A stretch of DNA of 54,287 nucleotides from Flavobacteriales bacterium (GTDB lineage Bacteria > Bacteroidota > Bacteroidia > Flavobacteriales_D > Parvicellaceae). The DNA is taken from contig JAQXDK010000029.1 in the NCBI GenBank assembly GCA_029251405.1, forward strand, positions 1-54,287, written 5' to 3'. Both the position numbers and the translations under genes were made by a program. This document shows, one piece after another, positions 1 to 54,287 of the stretch. The notes below the pieces were generated by a model. That model had not been told where the DNA came from. It did not search any database and worked only from the letters and a program-made list of their open reading frames with translations. How positions within the stretch are numbered: position 1 is the stretch's first letter; each line of letters starts with the position of its first letter.

Positions 1-2687
1 ACTGCTAAAACATTAATACTAGATCCATCCATAAGTTGAACTATCCAAGGTGGACCATCGTTACCACCAGGGACTCCAGAAATAGCAGCATCGTTTCCTC
101 CATAACATGTCAGTCCATCTACAGTTGGGATAGCAGCGTCACAAGTGTCACACAAAGCATTTATAAAAATACTTGCTGTGTCTGTACATCCACCGTTAAC
201 ATCAGTTGCTATAACGGTATAATTTGTACTGATCATAGGTATAGAAAATGGATTTTGATCTGTTACAGATGACAAAAAGGTAGAAGGAATCCATTGAAAA
301 GTGAAAAAACTTGGGTCTGGAATCATTGGACAAGTTTTAAATTTTGTAACTGGTCTTTTATTTTCAACACCTGTAGGTGTTCCACTGAAAGAACATGCCT
401 GAGTTATATCGCTTCTATAATAGATGGCTGAATTGAAAGGAGTAATTTTATAAGGAGTAGACCAATTAAAAGTGTAGGGTCCATTATTTAAATTATTAAA
501 ACAAATCTCTACAATTAAATTAGAAATACCGTCCCACTCATAAGCTGTAGTTAAAGGAAATGCATTCCAACCTAATGTCACGTTTACAGTTTGAGGGGTA
601 AAGACAGTTGAAAGTCCTGCTTGCCATGAGTTAATAGCATTTTGATTGGTACAACCCATCCTTATTGTAAAACCATGAAAATTATTAGTAGCACCGTTCT
701 GTGCAGTAGTTTCCCAAGATAGTTCTGTAATTTTACCTCCCGTGAAGCCAGCAGCCTGTAATTCTGATGCTTTATATAGATATTGTTGTTTTGCATTTTT
801 ATAATAGTGACCAAACGGAGCTGGGAAAGCATATTGTCCATTATTACCATTAACATTACCAACAGTTTGGAAAGACGATTGTGAAGAACAAGATGTCGAA
901 CCACTTGGAGAACACATAGCTGGATTTCCACCCAATAAATCTACGTTTAGAAAAACAGAATCACTACAATTTACATTTGTATCACTAGCAGTTAGATTTA
1001 TTTGAGGGGCATAAGCTGGGTAGACATCAACGGAAATTGAATCTTTCTTTTCACAACCTAAACTACTTTCTATAGTTATTTCGTAAGTAAAAAGTCCAGG
1101 CATTGATGAGCTAAATATTGGATCTGCTACGTTGGGATTACTTAAATATGAAATAGGATTCCACTGATAAGTGTAACTCCCACTAGACAATGGTGTTGCG
1201 CTAAAATCCAATGGAGAATTTAAACAAGTAACCGTATCGGACTGAAATAAATCATAGTTAAAGTTGGGTGCTACGTTAACATCTATGGTATCAACATTTG
1301 AGCAACCACCAGATAAATTACTCACGACCTTGTAAACGGTAGAAAATGCTGGATTTGCAATAGGATTTGCACAATTATTACATGAAAAATTATTACCCAC
1401 GCTAATAGGATCTCCACTAATAATTGACCAAACAAAAACATTTCCTCCAGAGGCGGACAATTGCGATGGTTCCCCCTGACACATTGAAATATCTTGTCCT
1501 GCATAAGTACTAGAAATCACCGTAACTCCTATTGCTGCAGAAGTAGTACCCATTATTGGACAAGCATTGTCATTAACGTTTACACTTATCGTACTAAAGG
1601 GATTAGAACCTGGCAAAACTACAAAACAAAATGTTGCTGTGGCTGGTGAAAAAAAACTATTTTGAACAACAGTTGCTCCTGGAAAAAGTTGTGCAATATT
1701 CGAATTTATATAAATAGAATCAGTAGGATTGTTATCTAAAAATTCTAATTCAAAACAAATACTATCTCCTTCACAAGATTGTATATCAAAAGGACCCGTT
1801 TGAATTGCAGTTCCCGTAAAATTAACTAATCCAGCGGTAGGAGCAGATGGAGAAATATTCGTACAAACTATTATTTCAAATTGAAAATCTTGCATTACGC
1901 TTCCAACTAAATTTCCGTTAGAGTCAAACTCTTCAATTAATACTACCACTACAAAGTTACCTTGAATGGTAGGAGTAAAAGTAATTTCTCCAGTACTGGG
2001 ATTAATATTTATACCATTGATAGGGCTTGCTCCTGAATATCCTCCTTGATAAGGAACTGGAAGGCCTGGATCATCTAAAGCACTAACTAAAGAATACACA
2101 AGCGAATCACCGTCTGGCTCATAAACTCCAAAATTATAAACTACTGGTTGGTTTAAACAGTTGTAAGGTATAGGAGACGCAGTTATGATTGGAGAACTAT
2201 TGCAAGAAGCTGTATTACTATTTAGTATAGTCTCAAAATAATAATCATTTCCTGTTCCCTGTAAGTTTTGAGATGCATTTCTACAACAATCATCATAAGA
2301 AAAGATCCAGCTATCGCAAGGTCCTGGTAGTGTAATAGTGTCTCTCCAAATATGCATGTAAACACCTGGAAAACCTCCACCATTACATTCACTTTGACCA
2401 ATCATAGGTAGGCATAATTGAGAAATTTCCTGTTGGTAGGTAACTATTGGTAAATTTACGTTGGTAGAAAATGTGAGACCACACGTATTCGTTACACTGA
2501 TGGATTCAGGCATGTTTCCTATAAAAGCGGTACCACAATCTTCAAAAACAGTAAGGGTAACCACATAAGTGTTTGGGCCAATACACTCATAAGTAATATT
2601 ACCACCTGGAACATGAGACGCACTTATTCTAACTACGTTAAAAGATAGTAAGAAGACAAAAATTAAGTATTTAAAATTATTTAACAA
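1..2687 (-). CDS. Giant secreted modular protein, N-terminal part (truncated by window edge)
   Basis: I read one open frame from a TTG at 2687 down to the left edge, 895 codons with no stop; an in-frame stop lies just upstream of the TTG. The N-terminus has a signal peptide (LNNFKYLIFVFLLSFNVVRI), then a SHVPGGNITYEC module like the SHLVGGNLAYEF module of the 2529-aa protein at 17701. Cys-containing Ig/PKD-like modules follow (for example AGQDISMCQGEPSQLSASGG). At roughly residues 610-790 there is a domain with NAKQQYLYKASELQAAGF that also occurs in the 850-aa protein at 15140. Near the edge a Gly-rich segment (CYGGNDAAISGVPGGNDGP) resembles SprB-type repeats. The family knowledge is that such proteins are exported by T9SS and act at the cell surface, in adhesion or gliding; the sorting tail would lie beyond the window, so T9SS export is inferred. 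Exact function is unknown. Confidence 0.88.
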   Translation of the reverse strand, partial: MLNNFKYLIFVFLLSFNVVRISASHVPGGNITYECIGPNTYVVTLTVFEDCGTAFIGNMPESISVTNTCGLTFSTNVNLPIVTYQQEISQLCLPMIGQSECNGGGFPGVYMHIWRDTITLPGPCDSWIFSYDDCCRNASQNLQGTGNDYYFETILNSNTASCNSSPIITASPIPYNCLNQPVVYNFGVYEPDGDSLVYSLVSALDDPGLPVPYQGGYSGASPINGININPSTGEITFTPTIQGNFVVVVLIEEFDSNGNLVGSVMQDFQFEIIVCTNISPSAPTAGLVNFTGTAIQTGPFDIQSCEGDSICFELEFLDNNPTDSIYINSNIAQLFPGATVVQNSFFSPATATFCFVVLPGSNPFSTISVNVNDNACPIMGTTSAAIGVTVISSTYAGQDISMCQGEPSQLSASGGNVFVWSIISGDPISVGNNFSCNNCANPIANPAFSTVYKVVSNLSGGCSNVDTIDVNVAPNFNYDLFQSDTVTCLNSPLDFSATPLSSGSYTYQWNPISYLSNPNVADPIFSSSMPGLFTYEITIESSLGCEKKDSISVDVYPAYAPQINLTASDTNVNCSDSVFLNVDLLGGNPAMCSPSGSTSCSSQSSFQTVGNVNGNNGQYAFPAPFGHYYKNAKQQYLYKASELQAAGFTGGKITELSWETTAQNGATNNFHGFTIRMGCTNQNAINSWQAGLSTVFTPQTVNVTLGWNAFPLTTAYEWDGISNLIVEICFNNLNNGPYTFNWSTPYKITPFNSAIYYRSDITQACSFSGTPTGVENKRPVTKFKTCPMIPDPSFFTFQWIPSTFLSSVTDQNPFSIPMISTNYTVIATDVNGGCTDTASIFINALCDTCDAAIPTVDGLTCYGGNDAAISGVPGGNDGPPWIVQLMDGSSINVLA

Positions 2688-2993
2688 CTTCTAAATTTAA
2701 TGAAAATTTAAACAACAGATGAGATTTCACTGAAAAATAACTTTTGAAAAACCCAATGAAAACAAAGTAAATAATGAACAAATCTGATAAAACCTTTGAT
2801 TTTATTACATGAATCCACCCAATAAAGTAGATTAAACTTAAATTTACCTTTATCATATTATTCCTGATAATTAAAAATTTTGATAGTTAGGATATTCGCA
2901 ACTATTTTAATATAACGTAAAATTTAAAAAAAAGTTGGGTATTACCTATTGCAATGAGTAAAAATGATTTTGAAATGAGAAAAAAAAAGAGAT
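2688..2993. other. 306-nt intergenic region between SPFH gene and giant secreted gene
   Basis: No convincing gene or RNA is seen here. Both flanking genes are on the minus strand, so the region should hold the terminator of the purL-SPFH unit and the promoter of the giant secreted gene. A six-base inverted repeat (ATAGTT at 2883-2888, AACTAT at 2900-2905, 11-nt loop) is present but weak. I could not identify a full TAnnTTTG box on the minus strand. Confidence 0.4.
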
Positions 2994-3911
2994 TTATTTA
3001 TTGGATTTTTTCTGATGTTTCGCTAATTCTTTACCGACAAATGTTCCTTCAATAATTTGCTGTTGAAAATCTTTCATTCCTCCAGGCGTATGAGGAACCA
3101 TAACGGTATTGTTATTTTCATTTGCACCAATAGCTGTCAATGTATCAAAATACTGAGTCATCAGGACAAATTGCATTATTTCCTGAGGGTCGACGTCTTG
3201 AAGAGCTTTTTGAAAATCCTCAACAGATTCTTTAAAGCCTCTAACAATTTCTAATCGCTGAGCAGCTATTCCTTCACCAGAAAGCCTTTTAGAATCTGCT
3301 TCCGCTTCTGCTCTTTTTACAATCCTAATTTTCTCACCTTCCGCCTCTTGAAATGCAGCTTCTTTGTCTCTTGTTGCAGCATTAATTTTATTCATTGATG
3401 CTTTTACTAATTCATCTGGATTAATGTCAGTGATTAAGGTTTTCACAATTTTATATCCATATTGCTCCATTTGTTGAGAAATATTTTCTCTTACAGCCAT
3501 TGCTACATCATCTTTTTTACCAAAAACATCATCTAAACCTAATTTTGGAACTTCTGCCCTAACCTCATCAAAAATATAGGACGCAATTTGACCGTGTGGA
3601 TCGTCTAATTCATAAAATGCTTCAAATACTTTTTCCGAAATTATTCTATATTGAACAGATATTTTCAAAATAACAAATACATCGTCAAGTGTCTTTGTTT
3701 CCACATCTACATCAAGTTGCTGAATCCTTAAATTCTCTTTAGAAGCAATGGTTTCTATAAAAGGAATCTTGAATTTTAATCCCGGAAGAGATATTCTATT
3801 AAACTTACCAAGCCTTTGTATTACCCAAGATTGTCTTTCTGGAATAATCATTATAGACTTTATTAAAAGAAATATAGCTAGTGTGTAAAGTACAAAATTG
3901 AAATAAATCAT
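2994..3911 (-). CDS. SPFH/band 7 (stomatin/paraslipin-like) membrane protein
   Basis: 305 aa. One N-terminal membrane segment (about residues 4-23) precedes the motif IIPERQSWVIQRLGKF, which is the usual entry into a stomatin/QmcA-type band 7 domain (about 25-190). A long charged Ala/Glu-rich helix follows (EAEGEKIRIVKRAEAEADSK, about 188-230), typical of the oligomerising coiled coil. Family members form ring-like membrane scaffolds that organise membrane microdomains and often regulate proteases. No NfeD partner lies next to it. It follows purL on the same strand with a 36-nt gap and could be co-transcribed. ATG start with the hydrophobic segment directly after it. Length is normal for paraslipins. 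Confidence 0.88.
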   Translation of the reverse strand: MIYFNFVLYTLAIFLLIKSIMIIPERQSWVIQRLGKFNRISLPGLKFKIPFIETIASKENLRIQQLDVDVETKTLDDVFVILKISVQYRIISEKVFEAFYELDDPHGQIASYIFDEVRAEVPKLGLDDVFGKKDDVAMAVRENISQQMEQYGYKIVKTLITDINPDELVKASMNKINAATRDKEAAFQEAEGEKIRIVKRAEAEADSKRLSGEGIAAQRLEIVRGFKESVEDFQKALQDVDPQEIMQFVLMTQYFDTLTAIGANENNNTVMVPHTPGGMKDFQQQIIEGTFVGKELAKHQKKSNK

Positions 3912-3947
3912 AATCTAAATATACATAGAAAAAAATAAATCAAAAAA

Positions 3948-6179
3948 TTATAAATTGATTACATTATTAGAGATCTCTTTAAAGTCTTCTACCATTCCGT
4001 AATTTGTGGAATCTATATTTATATGTGATTCTTTAGAAACCTTTCCTAAATAAAGAGAATTTATACCATTGGTTTTAATTTCGTTTTTAAAAGAATCTAG
4101 CTGATCACTGGAAACAGTAACAATTACTCTACCTTGTGACTCACCAAATAGAAAAGAATCTTTTCTAATTTCATTAACGGTTTTAATTTCACAACCTAAG
4201 TTTGAACTCATGGCCATTTCTACTAACGAAACAAATAGTCCTCCGTCAGCACAGTCGTGAGCAGCGTTGATCAACTTTTTATCAATGAAATTTTTAATGT
4301 TTTGATGCAGTTCGAATTCTTCGTCTATATCAAAGTATGGCGCTGGTGACTCCAAAACTTCATGGTATTTCACTAGATATTCAGAAGAAGAAATGTCGTT
4401 TACAATTTTGCCTACTAGAAAAATATGATCGTTCTCAGATTTAAAATTAAGACTCATTATGTTTCTCACATCTTCAAGTAGACCAATCATTCCAATGGTT
4501 GGAGTTGGGAAAACAGGAACTTCCTTGCCGCTTACAATTGATTGGTTGTAAAAACTAACATTTCCACCTGTTACTGGAGTTGAGAATTTTTCACATGCTT
4601 TAGACATTCCTTTGATAGCTCCAACGAATTGCCAGTAAGACTCTGGATGGTACGGATTTCCAAAATTTAAACAATTGGTAATAGCAGATGGAACACCTCC
4701 AGATACGACTATATTTCTTGCCGCTTCTGAAACTGCAATAGCTGTTCCCATTTCTGGATCCGCATGCACATATCTAGAATTACAATCTACAGACATTGCA
4801 ATCCCTTTGTAAGTTCCTTTAACTAATGCAACTCCAGCATCTGAAGGGTTGTTAGTTGAGACGTTATTTGTACCAACCATACTGTCGTATTGTTCATAGA
4901 CCCACCTTTTAGATGCGATGTTTGGCTGATTAAATAAAAAACGACCAACTTCAACTAAATTTTCTGGAATAGATATTTTATTGATATTAAATTCTTTATA
5001 CTTTTTAAAATAAGCTGGTTCCTTATATTCTCTTTGATAGACAGGAGCTCCTCCACCTAAAACTAATGAAGAAGGAGGAACGCTAGCTACACATTGCCCA
5101 TTTTGAAAAAACTCTAGGGTATCTCCATTTGTAACTTCACCAATTAATTCACAATTTAAATCCCACTTATCAAATATTTTTTTCACTTCGGATTCCTTCC
5201 CTTTTTCAACAACAACGAGCATTCTCTCTTGCGATTCAGAAAGTAAAATTTCCCAGTCTTTCATATCTGACTGTCTTGTTGGGACTTTATCCAAATCTAT
5301 TTTCATACCAACATTTCCAGCTGCACTCATCTCAGAAGTTGAACAAGTAATACCTGCTGCACCCATATCTTGCATTCCAACAACTGCATCTGTTTTTGCT
5401 AATTCTAAAGAAGCTTCTAGTAATAATTTTTCTTGGAAAGGATCTCCTACCTGAACTGCTGGCAAATCATCCATAGAATCTTCTGTGATATCTTTTGAAG
5501 CAAAAGCAGCACCGTGAATACCGTCTTTTCCAGTTGAAGATCCAACAATAAAAACAGGATTGCCAGGACCTGATGCTGTTGCAGATATTAAATCATCTAC
5601 ATTCATTAAACCAGCAGAAAAAGCGTTTACCAAGGGGTTTTGATCATAACTCTCGTCAAAAAAAACTTCTCCTGAAAGAACAGGAATACCGAAGGAGTTA
5701 CCGTAATTACCTATTCCTTTAACAACACCTTTAAGAAGCCACTTGGTTCTTGGATTTTCATATTTCCCAAACCTTAAGGAATTCATTTGAGCAATTGGTC
5801 TTGCTCCCATAGTGAAAATATCTCTATTTATCCCACCTACACCAGTTGCAGCTCCTTGGTATGGCTCAAGAGCGCTGGGGTGATTGTGAGATTCTATTTT
5901 AAAGGCACAGGCCAATCCATCTCCAATATCCACTAACCCTGCATTCTCTTCACCGGCCTTAACCAACATATGAGGACCATCTTTAGGAAGTTTTTTCAAC
6001 CAGTGTATCGAGTTTTTGTAAGAACAATGTTCGGACCACATTACAGAATAGATACTTACTTCTGTGAAGTTTGGGATTCTCCCTAGAATTTCACAAATTT
6101 CAGTAAATTCTTCTTTTTTTAAGCCCAGCTCTAAAGCTTGATCTAAAGTAGCTGTATTATTTGTTTGTTTATTTGACAT
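3948..6179 (-). CDS. purL: Phosphoribosylformylglycinamidine synthase, short-form PurL
   Basis: 743 aa. Converts FGAR, ATP and glutamine-derived ammonia to FGAM in purine synthesis, in the cytoplasm. Hallmarks include SEHCSYKNS near residue 50, the substrate loop IESHNHPSALEPYQGAATGV near 95, GDPFQEK and MQDMGAAGITC around 250-275, and HDCADGGL near 640 in the second AIR-synthase-like half. The length is that of the Bacillus/Thermotoga small subunit, which needs separate PurS and PurQ partners; there is no fused glutaminase domain, and neither partner is in this window. ATG at 6179 is clear. The divergent gene at 6303 is separated by 123 nt, so the promoter must lie there. Confidence 0.97.
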   Translation of the reverse strand: MSNKQTNNTATLDQALELGLKKEEFTEICEILGRIPNFTEVSIYSVMWSEHCSYKNSIHWLKKLPKDGPHMLVKAGEENAGLVDIGDGLACAFKIESHNHPSALEPYQGAATGVGGINRDIFTMGARPIAQMNSLRFGKYENPRTKWLLKGVVKGIGNYGNSFGIPVLSGEVFFDESYDQNPLVNAFSAGLMNVDDLISATASGPGNPVFIVGSSTGKDGIHGAAFASKDITEDSMDDLPAVQVGDPFQEKLLLEASLELAKTDAVVGMQDMGAAGITCSTSEMSAAGNVGMKIDLDKVPTRQSDMKDWEILLSESQERMLVVVEKGKESEVKKIFDKWDLNCELIGEVTNGDTLEFFQNGQCVASVPPSSLVLGGGAPVYQREYKEPAYFKKYKEFNINKISIPENLVEVGRFLFNQPNIASKRWVYEQYDSMVGTNNVSTNNPSDAGVALVKGTYKGIAMSVDCNSRYVHADPEMGTAIAVSEAARNIVVSGGVPSAITNCLNFGNPYHPESYWQFVGAIKGMSKACEKFSTPVTGGNVSFYNQSIVSGKEVPVFPTPTIGMIGLLEDVRNIMSLNFKSENDHIFLVGKIVNDISSSEYLVKYHEVLESPAPYFDIDEEFELHQNIKNFIDKKLINAAHDCADGGLFVSLVEMAMSSNLGCEIKTVNEIRKDSFLFGESQGRVIVTVSSDQLDSFKNEIKTNGINSLYLGKVSKESHINIDSTNYGMVEDFKEISNNVINL

Positions 6180-6302
6180 ATAATCTAAATAGAGTGTAAA
6201 AATAACTAAAGATGTAAATTATGTAATTAAAGTTTTATTGATTTACTAACAATAAGTAAAGTATTTAAATTATTTTAACAATGAATAAAATTTTAAAGCA
6301 TA

Positions 6303-7592
6303 TTGATTTCGTTTTTATACATTATTTTAATTCTTTTTCTATTTAAAAATCTAAGATTCTTTGAACTTAAAGGAATCAGTAAAGCAGAAATTATTTTCGG
6401 CATATGTATTCAATTTTTTGCAAGTTATTTACTGTACACAGTTTACACACAATATTACATGGAGCGATACACTGCTGATATTTTTAAATTCTATGATGAC
6501 AGTCTGGTTTTACACCAATTATTCTTTGATAAGCCATTAGATTTTATAAAAATTTTAATTGGTTTCGACATATCAAATGACCAACTACTAACCAATTCTT
6601 TAATAGAAATGAATCATTGGGATTCAAGCTATAAAAGTTCAGTTATGAATGAGTCAAGGTTAATTATAAAAATAAACGCTCTTCTGAATATAATAGGGTT
6701 TAAAAGCTATGTTTTTAATATGCTTTCATTTGTTTTAATTGGTTACCTCGGAAAAATCTTAATAGTGAAAAGCTTATTAAAAAAATTTAAACTAAAATAT
6801 CCAAAATTTTTATTTTGGAGCTTTGTTTTAATGCCCTCTCTTTTAATTTGGAGCTCAGGTATTTTAAAAGAGCCTTTATTGATTTTTTCATTCGGATTAG
6901 TTATTCACTTTCTAGTAAGTGATAGAAAAAAAAAATGGTTTAATTTATCCTCTTTACTATTAGGGCTTTACATTGTTTTTAAAATCAAATTTTATGTTTT
7001 TATATGTTTTTTTCCAGCATTAGCGTCCTATGTTATAAGTCATAAATATAAATTAAAACCATTATTAACGATTGCCTCAGCTTCTCTTTTTTTAGCAATT
7101 TTGATGGTAGTTTTTACACAATTTAATTCAACAATAAATCCGATTAAAATATTAGCAAGTAAACAAAATGACTTCATTAGATTAGCTAATATATTTGATG
7201 CAGGCAGCTCAATTAATATGACTCCTTTAGAGCCTAATTTAAGATCCTTATTATCTGCAATTCCTGCTGGTATAATAAATAGTTTTTTTAGACCTTTACC
7301 CAATGATATTCATGAAACAATTCACTTATTGCCGTTAATTGAAAACATCTTCATTTTCTTGGGCTTATTTTTGATATTGTTTAAGATTAGCCAAAATAAA
7401 ATACAACTAAAGAAAAACTACAAGAATTTAATATGGCATTGCTCATTCTTCATTATATTGATGTATACCCTTATCGGAATAGGAACTCCTGTTATAGGAG
7501 CTTTAGTAAGGTATAAAATACCAGGGCTTATATTTATTATAATTTCTTTAAACCTTCTATATGATTCATTTAAAAAAAATATTACCGAATAA
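6303..7592 (+). CDS. Multi-pass inner-membrane protein of unknown function
   Basis: 429 aa, about ten hydrophobic segments, very Ile/Leu/Phe/Lys rich. I do not recognise a named family. The stretch MPSLLIWSSGILKEPLLIF (around residue 180) resembles a Ser-Gly-x-x-Lys-Glu signature seen in uncharacterised Bacteroidota membrane proteins and, loosely, in polysaccharide polymerase-like proteins; this is a weak resemblance. The frame has a stop at 6294-6296, so the only near start is TTG at 6303. An ATG at 6281 lies in another frame and would give a very natural leader (see findings). The downstream lipoprotein gene overlaps its 3' end by 32 nt, suggesting co-transcription. Confidence 0.75.
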   Translation: MISFLYIILILFLFKNLRFFELKGISKAEIIFGICIQFFASYLLYTVYTQYYMERYTADIFKFYDDSLVLHQLFFDKPLDFIKILIGFDISNDQLLTNSLIEMNHWDSSYKSSVMNESRLIIKINALLNIIGFKSYVFNMLSFVLIGYLGKILIVKSLLKKFKLKYPKFLFWSFVLMPSLLIWSSGILKEPLLIFSFGLVIHFLVSDRKKKWFNLSSLLLGLYIVFKIKFYVFICFFPALASYVISHKYKLKPLLTIASASLFLAILMVVFTQFNSTINPIKILASKQNDFIRLANIFDAGSSINMTPLEPNLRSLLSAIPAGIINSFFRPLPNDIHETIHLLPLIENIFIFLGLFLILFKISQNKIQLKKNYKNLIWHCSFFIILMYTLIGIGTPVIGALVRYKIPGLIFIIISLNLLYDSFKKNITE

Positions 7593-9216
7593 GCTAATAT
7601 TATTAATCTTTCTTTTTTTGATTTCCTGCAACTACAAAATTGAAGTTGACTTAATTATACACAATGGTATTTTGTACTCTCTTGACGACAACAATAATAT
7701 TCACGAAGCAATTGCAATAAAAAATAACAAGATTATTGCTACTGGAAAAAATAATCAAATTTTAAACAAGTTCCAGTCCATTAAAAAGATGGATTTAAAA
7801 GGAAAAGCTATGTACCCTGGGTTTATAGATGCCCATTGCCATTTTTTAGCTTACGGTCTCCAAACTGAAATGGTAGACTTATCATCTGCAAAATCATTTA
7901 ACGAAATCATTGAAATCTTAAAAAAATCTGACAAAACAGAAAGGGAAAAATGGCTTATCGGATACGGATGGGATCAAAACCAATGGAAGGAAAAAGAGTG
8001 GCCAAATAATAAATTATTGAATGTGAATTTTAGTAATACCAATGTTGTTATATATAGAATAGATGGACATGCTTTAATGGCTAACAGAACTGCAATTAAA
8101 AATTCAAAAATTAATTTTGACACAATTATTGAAGGAGGGCATATTGAAAAAATCAATAATGAATTTACAGGAATATTCATAGACAATGCGATGGATTTAA
8201 TCGTAGAAAATATTCCAAAACCAAATGATATTTCAAAAAAAAGAGCTTTGATCAAAGCGCAAGAAGATTGTTTTTCTTTGGGGCTAACTACAGTTGATAT
8301 TGCAGGTCTTAATAAAGAAGATGTTGATTTAATTGATCGACTTCAAAAAACCAATGAATTAAAAATTAAAGTATATGCCATGTTAAGTGATAATCAAGAA
8401 AATTTCGATTACTTCATTGATAGCGTAGGTACACCATTAAAAACAGAAAAGCTAAATGTAAGATCATTTAAGTTCTTTGCAGACGGTTCACTCGGTTCAA
8501 GAGGAGCTTGCTTACTGAAAAGTTATTCTGATAAAAAAAAATCGTTTGGAATGCTACTACAAGAAGAAAATTCCTACAGACAAAAACTAATAAAATTAAA
8601 GGAATATGGTTTTCAAGCATGTACTCACGCCATTGGAGACTCGACAAATAGAACTGTATTAAATTCTTATGCAGAAATATTAAAAAAATCCAATGACTTA
8701 AGATGGAGAATTGAACACGTACAATGTATAGACCAAAAAGATTTAGGTCGATTTAGAGATTACAATATTATCCCATCTGTGCAGCCTACTCATGCAACTT
8801 CTGATTTCAAATGGGCACTATTGAGGTTAGGAAAAAATAGATTATTAAATTGTTACCGATACCAATCCTTATTTGAAGAAAATAATATAATCGCTCTAGG
8901 AACAGATTTTCCTGTTGAAGAAATTAATCCAATAAACACATTTTATGCAGCAGTTTTTCGTAAAAATAAAAAAGGTTCCCCCTTAAATGGATTCCAAATT
9001 TCAGAGGCTTTAAGTAGATTGAATGCAATTAAAGGTATGACTATCTGGGCGGCATTAGCGAATTTTGAAGAAAATGAAAAGGGTACGATGGAGATTGGTA
9101 AATGTGCTGATTTTGTAGTTCTAGAGAATGATATTCTAAAGGAAAAAGAAGCATCAATTCTTAACACAAAAGTAATCTACACCATTGTAGATGGTAGTAT
9201 AGTTTTTAGTAATTGA
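7561..9216 (+). CDS. Amidohydrolase family lipoprotein (YtcJ-like)
   Basis: 551 aa. A Lys-rich start and hydrophobic run ending in LISC (Cys about residue 23) form a lipobox, so the enzyme is probably anchored in the periplasm. The body is a metal-dependent amidohydrolase: DAHCHFLAYG (the HxH metal pair, about residue 91), DGHALMANR, DGSLGSRGACLL (about 308), THAIGDS, IEHVQ, QPTHATSDF and GTDFPVEEINP near the C-terminus. This motif set matches the YtcJ subgroup, whose members are mostly of unknown substrate; N-acyl or amide hydrolysis is inferred. The start overlaps the preceding gene by 32 nt but is required to give the signal sequence. Confidence 0.88.
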   Translation: MIHLKKILPNKLILLIFLFLISCNYKIEVDLIIHNGILYSLDDNNNIHEAIAIKNNKIIATGKNNQILNKFQSIKKMDLKGKAMYPGFIDAHCHFLAYGLQTEMVDLSSAKSFNEIIEILKKSDKTEREKWLIGYGWDQNQWKEKEWPNNKLLNVNFSNTNVVIYRIDGHALMANRTAIKNSKINFDTIIEGGHIEKINNEFTGIFIDNAMDLIVENIPKPNDISKKRALIKAQEDCFSLGLTTVDIAGLNKEDVDLIDRLQKTNELKIKVYAMLSDNQENFDYFIDSVGTPLKTEKLNVRSFKFFADGSLGSRGACLLKSYSDKKKSFGMLLQEENSYRQKLIKLKEYGFQACTHAIGDSTNRTVLNSYAEILKKSNDLRWRIEHVQCIDQKDLGRFRDYNIIPSVQPTHATSDFKWALLRLGKNRLLNCYRYQSLFEENNIIALGTDFPVEEINPINTFYAAVFRKNKKGSPLNGFQISEALSRLNAIKGMTIWAALANFEENEKGTMEIGKCADFVVLENDILKEKEASILNTKVIYTIVDGSIVFSN

Positions 9217-9284
9217 ATCCAAAAAGTAAATGTTAAACATATATTAAATACCTGCTACAATTACATCTAATAAAAGTATTTTTC

Positions 9285-9292
9285 TAAATTTG
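9285..9292 (+). promoter_or_regulatory. Bacteroidota -7 promoter box for guaB
   Basis: TAAATTTG matches the Bacteroidota -7 consensus TAnnTTTG exactly. It lies 18 nt before the ATG at 9311, giving an expected very short 5' leader. No clear -33 TTG is visible at the usual spacing. Confidence 0.6.
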
Positions 9293-9310
9293 CAAAACTT
9301 TCATATTTAT

Positions 9311-10783
9311 ATGTTGAATAATAAAGAAAAATTTTTAGGAGAAGGCCTTACATATGATGATGTGCTTTTAGTACCTTCATACTCTGAACATTTACCCAAC
9401 GAAGTGAACTTATTTTCCAAGTTCACAAGGAATATTTCGATTAAAACTCCAATAATTTCAGCTGCAATGGACACCGTCACAGAACACGAGTTAGCCATTT
9501 CAATTGCACAACAAGGAGGAATTGGTGTTATTCATAAAAATATGTCAATTGAAAGACAAGCTATTGAGGTACGAAAAGTTAAAAGATCTGAAAGCGGTAT
9601 GATTTTAGACCCCATAACTTTAGATGAAAATTCTTTAATTGGAGATGCTTTAAGGTTAATGGCAGAAAACAAAATTGGTGGAATTCCAGTCGTAAATAAT
9701 GAAAAAAAATTAAAAGGCATTGTCACCAATCGAGACCTAAGATTTGAAAAAGAATTAAGCAAAAAGATTTCAGAGGTGATGACCACTGAGAAATTAGTTA
9801 CTGCTAATGAAGATGTAGACCTTGTAAAGGCTGAAAATATTTTACAAAATCATAAAATTGAAAAACTCCCAGTTATTGATAAAAACAATACGCTAGTAGG
9901 TTTAATCACTTTCAAGGATATTATTAAAGTAAAGCAACATCCAAACAGCTGTAAAGATCAATTTGGAAGACTAAGGGTAGCAGCTGCTGTTGGTGTTTCC
10001 AAAGATACTTTCGATAGAATAAAAGCATTAGTTAAATGTGGAGTGGATGCAATTGTAATTGACACTGCACACGGACATTCTAAGGGAGTCATAACATTAT
10101 TAAAAAAAGTTAAAAAACAATATCCAGAATTAGATGTGGTTGTTGGAAATATTGCAACAGGTGAAGCCGCTCTTGATTTAGTTAGAGCTGGTGCAGATGC
10201 CGTCAAAGTAGGTATCGGTCCAGGTTCGATTTGCACCACTAGAGTTATAGCCGGAGTGGGATATCCACAATTATCAGCTATTATGAATGTCTATGATGCT
10301 ATTAAAGACTCTGATGTTCCAATTATCGCCGATGGAGGAATCAGATTTACAGGAGATATTCCCAAAGCACTCGCAGCTGGAGCTTCAAGTGTTATGATGG
10401 GCTCTATGTTTGCTGGGACACAAGAATCTCCCGGAGAAACCATTATATATGAGGGAAGGAAATTTAAATCTTACAGAGGAATGGGATCAATTGAAGCAAT
10501 GCAACACGGCTCTAAGGATAGGTATTTCCAGGAAGATGAAAACGATATTAAAAAATTAGTGCCTGAAGGAATTTCAGCAAGAGTTCCTTTTAAAGGAACA
10601 CTGAAAGAAGTGATGCACCAACTGATTGGTGGACTTAGAGCGGGAATGGGATACTGTGGAGCAAAAAATATTGCTAATTTATTAGATGCCAAATTCATAA
10701 AAATAACTCACTCTGGCATGATAGAAAGTCATCCTCACGATGTTACCATTACTAGAGAATCTCCTAATTACAATTTAAGATAA
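9311..10783 (+). CDS. guaB: Inosine-5'-monophosphate dehydrogenase
   Basis: 490 aa from ATG 9311. Oxidises IMP to XMP with NAD+, the committed step to GMP. The barrel starts with [17 protein letters not shown]; two CBS domains occupy roughly residues 95-205 (for example [20 protein letters not shown]); the catalytic loop [18 protein letters not shown] carries the active Cys at about 303; the flap region holds [10 protein letters not shown] and [11 protein letters not shown]. Length is normal. A longer in-frame reading from TTG 9290 is rejected because that TTG is part of the -7 promoter box. The next gene starts 13 nt after the stop, in an operon with three periplasmic chaperone genes. Confidence 0.97.
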
Positions 10784-10796
10784 ATTAAATTAATTC

Positions 10797-12743
10797 ATGA
10801 AACAAATTCAACTAATTATACTCCTACTTGGTTTTAACAATTTTTTCGGACAAGAAAAACCTATATTAATTGTAGATAACGATGAAGTTTTTAAATCTGA
10901 ATTCGAACAAATATATTGGAAGAATAAAAAAGAAAAGGTTGCAACAAAAGAGGACTTAAACGAATACATTAAACTTTTTGTAAATTTTAAACTTAAAGTT
11001 AAGGCTGCAGAAGCGATTGGGCTAGACACAACTAAGAAATTTAAAGATGAATTATCTGGTTATCGTTATCAGTTGGAAAAACCTTATTTAATAGATACTT
11101 CTATTAACGAAGATCTAATTAATGAAGCATATTACAGAACTGTTAATGAAATAAATGCGAGTCATATTATGGTAAAGTTAGGACCTAATCCAACTCCGAA
11201 AGACACGCTATTAGCCTTCAATAGAATAAATAAATTACGATCTAAAATAAATTCAGGATTGTCAAGCTTCGAAGAGTTAGCCCAAGAAGTATCTGAAGAT
11301 CCTTCAGCAAAATTCAATAAAGGAAATCTTGGATTCTTTAATGCATTTAAAATGTTGTATTCTTTTGAATGCGCAGCATACGAAACCCCCATTGGAAAAA
11401 CATCTAATATTGTAAGGACTAAATATGGATATCATATCGTACAGCCAAATGAGCTAAGAAAAGCTAAAGGAAAAATGCGAACCAGTCATATAATGATAAC
11501 AGTAAACCCAAAAACTAAAGACGATAAACCAGTATTGGATAAAATAAACTCTATTTATTCTGAACTACAGTCTAGAAATAAAACCTTTGAAGAGCTAGCC
11601 AATGAATATTCAGAGGATAGAAAATCAGCAAAAAAAGGAGGTGAAATAGGATGGGTTTCTTCAGCAGGTAATTTCTATCCAGAATTTGAAGAAAAGGTGT
11701 TTTCATTGAAAAATGACGGTGAATATTCCAAGCCATTTAAAACTCCAAATGGATGGCATATTGTGAAACGTTTAGAATTCGAGCCAGTTGCTGACTTAAG
11801 CACTTTAAGATACGAGCTTAAAAATAAAATTCAAAAAGATTCAAGAGCACAAAAAACAAGAGCTTCTTTTATAAACAACCTAAAAATTGAATACAATTTA
11901 GAAGACAAATTTAATGCTAAAGAATTGAAAAATTTCATTGCCAAAAGAAAGATAACTCAAGAAAATTATGAAGAATTTACAAAATTCAAGTACTTGGAAG
12001 AAAGGGTTTTATATTTTTCAAGCTTGAGCTATTCCAACAATGATTTCATCAACTTTTTAGTCAAAGGAAATACGTTTGTAAAAAGTAAAGAAAGTTTAGA
12101 TTTAATGAAAATTCAATACAATAAATTTATAGATCAGAAATTAATTGCATTTGAAAAAACTCAGCTAGAAAGAAAACATCCTGAGTTTAAAGCATTAATG
12201 AAAGAATACAGAGATGGAATTTTACTTTTTGAAATTTCAGATCAGAAAATCTGGTCTAAAGCAATACAGGATACATCTGGGTTGAAAAAACATTTTGCTG
12301 AAAATAGAATCTTGTGGGAATTCCCTAATCGAGCAAAAGGAACCGTCTTTTCTTCAGAATCTAAGAAAACTATTATGAAGGCCTATAAATTAAAGACTAA
12401 ACGTAATTTATCTAATGATTCCTTATTATCACTTCTTAACAAAGAAGAACCACTAAATATTTCATACAAAAATGAAGTTATTGAAGAATTTAAAAATTAC
12501 AATACAACTTTTAATAACCTAATTAAGGGTGTAAATCAACCTACGAATATTAATAACAAGTGGTTTTTACTTGTTGTAGATGAAAAACTTGACAAACGAA
12601 CTAAAGAATTTAACGAAGCCGAAGGAGTTATAGTCTCAAGCTATCAAAACTTTTTAGAAAATGCTTGGCTAAATGATTTAAAAGAAAAATACACTGTCAA
12701 AATAAACTATGATATTTTAGAAAGTATTAAAGATAAACCATAA
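10797..12743 (+). CDS. Periplasmic peptidylprolyl isomerase, two parvulin domains
   Basis: 648 aa. A signal peptide ending near FFGQ precedes a SurA/PrsA-like N-terminal chaperone segment. Two PpiC/rotamase domains follow: the first about residues 118-220 (INASHIMVKLG to YGYHIVQ), the second about 225-325 (RTSHIMITVN, GGEIGWVSSAGNFYPEFE, NGWHIVKR). The last 300 residues are charged, helical and without a recognisable domain. Such proteins fold outer-membrane proteins in the periplasm. The gene sits 13 nt after guaB and 3 nt before a lipoprotein gene, in the guaB-ppi-lipoprotein-surA order familiar from Bacteroidota. Confidence 0.9.
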   Translation: MKQIQLIILLLGFNNFFGQEKPILIVDNDEVFKSEFEQIYWKNKKEKVATKEDLNEYIKLFVNFKLKVKAAEAIGLDTTKKFKDELSGYRYQLEKPYLIDTSINEDLINEAYYRTVNEINASHIMVKLGPNPTPKDTLLAFNRINKLRSKINSGLSSFEELAQEVSEDPSAKFNKGNLGFFNAFKMLYSFECAAYETPIGKTSNIVRTKYGYHIVQPNELRKAKGKMRTSHIMITVNPKTKDDKPVLDKINSIYSELQSRNKTFEELANEYSEDRKSAKKGGEIGWVSSAGNFYPEFEEKVFSLKNDGEYSKPFKTPNGWHIVKRLEFEPVADLSTLRYELKNKIQKDSRAQKTRASFINNLKIEYNLEDKFNAKELKNFIAKRKITQENYEEFTKFKYLEERVLYFSSLSYSNNDFINFLVKGNTFVKSKESLDLMKIQYNKFIDQKLIAFEKTQLERKHPEFKALMKEYRDGILLFEISDQKIWSKAIQDTSGLKKHFAENRILWEFPNRAKGTVFSSESKKTIMKAYKLKTKRNLSNDSLLSLLNKEEPLNISYKNEVIEEFKNYNTTFNNLIKGVNQPTNINNKWFLLVVDEKLDKRTKEFNEAEGVIVSSYQNFLENAWLNDLKEKYTVKINYDILESIKDKP

Positions 12744-12746
12744 CCA

Positions 12747-13604
12747 TTGAACAAGCTGTTTACCAAACAATTAGTACTATTTTTTTTAGTCGCATTAATA
12801 ATCAGTTGCAAAAGCGAAACTAAAGAGGTAAAACTAGCTAGATTTAAAAATATTTTTCTATACCAATCTGAACTTTACAGTGAAATTCCTCTTTCTTTAA
12901 ACAAAAAAGACAGCTCTATTTTTGTTGACAACTACATTCATAAGTGGTTAGTTGACCAAATGATTATGGAGAAATCAGAAGAAATGATTCCGTTCGAAGT
13001 TAATAGAGTTAATAAAAAAATAAACAGGCATAAACTTTCTTTAATTTCTTATGAGTTCGAACAATTTTACATCAATAAAAGGTTGGATACCAATATCAGT
13101 AATTTTGAAATCAATGAGTACTATAAAAACCATTTAGACGACTTTGTCTTAAACGATTATGTTGTAAAATGCATTTATATTAAGGTGCCTAAGAAATCAA
13201 AACTTATAAGAGAAATAAAAAAAAATTACCTTATTCAAACAGAAGAGATGGTAGATCAAATGATAAAACTTGGTCAAAATGAGTCTACTACACTGTATTA
13301 TAATCCTGAAGAATGGATATTCTTTGACGATCTTTTAAAAGAGATACCAATTTTAGAAAACTATTCAAAAATCCAATTTATCAAAAGAAAAAAGAAAACA
13401 ATTTTAGAATATAATGATTTCATATATTTCGTAAATATATACGATTACATTATTCAAAACGGAACCTCTCCTCTTAGTTTTGAGATTAATAAAATTAAAA
13501 GTATAATTCTAAACCAAAGGTCTAAGGATTTAAGAAAAAAACTTAGACTAGATTTGTATGATGATGGTATTAAAAATAGTTACATTGAAAAATATAGATT
13601 ATGA
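12747..13604 (+). CDS. Lipoprotein, SurA-operon-associated degenerate chaperone
   Basis: 285 aa from a TTG start 3 nt after the previous stop; this start gives a textbook lipoprotein leader (MNKLFTKQ, hydrophobic run, LIISC with Cys about residue 21). The rest is helical and charged with a segment (NISNFEINEYYKNHLDDFVL, about 118-137) resembling the N-terminal chaperone region of SurA/PpiC proteins, but I see no rotamase motif such as GGxxGW or GYHI. It is probably a PPIase relative that has lost the catalytic domain. It overlaps the next gene by 4 nt (ATGA), implying translational coupling. Assignment rests mainly on context. Confidence 0.72.
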   Translation: MNKLFTKQLVLFFLVALIISCKSETKEVKLARFKNIFLYQSELYSEIPLSLNKKDSSIFVDNYIHKWLVDQMIMEKSEEMIPFEVNRVNKKINRHKLSLISYEFEQFYINKRLDTNISNFEINEYYKNHLDDFVLNDYVVKCIYIKVPKKSKLIREIKKNYLIQTEEMVDQMIKLGQNESTTLYYNPEEWIFFDDLLKEIPILENYSKIQFIKRKKKTILEYNDFIYFVNIYDYIIQNGTSPLSFEINKIKSIILNQRSKDLRKKLRLDLYDDGIKNSYIEKYRL

Positions 13605-14938
13605 GGAAAATTATATGGTGTCTTTTTTTTAACTTATTAGTACAAATAGGAATTTCACAAGAAGTAATCGATCAAGTAGTTGCAATTGTTGGCGAAAACC
13701 CCATTCTATATTCTGAAATTCAAGGACAAAAATTACAGATACTACAACAAGGTGGAGAATTAGATGGTAATATAGATTGCTATTTAATAGATGAATTTAT
13801 GACTCAACAGCTGTTAATCCACCAAGCAGAAATAGATAGTCTAGAAGTTACTGAAGAAATGGTGAAAGTTGAACTTGACCAAAGAATTCAATATTTCTCA
13901 GCCCAAGTTGGCGGCACTGAAGCTTTAGAAGAATTTTATGGTCAATCTATTGAAGAAATAAAAGAAGAATTTTTTGAGCAAATAGAAGATAAAATGAAAG
14001 CTCAAAAAATGCAACAAGAAGTTACTGGGAATATATCAGTTTCTCCTAGTGAAGTGAGAAGTTTTTTTTATAAAATACCTTTCGACAGTGTTCCTTTTAT
14101 AAATAGTAAAGTTAAAGTTTCTCAGTTGGTTATTGCACCTGAAATTACATACGGACAAAAAGAAGCAACTAAGAAAAAACTTCGAAAAATTAAAAATAGA
14201 ATTTACTCCAACGAAATATCTTTTTCTGTAGCAGCTGAGTTTTACTCTAACGATCCAGGTTCTAAAGCTAATGGAGGGAATTTTGGTTGGGTAAGTAGAG
14301 GTGATTTTGTTCCAGAGTTTGATGCAATTGCATATACAATTCCTTTAAATACAGTTTCAGATGTTTTTGAAAGTCCATTTGGATTTCACATACTTAAAAT
14401 TGAAAAAAGACGTGGTGAACAATATTACGGATCACATATTCTCATAAAGAATGAAGTAAATGAAGAAGATCTAAAAAATTTAAAAGAAAGGTGTACTTCC
14501 ATTTTTGACGAATTAAGAGCTGATAAAATTTCATGGGCAAATGCAATAAAAACTCACTCTACACTAAAAAATAATTCTGCAAATGGTATTATTTTTAACG
14601 AGTCTACTGGTGATATGTACTGGGATATGGAAAATATTGATAAATCATTATTTGTTGGAATCAACAATATTGATATTGGAGAATTTTCTGAACCGTTATA
14701 TTATCAAGATAGTAAAGGGAATATTGGTTACAGAATTCTAAAACTTGAAGACAGAACAACCCCACATAAAGCAAATTTAGATGATGATTATGAGTATATT
14801 CAAAAGTTCGCTTTAAATGAAAAACAAATTAATGAAATGGATCACTGGGTGAATAAGTCTGCAAAAAATACTTTTATCGAAATAAATGATATTTTCAAAA
14901 AATGTGATTTTAAAGATAAATGGAATATTAGATTTTAG
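13601..14938 (+). CDS. surA: SurA-like periplasmic chaperone/peptidylprolyl isomerase
   Basis: 445 aa, close to SurA length. Signal peptide ending in GISQ, then the SurA N-terminal signature EVIDQVVAIVGENPILYSEI (about 21-40). A complete parvulin domain lies about residues 168-272 (SQLVIAPE, GGNFGWVSRGDFVPEF, PFGFHILKIEKRRG). A second, more degenerate one begins SHILIKNEVNEED and lacks the GGxxGW motif. It delivers unfolded outer-membrane proteins across the periplasm. Starts inside the previous gene (ATGA overlap), last gene of the guaB unit; about 200 nt of non-coding DNA follow. Confidence 0.92.
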   Translation: MRKIIWCLFFNLLVQIGISQEVIDQVVAIVGENPILYSEIQGQKLQILQQGGELDGNIDCYLIDEFMTQQLLIHQAEIDSLEVTEEMVKVELDQRIQYFSAQVGGTEALEEFYGQSIEEIKEEFFEQIEDKMKAQKMQQEVTGNISVSPSEVRSFFYKIPFDSVPFINSKVKVSQLVIAPEITYGQKEATKKKLRKIKNRIYSNEISFSVAAEFYSNDPGSKANGGNFGWVSRGDFVPEFDAIAYTIPLNTVSDVFESPFGFHILKIEKRRGEQYYGSHILIKNEVNEEDLKNLKERCTSIFDELRADKISWANAIKTHSTLKNNSANGIIFNESTGDMYWDMENIDKSLFVGINNIDIGEFSEPLYYQDSKGNIGYRILKLEDRTTPHKANLDDDYEYIQKFALNEKQINEMDHWVNKSAKNTFIEINDIFKKCDFKDKWNIRF

Positions 14939-14963
14939 TCAATGTACCCAACCTTAAATCTTT

Positions 14964-14977
14964 TTTATACGTATAAA
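14964..14977. promoter_or_regulatory. 14-nt perfect palindrome downstream of surA
   Basis: TTTATACGTATAAA is its own reverse complement. It lies in the about 200-nt gap between surA and the T9SS cargo gene at 15140. A loop-less palindrome like this fits a dimeric regulator site better than a terminator, although the T-run that follows at 14990-14998 leaves a weak terminator possible. A second inverted repeat, TTTAAC (15024-15029) and GTTAAA (15039-15044), lies closer to the downstream gene. Confidence 0.3.
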
Positions 14978-15139
14978 TATTGATTTATGTTTTTTTTAGT
15001 ATTTTGATAATAAATAAGATGTGTTTAACTAAAACAAGGTTAAATTCCCTCTTGAATGTTTTTTTTTGTTTAAAATTTTAAAAGAAAAGCTAAACAAAAA
15101 AAATTATTGTTATATTTATACCACAAAAAATTAATTATT

Positions 15140-17692
15140 ATGCGATTTATATTAAAGTTTAGATTAGGTTTTACAATGTTTTTTACGCTTAATTTATGCC
15201 TGTTAAATACAAGCATTTCGCAATCATCGTTTCATATTGTTGGTACTAGTAACTTACAAAATACTAATTCAACATTTCCTTCCATTTATGGTAACTGGTT
15301 TAGAGGTGTTAAACATCAGATATTAATTAAGGCTAGTGAATTACAAGCATCTGGAATATCTGCAGGAAATATAACTGGATTAGCTTTTGATGTTGTCACT
15401 CCTTCAGGAGGAAGCCTTCAGGGTCTTGAAATTGAAATAAAATCAACTACCCAACAGTCTATAAGTAGTTGGAGTAACAATAATTTAATTTCTGTTTTTG
15501 GACCAAGTACATATAGTGACCAAATTGGATGGAATCAGCATGACTTCTACACTCCCTTTTACTGGGATGGTACTTCAAATATAATTATTCAAACATGTTT
15601 TTACAGCAACGGTTATTCTTCCAACGCCATAATGAATATGTCAGACTACTCCTACAATTCATTAATTTACAGAAGAAGAAGTAATTCTTCTCCTTGTAAT
15701 TCTAATTGGATTAATGGAGTTGAGTCCAAAAGACCAAATATTAGATTTTCGTGGGTTGACCCTAGCAGCCCCCCTCTAACAGATTTTTCAGTCAGCACGA
15801 CTTCTTCTTGCAATGGTCTAGTTAATTTTAGTGATTTAACTTCCAATTCACCTAGTTCCTGGCAATGGAATTTTGGAGATGGCACTATTTCAACACAACA
15901 GAATCCTAGTCATACTTACACCAATTCGGGATCTTTTACTGTCGAATTGATTACTACTAATCCGTTTGGGTCCGACACTATCATTTATAATAATTTAGTA
16001 CAAGTAAATTTAACCAACATTCCTCCTATTACGGCTTCTTGTTCTCCTGTTACTGGAATTGCAGGCCAACTCGGAAATTATGGGATTACGGAATTCAGTT
16101 TTGGAAACCTCTACAATGTTTCTGGAGGTTCTTCGGAAGGTTATTCAGACTTTACCTGTGATTCTTCTTTGTACTATATTGGGCAAAACTACACACTCAG
16201 AGCTATTCATACTTCTGCAATACCACAAAACTTTTTTGCATGGATAGATTATAACAATAACGGTGTTTTCGAAGTTCCAAGTGAAGAGATTGCATCAAAT
16301 TTATCTAGTGATTCCTCATCCATTATTGTTTCTATTCCTTCTACTGCAGTTCCCAACACACCATTACGACTAAGAATTATGTCAGATGCATCTTTTTCGG
16401 GACAACTAGACCCTTGTGATGATCCTGTCTATGGACAAGCAGAAGATTACACAATATACTTAGCAAATAATACCAATCCACCTGTTGCAGATTTTGTAGC
16501 TGATTTAAATTTTTCATGTGATGGTGTCGTACAGTTTTCGGACATTTCTACTAATGTTCCATATTCTTGGTATTGGGACTTTGGAGATGGCAATTCTTCT
16601 ATTTTTCAAAATCCAACGCACACTTACATAAATAATGGAATTTACAATGTCTCGCTTATAGCCAGTAACTTCTATGGATCAGATACCATTTTATTTTCAC
16701 AATATATTGAGGTGGACTCTACCAATTTGCTTACCCCAGTTTCCTACAATCCAAATACTTTAAGTTATTGCTGCGATTATGGTATTTCAAGAGTTCAGTT
16801 AGCTAATATTAATAAACCCTCTTTTGATGGTTCTGCTGGATACGAAGACTTTTCTTGCCTGGAGCAAGCATTTGTTGAAGCAGGTAGTAATTATGCGTTA
16901 AGAGTTTTCACAAGCGGCAACAACCCGCAAGACACAAGAGCTTGGATTGATTATAATAACGATGGTGTTTTTTCATCAAATGAAAAAGTAATGGAAAAAT
17001 TAAACCAAAACAATCCTGTTTCTATCATTCAAATTCCATCCAACATTGTTACGAACACTGCTGTAAGATTAAGAATATCTAGTGATGAAGTTGGTAATGG
17101 TAATGGTCCATTAAATGATGTTTTTAGAGGGCAAGTTGAAGATTATGGAATTGTAGTTGCTACTTGTCCTGAACCTTCCAACATTACCTTAGGACAAATT
17201 ACTAAAACTACAGTAGAATTAGCCTGGGACGCTGGAGGTACTGAGGATTCCTGGAATTTGAGATACGGTCCAGAAGGATTTGGAGTTTTTAGTGGTACTG
17301 GAACAACTGTAAATAATATTTTTGTAAATAACTTTTTTGTAACTGGGCTTAATGAATTGACAAGTTATGATTTTTATATACAGTCCATTTGTACAGGAAA
17401 CACTAGTAATTGGATTGGTCCATTCAGCGCCACGACATTAAATGTTATAAATAGTACTACACCAAAAGTAAATATTTACCCTAATCCAAATAATAAAATT
17501 TTTAATGTCCAAAGTTCTTCTAATTTAGAATCTATTGATATTTTAGATGTTATAGGAAGACCAGTAAAAACAATTAATATTCAAAAAAGTTTAGTGAATG
17601 TGAATATTGAAAATGAACCTTCTGGAGTATATTTATTGAAATTAAATTTTAAAGACGGAGTTTCTGTTTCAAAAAGAATCATCTGTAATTAA
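15140..17692 (+). CDS. T9SS type A secreted protein with PKD, GEVED and Fn3-like domains
   Basis: 850 aa from ATG 15140, which gives MRFILKFRLGFTMFF and a signal peptide ending in SISQ; an in-frame TTG at 15107 would only lengthen the leader. Order: a module containing VKHQILIKASELQASGI (about residues 23-200, shared with the protein at 1-2687); PKD domain (WQWNFGDG, about 235); GEVED domain (AWIDYNNNGVF to GQAEDYTI, about 320-440); second PKD (WYWDFGDGNSS); second GEVED (AWIDYNNDGVF to GQVEDYGIV); fibronectin III-like domain (TVELAWDAGG); C-terminal type A sorting tail starting VNIYPNPNNKIFNV. Such proteins are surface-attached or released; substrate unknown. The next gene begins 8 nt later. 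Confidence 0.9.
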   Translation: MRFILKFRLGFTMFFTLNLCLLNTSISQSSFHIVGTSNLQNTNSTFPSIYGNWFRGVKHQILIKASELQASGISAGNITGLAFDVVTPSGGSLQGLEIEIKSTTQQSISSWSNNNLISVFGPSTYSDQIGWNQHDFYTPFYWDGTSNIIIQTCFYSNGYSSNAIMNMSDYSYNSLIYRRRSNSSPCNSNWINGVESKRPNIRFSWVDPSSPPLTDFSVSTTSSCNGLVNFSDLTSNSPSSWQWNFGDGTISTQQNPSHTYTNSGSFTVELITTNPFGSDTIIYNNLVQVNLTNIPPITASCSPVTGIAGQLGNYGITEFSFGNLYNVSGGSSEGYSDFTCDSSLYYIGQNYTLRAIHTSAIPQNFFAWIDYNNNGVFEVPSEEIASNLSSDSSSIIVSIPSTAVPNTPLRLRIMSDASFSGQLDPCDDPVYGQAEDYTIYLANNTNPPVADFVADLNFSCDGVVQFSDISTNVPYSWYWDFGDGNSSIFQNPTHTYINNGIYNVSLIASNFYGSDTILFSQYIEVDSTNLLTPVSYNPNTLSYCCDYGISRVQLANINKPSFDGSAGYEDFSCLEQAFVEAGSNYALRVFTSGNNPQDTRAWIDYNNDGVFSSNEKVMEKLNQNNPVSIIQIPSNIVTNTAVRLRISSDEVGNGNGPLNDVFRGQVEDYGIVVATCPEPSNITLGQITKTTVELAWDAGGTEDSWNLRYGPEGFGVFSGTGTTVNNIFVNNFFVTGLNELTSYDFYIQSICTGNTSNWIGPFSATTLNVINSTTPKVNIYPNPNNKIFNVQSSSNLESIDILDVIGRPVKTINIQKSLVNVNIENEPSGVYLLKLNFKDGVSVSKRIICN

Positions 17693-17700
17693 TCAGTTAT

Positions 17701-20700
17701 ATGATAAGAGCATTATTATTTTTAGTATTTAACACCATACTAATAAGCAACATTTATTCCTCCCACCTTGTTGGTGGAAACTTAGCTTATGAGTTCGTAG
17801 GTGTACAACCTAATGGAGATTTTAGATACAAACTAAAATTGAATTATTACTTTGACTGTGGTTCGGCTTCAAATTGGCAACCCCCTAATATCCCTCAAAA
17901 TATGTCAGTTGGTGTTTACGCTCACGACGATCCAACAGATATTTATCCAACAACTTCAGGCAGTTATCCTAAATATGGAGGAACAGACGTTGATATGGTT
18001 TACAATTCGGCGGTTCAACAATATTTTGAAGTTACTCCAAACAATCCCAGTGGATGTACAGTTGGTACATCAACATGCGTTTACACAGTTTTATACATTG
18101 GTCAAATTGATCTTGCTCCTGTAAATCCATCAACTAGTCAACCGGTTATAGGTGGATATTTTTTGATACATGAAGCATGCTGTAGAAATGGTGGGGGTAA
18201 TGGAATTGATAATATACAATCACCCGGAAGTGCTGGAATGGCATTTTATTCTTATATACCTCCCTATGGATATGAAAATAATAGTCCAATATTTACAGAC
18301 AACCCTGTACCCTTTATTTGTGCAGGAGATACCACTACATTTCTTAATACTGCCATAGATCCAGACGGAGATGAGTTACTTTTTAGTTTTACTGCTCCCC
18401 TTGATGGTAACCATGCAGGTGGATTTGGAGGAGGTGCTAACAATGTAGGTAATGGTGGTGCTGGACCTGGTGGTAGCTTAACATGGTACCCTACTAACTA
18501 TCCATGGCCTATTGAGGAAGTATCGTACGCAGGAGGCTATTCCTATCAACAACCTTTTGGTCCAACTGGTTATTATTATATTTCTGCTTCCAATGGATTA
18601 ACTAAATATAAATCGAATAACCAAGGAAAGTTTGTTGTTGGATTAATAATAAAAGAATATCGAGATGGAACACTAATAGGGATATCTACAAGAGAAGTTC
18701 AACTTAACATTATTGCTTGTCCACCTAATGATGCACCATCACTAACACCAAACATTAATCCACAAGGTGGATTTGATTCCACAGAATATTTTATTGAAGA
18801 AGGAGAAAACTTATGTTTTGATATAGCTTTTGTTGATCCAGATGTACCTTCAGATAGTTTAACTTTAAACGTTAATGGACAAATTTTTGATTCCTTATTT
18901 ACCAATCCTCCTGCAACAGTTGGTGGATATTTTGACACCATATATAGTGACCCGTTAAATGGAATAGATACAGCTAAAACAACTTTCTGTTGGGACACAG
19001 ACTGTGGACAAGCTCAAAACTTACCTTATATTCTATCAGCATCTGTCTCTGACAGAGGTTGCCCACCTAAAACTACCAGCATAGTTTATGAAGTAACAGT
19101 AAGTAAAACCAATCCGCCTGCCAACATTTATGGAAGTGTAATTGAATGTCAAAATGCAGAAACAGTTTATACAACTGATGATAATCCAAATATCTCAGGA
19201 TATACATGGGACGTCTCAGCGGGAGGAATTATAACCCAAGACTATGGAGATAGTGTTAAAGTTTTTTGGAGTGCCCCTGGAACAGGAACAGTATTTTTAA
19301 AAGCTATTAACCAATATGGATGTGAATCAGATCCAATTTCAATGAACACAACAATAACACCAGCTCCTACTGTAGACGCTGGAAGCGATGTTAACATATG
19401 TCAAGGAGATAGTGTCTTGCTATCTGGAACTACCACATCATTACCCGGATACATTTCTTTATGGCAACCCAATACCAATGTATCTAGTCCCACCAATATG
19501 TCTACTTGGGTAAGTCCAACAGTGACAACATCTTACTATTTATTAGTTCAAAGAGGGACTTCTTGCGTTGGTGGAGATAGTATTACAGTAACTGTAGACG
19601 TAGGTAATATTGATGCGGGAATCGATAATACAATTTGTTTAGGAGATTCTGTTCAGCTTAATGCAACTGGTAATGGATCTAATTTTGTTTGGACTCCAAC
19701 AAACAATATTTCTCAAACGAATATTCAAAACCCAACAGTTTGGCCAGATATAACTACCATTTATAATGTGCAGTTTACATCATCCAACAATTGTACAGCA
19801 GAAGATTCAGTGGTTGTATTTGTTAACCCAGTTCCTGGAACAAGTCCTAATTTTATTCTGAACGGAAGTGCTAATGCTTTAGCTAATAACACCTACCAAA
19901 TGACGAGTCAAATTAATAACGATTTTGCTTCCATATGGAACAGTTCTATGCTAAATCTAAATCAGCCTTTTCAAGTTGATGCAGAACTTAACTTTGGTAC
20001 ACAAGATGCAACTGGAGCTGATGGTATGGCATTTGTCTTACAACGAACAAGCACAAATTATGCTCCCTCATTAGGAAATGCAGATTTTGCCATTATTGAC
20101 CCATCTTTAATAGTAGAGTTTGATACTTGGAATAATCAGATCTATAATGACATTAATGATGACCATGTTGCAATTTTAAAAGATGGGTCTTCAGATCATA
20201 ATATAAATAGCTTACTAAGTCCCGTTTCCCTTGGGAACATAGAAGATGGTGCTTGGCACACTATATCTATAAACTGGGATCCATTGTCTCAAAATTTTAC
20301 TGTTAATTTTGACGGTGTCCAAGTAGCTAATTTAAATTATGATATTGTTCAGAATATTTTCAGTAATAACCCTGCGGTATACTGGGGTTTTACTGCTACC
20401 ACTGGTGGAAGTAGTAATAACCAAAGTATCAGGTTTACTAATACCTCTGCATTTAGCCCTATTAATGATTTAGTGATATGTGAATCCGACACGGTAACGA
20501 TAAATTCACCTGTAATTACAGACAATTATTTGTGGGAACCTAATGTGGATATCAGCAACAATACAGCAGAATCACCTGAATTTAGTCCATTAGTTACCTC
20601 CAACTACTTTTTTACAGGAACCAACAGTTTCGGATGCTCAGTAAAAGATACTTTTCAGCTTACAGTTAACAATTTACCACTAGTTTCAGCAGGTACAGAC

Positions 20701-23700
20701 CAAGATGTTTGTATTGGAGATTCCATCACCTTAAATTCATCAGGAAATGCAGCTTCTTTCACATGGGACAATAGTGTAATTGATGGTCAAATATTTGAAG
20801 TAAATAATACTATAAATTATATATTAACTGGTACGTCTTTGGATGGTTGTATCAATACTGACACTGTTTTAATAACAGCTTTAGCTTCGCCATCTACTTA
20901 TGCTGGTAACGATATTAATCTATGTGTAAATGATTCTATACAATTACAAGCCTCTGGAGCTGATAACTATTTATGGTCACCAAATACATTTTTAAGTGCT
21001 TCCAACATATCTAATCCATGGGTTATTCCTACAACCAACACTACTTATATTTTAACAGGTAGTTTAACCAACGGTTGCACAAAAAATGATACTATTAATG
21101 TAGCTGTTAACCCATTACCAGTTCTGACCACTTCTAACGACGCCGTAATTTGTGAAGGAGATACAATCCAAATTTCAGTATTTGGTGGGAATACTTTCAA
21201 TTGGATTTCTGCTAATAATATTTCAAATTCTTCCATTAGCAACCCACAAGTTTGGCCTACCTCCACTACTACATATAAAGTTTTAGCAAGTGACATCAAT
21301 ACCTGTGCAGATACTGCGGAAATCACTATTACTGTCAATCCAAAGCCTTCTGTAAATGCTGGTGTTGATCAAAATATTTGTTTTGGTGATTCAACATCAT
21401 TAAACGCTTCTGGAAATGCTAATAGTTTTAGCTGGAACAATGGAATAATAAATGGTGGATTATTTGAAGCTGTAGTTACTCAAGATTATATTTTAACTGG
21501 AACTGATTTAAACAATTGTAGCAATCAAGATACCGTTACTGTTAATACACTTAATTTACCCATAATAGACGCTGGACAAGATGAGACAATTTGTATTGGA
21601 GACTCTATTCAGTTATTTGTGACTGGCGGTGATAATTATTTTTGGACACCTAACATTAATATCAACAATAACGTTGTTTCTGACCCAATTGTTTATCCAT
21701 CCAATCTTACACAATATGTGGTTACAGGTACAGATATTAATAATTGTTCCAATAAGGATACCATTAATGTAAATGTTAACCAATTACCAACCCTTAGTAC
21801 ATCAAATGATGCAGTTATATGTGACGGAGACACCATTCAAATTCAAGCTTTTGGAGGTACTGTTTACAATTGGCTAACGACAGATTCTATAAATAACACT
21901 GGTATTAGTAGTCCATTGGTTTGGCCTTCAGCCACAACACTTTATTCTGTGATTGTTAGTGATGCCAATACTTGTAAAGATACAGCTGAAGTTCTGATTA
22001 CAGTTAACCCAAAACCAGTCGTGAATGCTGGTTTAGACCAAGATATTTGTTTTGGAGATTCTACTCTCTTGACTGCATCTGGTAGTGCTATCAATTATTC
22101 GTGGGATAATGGAATTCTAAATAGTATTCTATTTGAAGTAACTTCTTCAATTGATTACATTGTTGTGGGAACAGATATTAATAATTGCTCTAATAATGAT
22201 ACTGTTACCGTTAATGTATTGGCACTTCCAGCTGTAAATGCTGGACAAGATGTAGTTATATGTACAGGTGATTCTATTCAAGTTAGTGCTTCAGGTGCAA
22301 ATAATTATTCATGGTCTCCTAACACTAATATTAGTAATAACGGCATCTCAAGTCCATTCATATATCCTACTGTATTAACTGATTATATTGTAACTGGAAT
22401 TGATCTTAATAATTGTTCAAATACAGACACCCTAAAAGTGGAAATTAATCAACTCCCTAATATTACTATATCTAACGACACATCTATTTGTGTGGGAGAT
22501 AGCATTTTTATTGCAGCAAATGGTGGAGTAACATACTCATGGTTAAACACTGATTTTATAAGCAATGTTAATACATCAAATCCTGAGATATGGCCGTCAA
22601 CAACTACAACATATTCTGTAATTGTTACCGATAATAACAACTGTTCTGATACTTCAGAAGTAAATATTCTTGTAAATAATTTACCGAATGTAAATGCTGG
22701 AAACGATCAAGACTTATGTATAGGTGACACTGCACAAATTATTGTTTCAGGAGCTGTAAATTATCAGTGGAGTCCTAACATAAATATTTCATCTACTATA
22801 TCAAATTCTATTGACGCTTGGCCATCAAATACAACCAATTATGTCGTAACAGCAGTTGATGCTAATTTTTGTTTTAATACAGACACTATAAAAATTAATA
22901 TCCTTGCATTGCCACAAGCAGACGCTGGATCTGATTTATGGATATGTCCAGGAGTATCAATCTCTTTAAATGCTGTTGGTGGAAATCAATATAGCTGGGA
23001 GCCTGACTCTACTCTAAATGTTAGCAACATTGCTAATCCACTTGCAAATCCATTTGATGACGAAACTTATGTAGTTACTGTTATAGATACTAATAACTGT
23101 GTGAATTATGATACTTTATTTTTAAAGGTTAACCGTATTGTACCTACAGACGCTGGTGGAGATACACTCAAAATATGTGGTTCGTCAATTGTAAATTTAG
23201 GAGGAAATCCTACAGCTCCGATCGGCTCTACCTATCAATGGCGGTCTAATGAAACTATTTTGGGACCTACTAACGCCAATCCTACATCTCAACCTTTAAC
23301 ACCAAATTGGTTTATTGTGGAAACTGCTAACGATACTTGTACCGGAATTGATTCTGTGTTTGTTGACTTTTTTGGTGACGTTATTGGAAGTTCTTCTAAC
23401 GACACATCTATATGCTTTGGTGAATCAACAACTTTATTATCAAGTGGCGGAAGTTCTTATTCTTGGACACCCATAACCAATCAAGTTGGAGATACCATTT
23501 TAATTAACGATTCTTCATCTTCCCCAACAGTTGCTCCTTTAAACACAACAACTTTTACTGTTTCAATTTTTGATACAAACGGTTGTTCTATTGTCGATTC
23601 AACAACAATCATTATTAAACCTCTACCTACCTTTGACTTGGGAATAGATTTATCATATTGTATTAACGATAGTGTTTCCTTATCGGCACCTACAGACCAA

Positions 23701-25290
23701 AACTACAACTACTTATGGTCTCCTAATTATGCTATAACGAACACTACTATTTTTAATCCTTTAGTTTTTTCTCAGCTTGACACCATGTATACGTTAGCTT
23801 TAACTGATACATTGAGTTGTACCAACTATGATTCTATTAGAGTAACTATTAATAGCCTCCCAAGTATAAGCTTGAATAGTAGTTTGGATTCTATTTGTCT
23901 GGGAGACTCCAGCGATTTATCTTGTTCAGCAACAAACTTGACTTATGACTGGACACCTAACACTAATATTACCAATGTTAACGTTTTTGATCCAACTGTT
24001 TTTCCTAACTCAAGTATTTATTATTTCTTGGCAGCGACTGATGGTAATGGATGTACAAGTACAGACTCCATATTTATTACAGTACTTGACTTACCAATTG
24101 CAAATGCTGGAAATGACACAGCCGCTTGTCCTGGTATCCCAATGCAATTGAATGGATCGGGTGGAATTGTACCAGTTTGGATAAATGCCAACACATTAAC
24201 AAACCCTAATATATACAACCCAATTGCTGCCCCTAGCGTTTTAACCAACTACACTTTAAAAGTAACAGACAACTTCGGATGCGTTGGTTACGATACTGTT
24301 TTAGTGGATGTTTTCAATAACGCGGTTGCCAATGCAGGAATTGACATTGATACTTGTGCAAACGTTCCAGTAATTTTACAAGCGTCTGGAGGATTAAGTT
24401 ATTTATGGTACGATTCGTTATATCTTAATCATAATGATGTTGCCAATCCTATAGCCTTCCCAGATAACGATATGAGTTTTATTGTAGAAGTAACCGACAG
24501 TAACGGTTGTTTAGACACGGACACCATGAATGTATTTATATTTTTAGCTAATGTTTCTAGTGACACCATTATTTGTAAAGGCAATAATTTCCAAGCAAAT
24601 ATTTTTGGAGATAATCCAAACTCTGTAAGCTGGTCTCCAACAAACGGGGTTTCTGACCCATCTACATTGAATCCAGTAATTGCTCCAGAAGAAACAACTA
24701 CCTACCTAGTAAGTATAGATGATGGGAATGGGTGTATTATTGTTGACACCCTTGTTGTGCAGATACCAGAAATTGAAGCAATATTTGACACTTTAATAAA
24801 CCCAGGTTGTAATGGAATAGAAGTATTATATACGAATACATCAGATCCTGAATTAAACTTTTCTTGGTTGTTTAGTGATAATGAAAGTTCATTAAATAAT
24901 GAGGTACTTAAAACATTTCAATTCGGCTCAGACTTTTCCGGAACTCTATTCATAGAAGATACTAACGGATGTATAGAAAGTAATACATACGGTGGAAGTG
25001 CACTAACCTTTGACGACTATTTTACAATTACAGATCCAAATGTATTTACTCCAAATGGTGATGGAGAAAATGATGAATTTATAATTCAAATACCTGAAAA
25101 AGTTCAACCTTGTTCAGAACTATCCATTTACAATAGATGGGGACAAATTCAATATTTCTCTACTGGGTTCAATCTAAAGTGGGATGGTAGAAATAATGTA
25201 GGTAGTGAAGCTCCTTCAGGTACCTATTTCTATACACTAAATATTAAGGATAAATCTTTTAAAGGTGCTTTGAACCTGATAAGAAAATAA
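17701..25290 (+). CDS. 2529-aa T9SS type B secreted repeat protein with L-type lectin domain
   Basis: Signal peptide, then SHLVGGNLAYEFVGV (about residue 21) and a conserved N-terminal module with EACCRNGGGNG. A cadherin/PKD-like region follows to about 530. Then about 21 modules of the form DAGxDxxICxGDSxxLxASG, WxP, ISN, NP, TTxYxVTG, NNCxNxDT, each about 71-76 aa with a conserved Cys pair. A legume-type (L-type) lectin domain interrupts the array at about 716-919 (FGTQDATGADGMAFVLQ, IVEFDTWNN, VYWGFTATTGGS). The C-terminal about 88 residues are a gliding-motility-associated (CHU_C) type B sorting domain: VFTPNGDGENDEF, LSIYNRWGQIQY, WDGRN, SGTYFYTL. Likely a very long surface adhesin binding carbohydrate through the lectin; the ligand is unknown. 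Confidence 0.93.
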   Translation: MIRALLFLVFNTILISNIYSSHLVGGNLAYEFVGVQPNGDFRYKLKLNYYFDCGSASNWQPPNIPQNMSVGVYAHDDPTDIYPTTSGSYPKYGGTDVDMVYNSAVQQYFEVTPNNPSGCTVGTSTCVYTVLYIGQIDLAPVNPSTSQPVIGGYFLIHEACCRNGGGNGIDNIQSPGSAGMAFYSYIPPYGYENNSPIFTDNPVPFICAGDTTTFLNTAIDPDGDELLFSFTAPLDGNHAGGFGGGANNVGNGGAGPGGSLTWYPTNYPWPIEEVSYAGGYSYQQPFGPTGYYYISASNGLTKYKSNNQGKFVVGLIIKEYRDGTLIGISTREVQLNIIACPPNDAPSLTPNINPQGGFDSTEYFIEEGENLCFDIAFVDPDVPSDSLTLNVNGQIFDSLFTNPPATVGGYFDTIYSDPLNGIDTAKTTFCWDTDCGQAQNLPYILSASVSDRGCPPKTTSIVYEVTVSKTNPPANIYGSVIECQNAETVYTTDDNPNISGYTWDVSAGGIITQDYGDSVKVFWSAPGTGTVFLKAINQYGCESDPISMNTTITPAPTVDAGSDVNICQGDSVLLSGTTTSLPGYISLWQPNTNVSSPTNMSTWVSPTVTTSYYLLVQRGTSCVGGDSITVTVDVGNIDAGIDNTICLGDSVQLNATGNGSNFVWTPTNNISQTNIQNPTVWPDITTIYNVQFTSSNNCTAEDSVVVFVNPVPGTSPNFILNGSANALANNTYQMTSQINNDFASIWNSSMLNLNQPFQVDAELNFGTQDATGADGMAFVLQRTSTNYAPSLGNADFAIIDPSLIVEFDTWNNQIYNDINDDHVAILKDGSSDHNINSLLSPVSLGNIEDGAWHTISINWDPLSQNFTVNFDGVQVANLNYDIVQNIFSNNPAVYWGFTATTGGSSNNQSIRFTNTSAFSPINDLVICESDTVTINSPVITDNYLWEPNVDISNNTAESPEFSPLVTSNYFFTGTNSFGCSVKDTFQLTVNNLPLVSAGTDQDVCIGDSITLNSSGNAASFTWDNSVIDGQIFEVNNTINYILTGTSLDGCINTDTVLITALASPSTYAGNDINLCVNDSIQLQASGADNYLWSPNTFLSASNISNPWVIPTTNTTYILTGSLTNGCTKNDTINVAVNPLPVLTTSNDAVICEGDTIQISVFGGNTFNWISANNISNSSISNPQVWPTSTTTYKVLASDINTCADTAEITITVNPKPSVNAGVDQNICFGDSTSLNASGNANSFSWNNGIINGGLFEAVVTQDYILTGTDLNNCSNQDTVTVNTLNLPIIDAGQDETICIGDSIQLFVTGGDNYFWTPNININNNVVSDPIVYPSNLTQYVVTGTDINNCSNKDTINVNVNQLPTLSTSNDAVICDGDTIQIQAFGGTVYNWLTTDSINNTGISSPLVWPSATTLYSVIVSDANTCKDTAEVLITVNPKPVVNAGLDQDICFGDSTLLTASGSAINYSWDNGILNSILFEVTSSIDYIVVGTDINNCSNNDTVTVNVLALPAVNAGQDVVICTGDSIQVSASGANNYSWSPNTNISNNGISSPFIYPTVLTDYIVTGIDLNNCSNTDTLKVEINQLPNITISNDTSICVGDSIFIAANGGVTYSWLNTDFISNVNTSNPEIWPSTTTTYSVIVTDNNNCSDTSEVNILVNNLPNVNAGNDQDLCIGDTAQIIVSGAVNYQWSPNINISSTISNSIDAWPSNTTNYVVTAVDANFCFNTDTIKINILALPQADAGSDLWICPGVSISLNAVGGNQYSWEPDSTLNVSNIANPLANPFDDETYVVTVIDTNNCVNYDTLFLKVNRIVPTDAGGDTLKICGSSIVNLGGNPTAPIGSTYQWRSNETILGPTNANPTSQPLTPNWFIVETANDTCTGIDSVFVDFFGDVIGSSSNDTSICFGESTTLLSSGGSSYSWTPITNQVGDTILINDSSSSPTVAPLNTTTFTVSIFDTNGCSIVDSTTIIIKPLPTFDLGIDLSYCINDSVSLSAPTDQNYNYLWSPNYAITNTTIFNPLVFSQLDTMYTLALTDTLSCTNYDSIRVTINSLPSISLNSSLDSICLGDSSDLSCSATNLTYDWTPNTNITNVNVFDPTVFPNSSIYYFLAATDGNGCTSTDSIFITVLDLPIANAGNDTAACPGIPMQLNGSGGIVPVWINANTLTNPNIYNPIAAPSVLTNYTLKVTDNFGCVGYDTVLVDVFNNAVANAGIDIDTCANVPVILQASGGLSYLWYDSLYLNHNDVANPIAFPDNDMSFIVEVTDSNGCLDTDTMNVFIFLANVSSDTIICKGNNFQANIFGDNPNSVSWSPTNGVSDPSTLNPVIAPEETTTYLVSIDDGNGCIIVDTLVVQIPEIEAIFDTLINPGCNGIEVLYTNTSDPELNFSWLFSDNESSLNNEVLKTFQFGSDFSGTLFIEDTNGCIESNTYGGSALTFDDYFTITDPNVFTPNGDGENDEFIIQIPEKVQPCSELSIYNRWGQIQYFSTGFNLKWDGRNNVGSEAPSGTYFYTLNIKDKSFKGALNLIRK
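20677..22683 (+). repeat. Three tandem 669-nt super-repeats (modules A-B-C)
   Basis: Within the 2529-aa protein the modules follow an A-B-C pattern three times: 20677-21345, 21346-22014 and 22015-22683, each exactly 669 nt. Within each, A is 213 nt (motif WDN/WNNG, no ISN segment), B is 228 nt (DAGQDxxICxGDSIQL, SPNxxIS) and C is 228 nt (TSNDAVICxGDTIQI, VWPSxTTxYxVxxSD, DTAEVxITVN). This corresponds to residues 993-1661. Nucleotide sequences have diverged, so the duplications are old. Confidence 0.93.
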
Positions 25291-25322
25291 ATTTTCTTAA
25301 ATATTTATTAAAATCAAGACCA

Positions 25323-26168
25323 ATGAATAATTTTCAAAAATTTATTTTGATGTACTCATTGATGATGTTTTTTACAGATAATTATACAATAATGGGGCAA
25401 TCTAATTATAAAATTTTTGGACACAGAGGTTGTAGGGGAATCTATCCTGAAAATACTATAAAAGGCTTTGAAAAAGCAATTCAATTAGGAGTTGATGGTA
25501 TCGAACTTGATGTAGTGGTTAGTAAAGATTTAGAATTAATTATTTCTCATGAACCTTATGTAGATACTAGTTATTGTAAAATCGATGATCTTGAAAATTC
25601 CGATCTCAACATCTATAAAATGAATTTTGAAGAAATTAAGAAAATAGACTGCGGAACAAAATTTGTAAAAAATTTTCCAGAACAAAAAAAAATCATAGAA
25701 AGGAAACCAACATTTAAGGAGTTAGAAAAAAGTTTAAATAACTATGGTGGAATAATATTATTTGAAATTAAATCTGATCCACAGTATATAAATAAATATT
25801 ATCCTGATTACTCTAGTTATGCAAATATTATTTATAATGAAACTAAAGAAAGTAAACTACTTAACAATATTGTATTCATGTCATTTGATGCGGGTATTTT
25901 AAATGAATTAAAAAAAATAATTCCAAATTCTAGCTATGTTTTTTTATCAGAATACTACGACAATAAAACACTTAATTCTTTAGACTTCGAACCTTCAGTA
26001 CTTGGAATAAAATACGAGTCTTTAGATAAAGAAACTATAAAAAAGATTCATAAAAAAAATCAAATGGTATATGCATGGACTGTTAATTCAAAAGATATTT
26101 CCGAAATATTAATTGAAGATGGAATTGATGGTATTATAACAGACTTTCCGAATCTTATTACAAAGTAA
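25323..26168 (+). CDS. Secreted glycerophosphodiester phosphodiesterase
   Basis: 281 aa. A signal peptide-like N-terminus ends near MGQS. The GDPD barrel starts IFGHRGCRGIYPENTIKGF (catalytic His-Arg and Glu-Asn-Thr, about residues 32-49), then GIELDVVVSKD with the metal-binding Glu/Asp and ISHEP with the second catalytic His; AWTVNSKDI and DGIDGIITDFP mark the C-terminal end. It hydrolyses deacylated phospholipids to glycerol-3-phosphate and an alcohol, probably in the periplasm, for phosphate or carbon scavenging. It follows the giant adhesin gene by 32 nt; its 3' end overlaps the convergent addA-like gene by 11 nt. Confidence 0.92.
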   Translation: MNNFQKFILMYSLMMFFTDNYTIMGQSNYKIFGHRGCRGIYPENTIKGFEKAIQLGVDGIELDVVVSKDLELIISHEPYVDTSYCKIDDLENSDLNIYKMNFEEIKKIDCGTKFVKNFPEQKKIIERKPTFKELEKSLNNYGGIILFEIKSDPQYINKYYPDYSSYANIIYNETKESKLLNNIVFMSFDAGILNELKKIIPNSSYVFLSEYYDNKTLNSLDFEPSVLGIKYESLDKETIKKIHKKNQMVYAWTVNSKDISEILIEDGIDGIITDFPNLITK

Positions 26169-29100
26169 CCTCTACCAATTCTTGTGTTTTAACGTACAGT
26201 AAGTAAGCTGAAATAGCTTTAAAAGCTGTTAAATTGATATTTTTTAAATAATTTCTTACTTGATCTAAATCATTTGACCCTTTTGTTGTTTTATAGTCTA
26301 TAATCACTGCCCTATCTTTTGTTATCATTAATCTATCTAATCTTAGAATTTCATTATCCTTTGAAAGGAACTCTTTCTCGTTGTAAATAATTTGGTTAGA
26401 ATCGAATATAAAGTCCAAAGTTTTGTTATCCTGTATTTTATTCAAATATATTTTAGCATTAAGGTAATATTCGTCATTAATAGTTGAAGTTCTTTTTTTC
26501 TGATCTAAATAATAATAGGCTGTGGAAAAATCAGAGAATAATTTGCTCATGACATCGTGAAAAAAAGTTCCAAAATTAAGATCAGAAGCAAAACTAAGTT
26601 GCTCTTTAATTTTTTCAGCTTCATTGATAATCTTAAAATTACTAAGGTTCAAGAAATCTGAGTTATCTATTTCTTTTTTAATATCCTTACAACTGTGTTC
26701 TTCTGAATTATAAAGTTGAAGTAACTGTAAGTCTGAATTGTACTTTTTATGATTTTTTATCACAGAAACCATTAAAGATGACAAATTGTTCTTTTTATCA
26801 GAATCTTCAAAAGAAATATACATCTGATCAACAGCTCTTGTAAAAGCAACATAATACAGATTTAAGGTGTCTAAAAGAACCTCTTCTTGTTCTATTTTAT
26901 AAATTTCTTCTTTACCTAAATGAACTAAACTTTTATGGGTCATTTCACCGATAAATAATTCAATATCTTCTTCTTCTAGAACAATATTTTCGACCCACTC
27001 GTAAGGACTATCCAAACTGTTATTCACATGCCAATTAGTTAACGGAACTATAACTACTGGAAACTCCAAACCCTTCGATTTATGAATAGTTAATATTTGA
27101 ATCGCATTTTTAGAATTGTTCTCGATGGTTAATTTTCCAGATTTATTTTTAAAGTATTCCAGTAGTTCAAAAATTGAAAAGTTTTCATTTATAAGTAATT
27201 GATTACTTAAGTTCATGAAAAAGTCTACAAATGGATCGTTGGAATTGAAATTCAAAAAACTAATTACAAAATTAATTTTTTGGAAATCGTATAAATTATT
27301 GTAAGAATTAAAATCAAAAGTTAAAAGCTGAGACTTTATTTTTTTTAAAATTGACTGGTTTTTCGAAAAGTAAACGTCTAAAAGATGGTTTAAAATTTTG
27401 AAATCTCTTTCTTCTTGACCTTCTAAATAACTAAGAAATGAATAAAGAATCCTGTAAGAAATTGAAGAACTTAAAAAAAGACAATCCTCCGATACAAAAG
27501 ACTTTTTTAAAATTAATAAACTATTTATAATATTTACAGCATCCTTTTTTGATCTTACTAATATTGAAATATCGTTTAATTGATAGCCTTTTAGTTCTGC
27601 ATTGGAAATACAATTTTCAAGATAATTTGTTAGATCTAAATTAGACTTTTCATAGATTCTAATATTTACTAATCCTTCACATTTTCTTTGATGGTTTTGA
27701 TGCAGCCCTTTATAAGCTTGTTGAATTTTTGGTTCTTCTAAGTTTTGAACTACTTGTTTAAAAAACCAATTATTGAAATTAATTATATTGATCGAAGACC
27801 TCCAATTATTCTTTAAGTCGTCTTCAAAAATAGAATGGTCAAATAAAGGCTCATATAATTTTTTTAAGTTAGGATCTGTAATCTTAGGTAAATTGACAAA
27901 TTGATTAACATTCCCATTTCTCCATCTGTAGATCGCTTGTTTTGCGTCACCAACAATTAAGTTTTTACCTCCAACAGAAAGAGATTCATGAACTAAGGGT
28001 ATCAAATTATTCCACTGTAATGTGGAGGTGTCCTGGAATTCGTCAATTAAAATGAATTTAAACCTACTTCCAATTTTTTCAAATATAAAACCGGCTGGTT
28101 CATCCTTTATTATATCACTAACTAAATCATTAAAATCTGATATTAGTATTGCATTTTGCAATGTTTTTTCTTTAATAATTTTATCCATTAAAGATTGAAC
28201 CATTGAAAATGGAATGATTAATTTGTGCACTTCCAATAATTTCAACCAATTAATAAGGTCTTGTATAATATTTTGAATTATTGAAATAATTTTGTCATAC
28301 ACCAACGAAACAGTTTCTAAGTCTTGTACTTTAAGTGATTTTTTAAACCACTGTTCCTTTTCTATCCAAGAATTCCATTTTTCAATATCTCTAAAACTTA
28401 ATTTAGATAAGTTGTTAGTACTATTTAAAATTACTTTGATTCGACCATATAACATCCAGGAGTCTAATATTTCATATTCATTCAATAAACTTAATCCTGA
28501 ATCACCTAAGTCTTTTAAACGCTTTTTATTGCTTTTTAATTCTTTGAAAATAAATTTTCTGAGTTTTTGAGTCTCCTCAGCACTTAAGGGATTTTGAAAT
28601 TTATAATTCGATTTGAAAATTATTTTTTTGAGCTTGTTTAGTTGATTTTCTATATTGTTTTTCAATCCTAAACCAATGGAATGATCAATCATATTTTGAA
28701 GAATATCTAATTGATTAGGGTCTTTAGAAATTTCATCAATATATTCTGAAATAACCTCCTCGATAAACTCATTTTCTTCTAAAAGAATATTATAATTATT
28801 TGACAATCCTAACTCATTTGAAAAAGATCTAATGACTTTATTAGTAAACTTATCAATAGTCATTAAGTTAAAGTCCTTATAATTATGAAGAATTTTTTTG
28901 CTGATAATTCTAGCTCTTTTAACAAGTTTATTGATATCAAAATTATTTTCTTTTGAAATCTCAATTGCCAGTTTATTATTTATTCCCTCTCTATAAATAT
29001 TATCCAATGCATCTAAAACTTTTTTTTTCATTTCAGAAGCTGCCTTATTTGTAAACGTAATGGCTAAAATTTCTTTAAACCCAAAATCTGACGGAGATTG

Positions 29101-29223
29101 AAATAATAATATTAAATAGGTTTTAACAAGGGTATATGTTTTTCCAGAACCTGCAGATGATCTGTAGACTAGTAGGTTTTGATCCTCTCGTGGTTGAATG
29201 GGTTTTTGTTGAACTTCCAACAT
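26158..29223 (-). CDS. addA: UvrD/RecB-family helicase-nuclease (AddA-like)
   Basis: 1021 aa. Superfamily 1A helicase motifs: Walker A RSSAGSGKTYTL (about 21-32), LAITFTNKAASEMK (motif Ia), LIDEFQDTS (motif II), VGDAKQAIYRWRNGN (motif III), IQILTIHKSKGLEFPVVIVP (motif V) and YYVAFTRAVDQMY (motif VI). The C-terminus holds a RecB-type PD-(D/E)XK nuclease: FHDVMSKLF, then RLDRLMITKDRAVIIDYKTT. This is the AddA half of an AddAB recombination complex that resects double-strand breaks. The probable AddB partner is at 32933 on the opposite strand. It starts 3 nt after the metallophosphoesterase stop, so the two share a transcript. Slightly short for AddA, as often in Bacteroidota. Confidence 0.92.
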   Translation of the reverse strand: MLEVQQKPIQPREDQNLLVYRSSAGSGKTYTLVKTYLILLFQSPSDFGFKEILAITFTNKAASEMKKKVLDALDNIYREGINNKLAIEISKENNFDINKLVKRARIISKKILHNYKDFNLMTIDKFTNKVIRSFSNELGLSNNYNILLEENEFIEEVISEYIDEISKDPNQLDILQNMIDHSIGLGLKNNIENQLNKLKKIIFKSNYKFQNPLSAEETQKLRKFIFKELKSNKKRLKDLGDSGLSLLNEYEILDSWMLYGRIKVILNSTNNLSKLSFRDIEKWNSWIEKEQWFKKSLKVQDLETVSLVYDKIISIIQNIIQDLINWLKLLEVHKLIIPFSMVQSLMDKIIKEKTLQNAILISDFNDLVSDIIKDEPAGFIFEKIGSRFKFILIDEFQDTSTLQWNNLIPLVHESLSVGGKNLIVGDAKQAIYRWRNGNVNQFVNLPKITDPNLKKLYEPLFDHSIFEDDLKNNWRSSINIINFNNWFFKQVVQNLEEPKIQQAYKGLHQNHQRKCEGLVNIRIYEKSNLDLTNYLENCISNAELKGYQLNDISILVRSKKDAVNIINSLLILKKSFVSEDCLFLSSSISYRILYSFLSYLEGQEERDFKILNHLLDVYFSKNQSILKKIKSQLLTFDFNSYNNLYDFQKINFVISFLNFNSNDPFVDFFMNLSNQLLINENFSIFELLEYFKNKSGKLTIENNSKNAIQILTIHKSKGLEFPVVIVPLTNWHVNNSLDSPYEWVENIVLEEEDIELFIGEMTHKSLVHLGKEEIYKIEQEEVLLDTLNLYYVAFTRAVDQMYISFEDSDKKNNLSSLMVSVIKNHKKYNSDLQLLQLYNSEEHSCKDIKKEIDNSDFLNLSNFKIINEAEKIKEQLSFASDLNFGTFFHDVMSKLFSDFSTAYYYLDQKKRTSTINDEYYLNAKIYLNKIQDNKTLDFIFDSNQIIYNEKEFLSKDNEILRLDRLMITKDRAVIIDYKTTKGSNDLDQVRNYLKNINLTAFKAISAYLLYVKTQELVEVTL

Positions 29224-29226
29224 TTA

Positions 29227-30456
29227 TTAAATAATATTTGAGGATTTTTTGTTTTGTAAAGTAATTAATGATATTTCTGGATAAATACCTACTCTTCCTG
29301 GATAAGCCAAAAACCCAAATCCTCTGTTCACATTGATTAACTGATTTAGATCCTGATAAATTCCTGCCCAATGCTTATACCTGTATTTCGCAGGGCTCCA
29401 CTTAATAACCCCAGGAATTTCTATTCCAAATTGCATACCGTGAGTATGGCCTGACAATGTCAAATCAATCGTCTGTTGATGTGTTAAAACTTTCTCTTTC
29501 CAATGAGTGGGATCGTGCGACATTAATATTTTAAAATCTTCTTCTTTAGTATTTTTTAAAGCTAGATTTAAATCGCCTTTTTTCTTGAAACCATTTCCCC
29601 AATTTTCAACACCAATAATATCAATGGAATCGTTTTCAATGACAATTTTTTCACTAGTGTTATTTAAAACTTTAAACCCCATTTCATTTTCAAGAGAAAT
29701 TAATTTTTTTAGATTTTCCGTCTTTTCCTTTTCAGAATTCCATTGAACATAGTCGCCATAGTCATGATTACCTAAAACAGCATATTTTCCAAACGGTGCT
29801 TTTAAAGAAGTAATAAGCTCTTTCCATGGTAGAATTTCATCTGCTTTATTATTGACCATATCCCCTGTAAATAGTATGATATCTGGTTTTTGTTGATTTA
29901 TTAAATCTATTCCATAACTTAATTTTTCTTTATTATCAAAACTTCCACAGTGAAAATCAGAAATATGTACTATTTTAAATCCCTCAAATTTGGTCGGTAA
30001 TCTGTTAAAAGATAATTGGTGTTTAATTACTTTATAATTGTATTTTCCTCTAACCATACCTATTAGTAATGCACCAGCTGGTATGCTCGCAAGTAAAATT
30101 GAAAGTTGAGATACGAAAAGTCTTCTTTGGGGAATATAGCCTAAAGCATTTTCTGATCCATTACTAATTATTCGATACATCCATAATGGAAACCTTATGA
30201 AATCTTCAATAAATAAAAAAATTATAACAGAAAATTGAAAGGCCGAAGAAACTAAAACAAGACCCAAAGAGTAAAAAAAATAAGTCGTAAAACTTTTAAA
30301 GATTATTTGAATAATAAAATTTAAAAGAATTGTGAAATTTAAAAGAATGTATCCATAATAAATCCATGGATTTTTAGTTATAGTTTTTATAGCAAGTGAT
30401 GAATACCAATTTAAAGCTATAATTATCGAAATAAAAAAAAACCACCTAATTATCAT
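29227..30456 (-). CDS. Membrane-anchored calcineurin-like metallophosphoesterase
   Basis: 409 aa. Four hydrophobic segments in the first about 160 residues, then a metallophosphoesterase domain with all five metal motifs: VHISDFHCG (DxH), FTGDMVNN, LGNHDYGDY, MSHDPTHW and LSGHTHGMQFG. C-terminal NRGFGFLAYPGRVGIYPEIS is typical of the YkuE/YaeI group, whose substrates include lipid or nucleotide phosphodiesters; the substrate here is not known. First gene of a two-gene minus-strand unit with the AddA-like gene (3-nt gap). The divergent MbnP-like gene is 101 nt away. Confidence 0.88.
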   Translation of the reverse strand: MIIRWFFFISIIIALNWYSSLAIKTITKNPWIYYGYILLNFTILLNFIIQIIFKSFTTYFFYSLGLVLVSSAFQFSVIIFLFIEDFIRFPLWMYRIISNGSENALGYIPQRRLFVSQLSILLASIPAGALLIGMVRGKYNYKVIKHQLSFNRLPTKFEGFKIVHISDFHCGSFDNKEKLSYGIDLINQQKPDIILFTGDMVNNKADEILPWKELITSLKAPFGKYAVLGNHDYGDYVQWNSEKEKTENLKKLISLENEMGFKVLNNTSEKIVIENDSIDIIGVENWGNGFKKKGDLNLALKNTKEEDFKILMSHDPTHWKEKVLTHQQTIDLTLSGHTHGMQFGIEIPGVIKWSPAKYRYKHWAGIYQDLNQLINVNRGFGFLAYPGRVGIYPEISLITLQNKKSSNII

Positions 30457-30500
30457 ATCTGATAAATTTAAACAAATCTTTATCGAATATTAAAATAACT

Positions 30501-30508
30501 TAATTTTG
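30501..30508 (+). promoter_or_regulatory. Possible -7 promoter box for the MbnP-MbnH unit
   Basis: TAATTTTG fits TAnnTTTG and lies 49 nt before the ATG at 30558. No good -33 TTG is visible, and the region is AT-rich, so chance occurrence is possible. Confidence 0.35.
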
Positions 30509-30557
30509 ATTAATATAAATTTACTAGTTATAGTAGAATCTAATTTTAATAATTGCA

Positions 30558-31412
30558 ATGAAACTATTTTTTGAAAAAACCTTAATAATCTTCTTTCTCT
30601 TTTTAGTTTCTAATTCATGTAAAACAGATTGCCTAGATCCTAATGCTACGAATTACAACCCTAACGCAAATAAATCAAATAACGAACTTTGTGAATACGA
30701 TACATTAACTCAGAAGCAACTAATTTTAAAAACCATTCATAATTTCGATAATCATCAGTTTTTAATTGATTCTATATTTTATGACGATTTCGGAACCATG
30801 ATTCAGTTCAATAGAGCCAACTTCTATCTAGGCAAAAATTGTCTAATGAATATTGATAATATTTGTTTTAATGATTCCAATAAATATCTTCTAATCCAGC
30901 CGGAAACTGATTTTTATGATTTAGGTTATTTACCTTTTGATTACGATAACATTTCCATCGATTTTCAGGTTGGTGTAGATTCTATTACCAACCACCTTGA
31001 TCCAGCACTCTATCAAAATAATCATCCTCTATCCTATCAAACCCCAAGTATGCATTGGCAAATGGGAGCCAATCAGGATAATTGGAGTTATTTATTTATA
31101 GTACTTGAAGGAATAGCCGATTTGAATAATAACGGTATTTTCGAATCTGGCGAAATTTTTGTCTTTCACATTGGAGGAGATAACTTCAGAAGTAATTCTA
31201 AAATAATAAGTAGTACACTTAAAGATACTTTAATCGATATAGAATCTAACGGATCATTATCCAGTTGTTACAAGTTTGATGTTGAAATTAATTGGGCTTC
31301 AATAATCGATAATATAGATATTAAGAACAACAATTTTACACATACAATGGATAACATTCCATTGGCTACTCAATTATCTGAAAATAGTAATAATTTAATT
31401 ATTGAATATTAA
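30558..31412 (+). CDS. MbnP-like lipoprotein (putative copper-binding partner of MbnH)
   Basis: 284 aa. Lipoprotein leader ending LVSNSC (Cys 21), then a short segment with the pattern CLDPNATNYNPNANKSNN and a later CEYD, a motif common in Bacteroidota surface proteins. The body matches the MbnP family pattern: IQFNRANFYL early, and MHWQMG followed by WSYLFIVLEG (Trp 167 and 176), with the ending-type IGGDNF. In methanotrophs MbnP binds copper through a kynurenine made from a Trp by the di-haem enzyme MbnH; the gene 3 nt downstream is an MbnH-like di-haem protein, which supports the call. No methanobactin genes are present, so a role in periplasmic copper handling is an inference. Confidence 0.78.
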   Translation: MKLFFEKTLIIFFLFLVSNSCKTDCLDPNATNYNPNANKSNNELCEYDTLTQKQLILKTIHNFDNHQFLIDSIFYDDFGTMIQFNRANFYLGKNCLMNIDNICFNDSNKYLLIQPETDFYDLGYLPFDYDNISIDFQVGVDSITNHLDPALYQNNHPLSYQTPSMHWQMGANQDNWSYLFIVLEGIADLNNNGIFESGEIFVFHIGGDNFRSNSKIISSTLKDTLIDIESNGSLSSCYKFDVEINWASIIDNIDIKNNNFTHTMDNIPLATQLSENSNNLIIEY

Positions 31413-31415
31413 AAA

Positions 31416-32474
31416 TTGAAATTCCTTATTCGAAACATATTATTTATTACTTACATAATCTTATCGCTAATGGGGTGTCAAAAAAAAACAATTGTTCATT
31501 CCAGTTATCAACCTACCAGTTTAGTTATTAATATTCCTAATAATTTTCCACCGATTACTCATCCTGAAGATAATCCATTGACAGAAGAAGGTGTTGAATT
31601 AGGAAGACACCTATTTTGGGAAAATAAACTTAGCGGAAATAACAGTATGTCTTGTGCTAGCTGCCATTTACCCCAAAATGCATTTTCAGACCCCAAAAAA
31701 GTAAGTATTGGAATTCATGGAGATTCTGGAAAAAGAAATGCTATGGTGCTTCAGAACCTGGCATGGTCAGAAAGCTTTTTTTGGGATGGAAGATCCTTAA
31801 CACTTGAAGAACAAATATTAATACCTGTTTTAGATAGTACCGAAATGGACGAGACCTGGTCTAACTTTTTATCGGAAATTGAATTTGATAACAATTACAG
31901 AAATCTTTTTTATGAAGCATTTGGAACACTTTCACCAGATTCTACACATGCTGCAAAAGCCCTTGCTCAATTTGTGCGAACAATGGTGTCTACCAATTCA
32001 AAATACGATCGTTATTTAAGACAAGAAGAGGCTCTTACTCAAGACGAAACAGCTGGGTTAGCATCATTTAACGACCTTAATGGCGGAGATTGTTTTCATT
32101 GTCATGGAGGTATATTGGGAACAGATAATTCCTTTAAAAACAATGGATTAGATGAATTTCCTGTAGATAGCGGCAGAGGGTTATTTACCGGAATTAGTAG
32201 TGATAACTTTAAATTTAAAGTACCTTCTATAAGAAATATTGAGTACAGTGCTCCCTACATGCATGATGGAAGATTTAACACTTTAGATCAAGTTATCAAT
32301 TTTTACAGCATTGGCGTTCATCCTAACTCACCAAATATTGACCCTTTAATTGAATTTGCTTCTCAGGGAGGTGTTCAATTAAATCCTCAGGAAAGAAATG
32401 AACTAAAGGCTTTTTTACTAACCTTTTCAGATCCTGAATTTATAAATAATCCAAATTTTTCAAACCCTTTTTAA
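31416..32474 (+). CDS. Di-haem cytochrome c peroxidase / MbnH-like lipoprotein
   Basis: 352 aa from a TTG start 3 nt after the previous stop; this yields a lipobox leader (LSLMGC, Cys 21). Two c-type haem sites: CASCH (80-84) and CFHCH (226-230). Other family marks: LGRHLFWENKLSGNNSMSC, LQNLAWSESFFWDGR, and a late APYMHDGRFNTLDQVINFY. These define the bacterial cytochrome c peroxidase/MauG/MbnH superfamily. Pairing with an MbnP-like gene favours the MbnH subgroup, which oxidises a Trp of MbnP rather than detoxifying peroxide. A plain peroxidase cannot be excluded. Confidence 0.9.
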   Translation: MKFLIRNILFITYIILSLMGCQKKTIVHSSYQPTSLVINIPNNFPPITHPEDNPLTEEGVELGRHLFWENKLSGNNSMSCASCHLPQNAFSDPKKVSIGIHGDSGKRNAMVLQNLAWSESFFWDGRSLTLEEQILIPVLDSTEMDETWSNFLSEIEFDNNYRNLFYEAFGTLSPDSTHAAKALAQFVRTMVSTNSKYDRYLRQEEALTQDETAGLASFNDLNGGDCFHCHGGILGTDNSFKNNGLDEFPVDSGRGLFTGISSDNFKFKVPSIRNIEYSAPYMHDGRFNTLDQVINFYSIGVHPNSPNIDPLIEFASQGGVQLNPQERNELKAFLLTFSDPEFINNPNFSNPF

Positions 32475-32477
32475 TTA

Positions 32478-32915
32478 GTGAAAAATAAAAAAAATATTGA
32501 AAATCCAATAGACGAAGATAATATTACAGAAAACCCTGGAACATTAACTTACGGCCACCATAGAGGCAGTTTTCCTGTTATACCTACTAAGCAAGGAGCA
32601 ATCAAATCGAAAGCAATTTCTGCAATGGAACATCAGACAGATATACAGCTCGATCAAATTAAACAACAAATGAGTCTATTAGCAGAACAGGCTAATAAAA
32701 TTAAAAAAAGAGTAGAAATTTCAGAAATGATATATCATGCAGAAATAAGATTTGACCCACTAATTTCACATGTATACCATCTTTATGAAAATGATGATAA
32801 CAACTTTTTACTTATGATGATTGGTCCATCAGAATGGGGAAGAAAAGGATGTCCGCTTCACTTTATAAGTACGGTTAAATTATTAGCAGATCATACTTGG
32901 GAAGTTGTTAAATAA
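32478..32915 (+). CDS. DUF2452 protein
   Basis: 145 aa, GTG start 3 nt after the previous stop. Cytoplasmic, no signal. Contains the recognisable DUF2452 core: ENPGTLTYGHHRGSFPVIP, then SAMEHQTDIQLDQIKQQMSL and KIKKRVEISEMIYHAE, a helical segment probably forming a coiled coil. The family is common in Bacteroidota and has no known function. Its tight spacing with the MbnH-like gene (3 nt) and the AddB-like gene (17 nt) indicates one transcript. Confidence 0.85.
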   Translation: MKNKKNIENPIDEDNITENPGTLTYGHHRGSFPVIPTKQGAIKSKAISAMEHQTDIQLDQIKQQMSLLAEQANKIKKRVEISEMIYHAEIRFDPLISHVYHLYENDDNNFLLMMIGPSEWGRKGCPLHFISTVKLLADHTWEVVK

Positions 32916-32932
32916 TAGTACTACTTTTATTT

Positions 32933-35611
32933 ATGAAGAAATTTCTAGAATATGTTGTGGATACGATTTTATCAGAAAATTCCATAACAGATCTTCATAA
33001 AATCACCTTAATAGTTCCGTCTCAAAGAGCAAAATGGCATCTTAAAAAACATTTAATAAAAAATCAAAAAAGCGTATTTATTCTTCCTGAAATTACAACT
33101 ATTCAAAACTTTATTAATTCTAAATCACCACTAGAAAATATTAGTAATATTGAATCTAATTTCATTCTTTATAATGAGGCTAAAAAATTAGATAAAACGC
33201 TATTATTTAAAGATTTTCAACACCAAAGCAACCTGCTGTTAAAAAGTTATAATGATGTTGAAAGAAATTTAATAGATCATGATCAATTGTTTAATGAACT
33301 CCAAAATATTTCTGAAATTGAGCAGTGGAGTTTAAATGAAAAAAATCTATCAAAAAATCAAGAAAAATTAATTTTTCAATTCAAAAAAATTGGTGAACTA
33401 TTTAAAGCCTTTAGGGAAAAATTAATTCTTGAAAAAAAAGGAACTTCTGGATTAATAAATAGAATAATAGCAGAAAATCCTGAGCAGTTCTTAAGTAATG
33501 AAAAAAACATCTATTTCTTAGGCCTCAATGCAATATCTAAAAGCGAGGAACATATTATTAAATATCTAGAAGACAAGGATTCGAAAATACTTGTCGATGT
33601 TGACAATTTTTATGTCGAAAACAATGATCACGAGGCTGGTTATTTTTACAGAAAACACCAATCAAAATCTTATAATAAACCTTTTAATAATATTAAAGAA
33701 AGTAAGAAGAATATTCATATTTACGCGTCCAACTCATCGAATCAACAAATTGAGATTGCACGTGAAATAATAGAAAATAAAGAGGGAGAACATGCTCTTC
33801 TTTTAATGGATGAAAGTTTGGGACCCTTAGTTTACAGTCGATTAATAACTCCAAATAAAAAAATAAATTTAGCATCCGGAATTAAAAATAGACTGTTTGA
33901 AAACCACCAATTAATTCAATTTTTATTGGACTCAGCATCCGTATTTAAATCAAAAAAAATTAATTTCTCATGGTTGGAAAACTTTTTAAGTTTTACTCCA
34001 TTTAAATCTATTATCGATAGAAATAAAGTTAAAAATCTGTTTATATCTAAAGACTCTAAGAGTTATGAAATCAATATTCTAAAATTTCAAACTTTACATC
34101 CCCTGATTAATGATGTTTTTAATTCATTAAATCAAATTTTTAACTCTTCAGATAATGATCTTTCAGAAATTAATTTATTCCTATCAGTTGTTGAAGAGTT
34201 ATATAAAGAAGATCCTAAAGAGCAGTCCAGTATTCAGATTTCAAAAGAAACAGCAGAGAGAATTATGTCTTTAGTAAAACACTATAATATTGATTTAAAT
34301 TATCAAGATTTTATTAAAATTTTTACCAAAGAAGTTAATCGTCAAAGTATTGTAGTTAGTGGTGAAAATGATGCTGAAATTCAAATAATTGGATTACTTG
34401 AAAGCCGATTAATAGATTATGAAAATATTATTTTCTTGTCTTGTAATGAAGAATTTTTACCATCTAAGCCTAATTCTGAAGATTTGTTTCCAGAAGATTT
34501 AAAAAAGTATTTTGGAATTCCTTCTGGATTTGAAAGAGAAGCCATATCTGCTTATTATTTTTACAGATGTTTTCATTATGCCAAAAATATTAATTTGATA
34601 TACGTAAAAGCAGAAAGTAAAGGCCTCACCTCCAATGAACCTAGCAGATACATTAGGCAGGTAGAAAAAGAAATGGGAGGTATGAAAAATATTTCTATTA
34701 AAAATTATAAAATAAAAACTAAAAATAATTCCACTGATCATCAAGTTTTAAATAATGAGAATATTCAAAATAATATTCTAAAATGGATGAAAAAAGGAAT
34801 CTCTCCTTCAGCTATAATTAAGTATAACAATTGTCCATTGGACTTTTATTTTAAATATGTAACTAAAATAAAAGAAATACAAGAGCCTAATAAGTTTTTA
34901 ACAGCCTCTGACTGGGGAATTGCTATTCATAAAACATTGGAGAACTTATTCTATGAAAATAGAAATATATCTGAAAAGGAAATCACCAAAATTAAAAATG
35001 AAGTTAATGATGTTATGCCAAGCACATTTAATGAAATTTTTACAGATAACCGATATTCTAAGGGCAAGAATACATTAATATACCATCACTTCAAGAGGTG
35101 TATAGAAAACTATCTAGAAAAAGAAATAGTAAATATTAAGGAGTTTGGATCTTACACCGTTTTAAACACTGAGAAAAATATTTCAATTACATCTTCATTT
35201 AAAATAAATAAGGAGGTTCAAGAATTAAAAATGCTGGGGCAAATTGATAGAATTGATTCCACGGCTAATGGAATTAGACTGGTAGACTATAAAACAGGTA
35301 TTGTGAATCCAAACGAAATTAGTTTAAAAGATTTCAAACAATTATTAAAAAAAGAAAAAGCTTTTCAACTCTTCTTTTACGGTCTTCTTTGGAATCAAGA
35401 TCAATTAAAAAATGAAGATATTTCGTGTCAAATAATTTCTTTAAAAAACACTTTTCAACCGCATCTTAATTTAAATTTTAATAAAAATATTCTTATTAAC
35501 AATGACGCTATTTTAAATTTTAAAAAATGGCTCCTAGAAAACATTGAAGGTATTTACAATACTTCTGTATTTAGTCATAAAAATGAAAGCTTATATTGCG
35601 ATTTATGTTAA
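32933..35611 (+). CDS. addB: AddB-like PD-(D/E)XK nuclease
   Basis: 892 aa. The N-terminal half is a degenerate UvrD-like helicase fold (LIVPSQRAKWHLKKHLIKN, residues about 25-43, in place of a Walker A motif; IIFLSCNEEFLPSKPN about 500). The C-terminal third holds a RecB-family nuclease: SPSAIIKYNNCPLDFYFKYV, GIAIHKTLENLFYE, LGQIDRIDSTANGIRLVDYK (catalytic Asp and DYK), then AFQLFFYGLLW. This fits AddB, partner of the AddA-like enzyme encoded 3.7 kb away on the other strand. AddB of Bacillus has four Fe-S cysteines; here I see the NCP Cys and a terminal CDLC pair, so the cluster may be incomplete. The stop overlaps the convergent response regulator stop. Confidence 0.87.
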   Translation: MKKFLEYVVDTILSENSITDLHKITLIVPSQRAKWHLKKHLIKNQKSVFILPEITTIQNFINSKSPLENISNIESNFILYNEAKKLDKTLLFKDFQHQSNLLLKSYNDVERNLIDHDQLFNELQNISEIEQWSLNEKNLSKNQEKLIFQFKKIGELFKAFREKLILEKKGTSGLINRIIAENPEQFLSNEKNIYFLGLNAISKSEEHIIKYLEDKDSKILVDVDNFYVENNDHEAGYFYRKHQSKSYNKPFNNIKESKKNIHIYASNSSNQQIEIAREIIENKEGEHALLLMDESLGPLVYSRLITPNKKINLASGIKNRLFENHQLIQFLLDSASVFKSKKINFSWLENFLSFTPFKSIIDRNKVKNLFISKDSKSYEINILKFQTLHPLINDVFNSLNQIFNSSDNDLSEINLFLSVVEELYKEDPKEQSSIQISKETAERIMSLVKHYNIDLNYQDFIKIFTKEVNRQSIVVSGENDAEIQIIGLLESRLIDYENIIFLSCNEEFLPSKPNSEDLFPEDLKKYFGIPSGFEREAISAYYFYRCFHYAKNINLIYVKAESKGLTSNEPSRYIRQVEKEMGGMKNISIKNYKIKTKNNSTDHQVLNNENIQNNILKWMKKGISPSAIIKYNNCPLDFYFKYVTKIKEIQEPNKFLTASDWGIAIHKTLENLFYENRNISEKEITKIKNEVNDVMPSTFNEIFTDNRYSKGKNTLIYHHFKRCIENYLEKEIVNIKEFGSYTVLNTEKNISITSSFKINKEVQELKMLGQIDRIDSTANGIRLVDYKTGIVNPNEISLKDFKQLLKKEKAFQLFFYGLLWNQDQLKNEDISCQIISLKNTFQPHLNLNFNKNILINNDAILNFKKWLLENIEGIYNTSVFSHKNESLYCDLC

Positions 35612-36294
35612 GGAGTAAACTTGTACCCTACCCCTCGTATAGATTTGAAATATGTTGAAGAAGGAAGATTTTTCTCAAAAAACTTTCTAAAAAGTAATAC
35701 AAAATTGTCAATAGTTCTTGAAGAGGGGTACACATCATAACCCCAAACTTTTTCAAGAATTTCTTGTCGACTAATTACCTCGTTTTTTCTTTCTATGAAT
35801 AATTTTAGCAACTTTATTTGTTTATGGGTTAACGTTACTTGATCACCGTCATTATTTTCAATGATAAATGATTTAAAATCAATTTTACAACCTGCTAAAA
35901 TTATATGCTCATCATCCAAACTACTTTCTTTTATCTGAGTTCTGTCAATCAAGTTTTTTACTCTTAAAAGCAATTCTTTTAAATTGAAAGGTTTGGTCAG
36001 ATAATCATCTGCTATTTTTAAACCCTTAAGCTTATCCTCATTAGTAGATTTTGCAGTTAAAAATAAAATAGGAATTTTAGAATTTTCTAGTCTAATAGAT
36101 TCGCAAATATCGAATCCACTTATTTCGGGTAACATTACATCTAAAATAATTAAATCGTATCTACCTTCTCTAAATTTCGAAATGGCATTTTTACCGTTAT
36201 ACACTGAGGAAACATTATAGTGTTCCAACTCGAGATTCAACTTAATGGCTAAATGCAAATTTTCTTCATCTTCTACTAATAGAATACGCTTCAT
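35608..36294 (-). CDS. OmpR/PhoB-family response regulator
   Basis: 228 aa. Receiver domain 1-120: acidic pair in LLVEDEENLH, phospho-acceptor Asp 52 in LIILDVMLPE, Thr 80 in LFLTAKS and Lys 101 in LTKPFN. Winged-helix DNA-binding domain about 130-227: TLTHKQIKLLKLFIERKNEV, VWGYDVYPSSRTIDNFV and IRGVGYKFTP. The usual GxxxGADDY segment reads GLKIADDYL, with one residue fewer (no Gly before Ala). No histidine kinase gene is adjacent, so its partner is elsewhere. Ends convergently into the AddB-like gene, sharing TTAA as both stops. Confidence 0.95.
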   Translation of the reverse strand: MKRILLVEDEENLHLAIKLNLELEHYNVSSVYNGKNAISKFREGRYDLIILDVMLPEISGFDICESIRLENSKIPILFLTAKSTNEDKLKGLKIADDYLTKPFNLKELLLRVKNLIDRTQIKESSLDDEHIILAGCKIDFKSFIIENNDGDQVTLTHKQIKLLKLFIERKNEVISRQEILEKVWGYDVYPSSRTIDNFVLLFRKFFEKNLPSSTYFKSIRGVGYKFTP

Positions 36295-36378
36295 AACTAA
36301 AACAAATATTGAATATTATTTTAACAAAATTAAAATCAAAATTATTAAAACGTTTTTTTTTGTATTTTTAAAAGTACT

Positions 36379-38364
36379 ATGAATTACTTAAAAAAATTAT
36401 ATTTCACGATTTTTACTTTTCTCATTTGTTCAAGTATGAACTCTCAAATATCAAATCCTGGAGTGCCCTACTCTTTTAAAAACAACAATAATTTATCATT
36501 AACATCTTACCAAATCAGTAAACCCTCAGATACTGATTTGATATCGGCTAGTATGGATAATAGACAAGCTTATTGTATTGGAATATTAAAATCTACTGAT
36601 CTTTCTTTATCTAAAAATGGTACCTGGACTCAAAATCGAGATGGTTCTAGATCTTGTTATCTTAAAATTAAAAGTGCTGGTGCCAAAGGTCTTTCTGTCT
36701 ACTTTAAAAATTTCATAATTCCAGAAGGTGCAGAACTTTTTATATATAATGAAAATAAAAAACACGTCATAGGAAAGTTCAATTCAGCAACCAATAACAT
36801 AAATAAGCTTACTCATACTCAAGTAATACAAGGAGATGTTATAACTCTTGAATATTACGAACCTCAAAATTCAATCACAAATTTGAAAATTGAATTGGAT
36901 AAAATAGGATATTACTTCAGAGGTTTTGAAGATTATTTTGAACCTTTTCTACCTCACAACCAGCCAACCAGCACTAGGGCTGATTTTTGTCAAGTAGACG
37001 TAGCTTGTACTCCAGAAAATATTGGCTGGTCTGAACAAATTGATGCTGTTGTTCATTTTACCTATACAGATCCTAATTACATTTATGTTTGTTCAGCTTC
37101 TGTCATTAACAACACCAATCAAGATTGTACTCCTTACATCCTTACTGCTTGGCACTGCGGAGAGCCAACAGCAAATTTAAATTTAAGTGGTTATACATGG
37201 TATTGGAATTATCAAAAAACCAGTTGTCAGCCCAATTCAAATTCTTCCAACCCTTCAAAAGGCAATCAGACTATGATAAATGGAATGGTTAAAGCAACAT
37301 CTGGAAGTGGAACTTTGAATAACCCCCCAACTTCAAGTCAAGTTGCTGGTTCAGATTTCACATTAATTGAACTTAATTCTTCCATCCCCAGTTCCTACAA
37401 TGCTTATTATGCGGGATGGGATCGTAACAACCTTATCACAAGTGGTGTTGGAATTCATCATCCGGATGGTAGTGCAAAAAAAATATCTACATTTAATGGA
37501 AATTTAACTACTACAAGTTATAATAATGGGGCCTTAAATGCTCATTGGAATGTTTATTGGGATGCCACTACAAACGGCCATGGTATCACTGAAGGAGGTT
37601 CGTCTGGTTCTCCAATCTTTAATCAAAATAAAAGAATAGTTGGTCAATTATCTGGGGGCACCACATTTTGTTCTTCTCCAAATTCTCAAGATTTATATGG
37701 GAAATTTTCTTCCAATTGGACCAGTAATGGTTCCTCACCTCAGTCTCAATTAGAACCTTGGTTGGATCCGGCTGGAATAAATGTAAATAATTTGGATGGG
37801 ACTTACTTTCCTTGTGGAGGAAGCAGCCTAAATTGTATAATCGGACTGTATACTGATAGTATAAATGAAGGTGAATTGATCGATTTTTTCGGTGCTACCA
37901 ACTCTAATTCAAGTAGTTGGAGTTGGAATTTAGATGTTAATGGACTTGGTGGTGTAACCCCTTCAACATCCAATGTTCAAAACCCTTCGAATGTACTCTA
38001 TTCAAATTCCGGTATTTACGATGTGAGGCTAACAGTTTCAAGTGGACAAAGTAACTGTGTAGTAGACACTATAATTACTGTGTTATCTCTAAATAACACT
38101 GGTATTTCAACTATTGATTATGAAGAAATAAAAATATTTCCCAACCCAAATAATGGATGTTTTTCTGTGAAAATACCAAGTATTAAATCCTTAAGTGGAG
38201 GAATTTATAATCATTTAGGACATAAAGTTGAAACATTTAAAAGCTCAGACTTGAGAAATAATACCTTTGAGTTTAACTTTACAGAAATGAAAGCTGGATT
38301 GTACTTTATAAGGTTAGACAATTACCCAAATTTTTCTCACAAAATTATTATTTCTAAAAATTAA
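36379..38364 (+). CDS. T9SS-secreted trypsin-fold serine protease (lysyl endopeptidase-like)
   Basis: 661 aa. Signal peptide ending in MNSQ, then a prodomain-like region with CYLKIKSAGAKGLSVYFKNF and PEGAELFIYN. Peptidase S1-type triad: His in YILTAWHCG (about 257), Asp in GSDFTLIEL (about 325), Ser in ITEGGSSGSPIFNQ (about 412). The arrangement resembles Achromobacter/Lysobacter lysyl endopeptidase, with multiple Cys before the His (VDVACTPENIGW, YVCSASVINN). A PKD-like domain follows (SWSWNLDVNG) and a type A sorting tail (EEIKIFPNPNNGCFSVKI). Likely an extracellular digestive protease; cleavage specificity is inferred. Its stop overlaps the menI-like start by one base (TAATG). Confidence 0.9.
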   Translation: MNYLKKLYFTIFTFLICSSMNSQISNPGVPYSFKNNNNLSLTSYQISKPSDTDLISASMDNRQAYCIGILKSTDLSLSKNGTWTQNRDGSRSCYLKIKSAGAKGLSVYFKNFIIPEGAELFIYNENKKHVIGKFNSATNNINKLTHTQVIQGDVITLEYYEPQNSITNLKIELDKIGYYFRGFEDYFEPFLPHNQPTSTRADFCQVDVACTPENIGWSEQIDAVVHFTYTDPNYIYVCSASVINNTNQDCTPYILTAWHCGEPTANLNLSGYTWYWNYQKTSCQPNSNSSNPSKGNQTMINGMVKATSGSGTLNNPPTSSQVAGSDFTLIELNSSIPSSYNAYYAGWDRNNLITSGVGIHHPDGSAKKISTFNGNLTTTSYNNGALNAHWNVYWDATTNGHGITEGGSSGSPIFNQNKRIVGQLSGGTTFCSSPNSQDLYGKFSSNWTSNGSSPQSQLEPWLDPAGINVNNLDGTYFPCGGSSLNCIIGLYTDSINEGELIDFFGATNSNSSSWSWNLDVNGLGGVTPSTSNVQNPSNVLYSNSGIYDVRLTVSSGQSNCVVDTIITVLSLNNTGISTIDYEEIKIFPNPNNGCFSVKIPSIKSLSGGIYNHLGHKVETFKSSDLRNNTFEFNFTEMKAGLYFIRLDNYPNFSHKIIISKN

Positions 38365-38786
38365 TGTTTCATAAAAATATTTCTCTTAAAAACATTAATT
38401 CTTTCTCAAAAGATACGCTATTAGCTCATCTTCAAATAGAATTTACAGAAATTGGAGACCATTATATTACAGCTGAAATGCCGGTTAATAAAAACAACTC
38501 CCAACCAATGGGTATTTTACATGGAGGAGCAAGCGTTGCATTAGCAGAGAGTATTGGAAGTGTAGGGTCTAATATTCTGATAGATCAGGAAAAAGAATAC
38601 GCTGTCGGGCTTTCAATAAATGCCAATCATGTTGGAAGTGCGAGAAATGGAACTGTTTATGGTAAAGGAACAATAGTTCATAAAGGTAAATCTACGCATG
38701 TATGGAGTATTGAAATTAAAGATGATCTAAATAAATTAATTTCTGTTTCTAGATTAACCGTAATGATTATAAATAAAAACAAGTAA
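38364..38786 (+). CDS. menI: Hotdog-fold thioesterase, probable DHNA-CoA thioesterase
   Basis: 140 aa, typical PaaI-type hotdog length. The catalytic segment QPMGILHGGASVALAESIGS (about 48-67) carries the His-Gly-Gly and the catalytic Glu; GLSINANHVGSARNGTVYG and THVWSIEIKDD complete the family pattern. As a lone gene it could be any acyl-CoA thioesterase, but it leads directly (TAATG overlap) into isochorismate synthase, menD and menB, so hydrolysis of 1,4-dihydroxy-2-naphthoyl-CoA in menaquinone synthesis is the best call. Confidence 0.85.
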   Translation: MFHKNISLKNINSFSKDTLLAHLQIEFTEIGDHYITAEMPVNKNNSQPMGILHGGASVALAESIGSVGSNILIDQEKEYAVGLSINANHVGSARNGTVYGKGTIVHKGKSTHVWSIEIKDDLNKLISVSRLTVMIINKNK

Positions 38787-39781
38787 TGATCCACCTTACT
38801 GGAAAGGATAGTTTTGTGATTTACCACGATAATAATTCTAGAAAAAATAAATTGTTTTTAGGTAAATGGTCTTTATTAAAATCTCTTAGTTCCATTGAGG
38901 AATCTTCTTTTATTTGTAACGTTTTCAATAAAGAATCTTATGTTATTTCTGGTGGACCAAAAAATATAAATGATGAAATAACGATTCAAAATCCTATTTT
39001 CATAGACGATGTAGCAACCAAAAAAGAAGATTATTTAAGTTCTATTAATCAAACTATTGAATTTTGTAAAACTAATGTTCTTGAAAAATGCATAATTAGT
39101 AGAATAGTAAAAACACCCTTCGAAAGTCATAACTATTATCATGTTTTTCAAAATCTATGTAATTCTAATAAAGAAGGATTTAAGTATCTTCTAAATCATC
39201 CTACATTAGGAATGTGGATGGGTATATCACCAGAAACTTTATTACATGGTAGTATGGAGAAAGATTTCTATACACAAGCGCTAGCAGGTAGTAAATTAAA
39301 TAAACAATCATTGAATTGGACAGATAAAGAAATTCAAGAACATCAATTTGTCGTAGAATTTATAAAAGATAAGATTAAAGAAAATGGAATACTAAATCAT
39401 GAATCTGCTACTTATGATAAATTGGCTGGGGAAGTAGTGCATTTAAATAAAGATTTTAAATTTTCTTTAAAAACTAATTATTTTTCATTTATTGATTCTT
39501 TGCATCCAACGCCTGCAATTGCCGGAATCCCATTAGATAAATCTATAAAATTCATAAGCGATATCGAACCTCATGAAAGAAGTTTTTACAGTGGGTACCT
39601 TGGATTGGTTGATTCAAAAAGTTGCGAACTGTATGTTAATTTAAGATGTGCAAGAATTTCAAGTAAAGAATTTCAAGCATTTGTTGGTGGAGGTATAACA
39701 AAACAAAGTCAACCTATTGATGAGTACAATGAAACACAAATAAAATCTCAAACGATTTTAACTGCAATTAAAAAAAGATAG
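38786..39781 (+). CDS. menF: Isochorismate synthase
   Basis: 331 aa. Chorismate-binding enzyme with GMWMGISPETLLHG (about 145), YTQALAGSKL (about 165), LAGEVVHLN, LHPTPAIAGIP (about 240), ERSFYSGYLGLVD, LYVNLRCARI and FVGGGITKQSQPIDEYNET, the last binding metal and substrate. Converts chorismate to isochorismate, the entry to menaquinone. It lacks the N-terminal extension of the E. coli enzyme; this short form is seen elsewhere in the phylum. Start overlaps the thioesterase stop by one base; menD begins 10 nt downstream. An anthranilate or salicylate synthase role is unlikely given the neighbours. Confidence 0.92.
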   Translation: MIHLTGKDSFVIYHDNNSRKNKLFLGKWSLLKSLSSIEESSFICNVFNKESYVISGGPKNINDEITIQNPIFIDDVATKKEDYLSSINQTIEFCKTNVLEKCIISRIVKTPFESHNYYHVFQNLCNSNKEGFKYLLNHPTLGMWMGISPETLLHGSMEKDFYTQALAGSKLNKQSLNWTDKEIQEHQFVVEFIKDKIKENGILNHESATYDKLAGEVVHLNKDFKFSLKTNYFSFIDSLHPTPAIAGIPLDKSIKFISDIEPHERSFYSGYLGLVDSKSCELYVNLRCARISSKEFQAFVGGGITKQSQPIDEYNETQIKSQTILTAIKKR

Positions 39782-39791
39782 AAATTCGCTT

Positions 39792-41465
39792 ATGACTTCA
39801 TCATCTTTCAGAGTTCAAGTGGTAGTAGATCTTCTTAAAAAACATGAGATAAAAAATATTGTTTTTTCTCCAGGATCTAGAAATGCTCCACTGGTAATTG
39901 GATTTAATAGTGACGATTACTTCGATATAAAAGTTATTGTTGATGAAAGAGCTGCTGCCTTTTACGCACTTGGAATAGCTCAACAAACCAATAAGCCTGT
40001 GGTTATTTGTTCCACTTCTGGTAGTGCAGTATTAAACTATGCACCAGCAATTGTAGAAGCATATTATCAAAAAATACCTTTAATAATTATTACAGCTGAC
40101 CGTCCGCCTGAATGGGTAGACCACGGCGAAGGTCAATCCATGAGACAGTACAAGGTTTATGAAAATTACATTGCAAAAAGTTATAATTTACCAATGCTTG
40201 ACCATCCTGATGCACTTTGGCAAACAGGAGTCATGATTAATGAAACGGTTCACATTGCTAATAACAACTCAAAACCTGTTCACATTAATTTTCCATTCAG
40301 AGAACCGCTGTATAAAACTGTTGAAAAAGCAACCAAGACTCAAAAGAAAATAATTCATCATCAACTAACGAAGTCTATAAATAAAGATGATCTAATAGTT
40401 CTTCAAAAGCGGTTTAGTAAGTCTCCAAAAAAAATGATTATTTGTGGGTCATTGAAACCTAATAAAAGTTTAAATAAACAATTAAAACTCTTTAAAAAAG
40501 ATCCATCTGTAGTCGTATTAACCGAAACTACATCTAATCTTTACGATGAAGAATTTATAAGCTGTATAGACAGAACATTAGAAAGAATAAATAATAAAAG
40601 CTTTTATCCTGAATTGGTTATTACAATTGGTAATTCAATTATTTCGAAAAAAATAAAGAAAATTTTAAGAAAAAATAACCCGTCGGAACATTGGCATATT
40701 GAAGCAACCAACAGAGCGCAAGATGTTTTTTCTTCTTTAACCAATTTCATTCCTTTAGAACCTTTAGATTTTTTTGCAGACTTCATTAAAAACTGCCCAC
40801 CTAACTTAAATTCTAATTTTAAAAAAATATGGCTTAAAGAATTTATAATTAGTGAAGAAAATCATCAAAAATTTTTAACTAATTGCAATTGGTCGGATCT
40901 TAAGGCACACCAACTAATTTACAGCTTTTTAAAAATTAAAGACATTAATGTTCAAATGGGAAATAGTACAAGTGTCCGATACGTTCAATTATTTCCACAT
41001 TTAAAAAACATTAACTATTATTCAAATAGAGGAGTAAGTGGAATCGATGGATCCTCGTCAACTGCTATTGGAGCTGCTACCGCAAACAGTAAAGAAACTA
41101 TTTTAATTACTGGTGATTTAAGTTTTATATATGACCAAAATGCCATGTGGAATAATGACCTTCCAAAGAATTTAAAAATATTTGTAATCAACAATCAAGG
41201 TGGTGGAATTTTCAATATTATTCCTGGTCCAAAAAGTACTCCACATGCAAAAATACATTTTGAAACTTCACATAATTTAAGTTTAAAACAAATCGCTGCA
41301 ACTTTTAAAATTAATTACAAAAAAGTAGACACTGAATTAGAAGCAACTACAATTTTAAAGGATATTCACAATAGTGATCAAATAGAAATTGTAGAATTTT
41401 TTACTGGAAATTCTAAAAATGAAGATGTTTTGAATGCTTACTTTAGTGTAATAAGAAATAACTAA
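39792..41465 (+). CDS. menD: SEPHCHC synthase (2-succinyl-5-enolpyruvyl-6-hydroxy-3-cyclohexene-1-carboxylate synthase)
   Basis: 557 aa. Thiamine diphosphate enzyme joining isochorismate and 2-oxoglutarate. N-terminal signature NIVFSPGSRNAPLVIGF (about 19-35), catalytic-type Glu in VDERAAAFYALGIAQ, CSTSGSAVLNYAPAIVEAYY and ITADRPPEWVDHGEGQSMRQ. The C-terminal ThDP domain has NRGVSGIDGSSSTAIGAA, GDLSFIYDQNAMWNN and INNQGGGIFNIIPGP. Length is normal. Positioned between isochorismate synthase and menB in the same orientation with 7-10 nt gaps. Confidence 0.96.
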   Translation: MTSSSFRVQVVVDLLKKHEIKNIVFSPGSRNAPLVIGFNSDDYFDIKVIVDERAAAFYALGIAQQTNKPVVICSTSGSAVLNYAPAIVEAYYQKIPLIIITADRPPEWVDHGEGQSMRQYKVYENYIAKSYNLPMLDHPDALWQTGVMINETVHIANNNSKPVHINFPFREPLYKTVEKATKTQKKIIHHQLTKSINKDDLIVLQKRFSKSPKKMIICGSLKPNKSLNKQLKLFKKDPSVVVLTETTSNLYDEEFISCIDRTLERINNKSFYPELVITIGNSIISKKIKKILRKNNPSEHWHIEATNRAQDVFSSLTNFIPLEPLDFFADFIKNCPPNLNSNFKKIWLKEFIISEENHQKFLTNCNWSDLKAHQLIYSFLKIKDINVQMGNSTSVRYVQLFPHLKNINYYSNRGVSGIDGSSSTAIGAATANSKETILITGDLSFIYDQNAMWNNDLPKNLKIFVINNQGGGIFNIIPGPKSTPHAKIHFETSHNLSLKQIAATFKINYKKVDTELEATTILKDIHNSDQIEIVEFFTGNSKNEDVLNAYFSVIRNN

Positions 41466-41472
41466 CTAAAAA

Positions 41473-42306
41473 ATGAATTGGAAAACTGCTAAAGAATACG
41501 AGGATATTACCTTCAAAATTTCAGATGGGGTAGCTAGAATTGCTTTTAATAGACCTGAACTTAGAAATGCCTTTAGGCCAAAAACAGTTGACGAACTGCT
41601 AGATGCTCTGATTATCTGTCACGAAAGCCAGGAAATTGGAGTCGTATTATTAACTGGAGAAGGTCCATCTAAAAAAGACGGAGGTTGGGCATTCTGTTCT
41701 GGCGGAGACCAAAATGTCAGAGCTAAAAGAGGATATAAAGGAATAGATGGAGTGAGCAAATTCAATATTTTGGATGTTCAGCGCCAAATAAGATTTATGA
41801 ATAAAGTAGTTATAGCAGTTGTCCCTGGTTGGGCTGTTGGCGGAGGCCACAGCTTGCACGTGGTTTGTGATTTAACTTTAGCTAGTAAGGAACATGCTGT
41901 ATTTAAACAAACTGACGCAGATGTTGCTAGTTTTGATGGTGGTTTTGGCTCTGCATATCTAGCAAGACAGGTGGGACAGAAAAGAGCACGTGAAATTTTC
42001 TTTTTGGGACTAAATTATTCTGCACAGGAAGCTTTCGATATGGGTATGATCAATAAAGTTGTTCCCCACGAAAAACTTGAAGAAACTGCATTTAATTGGG
42101 GTCAAGAAATAATGAAAAAAAGTCCAACTGCAATCAAAATGCTCAAATTTGGATTTAATTTAATTGATGATGGTCTTGTTGGTCAGCAAGTCTACGCTGG
42201 TGAAGCAACAAGATTGGCTTATGCAACAGATGAAGCAGAGGAAGGAAGAGATGCTTTCTTAGAAAAACGAAATCCTGATTTTAAAAAATACCCTAAATTT
42301 CCTTAA
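41473..42306 (+). CDS. menB: 1,4-dihydroxy-2-naphthoyl-CoA synthase
   Basis: 277 aa, crotonase fold. GDQNVRAKRGYKG (about 78), AVVPGWAVGGGHSLHVVCDL (about 115-134) and VASFDGGFGSAYLARQVGQK (about 155) are diagnostic of MenB rather than general enoyl-CoA hydratases. Cyclises O-succinylbenzoyl-CoA in menaquinone synthesis. menC, menE and menA are not in the window. The gene ends in a convergent overlap with dacB through a shared TTAA. Confidence 0.97.
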   Translation: MNWKTAKEYEDITFKISDGVARIAFNRPELRNAFRPKTVDELLDALIICHESQEIGVVLLTGEGPSKKDGGWAFCSGGDQNVRAKRGYKGIDGVSKFNILDVQRQIRFMNKVVIAVVPGWAVGGGHSLHVVCDLTLASKEHAVFKQTDADVASFDGGFGSAYLARQVGQKRAREIFFLGLNYSAQEAFDMGMINKVVPHEKLEETAFNWGQEIMKKSPTAIKMLKFGFNLIDDGLVGQQVYAGEATRLAYATDEAEEGRDAFLEKRNPDFKKYPKFP

Positions 42307-43715
42307 AGGTTTTTGTAAATAGCTACCATTAGGCTTTCTATATGTTTTCTGATTAAGTAATCACTAGAAACGAAATTATTTATCATTATTGTAAATGGAT
42401 AATATTCATTATTTTTTTTGAAATATCCTGAATAACATCTCACTCCAGTCATGGAACCACTTTTACCAATAAAATTACCTTCAATAATAGTTCCATCTCC
42501 CATGTATTTTAAAGTGCCAGATGTCCCAAAAACTGGTAAAGTTTCTAAAAAAACTTTTAAGTTGTCAGATTGTAATTGATAGGTTAAAAGTTGATTGAAT
42601 GAAGCCGGTGAAGCTAAATTTAGTCGGGACAGGCCACAGCCATCCATGAACACAAAATCATTTGAAGGCAGCTGCTCTTTCCAGTAATTTTCTAAAATTT
42701 CAGGAGCATCTTCAAATGAAATATTTTTCTGATTCTTGTAAGATGCTGATTTCATTAAGAGATGCTCAGCAAAATTATTATTACTTTGAAAATTTACACA
42801 TTTGACTAAATCAGTCAAAGATGGAGAATGATGAATTAAAAGAGTATCTAATTTTTCAAGGTTATCTTTATTATTTAAAATTTTAATATTTAAATCAAGA
42901 CATGTATTTTCTATCGCTGAAAAAAGGAAGGCTTTGGGATTGTGCATGGATACTTTAACTGCATAATTATTTTTATTTGCAGGTATAGTCCCCGTCATAA
43001 TTCTTTGATCTTGATAAGGTGCTCCAAATGCAAAGGATAAATCCTTTTTGGAGATTCCTACTAAAACATTGTTCTTAATAGAAAAAGACTTTTCAGATGG
43101 ACTAATTTTTAAAATTGAAGTAGTATCTCCGATGTTTAAGCTGGAATTAAAAGAAACCTCTACATAATTATCCATAAATGTGTGGGTTGAAAAACCTGCA
43201 CCATAATAATTGCCAATATCGCTCCATAACCATTGCTTGTTGTGTTGATAATCGTTGATTCTGGGATATATTAATATATTTCCTTTTATTGATTTAATAT
43301 TTTGTTTTGTTAAAGTTGATTTCAAATTTCTCAAAAAACTATTGGATTTAAAAAATCGACTTTCTAAACTCGGATCACCATCAGTAGATATTATTAAATC
43401 ACCATTAATAGAATTTGATGTACTATCTATTTCTTTAGTTGCAACAACAGTCTTAAAAGTGAAATTAATAGGTAGTGTATTTAAGGTAAAAGCAGCAGTA
43501 AAAAGTTTCTGTGTTGAAGCTGGAACCAGTAATTTATTACTATTGTAGCTGAATAATTCTTTACCATTTTGATTCTGGAGTTGAATGCCGACAGTAGCAG
43601 TAGAAATTTCTTTATTTGACAAAAAACTTTTAACTGCATTATCAAATGGATTTTGAGCCCTAAAAAAATAAATAAATATAAGTTGAAATATAAATATTAA
43701 TAATACTTTTTTCAT
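42303..43715 (-). CDS. dacB: D-alanyl-D-alanine carboxypeptidase/endopeptidase (PBP4 family)
   Basis: 470 aa. Signal peptide ending near FFRAQNP. Penicillin-binding motifs of the S13 family: SxxK as VPASTQKLFTAAF (Ser about 68), SxN as VNFQSNNNFAEHLLMK (about 310), and the KTG equivalent as FIGKSGSMTGVRCYSGY (about 420). Between the first two lies the large PBP4 insertion. Removes the terminal D-Ala or cleaves peptide cross-links of peptidoglycan in the periplasm. The third motif is KSG rather than KTG, an accepted variant. Single-gene minus-strand unit. Confidence 0.94.
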   Translation of the reverse strand: MKKVLLIFIFQLIFIYFFRAQNPFDNAVKSFLSNKEISTATVGIQLQNQNGKELFSYNSNKLLVPASTQKLFTAAFTLNTLPINFTFKTVVATKEIDSTSNSINGDLIISTDGDPSLESRFFKSNSFLRNLKSTLTKQNIKSIKGNILIYPRINDYQHNKQWLWSDIGNYYGAGFSTHTFMDNYVEVSFNSSLNIGDTTSILKISPSEKSFSIKNNVLVGISKKDLSFAFGAPYQDQRIMTGTIPANKNNYAVKVSMHNPKAFLFSAIENTCLDLNIKILNNKDNLEKLDTLLIHHSPSLTDLVKCVNFQSNNNFAEHLLMKSASYKNQKNISFEDAPEILENYWKEQLPSNDFVFMDGCGLSRLNLASPASFNQLLTYQLQSDNLKVFLETLPVFGTSGTLKYMGDGTIIEGNFIGKSGSMTGVRCYSGYFKKNNEYYPFTIMINNFVSSDYLIRKHIESLMVAIYKNL

Positions 43716-43814
43716 AACTACTTGGTCATAGATTAACCAATAATAACTCCAATAGTTAAATTAGCCAAATATTATATTCTTAAATTATTATTTTAATAAA
43801 TACAATACACTTTA

Positions 43815-44984
43815 ATGAAAAAAATCCTTCGAATTATTAACAGATTTAATTTAGGAGGGCCTACTTACAATGCTGCATATCTAACAAAATATTTAGAGGA
43901 TGATTATGAGACCTTACTAATTGGAGGTAAACATGAAAAGAGCGAGAAAAGTTCAATGCATATTTTAGATAATTTAGGACTTAAACCTATTATAATTGAA
44001 GAAATGCAAAGATCCATTCATCCAATTTTGGACAGAATTGCATTAAAAAAAATAAAGGATATCATTATCGAATTCAAACCTGATATTGTACACACACATG
44101 CTGCAAAAGCAGGAGCCTTGGGAAGAAAAGCAGCTTATGACTTGGGTGTAAAACAAATATACCACACATTTCACGGACATGTTTTTCATTCTTATTTTGG
44201 AAAAATAAAAACAAATATTTATAAAAAAATAGAAAGGGATTTAGCTAAAAAAAGTACTAAAATTATCGCAATAAGCGAAATTCAAAAACAAGAACTAAGC
44301 GAAGTTCATAAAATATGTTCTAAAGAAAAAATTGAAGTTATTCCTTTAGGATTCGATCTAAAAAAATTTTATGAAAATCAAACCGAAAAAAGAAAATATT
44401 TTAGAAAAAAATGGAAAATAAAGGATGATGAAATTGCTATTGGTATAATCGGAAGATTAGTACCTATAAAAAATCATGTTTTTTTTATAGATGTTATTGA
44501 AAAAGTAATTCGTAAGTCCAATACTTCTTTAAGAATATTTATAGTAGGAGATGGTGAAGAAAAAGAGAATATTATTAGAAAAGTATCTGCATATAATTTA
44601 GACTACAGTACCGATGATAAAATAGCTACTATTCAATTTACTTCTTGGATTAAGGAAATTGATGAAGTCAACGCAGGTATGGATATAATTTGTTTGTGTT
44701 CTTTGAACGAAGGAACTCCTGTTAGTTTGATTGAAGCTCAAGCTAGTGGAAAACCAATTGTAACGACAAGAACTGGAGGAATAGAAAATATTGTTGTGGA
44801 AAATAAAACAGCATTGATTTCAGATAATAATGATTTAAATAAATTTACTGAAAATTTAATGTCCTTAATAAAAGAAAAAGATAAAAGAACTTTATTTTCT
44901 GAGTTAGCAATAAAAAAGTCAAAAGATTTTGATTACTCTATTTTAGTGAAAAATATAAAAATATTATATAAAAATACACTTTGA
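43815..44984 (+). CDS. Glycosyltransferase family 4 (exopolysaccharide)
   Basis: 389 aa, GT-B fold. N-terminal acceptor-domain start ILRIINRFNLGGPTYNAAYL, then DIVHTHAAKAGALGRKAA (about 93-110) and YHTFHGHVFHSYFG. The C-terminal donor domain has IGIIGRLVPIKNHVFFIDV (about 215) and CSLNEGTPVSLIEAQASGKP (Glu-x7-Glu, about 300). This is the WcfI/EpsD-like type that transfers a sugar to a lipid-linked precursor. First gene of a capsule/exopolysaccharide block. Donor sugar unknown. The 45 nt to the next gene contain a separate promoter. Confidence 0.92.
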   Translation: MKKILRIINRFNLGGPTYNAAYLTKYLEDDYETLLIGGKHEKSEKSSMHILDNLGLKPIIIEEMQRSIHPILDRIALKKIKDIIIEFKPDIVHTHAAKAGALGRKAAYDLGVKQIYHTFHGHVFHSYFGKIKTNIYKKIERDLAKKSTKIIAISEIQKQELSEVHKICSKEKIEVIPLGFDLKKFYENQTEKRKYFRKKWKIKDDEIAIGIIGRLVPIKNHVFFIDVIEKVIRKSNTSLRIFIVGDGEEKENIIRKVSAYNLDYSTDDKIATIQFTSWIKEIDEVNAGMDIICLCSLNEGTPVSLIEAQASGKPIVTTRTGGIENIVVENKTALISDNNDLNKFTENLMSLIKEKDKRTLFSELAIKKSKDFDYSILVKNIKILYKNTL

Positions 44985-44996
44985 AATGCAAAGTTC

Positions 44997-45025
44997 TTTG
45001 ATTTTCAATAAAATAACTAAATTTG
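44997..45025 (+). promoter_or_regulatory. Promoter of the Wza-like export gene
   Basis: A -33-type TTTG (44997-45000) and an exact -7 TAAATTTG (45018-45025) are 17 nt apart, a good Bacteroidota promoter. The start codon at 45030 is only 4 nt after the -7 box, so the transcript would be leaderless or nearly so. Confidence 0.7.
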
Positions 45026-45029
45026 CAGA

Positions 45030-45842
45030 ATGATTTCTAAAACAAACTTGATTTTAATAGCTACATTATTAATTATTGTAAGCTCTTGTACAATCAATTC
45101 AAACCGAATGCTCAGAACTCCGAAAAATTATGAGTATGATAAAATCGACAATGAATTAAGTGAACTAGAATACCAAATTGATGTCAACGACCAATTAACT
45201 TTTCAATTATATACCAACAATGGTTTTCAATTAATTGATATGTTCAGTGCCACTGCTAACGGTGGAATTCAGACTCAAAGGATGATGCAAAGTGGAGTTG
45301 CAGGTGCAGGTTTAGGTTCAGGAGGCGGTCTTTATTTAGTTCGAATAGATAGTTTAATTGAATTCCCAATAATTGGAGACATTAACTTAGTTGGAAAAAC
45401 AATAAAGGAAGCAGAAATTTATTTAGAAAATATTTTCGCAGAGTTCTATGTAGACCCATTTATAGTTTTAGGAGTAATTACCAGAAGAGTTTTTTTGTTT
45501 AGCGGGAGTTCTGGAGGAGAAGCATCTGTGGTGAATTTAGGTTTTAATAATATGACACTTTTCGAAGTTTTAGCTTCTGCTGGAGGAATAAGTTCTAGTA
45601 ACAGCTCCAAAAAAATTAAAATTATAAGAAGAACAAAAGAAGGAATCAAAATATTTAACGCTGATTTATCAACGATAAACGGTATAAATGAAGGAAATAT
45701 GATTATGCAATCTCATGATATTATTTATATAACTCCCAACTTTAATTTGGGATCAGAAATTGCACAGGATATAAATTCTGTTTTTTCCTTTATATCTACA
45801 ATATCCATAGTTTGGTTAACACTAACTCAAATAAATCAATAA
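45030..45842 (+). CDS. Wza-like polysaccharide export lipoprotein
   Basis: 270 aa. Lipobox IIVSSC (Cys 20). Poly_export domain begins EYQIDVNDQLTFQLYTNNGF (about 50) and continues through DSLIEFPIIGDINLVGKTIKEAE, then an SLBB-like segment with FLFSGSSGGEASVVNLGFNN (about 153) and LASAGGISSSNSSKKIKII. A C-terminal hydrophobic segment (about 248-266) fits the outer-membrane helix. Together with the kinase downstream it forms the export channel of a Wzx/Wzy-type polysaccharide system. Stop and next start overlap as TAATG. Confidence 0.92.
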   Translation: MISKTNLILIATLLIIVSSCTINSNRMLRTPKNYEYDKIDNELSELEYQIDVNDQLTFQLYTNNGFQLIDMFSATANGGIQTQRMMQSGVAGAGLGSGGGLYLVRIDSLIEFPIIGDINLVGKTIKEAEIYLENIFAEFYVDPFIVLGVITRRVFLFSGSSGGEASVVNLGFNNMTLFEVLASAGGISSSNSSKKIKIIRRTKEGIKIFNADLSTINGINEGNMIMQSHDIIYITPNFNLGSEIAQDINSVFSFISTISIVWLTLTQINQ

Positions 45843-48355
45843 TGAGATCAGAAGAATTTAAAAATATAGAGGATAATCTTCAGCGTTATAAGGAAAATGT
45901 TAATAGTTTAACACAAGAATTTGAACTAGGATTATTTTTATATCTCCTTAATAAAATAAAATGGTACGCGATTTTAATATTTCTGATAAGTTTTTTTTCT
46001 GCAGTGATCTTTTTAAGATATTCTCAAAAAAATTATGAAACAAGTGCCCTAATTCAAGTAGCTGTTAAAGAACAACCAAATGGGTTTGGTGATTTATATT
46101 CATATAATATTAATACCAACCTCAACTCTGAAATTGCGTTAATGAATTCACAAAAAGCAATTAAAAGAGTAATAGAAGACTTAAAATTAAAAGTATTTTA
46201 TTATTTCGAAGGAAAAATTTTAACTCGGTTCTTATATAATCAGAGTCCTTTTTTTCTTGATAATTTTTCTTTAAAAGATAAATCACTTATTTCAAAAAAT
46301 ATTTACCTAAATTTTGATGGAACTTTCTTTTATTTAACAAATAAAGAGGAAACTATAACTTATGGTAATTATATATTACCAAATAAATTTTTTTCTTCTA
46401 AGTATTTGTCAGGTAAATTAAACTTTTCAGATTGGAAAAAAACAATGGAGTCTATTGAAACTAATGAGAAATTATTTTTCAAAATTCCAACTCAAAATGA
46501 AATAAAACAAGCTATTATCAATAACCTTAATATAAATATTGAAGATCCTTCTGCCCACACCATTAGAATAATTCATAATCATACGAATCCATATTTTTCA
46601 AAAGACATATGCAATTCAATTGTTAAAATATACATGAGTTATGAAATAACTAAGAAGCAAAAAAGTACTGACAAAATTGTAAAATTTATCAATACACAAA
46701 AAGATAGTGTTAGAAATAGATTAATCAAAAGTGAAAAAGACTTGAGACTTTTTAAAAAAAATAATGATTTTAAAAATAACTTAATCAATATTACTGGTTT
46801 TAAAGAAAAAGCTGAAGAAGTAGAAAGCGAAATTGTAAAATTACAATTAGATATTGAACTTATGGACCAGTTCAGCAGCATGTTTGAAAATAATTTGTCA
46901 ACTGATCTTAATAGTAGCTCCGTAAAGAATATTTCTCTATTGACTACTATTTTTTATAATGAGTCTCTTACATCCAAAATGATTGAACAATTGCAAAAAG
47001 ATGTACTAAGAAGAGATCAATTGTTAAAAGATATAACCCCCAATAATAAAAGTATTGTTATTTTGAATGGAGAGATAGAAGAAAGTATATTGTACATTAA
47101 AAAGGCTGTTAAATTACTTAAAAAAAGCTACAGTGAAAAAGCAAAAAAATTAGAACGAAAAATCTCCTTCGTTGATTCTGAATTTTCAATAATTCCAGAA
47201 AAAGAACTTGAACTTTTAAGGCTTCAACAAGTAAAAGAAATCAATAACAAATATTATATGGAACTTTTAAATAGAGAGATAGAATACGAATTATCAAAAG
47301 CTGGAATAACTACTTATAATGAAGTTTTACAAAATGCTCCGCTTAACGAAAACCCCGTATCGCCAAATAAATATTTAGTATATAGTATATTTTTAGGAGT
47401 TGGATTTTTTATATCAATAATTATAATTTTATTAAATTATCTTACACATGACAAAATTACTGCTCTTCACGAAATAAATAAATATGCTCAAACAGAAATA
47501 TCTACTTTAGGTATGATCCCCTTTGTAAAAAGAGATATGAAAGTATCTCAACTTATTGTCGATAAAAGCCCCAAGTCCATGCTTACAGAATCTTTCAGAG
47601 CTATAAGAACCAACTTACAGTTTATTGACAACAACAAGAAATCTAAATTAATTGCAATCAGCAGTACTATATCAGGAGAAGGAAAAACTTTCTTAGCCAT
47701 CAATTTAGCAGGAATAATAGCATTTACTGGAAAAAAAGTAGTCGTAATTGATTTAGACATGAGAAAACCTAAACTCCACTTAGGTTTTGGAGTAAAAAAT
47801 AAAATTGGTATGAGTGATTTACTTTCTGGAAAAAGTATAATCAAGGACGGAATTAATAAAAGCAGTCTAAATTCTTTAGACTTCATAACTGCAGGAACTT
47901 TACCTCCAAATCCTTCAGAACTAATAATTAGCGATAAATTTGATGAAATTATAACAGAATTAAAAGAAATATACGATTATGTTGTCATTGACAACCCTCC
48001 TGTAGGATTAGTTACTGACGGTATACCCATATTACAAAAAGCAGATTATCCAATTTATGTTTTTAAAGCTAATTATTCAAGAAAGAAATTTGTCCAAAAT
48101 GTGCAAAAACTTATAAAAGAAAATGAAATAAAAAAACTTGCTGTTGTCCTTAATGGTGTAGACGCAAAAAGAAATGAATATGCTAACAAATATGGCTATG
48201 GCTACGGCTATGGCTACGGCTATGGCTATGGCTATGGCTACGGCTATGGCTATGGCTATGGCTATGGTAAATCTAATAATTCATACTATACTGAAGAGGA
48301 ATCAGACGAGAAAGACAATATTTTTAAAAAGTTAAAATCTAAATTTAAAAGGTGA
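45842..48355 (+). CDS. Wzc-like polysaccharide co-polymerase with BY-kinase domain
   Basis: 837 aa from ATG 45842 (TAATG overlap with the preceding stop); an in-frame TTG at 45812 would overlap the export gene by 31 nt. Two transmembrane helices (about 38-56 and 510-530) bracket a long periplasmic part with a coiled coil (about 280-470). The cytoplasmic kinase has Walker A ISSTISGEGKTF (about 605), Walker A' VVIDLDMRKPKLH and Walker B YVVIDNPPVGLVTDG. The C-terminal Tyr cluster is (Tyr-Gly)13 at about residues 784-809, then SYYTEEES. It controls polymer length through tyrosine autophosphorylation. The tail is encoded by a hexanucleotide repeat. Confidence 0.93.
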   Translation: MRSEEFKNIEDNLQRYKENVNSLTQEFELGLFLYLLNKIKWYAILIFLISFFSAVIFLRYSQKNYETSALIQVAVKEQPNGFGDLYSYNINTNLNSEIALMNSQKAIKRVIEDLKLKVFYYFEGKILTRFLYNQSPFFLDNFSLKDKSLISKNIYLNFDGTFFYLTNKEETITYGNYILPNKFFSSKYLSGKLNFSDWKKTMESIETNEKLFFKIPTQNEIKQAIINNLNINIEDPSAHTIRIIHNHTNPYFSKDICNSIVKIYMSYEITKKQKSTDKIVKFINTQKDSVRNRLIKSEKDLRLFKKNNDFKNNLINITGFKEKAEEVESEIVKLQLDIELMDQFSSMFENNLSTDLNSSSVKNISLLTTIFYNESLTSKMIEQLQKDVLRRDQLLKDITPNNKSIVILNGEIEESILYIKKAVKLLKKSYSEKAKKLERKISFVDSEFSIIPEKELELLRLQQVKEINNKYYMELLNREIEYELSKAGITTYNEVLQNAPLNENPVSPNKYLVYSIFLGVGFFISIIIILLNYLTHDKITALHEINKYAQTEISTLGMIPFVKRDMKVSQLIVDKSPKSMLTESFRAIRTNLQFIDNNKKSKLIAISSTISGEGKTFLAINLAGIIAFTGKKVVVIDLDMRKPKLHLGFGVKNKIGMSDLLSGKSIIKDGINKSSLNSLDFITAGTLPPNPSELIISDKFDEIITELKEIYDYVVIDNPPVGLVTDGIPILQKADYPIYVFKANYSRKKFVQNVQKLIKENEIKKLAVVLNGVDAKRNEYANKYGYGYGYGYGYGYGYGYGYGYGYGYGKSNNSYYTEEESDEKDNIFKKLKSKFKR
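48191..48268 (+). repeat. Hexanucleotide repeat (TAYGGC)13 encoding Tyr-Gly
   Basis: Thirteen consecutive six-base units TAT/TAC-GGC (the last one GGT), encoding (Tyr-Gly)13 in the kinase tail. Ten units use TAT and three use TAC. Gain or loss of units keeps the reading frame. Confidence 0.97.
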
Positions 48356-48894
48356 ATAAAAAAAAAAAAAAAATTGAGGGTGTTTATCTAATTAAACCCA
48401 AAATTTTCAAAGATGAAAGAGGTTATTTTTTTGAATCGTTTAATCAAAAGGAAATAAGTAAAAAAACAAATGTCAGTTTTGTTCAAGATAATCAATCACT
48501 TTCTTCTAAAAACATCATAAGAGGTCTTCACTTTCAAAAACCACCGTTTGCACAAGACAAATTGGTTACCGTTATCAAAGGTAGTGTTTTAGATGTAGTA
48601 GTTGATATACGAGTAAATTCAAAAACTTACGGAAAATATATTATTGTAGAATTAAATGAAGAAAATCACCATCAACTTTTCATCCCGATTGGAATGGCTC
48701 ATGGATTTTTATCATTAGAAGACCACACTATTTTTTCTTATAAATGTTCTGACTTTTACAACAAAGAATCTGAGGGAGCCATAAAATGGAATGATCCTGA
48801 TTTAAATATTAAATGGCCAATCTCTAACCCTATTTTGTCAGAAAAGGATGAAAATGCAAAAAAATTTAGTTCTTTTGTATCTCCTTTTTTTTAA
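48352..48894 (+). CDS. rmlC: dTDP-4-dehydrorhamnose 3,5-epimerase
   Basis: 180 aa from a GTG start that overlaps the kinase stop (GTGA). Cupin fold: FKDERGYFFESFN (about 19-31), IIRGLHFQKPPFAQDKLVTV (catalytic His 60, Lys 70), FIPIGMAHGFLSLED (about 110-124), YKCSDFYNKESEGAIKW (Tyr 130/136) and NDPDLNIKWP. Converts dTDP-4-keto-6-deoxyglucose toward dTDP-L-rhamnose. rmlA, rmlB and rmlD are not in the window. Codons 3-7 are all AAA inside a run of sixteen A residues, giving a Lys5 stretch. Confidence 0.94.
   Translation: MNKKKKKIEGVYLIKPKIFKDERGYFFESFNQKEISKKTNVSFVQDNQSLSSKNIIRGLHFQKPPFAQDKLVTVIKGSVLDVVVDIRVNSKTYGKYIIVELNEENHHQLFIPIGMAHGFLSLEDHTIFSYKCSDFYNKESEGAIKWNDPDLNIKWPISNPILSEKDENAKKFSSFVSPFF
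48358..48373 (+). repeat. A16 homopolymer at the start of rmlC
   Basis: Sixteen consecutive A residues begin six bases into the rmlC coding sequence. A change of one base would shift the frame right after the start codon. Confidence 0.95.
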
Positions 48895-48896
48895 AG

Positions 48897-50000
48897 ATGA
48901 ATAATTACGAATATACTTTTTTAGTCTACGCAGAATTTTTTGTTTGTATTACCCTATTTGGGTTAGTAATCAATACCATTCTACTCAAGTTTTCTAAAAC
49001 TTTAGGAATAAGAGAAAAAGAAAATACGATGATAAGATGGAGTTCAGTTTCTAAGCCAGCACTTGGAGGGATCACTTTTTTCATGAGTTTTCTAGTAAGT
49101 ACTGCGTGCTTTGGGATCTTATTTGATCATAACGAATTGTTTAAAAATGGTGAAATTATTAGTCTTATCGGCGCGCTCTGTCTAGCATTTATAATGGGCT
49201 TAGCTGATGATGCTTACGACACGAAACCTTGGTTAAAATTTTTCATCCAAATTACGTGTGCGTTAATTTTAATTTTTGGATCTCTCAAATCTGGTAATCA
49301 ATATCATATAATTTCTATTTTTGAAAATGATTATTTCAACTACTTCATCACCGTAGTTTGGGTAGTTGGTATAATGAATTCTATAAACATGCTTGATAAT
49401 ATGGACGGTATAACCACCGTCACATCCATATTCATTATCTTATCTGCATTATTCTTTTTGGCTTTTGGAAATGGATTTGAACACTACGATTTTATGATTC
49501 TACTTGGTCTTATGGGTGGATTAATTAGTTTTCTATTCTACAACTGGACACCTGCCAAAATTTATATGGGTGACTCAGGAAGCCAATTTTTAGGTTTATT
49601 ATTAGCTGTTATTGGAATAAAATATTTTTGGAACTCTCATATTTTCGAAACACAGGAGGTAATACCCAGTAGGCAAATAATTATTGTATTACTTATTTTC
49701 ATTCTGCCCATTTCTGATACTACATCCGTATTTATAAATAGAATTGCAAGAAAACAATCTCCCTTTGTTGGAGGTAAAGACCATACCACTCATCACTTAT
49801 CTTTTTATGGATTTAACAATACCCAAATTATATTTATTTATTCAGGTATTGCATTTTTATCTTCTTTAATTGCCATAGCATTATACCGGTTTGGATCGAC
49901 TTGGTCAATTACCTATTTTTTGTTTTACATAATATATATTCTTACCATTTTTTTCTCGTTGTATATTACTACTCAACAACATAAAGAATTAAGAAAATAG
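48897..50000 (+). CDS. WecA/MraY-family undecaprenyl-phosphate sugar-1-phosphate transferase
   Basis: 367 aa, about ten membrane helices. Conserved cytoplasmic loops: KPALGGITFFMSF, GLADDAYDTKPWLKF (Asp pair, about 100), NMLDNMDGITTVTSIF (about 164), YMGDSGSQFLGLLLA (about 222) and KDHTTHHLSFYG (His loop, about 293). This pattern is of the WecA/TagO type, which starts O-antigen, enterobacterial common antigen or teichoic acid by placing HexNAc-1-P on undecaprenyl phosphate; MraY is less likely given the exopolysaccharide context. It starts two bases after the rmlC stop and probably initiates the repeat unit of this cluster. Confidence 0.9.
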   Translation: MNNYEYTFLVYAEFFVCITLFGLVINTILLKFSKTLGIREKENTMIRWSSVSKPALGGITFFMSFLVSTACFGILFDHNELFKNGEIISLIGALCLAFIMGLADDAYDTKPWLKFFIQITCALILIFGSLKSGNQYHIISIFENDYFNYFITVVWVVGIMNSINMLDNMDGITTVTSIFIILSALFFLAFGNGFEHYDFMILLGLMGGLISFLFYNWTPAKIYMGDSGSQFLGLLLAVIGIKYFWNSHIFETQEVIPSRQIIIVLLIFILPISDTTSVFINRIARKQSPFVGGKDHTTHHLSFYGFNNTQIIFIYSGIAFLSSLIAIALYRFGSTWSITYFLFYIIYILTIFFSLYITTQQHKELRK

Positions 50001-50025
50001 GTTATACTTTTATGGAATACTTACG

Positions 50026-52827
50026 ATGTTAAAAGATGTAATTTCCATAGAGGGTGCAAGAACTCATAATCTCAAAAACATTTCCCTTCAAATACCGCAC
50101 AAAAAATTAGTAGTTATTACAGGTTTAAGTGGAAGTGGTAAGTCTTCGTTGGCATTTGATACTATTTTTGCAGAAGGACAAAGAAGGTACCTAGAAACCT
50201 ATAACGCCTATGCAAGGCAATTTGTTGGACAACTCACTAAGCCGGACGTTGACCACATTTCTGGATTAAATCCTGTTATAGCTATAGAACAAAAAACTGT
50301 TTCAAAAAATCCAAGATCTACAGTTGGAACAATCACTGAAATCTATGATTTTTTAAGGCTTTTATTCGCCAGAGTTTCTGTTCCTATTTCACCCATAACC
50401 AATTTACCCCTAATTAGTTACACTGAAAAACAGATTGTAGATATCGTATTAAAAAAATATCCTGACAAAAAAATTTTAATTGCAGCTCCACTGGTAAAAT
50501 CAAGAAAAGGACATTATCGAGAGCTATTTGAACAGTTAATCAAACAGGGGTTTACCAAGGCTTACATTGATGGTGAAATCCAAGAACTTTCATTAGGATT
50601 CCGATTAGATCGCTATAAGACACATGACATTTCTTTAATTATTGACAGAGCAATAGTTAATGAAAAGAGTAAGACTAGAATTCAACAAAGTGTTTCTCTT
50701 GCTTTTAATAAAGGAAAAGAAGAAATTCAAATAATAGAAAACGGAAATGCAACTAACTTTAGCAAACAATTAATGTGTTCAAAAAGTGGTATTTCTCTTC
50801 CATCGCCAGAACCTAATATTTTCTCTTTTAATTCCCCGAAAGGAGCTTGTGAAAAATGTAATGGTTTGGGCTTCATACATGAAATTCAACTAGATAAAAT
50901 TATTCCAAATAAAAAGTCGACAATTAAAAAAGGTGGTATAGAACCGCTTGGTTCTTTTGAGAATAATTGGACTTTCAAACAAATTAATTTACTATTGAAA
51001 TATCATGGTTATGATTTAGATACTTCCATCGAGAAAATTGATGAAGTTTGTATGAATCTTATCTTGCATGGAACCAACCAATTCATGAAAATTCTTGGTG
51101 AAAATGGTGTACATCAAGTTTTAAACGGTTATGAAGGAATTGGAAATTTCATTCAAAGACAACATAAAGATGGTGGTAATAAAATTAAAAGATGGGCCTC
51201 GAGTTTTATGAATAAAAAGATTTGTAGTTCCTGTGAAGGTTCTAGATTAAAAAACCATTATCAGTATTACCAAATAGATAAAAAGAATATTGGCGAAATT
51301 GTAAAAACTGATGTTAAAGAATTAAAGACTTGGGTGGATAATCTAGAAGTGATATTAAATGAGACTCATCAACTTATAGCGAAGGATATTATAAAAGAAC
51401 TTAGTAATAGAATTGGTTTTTTAATTAATGTTGGGCTAGAATATTTAAACCTTAATTTACCTGCCGCTACTTTATCTGGTGGTGAGGGACAAAGAATTCG
51501 ATTGGCATCTCAAATTGGTTCAGAATTAACTGGAGTTTTATACATACTTGATGAACCTTCCATTGGACTACACCAAAGAGATAACCACAAATTGATTGAT
51601 TCTCTTAAAAAATTAAGAGATAAAGGCAATTCTATATTGGTTGTGGAGCATGATAAAGATATCATGAAAGAAGCAGATTTAATAATAGATATAGGTCCTG
51701 GTGCAGGTAAACTCGGTGGAAAAGTGGTAGCAATAGATCACCCAAATAATTTAAACTCAAATAATTCCATTACGGGTAAATACTTAGACCTTCTACCAAA
51801 AAAGATAAAAAGTAAAAAAATATCTCTAAAAAATTCTATAAAAATAAAAAATGCAAACGGTAATAATCTGAAAAATGTTTCTACATCGTTTCCACTAAAC
51901 TGTTTGATTTGTGTTACTGGAGTATCTGGTAGTGGAAAATCAACTTTAATTAATGAAACTCTTTTTCCAATACTTAATCAGCACTTTTACAAAGCTGTAA
52001 AAACTCCACTACCCTACCAGAAAGTTTCAGGAATTGATAATGTAGATAAAGTAATTGGAATTAACCAGTCTCCCATAGGTAGAACTCCCAGATCTAATCC
52101 AGCTACATATACAGGAATATTCAATTTAATTAGAGATTTATTTACCCAATTACCTGAAGCTAAAATTAGAGGATATAAAGCAGGAAGGTTTTCATTTAAT
52201 GTAAAAGGAGGAAGATGCGAAACATGTGTTGGCGCAGGACTTAAATTAATCGAAATGAATTTTTTACCAGACGTTTATATAAAATGTGATAAATGTTATG
52301 GTAAAAGATACAACAGAGAAACGCTAGAAGTAAAATTTAAAGGCAAATCAATTAACGATGTTTTGAATATGACTATTAGTGAAGCAGCAGTTTTTTTTAA
52401 AGACATTAATTATATTCACAGCAGGATAAAAGTGCTTGAAGATGTCGGGCTGGGTTATGTTCAAATAGGGCAATCTTCCACAACTTTATCAGGTGGAGAA
52501 GCACAAAGAATTAAATTAGCAGCTGAATTAGGTAAAAAACAAACAGGGAATACATTCTATATCCTAGACGAACCCACTACAGGACTTCATCATGAAGATA
52601 TTAATTTATTGATGAATGTTTTAAGAAGGCTGATAAATGAAGGAAATAGTGTTCTTATTATTGAGCACAACATAGATGTTATTTTAGAGTCTGATTATAT
52701 TATTGATTTGGGTCCTGAGGGAGGAAGTAATGGTGGAGAAATAGTCTATGAAGGAACTGTAGAAAAATTAATAAACAACCCTAAAAGTCATACCGGGAAA
52801 TTCATAGCACTGGAGTATAATTCTTAA
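50026..52827 (+). CDS. uvrA: Excinuclease ABC subunit A
   Basis: 933 aa. Two ABC ATPase halves: Walker A ITGLSGSGKSSLAFDTIFAE (about 32) with signature TLSGGEGQRIRLASQIGSEL (about 483), and VTGVSGSGKSTLI (about 630) with TLSGGEAQRIKLAAELG (about 820). The second zinc module is intact (CETC and CDKC, about 730-760). In the first, CSKSGISLP replaces the CxxC pair, while CEKCNGLGF is kept. DNA damage recognition in nucleotide excision repair. It follows the WecA-like gene by 25 nt. Confidence 0.97.
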   Translation: MLKDVISIEGARTHNLKNISLQIPHKKLVVITGLSGSGKSSLAFDTIFAEGQRRYLETYNAYARQFVGQLTKPDVDHISGLNPVIAIEQKTVSKNPRSTVGTITEIYDFLRLLFARVSVPISPITNLPLISYTEKQIVDIVLKKYPDKKILIAAPLVKSRKGHYRELFEQLIKQGFTKAYIDGEIQELSLGFRLDRYKTHDISLIIDRAIVNEKSKTRIQQSVSLAFNKGKEEIQIIENGNATNFSKQLMCSKSGISLPSPEPNIFSFNSPKGACEKCNGLGFIHEIQLDKIIPNKKSTIKKGGIEPLGSFENNWTFKQINLLLKYHGYDLDTSIEKIDEVCMNLILHGTNQFMKILGENGVHQVLNGYEGIGNFIQRQHKDGGNKIKRWASSFMNKKICSSCEGSRLKNHYQYYQIDKKNIGEIVKTDVKELKTWVDNLEVILNETHQLIAKDIIKELSNRIGFLINVGLEYLNLNLPAATLSGGEGQRIRLASQIGSELTGVLYILDEPSIGLHQRDNHKLIDSLKKLRDKGNSILVVEHDKDIMKEADLIIDIGPGAGKLGGKVVAIDHPNNLNSNNSITGKYLDLLPKKIKSKKISLKNSIKIKNANGNNLKNVSTSFPLNCLICVTGVSGSGKSTLINETLFPILNQHFYKAVKTPLPYQKVSGIDNVDKVIGINQSPIGRTPRSNPATYTGIFNLIRDLFTQLPEAKIRGYKAGRFSFNVKGGRCETCVGAGLKLIEMNFLPDVYIKCDKCYGKRYNRETLEVKFKGKSINDVLNMTISEAAVFFKDINYIHSRIKVLEDVGLGYVQIGQSSTTLSGGEAQRIKLAAELGKKQTGNTFYILDEPTTGLHHEDINLLMNVLRRLINEGNSVLIIEHNIDVILESDYIIDLGPEGGSNGGEIVYEGTVEKLINNPKSHTGKFIALEYNS

Positions 52828-52849
52828 ATTAAGAAAAAAAATATTTATA

Positions 52850-53521
52850 ATGAAAGACTGGAATGATATTAAATCTCACGATAGTTGGGAAATATTTAAA
52901 GTAATGGGAGAGTTTGTGGAAGGTTTTGAAAGACTTTCTAAAATCGGTCCTTGTGTATCAATTTTTGGATCCGCAAGAACACATCCAGACAACAACTATT
53001 ACAAAATAGCTGAAGAACTGGCTTACCAACTCACACAAAACAAATTTGGAGTTATCACTGGAGGAGGACCTGGTATTATGGAGGCAGGTAATAAAGGTGC
53101 CAAAAGAGGTGGTGGTAAATCTGTTGGGCTAAATATTTTACTTCCGTTTGAACAGCAGCCAAATGAGTATATAGATAATGACAAAAGCATAAATTTTGAT
53201 TATTTTTTTGTTAGAAAAGTAATGTTTATGAAATACGCACAAGGATTTATAGTTTTACCTGGAGGTTTTGGAACATTAGACGAAATGTTTGAAGCATTAA
53301 CATTAATCCAAACACATAAATCTGGAAAATTCCCTGTCATTTTAATTGGTAAAAAATTCTGGTCAGGTCTAATTACTTGGATCAAAGATGTTTTATTAAC
53401 AGAAGAAAAGAATATAAGTGAAGAAGATATGAGACTTATTAAAGTAGTTGACACAACAGACGAAGCAGTAAAGCATATAAATGATTTTTATAATAAATAT
53501 CATCTAAAACCTAACTTTTAA
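52850..53521 (+). CDS. LOG-family Rossmann-fold protein (TIGR00730 type)
   Basis: 223 aa. SIFGSARTHPDNNYYKIA (about 38-55), VITGGGPGIMEAGNKGAKRG (about 65) and FIVLPGGFGTLDEMFEALTL (about 135) include the PGGxGTxxE nucleotide-binding signature. Plant LOG enzymes release cytokinin bases from nucleoside monophosphates; most bacterial homologues act as nucleotide 5'-monophosphate nucleosidases with unclear physiology. Located 22 nt after uvrA, possibly co-transcribed. Confidence 0.9.
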   Translation: MKDWNDIKSHDSWEIFKVMGEFVEGFERLSKIGPCVSIFGSARTHPDNNYYKIAEELAYQLTQNKFGVITGGGPGIMEAGNKGAKRGGGKSVGLNILLPFEQQPNEYIDNDKSINFDYFFVRKVMFMKYAQGFIVLPGGFGTLDEMFEALTLIQTHKSGKFPVILIGKKFWSGLITWIKDVLLTEEKNISEEDMRLIKVVDTTDEAVKHINDFYNKYHLKPNF

Positions 53522-53623
53522 TTTTTATTGCTGGAGGGGAATTGGTTTTTGAAGAACATCCTTTTCAACAATTTCATATTGAAAAAAGTAATAAAGTGAC
53601 TTAAATCAGCGCTGTATCAAGTT

Positions 53624-53631
53624 TAGTTTTG
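53624..53631 (+). promoter_or_regulatory. Probable -7 promoter box of the right-edge gene
   Basis: TAGTTTTG matches TAnnTTTG and lies 16 nt before the ATG at 53648, a spacing like that of the guaB box. A -33 element is not obvious. Confidence 0.45.
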
Positions 53632-53647
53632 TTTAAAAGCTAGCTTC

Positions 53648-54287
53648 ATGTTTAAGTCAATACTAATTTTTATCAATATCATTGGTTTCCTAATTTTCAC
53701 TATACTTAATGTTGGTGATATCGAAAACTCTCATAAAATCATACAAAAAGGTGAGGCTGTAGCATCCAAAGCTGAAATAGGTAAGAACATAGAAACTGAG
53801 GTTAAAATTGTTATCGGGAAAAATGAATTTTCAGGTCCTGGTAGACTTCGATTAGATTTCTCAAATGCAACAAATATTAGTGTTAAGGAAAAAGTAAACG
53901 ATGGATCATCATTTACATTCAAAAATAATGAAGCATTATTTATATGGTACGACTTACCTAATGAAAAAGATATCGAGATTACCTATACAATTACTGCAGA
54001 TGAAAAAGCACAGGGAATGAAAAAAATCACTGGGGATTTTTCATTTATTAATGACAATGAAAGAAAACAACTTGAAATAAATGAACTTATTTTTAATATA
54101 AATAAAGAATTGAAAGAAGAAAATAATATTGCTGTAAATAAATCTGCATCTGTAAATGCAACAAGAACCATTGAAAAAATGAACAATGGATATTTGGTCA
54201 CAATTAGTACAAAAATTAAAAATCATAAAGGTTTTGCAAGGATAAAAGAAGAAATTCCAGCAAAATCTGTTGCAGTAGCAATAGAAA
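53648..54287 (+). CDS. Unrecognised secreted or membrane-anchored protein, N-terminal part (truncated)
   Basis: 213 codons are visible with no stop before the window edge. The N-terminus MFKSILIFINIIGFLIFTIL is a signal peptide or membrane anchor. The mature part shows two related beta-rich segments: EFSGPGRLRLDFSNATNISV followed by SSFTFKNNEALFIWYDLPNE, and later NHKGFARIKEEIPAKSVAVA, which restarts the same pattern at the edge. I recall similar uncharacterised Flavobacteriia proteins with GFAKxQEEIP-type repeats but know no function. Start chosen for the leader and for the promoter box 16 nt upstream. Confidence 0.75.
   Translation, partial: MFKSILIFINIIGFLIFTILNVGDIENSHKIIQKGEAVASKAEIGKNIETEVKIVIGKNEFSGPGRLRLDFSNATNISVKEKVNDGSSFTFKNNEALFIWYDLPNEKDIEITYTITADEKAQGMKKITGDFSFINDNERKQLEINELIFNINKELKEENNIAVNKSASVNATRTIEKMNNGYLVTISTKIKNHKGFARIKEEIPAKSVAVAIE

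Follow-up and report, generated by a model that had tools for sequence, protein, structure and literature searches.

Repeat proteins often grow by multi-domain blocks, frequently in the middle of the array; nebulin grows by seven domains, while the Ig domains surveyed grow mostly by one and weakly by two (PMC1553488). In the A-band super-repeats of titin the domains are position-specific (PMC10665226). Among bacterial proteins, GhpA of Aureispira sp. CCB-QB1 (5898 aa) has been described as a heptameric hook protein that the T9SS exports (PMC11205867, PMC13319060). In the literature on Ig-like T9SS repeats and on super-repeats in adhesins, nothing direct was found. Multi-domain super-repeats are already a known kind, and the array at 20677-22683 of the window (the whole stretch of 54,287 nt that was analysed) is a bacterial case with a unit of three. 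Like nebulin and titin, it shows block-wise growth with position-specific domain types, modules of the same position clustering and copy number changing by whole units; unlike them, it has three Ig-like domains per unit and is part of a bacterial secreted protein. Its domain content, above curated cut-offs, is that of the Ig_7/CHU_C T9SS type-B proteins (PF19081, PF13585, TIGR04131), but outside its family most of the surveyed Ig_7 arrays grow by single modules or pairs, whereas this one is built in threes.

The whole array lies in frame within a single open reading frame of 2529 aa (17701-25290, forward strand). Pfam and NCBIfam matches in the encoded protein comprised Ig_7 (PF19081) in seven stretches (82.2 bits, gathering cut-off 27.3), an L-type lectin domain (PF18483) at residues 717-913 (19849-20439; 129.1 bits, cut-off 78.3; E 2.8e-37), PKD domains, and at 25036-25284 a C-terminal sorting domain recognised both as CHU_C (PF13585; 69.5 bits, cut-off 27) and as TIGR04131 (50.3 bits, cut-off 35). 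Proteins of these domain families are exported to the cell surface. By its sorting domain the protein is a predicted T9SS type-B substrate, and the combination of a lectin with a stalk-like string of domains points most likely to an adhesin. Its head, N-terminal and carrying the lectin, would be kept off the cell by the Ig_7 rod, with the type-B signal at the C-terminus serving for export. The preceding gene (15107-17692) encodes a second secreted protein that ends in a T9SS sorting tail, 12 PorP/SprF matches were found in the genome of the window, and nearby genes with a Pfam match were mostly housekeeping or metabolic in appearance. Further downstream, a Wzc-like tyrosine kinase gene (45812-48355) carries about 13 Tyr-Gly pairs near its C-terminus, encoded by a TATGGC hexamer repeat (48191-48267) whose number could vary without frameshift, altering the tyrosine cluster. 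The named relatives are marine assemblies of Crocinitomicaceae/Flavobacteriales.

The lectin of the window protein (residues 712-911) matched the legume-type lectin 7elv/7exo with E 1e-23; that PDB chain is a lone lectin domain of 209 aa, while the lectin described here sits within a long multi-domain protein. The lectin is absent from the orthologs of genomes G004 (L052) and G007 (L053), so the head is not constant. Lectin and the adjoining module M0 (19849-20676) vary together as a cassette. The nearest relative, the gene of G003 (L058), shares 89% of the first 634 residues with the window protein, whereas identity drops to 50% in the lectin and to 46% in M0, where G003 is closer to another genus. 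This pattern looks like exchange or loss of a head domain.

Upstream of the array lie two adjoining Ig-like modules, i1 (19366-19602), a landmark kept across the gene lineage, and i2 (19603-19833), followed by the lectin and by M0 (20449-20676), which flanks the array and falls outside the triplet pattern. The array itself consists of nine modules: A1 (20677-20889), B1 (20890-21117), C1 (21118-21345), A2 (21346-21558), B2 (21559-21786), C2 (21787-22014), A3 (22015-22227), B3 (22228-22455) and C3 (22456-22683). It is followed by the conserved modules D, E, F, G-K and L (22684-24774), of which F, at about 23143-23373, and L, at about 24544-24774, are landmarks. A sequence-only reading of this DNA had described three A-B-C triplets with matching lengths and diverged nucleotide sequence, and this observation is confirmed, with coordinates and lengths exact: the 2007 nt equal 3 x 669, with modules of 213, 228 and 228 nt (71, 76 and 76 aa) in each of the three copies, and nucleotide identity at lag 669 was 61%. 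At the protein level, positions one period apart (lag 223) shared 57% identity and those two periods apart (lag 446) 48%, and the best lags that are not a multiple of 223 reached 27% (299) and 26% (76). Module similarity at lag 3 had a z of 4.7 against 1000 shufflings of the module order. The array starts sharply at A1, where lag-223 identity rose from 0.21 at residue 941 to 0.50 at residue 979, and the triplet pattern stops at C3. Tandem Repeats Finder missed the array (period limit 500, copies diverged).

Within the window protein, same-letter modules shared 54% mean identity versus 38% for different letters, even though B3 was equally near to A2 (58%) and to B2 (58%). At four-fold degenerate sites the triplets agreed at 0.37, about chance level; the duplications are therefore old, and the copies have been held alike by selection on the protein. 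The TSNDAVIC-like opening and the DTAE ending, which had been taken as invariable in C modules, read TSNDAVIC and DTAE in C1 and C2, but C3 has ISNDTSIC and DTSE. Evidence that triplet length itself is constrained was weak. Among 211 related modules 76 aa was the most frequent length (107), and the orthologs share the short form of A (19 of 20 modules have 71 aa) and the 76 aa of C (20 of 20), so that the exact lengths follow from domain type and shared descent.

Orthologs were present in four genomes of the window's genus (G002, G004, G007, G010), in a second genus (G016, G017, G018) and in a third (G022). Nearly all genomes are unfinished, many being metagenome assemblies, and the contigs of G003, G016, G018 and G037 break at or near the array. 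In G003, the two ends of the gene lie on contigs 1 and 22 (L058, L059), both of which stop near the array. The ortholog of G007 (L053) lies in two open frames of 370 and 1757 aa near position 162667 of contig 4, which is a frame break or a sequencing error. Where contigs were long enough, the order i1, i2, (lectin), M0, (ABC)n, D, E, F, G-K, L and sorting domain was shared.

In a tree of 84 modules from nine orthologs, the A modules formed one clade (support 99/99), as did the C modules (100/99), and E and M0 were each one clade as well. The B modules split into two groups, a B1-type and a B2/B3-type. Apart from this split of B, modules clustered by letter as predicted; clustering of neighbours, which would speak against a duplicated triplet, was absent from this tree. 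Copy number in the relatives changed by whole triplets, with either two or three present. The window gene, G002 and G004 have three triplets, and G010, G007, G017 and G022 have two, between one shared set of flanking modules. Two triplets are probably the older state. Part of the genus may, however, have started out with three, G010 having lost a copy, and for this reason the number of gains cannot be counted exactly.

The relationships among the copies also revealed the register of the last duplication. In the three-copy genes, the first and the middle C formed a clade with support of 100/100; grouping of the middle C with the last copies gave an AU p of 0.07, short of rejection, and a clade of first and middle B was rejected (AU p = 0.002). 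The diagnostic residues of the middle triplet, counted as agreeing with copy 1 or with copy 3, were 10:19 for A, 6:15 for B and 16:10 for C in the window gene and 8:20, 3:23 and 26:4, respectively, in G004; they agreed across all three three-copy genes and were clearest in G004. As the middle C resembles C1 while the middle B resembles the last copy, the block that was added is C1-A2-B2. The block gained last is C-A-B, the simplest history being A1 B1 [C1 A2 B2][C1' A2' B2'] Clast. In the window gene, C1 opens and B2 closes the first of the two blocks (21118-21786, 669 nt), the C1-like C2 opens the second (21787-22455), and C3 groups with the last C of the two-triplet relatives. Segmental duplication of a three-domain unit, as the sequence-only reading had proposed, is borne out by the tree and by the whole-triplet copy number, but A-B-C was not the register of the last event: this frame validly describes the period and not the duplication.

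We consider it probable that the gene encodes a large T9SS surface protein, from a marine member of the Crocinitomicaceae, with a higher-order repeat that grew by duplication of C1-A2-B2, its stalk changing in steps of three. An older gene would have had two triplets, (A1 B1 C1)(A2 B2 Clast). Recombination between these two copies one triplet out of step, by unequal crossing-over or an equivalent route, would then have doubled C1-A2-B2 and given three triplets, and fold and length would have remained under selection while synonymous sites became saturated. The putative stalk of this gene lineage lengthens and shortens almost exclusively three domains at a time.

Landmarks i1, F and L were located by class profiles in the wider gene lineage, covering 21 proteins, and the module counts obtained from them are the new element of this study. 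The count from i1 to F was 4, 7, 10 or 13 in 18 of the 21 proteins. It was 13 in the window gene, G004 and G002 (in the last inferred, as the contig starts at i2), 10 in G010, G007, G017, G022, G038 and G013, 7 in G019, G021b, G036, G012 and G014, and 4 in G028, G025 and two proteins of G026. The remaining three proteins, all of genus g8, had a count of 2. In the second segment, from F to L, five modules were present wherever both landmarks were seen, except in genus g7 with eight. Distant relatives of family f7 (counts of about 7, 7 and 9) were excluded because the first landmark was unsure, and the G021 copy on contig 9 because of inserted stretches without Ig modules. At least five of the six required count changes were of three modules, with p about 0.02 at a one-in-three chance each, a rough guide given that the number of events is our own tally and that changes at the same site are not independent.

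In a survey of 94 Ig_7 runs, lag 3 led in 13 of the 19 strong arrays of the family and in 7 of the 30 outside it (Fisher p = 0.003, arrays not being independent). Outside the family, lag 1 led in 13 strong arrays and lag 2 in 8, which rules out a universal rule of three for Ig_7 arrays; the rule belongs to the lineage of the window gene. That three domains make up the stalk's structural unit, as the sequence-only reading had implied, is plausible and has comparative backing in the steps of three across genera and in the three-domain period of GhpA, but not in the arrays outside the family, which mostly expand by one or two. For the lineage itself, the module counts suggest that three domains are the building unit of the putative stalk. 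Other proteins of these genomes carry repeats of their own. L148 (contig 4 of the window genome) and L104 (G007) are paralogs with 70-aa A-like modules and a three-module unit, with identities at lag 3 of 74-77% and 94-99%. In contrast to the triplet arrays, a protein of 3465 aa in G014 (L085, G014:C3) has expanded by single modules: it carries about 35 near-identical Ig_7 modules of 70 aa, with a mean identity of 93-96%.

In sequence, GhpA is the closest solved relative of the window protein (E 2e-158 with a profile, 1e-109 with the whole protein), with PDB entries 9flp, 9fls, 9flu, 9flv, 9flw, 9flx, 9fly and 9g8b. Both have a homologous tandem chain of Ig-like domains and a related C-terminal domain, residues 2445-2524 of the window protein matching 5816-5894 of GhpA. 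However, the window protein is less than half as long, has no homologous N-terminal head and is not co-linear over its full length: its N-terminal 440 or so residues had no counterpart in GhpA, and the N-terminal profile matches began at model position 442. The heptameric hook assembly is described for GhpA. An AlphaFold2 model of the triplet (pLDDT 94.8, pTM 0.74) consisted of three beta-sandwich domains. Its best solved matches were fragments of GhpA, on which the full triplet superposed at 3.6-3.9 A with Z of about 11, compared with 7-11 A for triplets of titin or NCAM. A six-domain model, meant for comparing long-range twist with GhpA, had a pTM of 0.52 and an rmsd near 11 A, too poor to be informative.

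Why the step should be three can be read in several ways. We see an even chance that it is a by-product, copies three modules apart recombining best after the first triplet duplication, without selection. Such an origin is compatible with the history preferred above and departs from it only in that the size of the step would bring no benefit. It accords with the peak of similarity at lag 3 within arrays, with C1-A2-B2 as the expected product of out-of-step recombination between two triplets, and with the recent copies in G013, G014 and G025, which are mostly 86-99% identical; but first duplications elsewhere (g2, g7, the paralogs L148/L104, G120, G126 and GhpA) also seem to have been of three modules. 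Alternatively, one structural period of the rod, about a full turn for instance, may span three Ig_7 domains. Only insertions or deletions of three would then keep the head, the faces of the stalk and any assembly partners in register, and selection, rather than mechanism, would set the step. This is possible, though we lean against it. Multiples of three occur at two sites in the lineage, including the region after F in g7 (5 to 8), which has no ABC modules; lag 3 leads far more often within the family than outside; and in GhpA, a heptameric hook protein, profile matches of the same phase recur at 1659, 1908, 2155 and 2404, and also at 1819, 2068 and 2317, a spacing of 247-249 residues equal to about three domains of some 83 aa. 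Against it stand the arrays outside the family, where lags 1 and 2 are no rarer than lag 3, the count of 2 in genus g8, and a six-domain model that fits GhpA too poorly to show a common long-range geometry. An artefact, either of compositional likeness among N-, T-, S- and D-rich modules or of mostly metagenomic assemblies multiplying or collapsing the repeat, is highly improbable, as it is contradicted by the module tree and the orthologs, with A and C clades across nine genomes at support of 99-100, by the gap between same-letter and different-letter identity, and by window copies that at about 61% DNA identity are too diverged for assembly confusion.

Recombination between existing triplets remains the more economical account of most of the step-of-three pattern. 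If recombination alone is at work, the lineage offers a clean natural case of growth and loss of an in-register coding super-repeat over several genera. The bolder proposal of a geometric quantum of three Ig_7 domains for T9SS stalk proteins, in the family of the window protein and in the GhpA grappling hook, strikes us as unlikely. If it were true, the stalk could change only by three domains without losing register with its head, its base or a partner chain; bacteria would then follow a simple rule, open to test, in adjusting how far their long surface proteins extend, and the solved grappling-hook protein would be tied to ordinary adhesins of marine bacteria.

Follow-up and report, generated by a model that had tools for sequence, protein, structure and literature searches.

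A Tyr-Gly array at the C-terminus of a Wzc-type BY-kinase from a Flavobacteriales bacterium: codon history and unit number among relatives

Introduction

The closest described counterpart of the protein reported here is Wzc of Escherichia coli K30. In the available text of two papers, the tail of this kinase enters the active site of a neighbouring subunit and its tyrosines are phosphorylated from the C- towards the N-terminus, the tyrosine two residues upstream sitting in a pocket (the YxY ratchet); the octamer disassembles after the fourth phosphorylation, and the 3YE mutant regained its capsule through the substitution N711Y, which adds a tyrosine completing the YxY pattern (PMC11986026, PMC8285477). 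The ratchet paper places E675 in the tyrosine pocket, and the end of the protein contains Y717/Y718 (available text of PMC11986026). What determines polymer length in Wzc systems is still debated; the ratchet model points to a role for the count of YxY steps.

Repeated Tyr-Gly units are said to be present in the tail of another BY-kinase, CpsD of Streptococcus pneumoniae, in which a (YGX)4 repeat domain was reportedly described by Morona in 2003. Unlike the array reported here, that repeat is said to have a three-residue unit in four copies and to lie on a separate kinase polypeptide. The tyrosine cluster of Porphyromonas gingivalis Ptk1 is not described as a Tyr-Gly array, and its repeat number is not discussed, in the available text of PMC4082711. 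The Akkermansia gene Amuc_1413 resembles the present case in being a Wzc/Wzz-type gene with a slippage-prone repeat; its repeat, however, is a poly-G homopolymer early in the gene that gives on/off phase variation by frameshifting (available text of PMC13055324). Open-licence papers yielded nothing directly on point on Tyr-Gly arrays or repeat-number variation in BY-kinases.

The kinase described below shares with K30 Wzc the domain order, the Walker motifs, the fold, a C-terminal tyrosine tail, the YxY spacing and a near-C-terminal Tyr-Tyr pair. The K30 tail is an irregular short cluster, whereas here 13 uniform Tyr-Gly units are followed by a spacer, a YY pair and a basic end; E675, the acidic residue of the pocket, is not conserved and Walker B reads DNPP.

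Materials and methods

The whole stretch of DNA that was analysed, termed the window, comprises 54,287 nucleotides of a marine Flavobacteriales bacterium (contig JAQXDK010000029.1 of assembly GCA_029251405.1, positions 1 to 54,287, forward strand). The assembly has 2.23 Mb in 53 contigs. Related sequences are cited by their L numbers where they have to be told apart.

Unit numbers were read from 135 relatives, and glycine codon homozygosity was determined for 113 arrays. Copies of the window (L001-L011), a duplicate of L020 (L013), a sequence with a broken frame (L057), Bacillus sequences (L035, L036 and L039) and sequences with no parsable complete tail (L028, L032, L033, L034, L037, L038, L040, L078, L135 and L160) were left out of these sets. 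Arrays with ambiguous bases were left out of the deviation and lag analyses. Close pairs were 28 disjoint pairs with a kinase identity of at least 85%; arrays of fewer than two units were left out, as were those with ambiguous bases inside them or directly downstream. The 20 arrays for which the enclosing reading frame was compared with the window kinase were picked by us from the list of Bacteroidia genomes with (YG)≥8.

Results and discussion

Kinase gene and locus

To judge from the neighbours of the kinase gene, the locus is an exopolysaccharide-type cluster with the following genes.

43815..44984, + strand: glycosyltransferase family 1/4 (PF00534, E 5e-28)
45030..45842, + strand: polysaccharide export protein of the Wza/Poly_export type (PF02563, E 2e-7)
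45842..48355, + strand: Wzc-type polysaccharide co-polymerase/BY-kinase (Pfam, TIGR01007, PDB sequence and fold matches)
48352..48894, + strand: rfbC, dTDP-4-dehydrorhamnose 3,5-epimerase (PF00908), the GTG start of which overlaps the kinase stop
48897..50000, + strand: undecaprenyl-phosphate sugar-phosphate transferase type protein (Glycos_transf_4; PF00953, E 3e-31)

The kinase reading frame reaches upstream to a TTG at 45812; the likely start is the ATG at 45842, which overlaps the stop codon (TAA) of the export gene that precedes it. The chain carries the Pfam domains Wzz, GNVR and AAA_31, all three above the Pfam cut-off, and TIGR01007 also scored above its cut-off. The best PDB sequence match was E. 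coli K30 Wzc (4.6e-55). A Foldseek comparison of the kinase part, as modelled by AlphaFold2, gave CapAB (1.5e-22) and Wzc 3la6 (5.8e-21) as the best PDB folds. The Walker motifs were located as follows.

47669..47689, + strand: Walker A (SGEGKT); E75, G76, K77 and T78 invariant in 24 aligned sequences
47750..47764, + strand: Walker A′ (DLDMR); D99, D101 and R103 invariant in 24 aligned sequences
47990..48001, + strand: Walker B (VVI-DNPP), with Asn where E. coli has Thr (DNPP versus DTPP)

A lysine stands at the position of K30 Wzc K540 in 17/17 kinases compared. The domain set, the Walker A, A′ and B residues, the Wzc/CapB-like fold and the C-terminal tyrosine cluster are those of a Wzc-type BY-kinase (PCP-2a). 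Two candidate LMW-PTP phosphatases and one of the CpsB/CapC-type PHP family were found in the assembly, all on contigs other than that of the window.

The Tyr-Gly array and the layout of the tail

The C-terminal tail of the kinase contains three features.

48191..48268, + strand: (Tyr-Gly)13 array, 13 Tyr-Gly codon pairs in succession that are read in frame with the kinase, predicted to be disordered
48284..48289, + strand: Tyr-Tyr pair followed by acidic residues, 3′ of the array (alignment of 24 kinases)
48314..48349, + strand: basic C-terminal segment, predicted as a helix with low confidence (AlphaFold2 H287-298, pLDDT 41-51)

The initial annotation had assigned a (Tyr-Gly)13 tail at 48191-48268 to a BY-kinase. 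Its coordinates and frame are exact, and the kinase domains, sequence matches and fold matches agree with the assignment. The same annotation had derived the array from a six-base repeat, a description that has to be qualified: the protein is a perfect (Tyr-Gly)13, whereas the DNA is interrupted and consists of nine TATGGC units, three TACGGC units (units 3, 5 and 9) and one TATGGT unit (unit 13), all of the changes being synonymous. With 9/13 units identical, the array departs from the perfect short tandem repeat of a simple-sequence contingency locus. Of the five tandem-repeat rows that TRF gives for the window, that of the array scores highest (133), and none of the others exceeds 59. The array is also the only place in the assembly with at least three consecutive TAYGGN units (11 overlapping matches; none in the backward control).

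The layout of the tail is conserved. In 24 aligned kinases the kinase domain is followed by an LNGV-like motif, a short linker, the array, a spacer (often absent), an aromatic pair, acidic residues and a basic end, which is present in most of them. The aromatic pair is nearly always Tyr-Tyr and its first Tyr is invariant. The pair at 48284..48289 resembles the Y717-Y718 end of K30 Wzc and, from its place in the sequence, may correspond to it.

The array has a pLDDT below 50 in the AlphaFold2 model. This predicted disorder, the regular aromatic-glycine composition and the up to eight tails per ring that would be expected if the ring is octameric as in E. coli would also suit a tail that is mainly a low-complexity segment clustering kinase rings, with phosphorylation dissolving the cluster and the unit number acting as its valence. 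We regard such a function as highly improbable, the known ratchet giving a simpler account of the YxY spacing. The reading that we favour, with moderate confidence, makes the array the autophosphorylation tail of a BY-kinase of the Wzc type (PCP-2a), taken jointly with a ratchet and with the turnover of units described below.

Distribution among relatives

A close kinase (E ≤ 1e-20) was found in 6/11 genomes of the genus, several of which are incomplete, and all six carry arrays. In the family a kinase match at E ≤ 1e-30 was found in 30/39 genomes and in the order, at E ≤ 1e-35, in 217/245. Nearly all of the tails read in relatives are rich in Tyr-Gly. The closest named relative found for the window is L020, a Crocinitomicaceae MAG. 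A scan of viral contigs for relatives found none.

Arrays of (YG)≥8 are present in 149/396 Bacteroidia genomes. The backward control matched in 2/396, in one case through a GGG array, the sequence of which itself matches in both directions. All of the 20 sampled arrays end an open reading frame that phmmer matched to the window kinase with an E-value of 4.2e-45 or better. The generalization that tyrosine clusters of BY-kinases are usually irregular, from which the initial annotation had set out, is therefore false in Bacteroidia. No array of this length was found in the phylum to which the Bacillus genome of L036 belongs (119 genomes) or in that of the Campylobacteraceae genome of L037 (121 genomes).

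The unit number ranges from 1 to 15 in 135 parsed relatives, the 13 units of the window being near the top. The same kinase carries 6-9 units in sister genera and 2-8 units in others of the family.

Many relatives in the family (L018, L019, L059-L063, L082-L096) have a second BY-kinase, about 40% identical, which also bears Tyr-Gly arrays; several of these are strongly codon-uniform. No match to this second kinase was obtained from the window genome at the thresholds applied. One kinase copy, L057 (G014), looks degraded and contains several in-frame stops (three TGA and two TAA).

Codon history of the arrays

The glycine codon GGC occupies 12/13 array positions in the window and 0/25 positions elsewhere in the fetched part of the kinase gene. 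In 30 window ORFs it makes up 6.4% of the Gly codons (65/1016); at least 12 GGC of 13 then has P ~6e-14, which excludes chance. The same counts reject a preference of the genome as the source of the array codon. Gene conversion between paralogues as the source of the uniformity was likewise rejected, because the window genome has a single such array and a single kinase match at E ≤ 1e-20.

Congeners use other glycine codons. Compared with GGC in the window, L015 and L020 have GGT, L014 and L016 GGG/GGA, and L017 GGT/GGA. The mean Gly codon identity in the six congeners is 0.74 within arrays versus 0.23 between species; the conserved Gly positions in the rest of the kinase domain give a between-species codon identity of 0.50 (145 comparisons). 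Agreement within arrays without agreement between species indicates in-frame rebuilding of the units, with selection preserving their Tyr-Gly sequence. The nearly complete lack of nonsynonymous change bears this out: deviations from the majority codon of the array comprise 572 synonymous and 29 nonsynonymous cases in arrays of at least five units, from which purifying selection on the Tyr-Gly pattern follows. In the window and four congeners, the corresponding numbers are 26 and 1.

Homogenization across the 113 arrays is modest but significant, the homozygosity being 0.425 within arrays compared with 0.328 for the Gly codons in the remainder of each gene (71/113 positive; Wilcoxon p 2e-4). 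Taken individually, 13/105 arrays are homogenized at p < 0.05 and only 7/105 at p < 0.01, so that turnover is not strong everywhere. Homogenization showed no correlation with array length (rho 0.12, p 0.20).

In 62 de-duplicated arrays, units at lag 2 share codons more often than expected (0.362 versus 0.280, p 0.002) and units at lag 1 less often (0.236 versus 0.280, p 0.004). This 12-base period over the 6-base one fits either duplication steps of two units or selection for alternating codons. In short arrays (e.g. L122-L132 and L142-L145) adjacent units avoid the same codons (lag-1 deficit p 0.002), as if alternation guarded against slipping. An apparent excess of odd codons at the ends of arrays of at least nine units (p 0.004) disappeared after de-duplication (p 0.31) and was discarded.

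Selection on the codons themselves, through translation speed or mRNA structure, might make arrays uniform in place of unit duplication, and it could produce the alternation in short arrays. Against this stand the different Gly codons of the congeners and the choice, in the window array, of a codon that is rare in the window ORFs and missing from the rest of the fetched gene; we consider codon-level selection very unlikely as the cause of the uniformity.

Changes in unit number

The window has 13 units, L020 has 11 (two of which include ambiguous bases), L014 has 13 (one of them His-Gly), L015 has 14, L016 has 15 and L017 has 13. The length has thus stayed within 11-15 units in the genus although the codons turned over. 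Long arrays are also held across five g16 species at 13-14 units, a lineage separate from that of the window. Arrays of at least 11 units cannot be placed on the kinase tree with fewer than eight label changes; the ambiguous bases in L020 probably account for one of these.

Among close pairs the unit number differs in 6/10 with long arrays (at least nine units), between species only; such copy-number differences between close relatives are one mark of a contingency locus. With short arrays it differs in 5/18 pairs and agrees in 13/18, the contrast between long and short arrays not being significant (Fisher p 0.12). Unit numbers in close pairs include 13/14 in L133/L136 (99% kinase identity), 14/13 in L111/L134, 13/12 in L025/L026, 10/9 in L059/L061 and 7/10 in L110/L115.

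The proposal that slippage adds or removes tyrosines without changing the frame was upheld in part. Whole-unit differences between species agree with it, both in the genus and in the long-array pairs, and homogenization points to repeated duplication and deletion of units; the 13/18 agreeing short-array pairs speak against a fast switch. As the frame is always preserved, the unit number would be a graded setting and not an on/off switch.

Two other explanations bear on these numbers. The first is that length is neutral: any tail with enough tyrosines works, slippage is harmless, and selection keeps the tail merely Tyr-rich and flexible. The range of 1 to 15 units across the 135 relatives and the 6-9 units on the same kinase in sister genera are in its favour, whereas the retention of 11-15 units in the genus while the units were replaced, and of long arrays across species in two separate lineages, is not. 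We give neutral length a modest chance of being correct. The second is a true contingency locus, in which the unit number would vary often within populations as a reversible dial on polysaccharide length. Close pairs only one or a few units apart, such as L133/L136, would fit such a locus. In one congener MAG 4/31 ambiguous bases fall inside the array (~70 of 3882 bases), a weak hint, with other ambiguous bases also clustering. The interruptions of the window array (three TAC and one GGT) should slow slippage, however, and close relatives with short arrays mostly agree, which makes a true contingency locus decidedly unlikely.

Proposed mechanism

In the favoured reading, a ratchet tail with turnover of its units, the array, a long uniform YxY track with Tyr at every second residue and Gly between, would operate by analogy with the phosphorylation ratchet of E. 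coli Wzc; (YG)n is the ideal form of the YxY pattern. All 13 units of the window tail have the YxY spacing of K30 Wzc. The array DNA gains or loses 6- or 12-base units in frame, presumably by slippage or unequal exchange. Codons are thereby homogenized within a species and tyrosine numbers come to differ from one species to another by a single unit or a few, with purifying selection keeping the units Tyr-Gly. A longer uniform track might allow more ratchet steps, and the unit number could set the step count and, through it, the lifetime of the octamer and the length of the polymer.

The correspondence with K30 Wzc does not extend to every residue. The E675 position is acidic in 0/17 kinases and Phe in 11, in a stretch where the alignment is loose. 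The exact selectivity step is consequently not conserved by sequence; selectivity must be of another kind here, unless the alignment is out of register. A lysine at the K701 position (the K701 side only of the D28-K701 ion pair, which links helices 1 and 23) is present in the window and four aligned congeners but not in most others.

Evolution may be able to adjust how many switchable tyrosines the tail carries. A stronger version, to which we assign a low probability, takes the array as a heritable step counter: the unit number would set how many sequential phosphorylations precede disassembly of the Wzc ring, and slippage would act as a graded dial for chain length. Such a dial, if real, would be graded and mutationally accessible, in contrast to phase switches, which are usually of the on/off type. 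With tails of 1 to 15 uniform steps on one and the same kinase, and with close species pairs differing by one unit, Bacteroidia provide natural material on which the step-number prediction can be tested directly.

A homopolymer in the adjoining gene

A second simple repeat lies next to the array gene and is separate from the array.

48358..48373, + strand: A16 homopolymer in codons 3-7 of rfbC, currently in frame

The next longest homopolymer of the window has 10 bases, and the A16 run is the longest of three A/T runs of at least 13 found in the assembly. The other two (G000; L189, L190) lie no more than ~31 bases from the end of a contig or right at it, a location that could reflect artefacts of sequencing or assembly. 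The A16 run is absent from the five congeners read. Slippage in these early codons would break the frame of rfbC, and the tract is a candidate on/off frameshifting switch or else an assembly error; this rfbC gene is the only copy found in the assembly.
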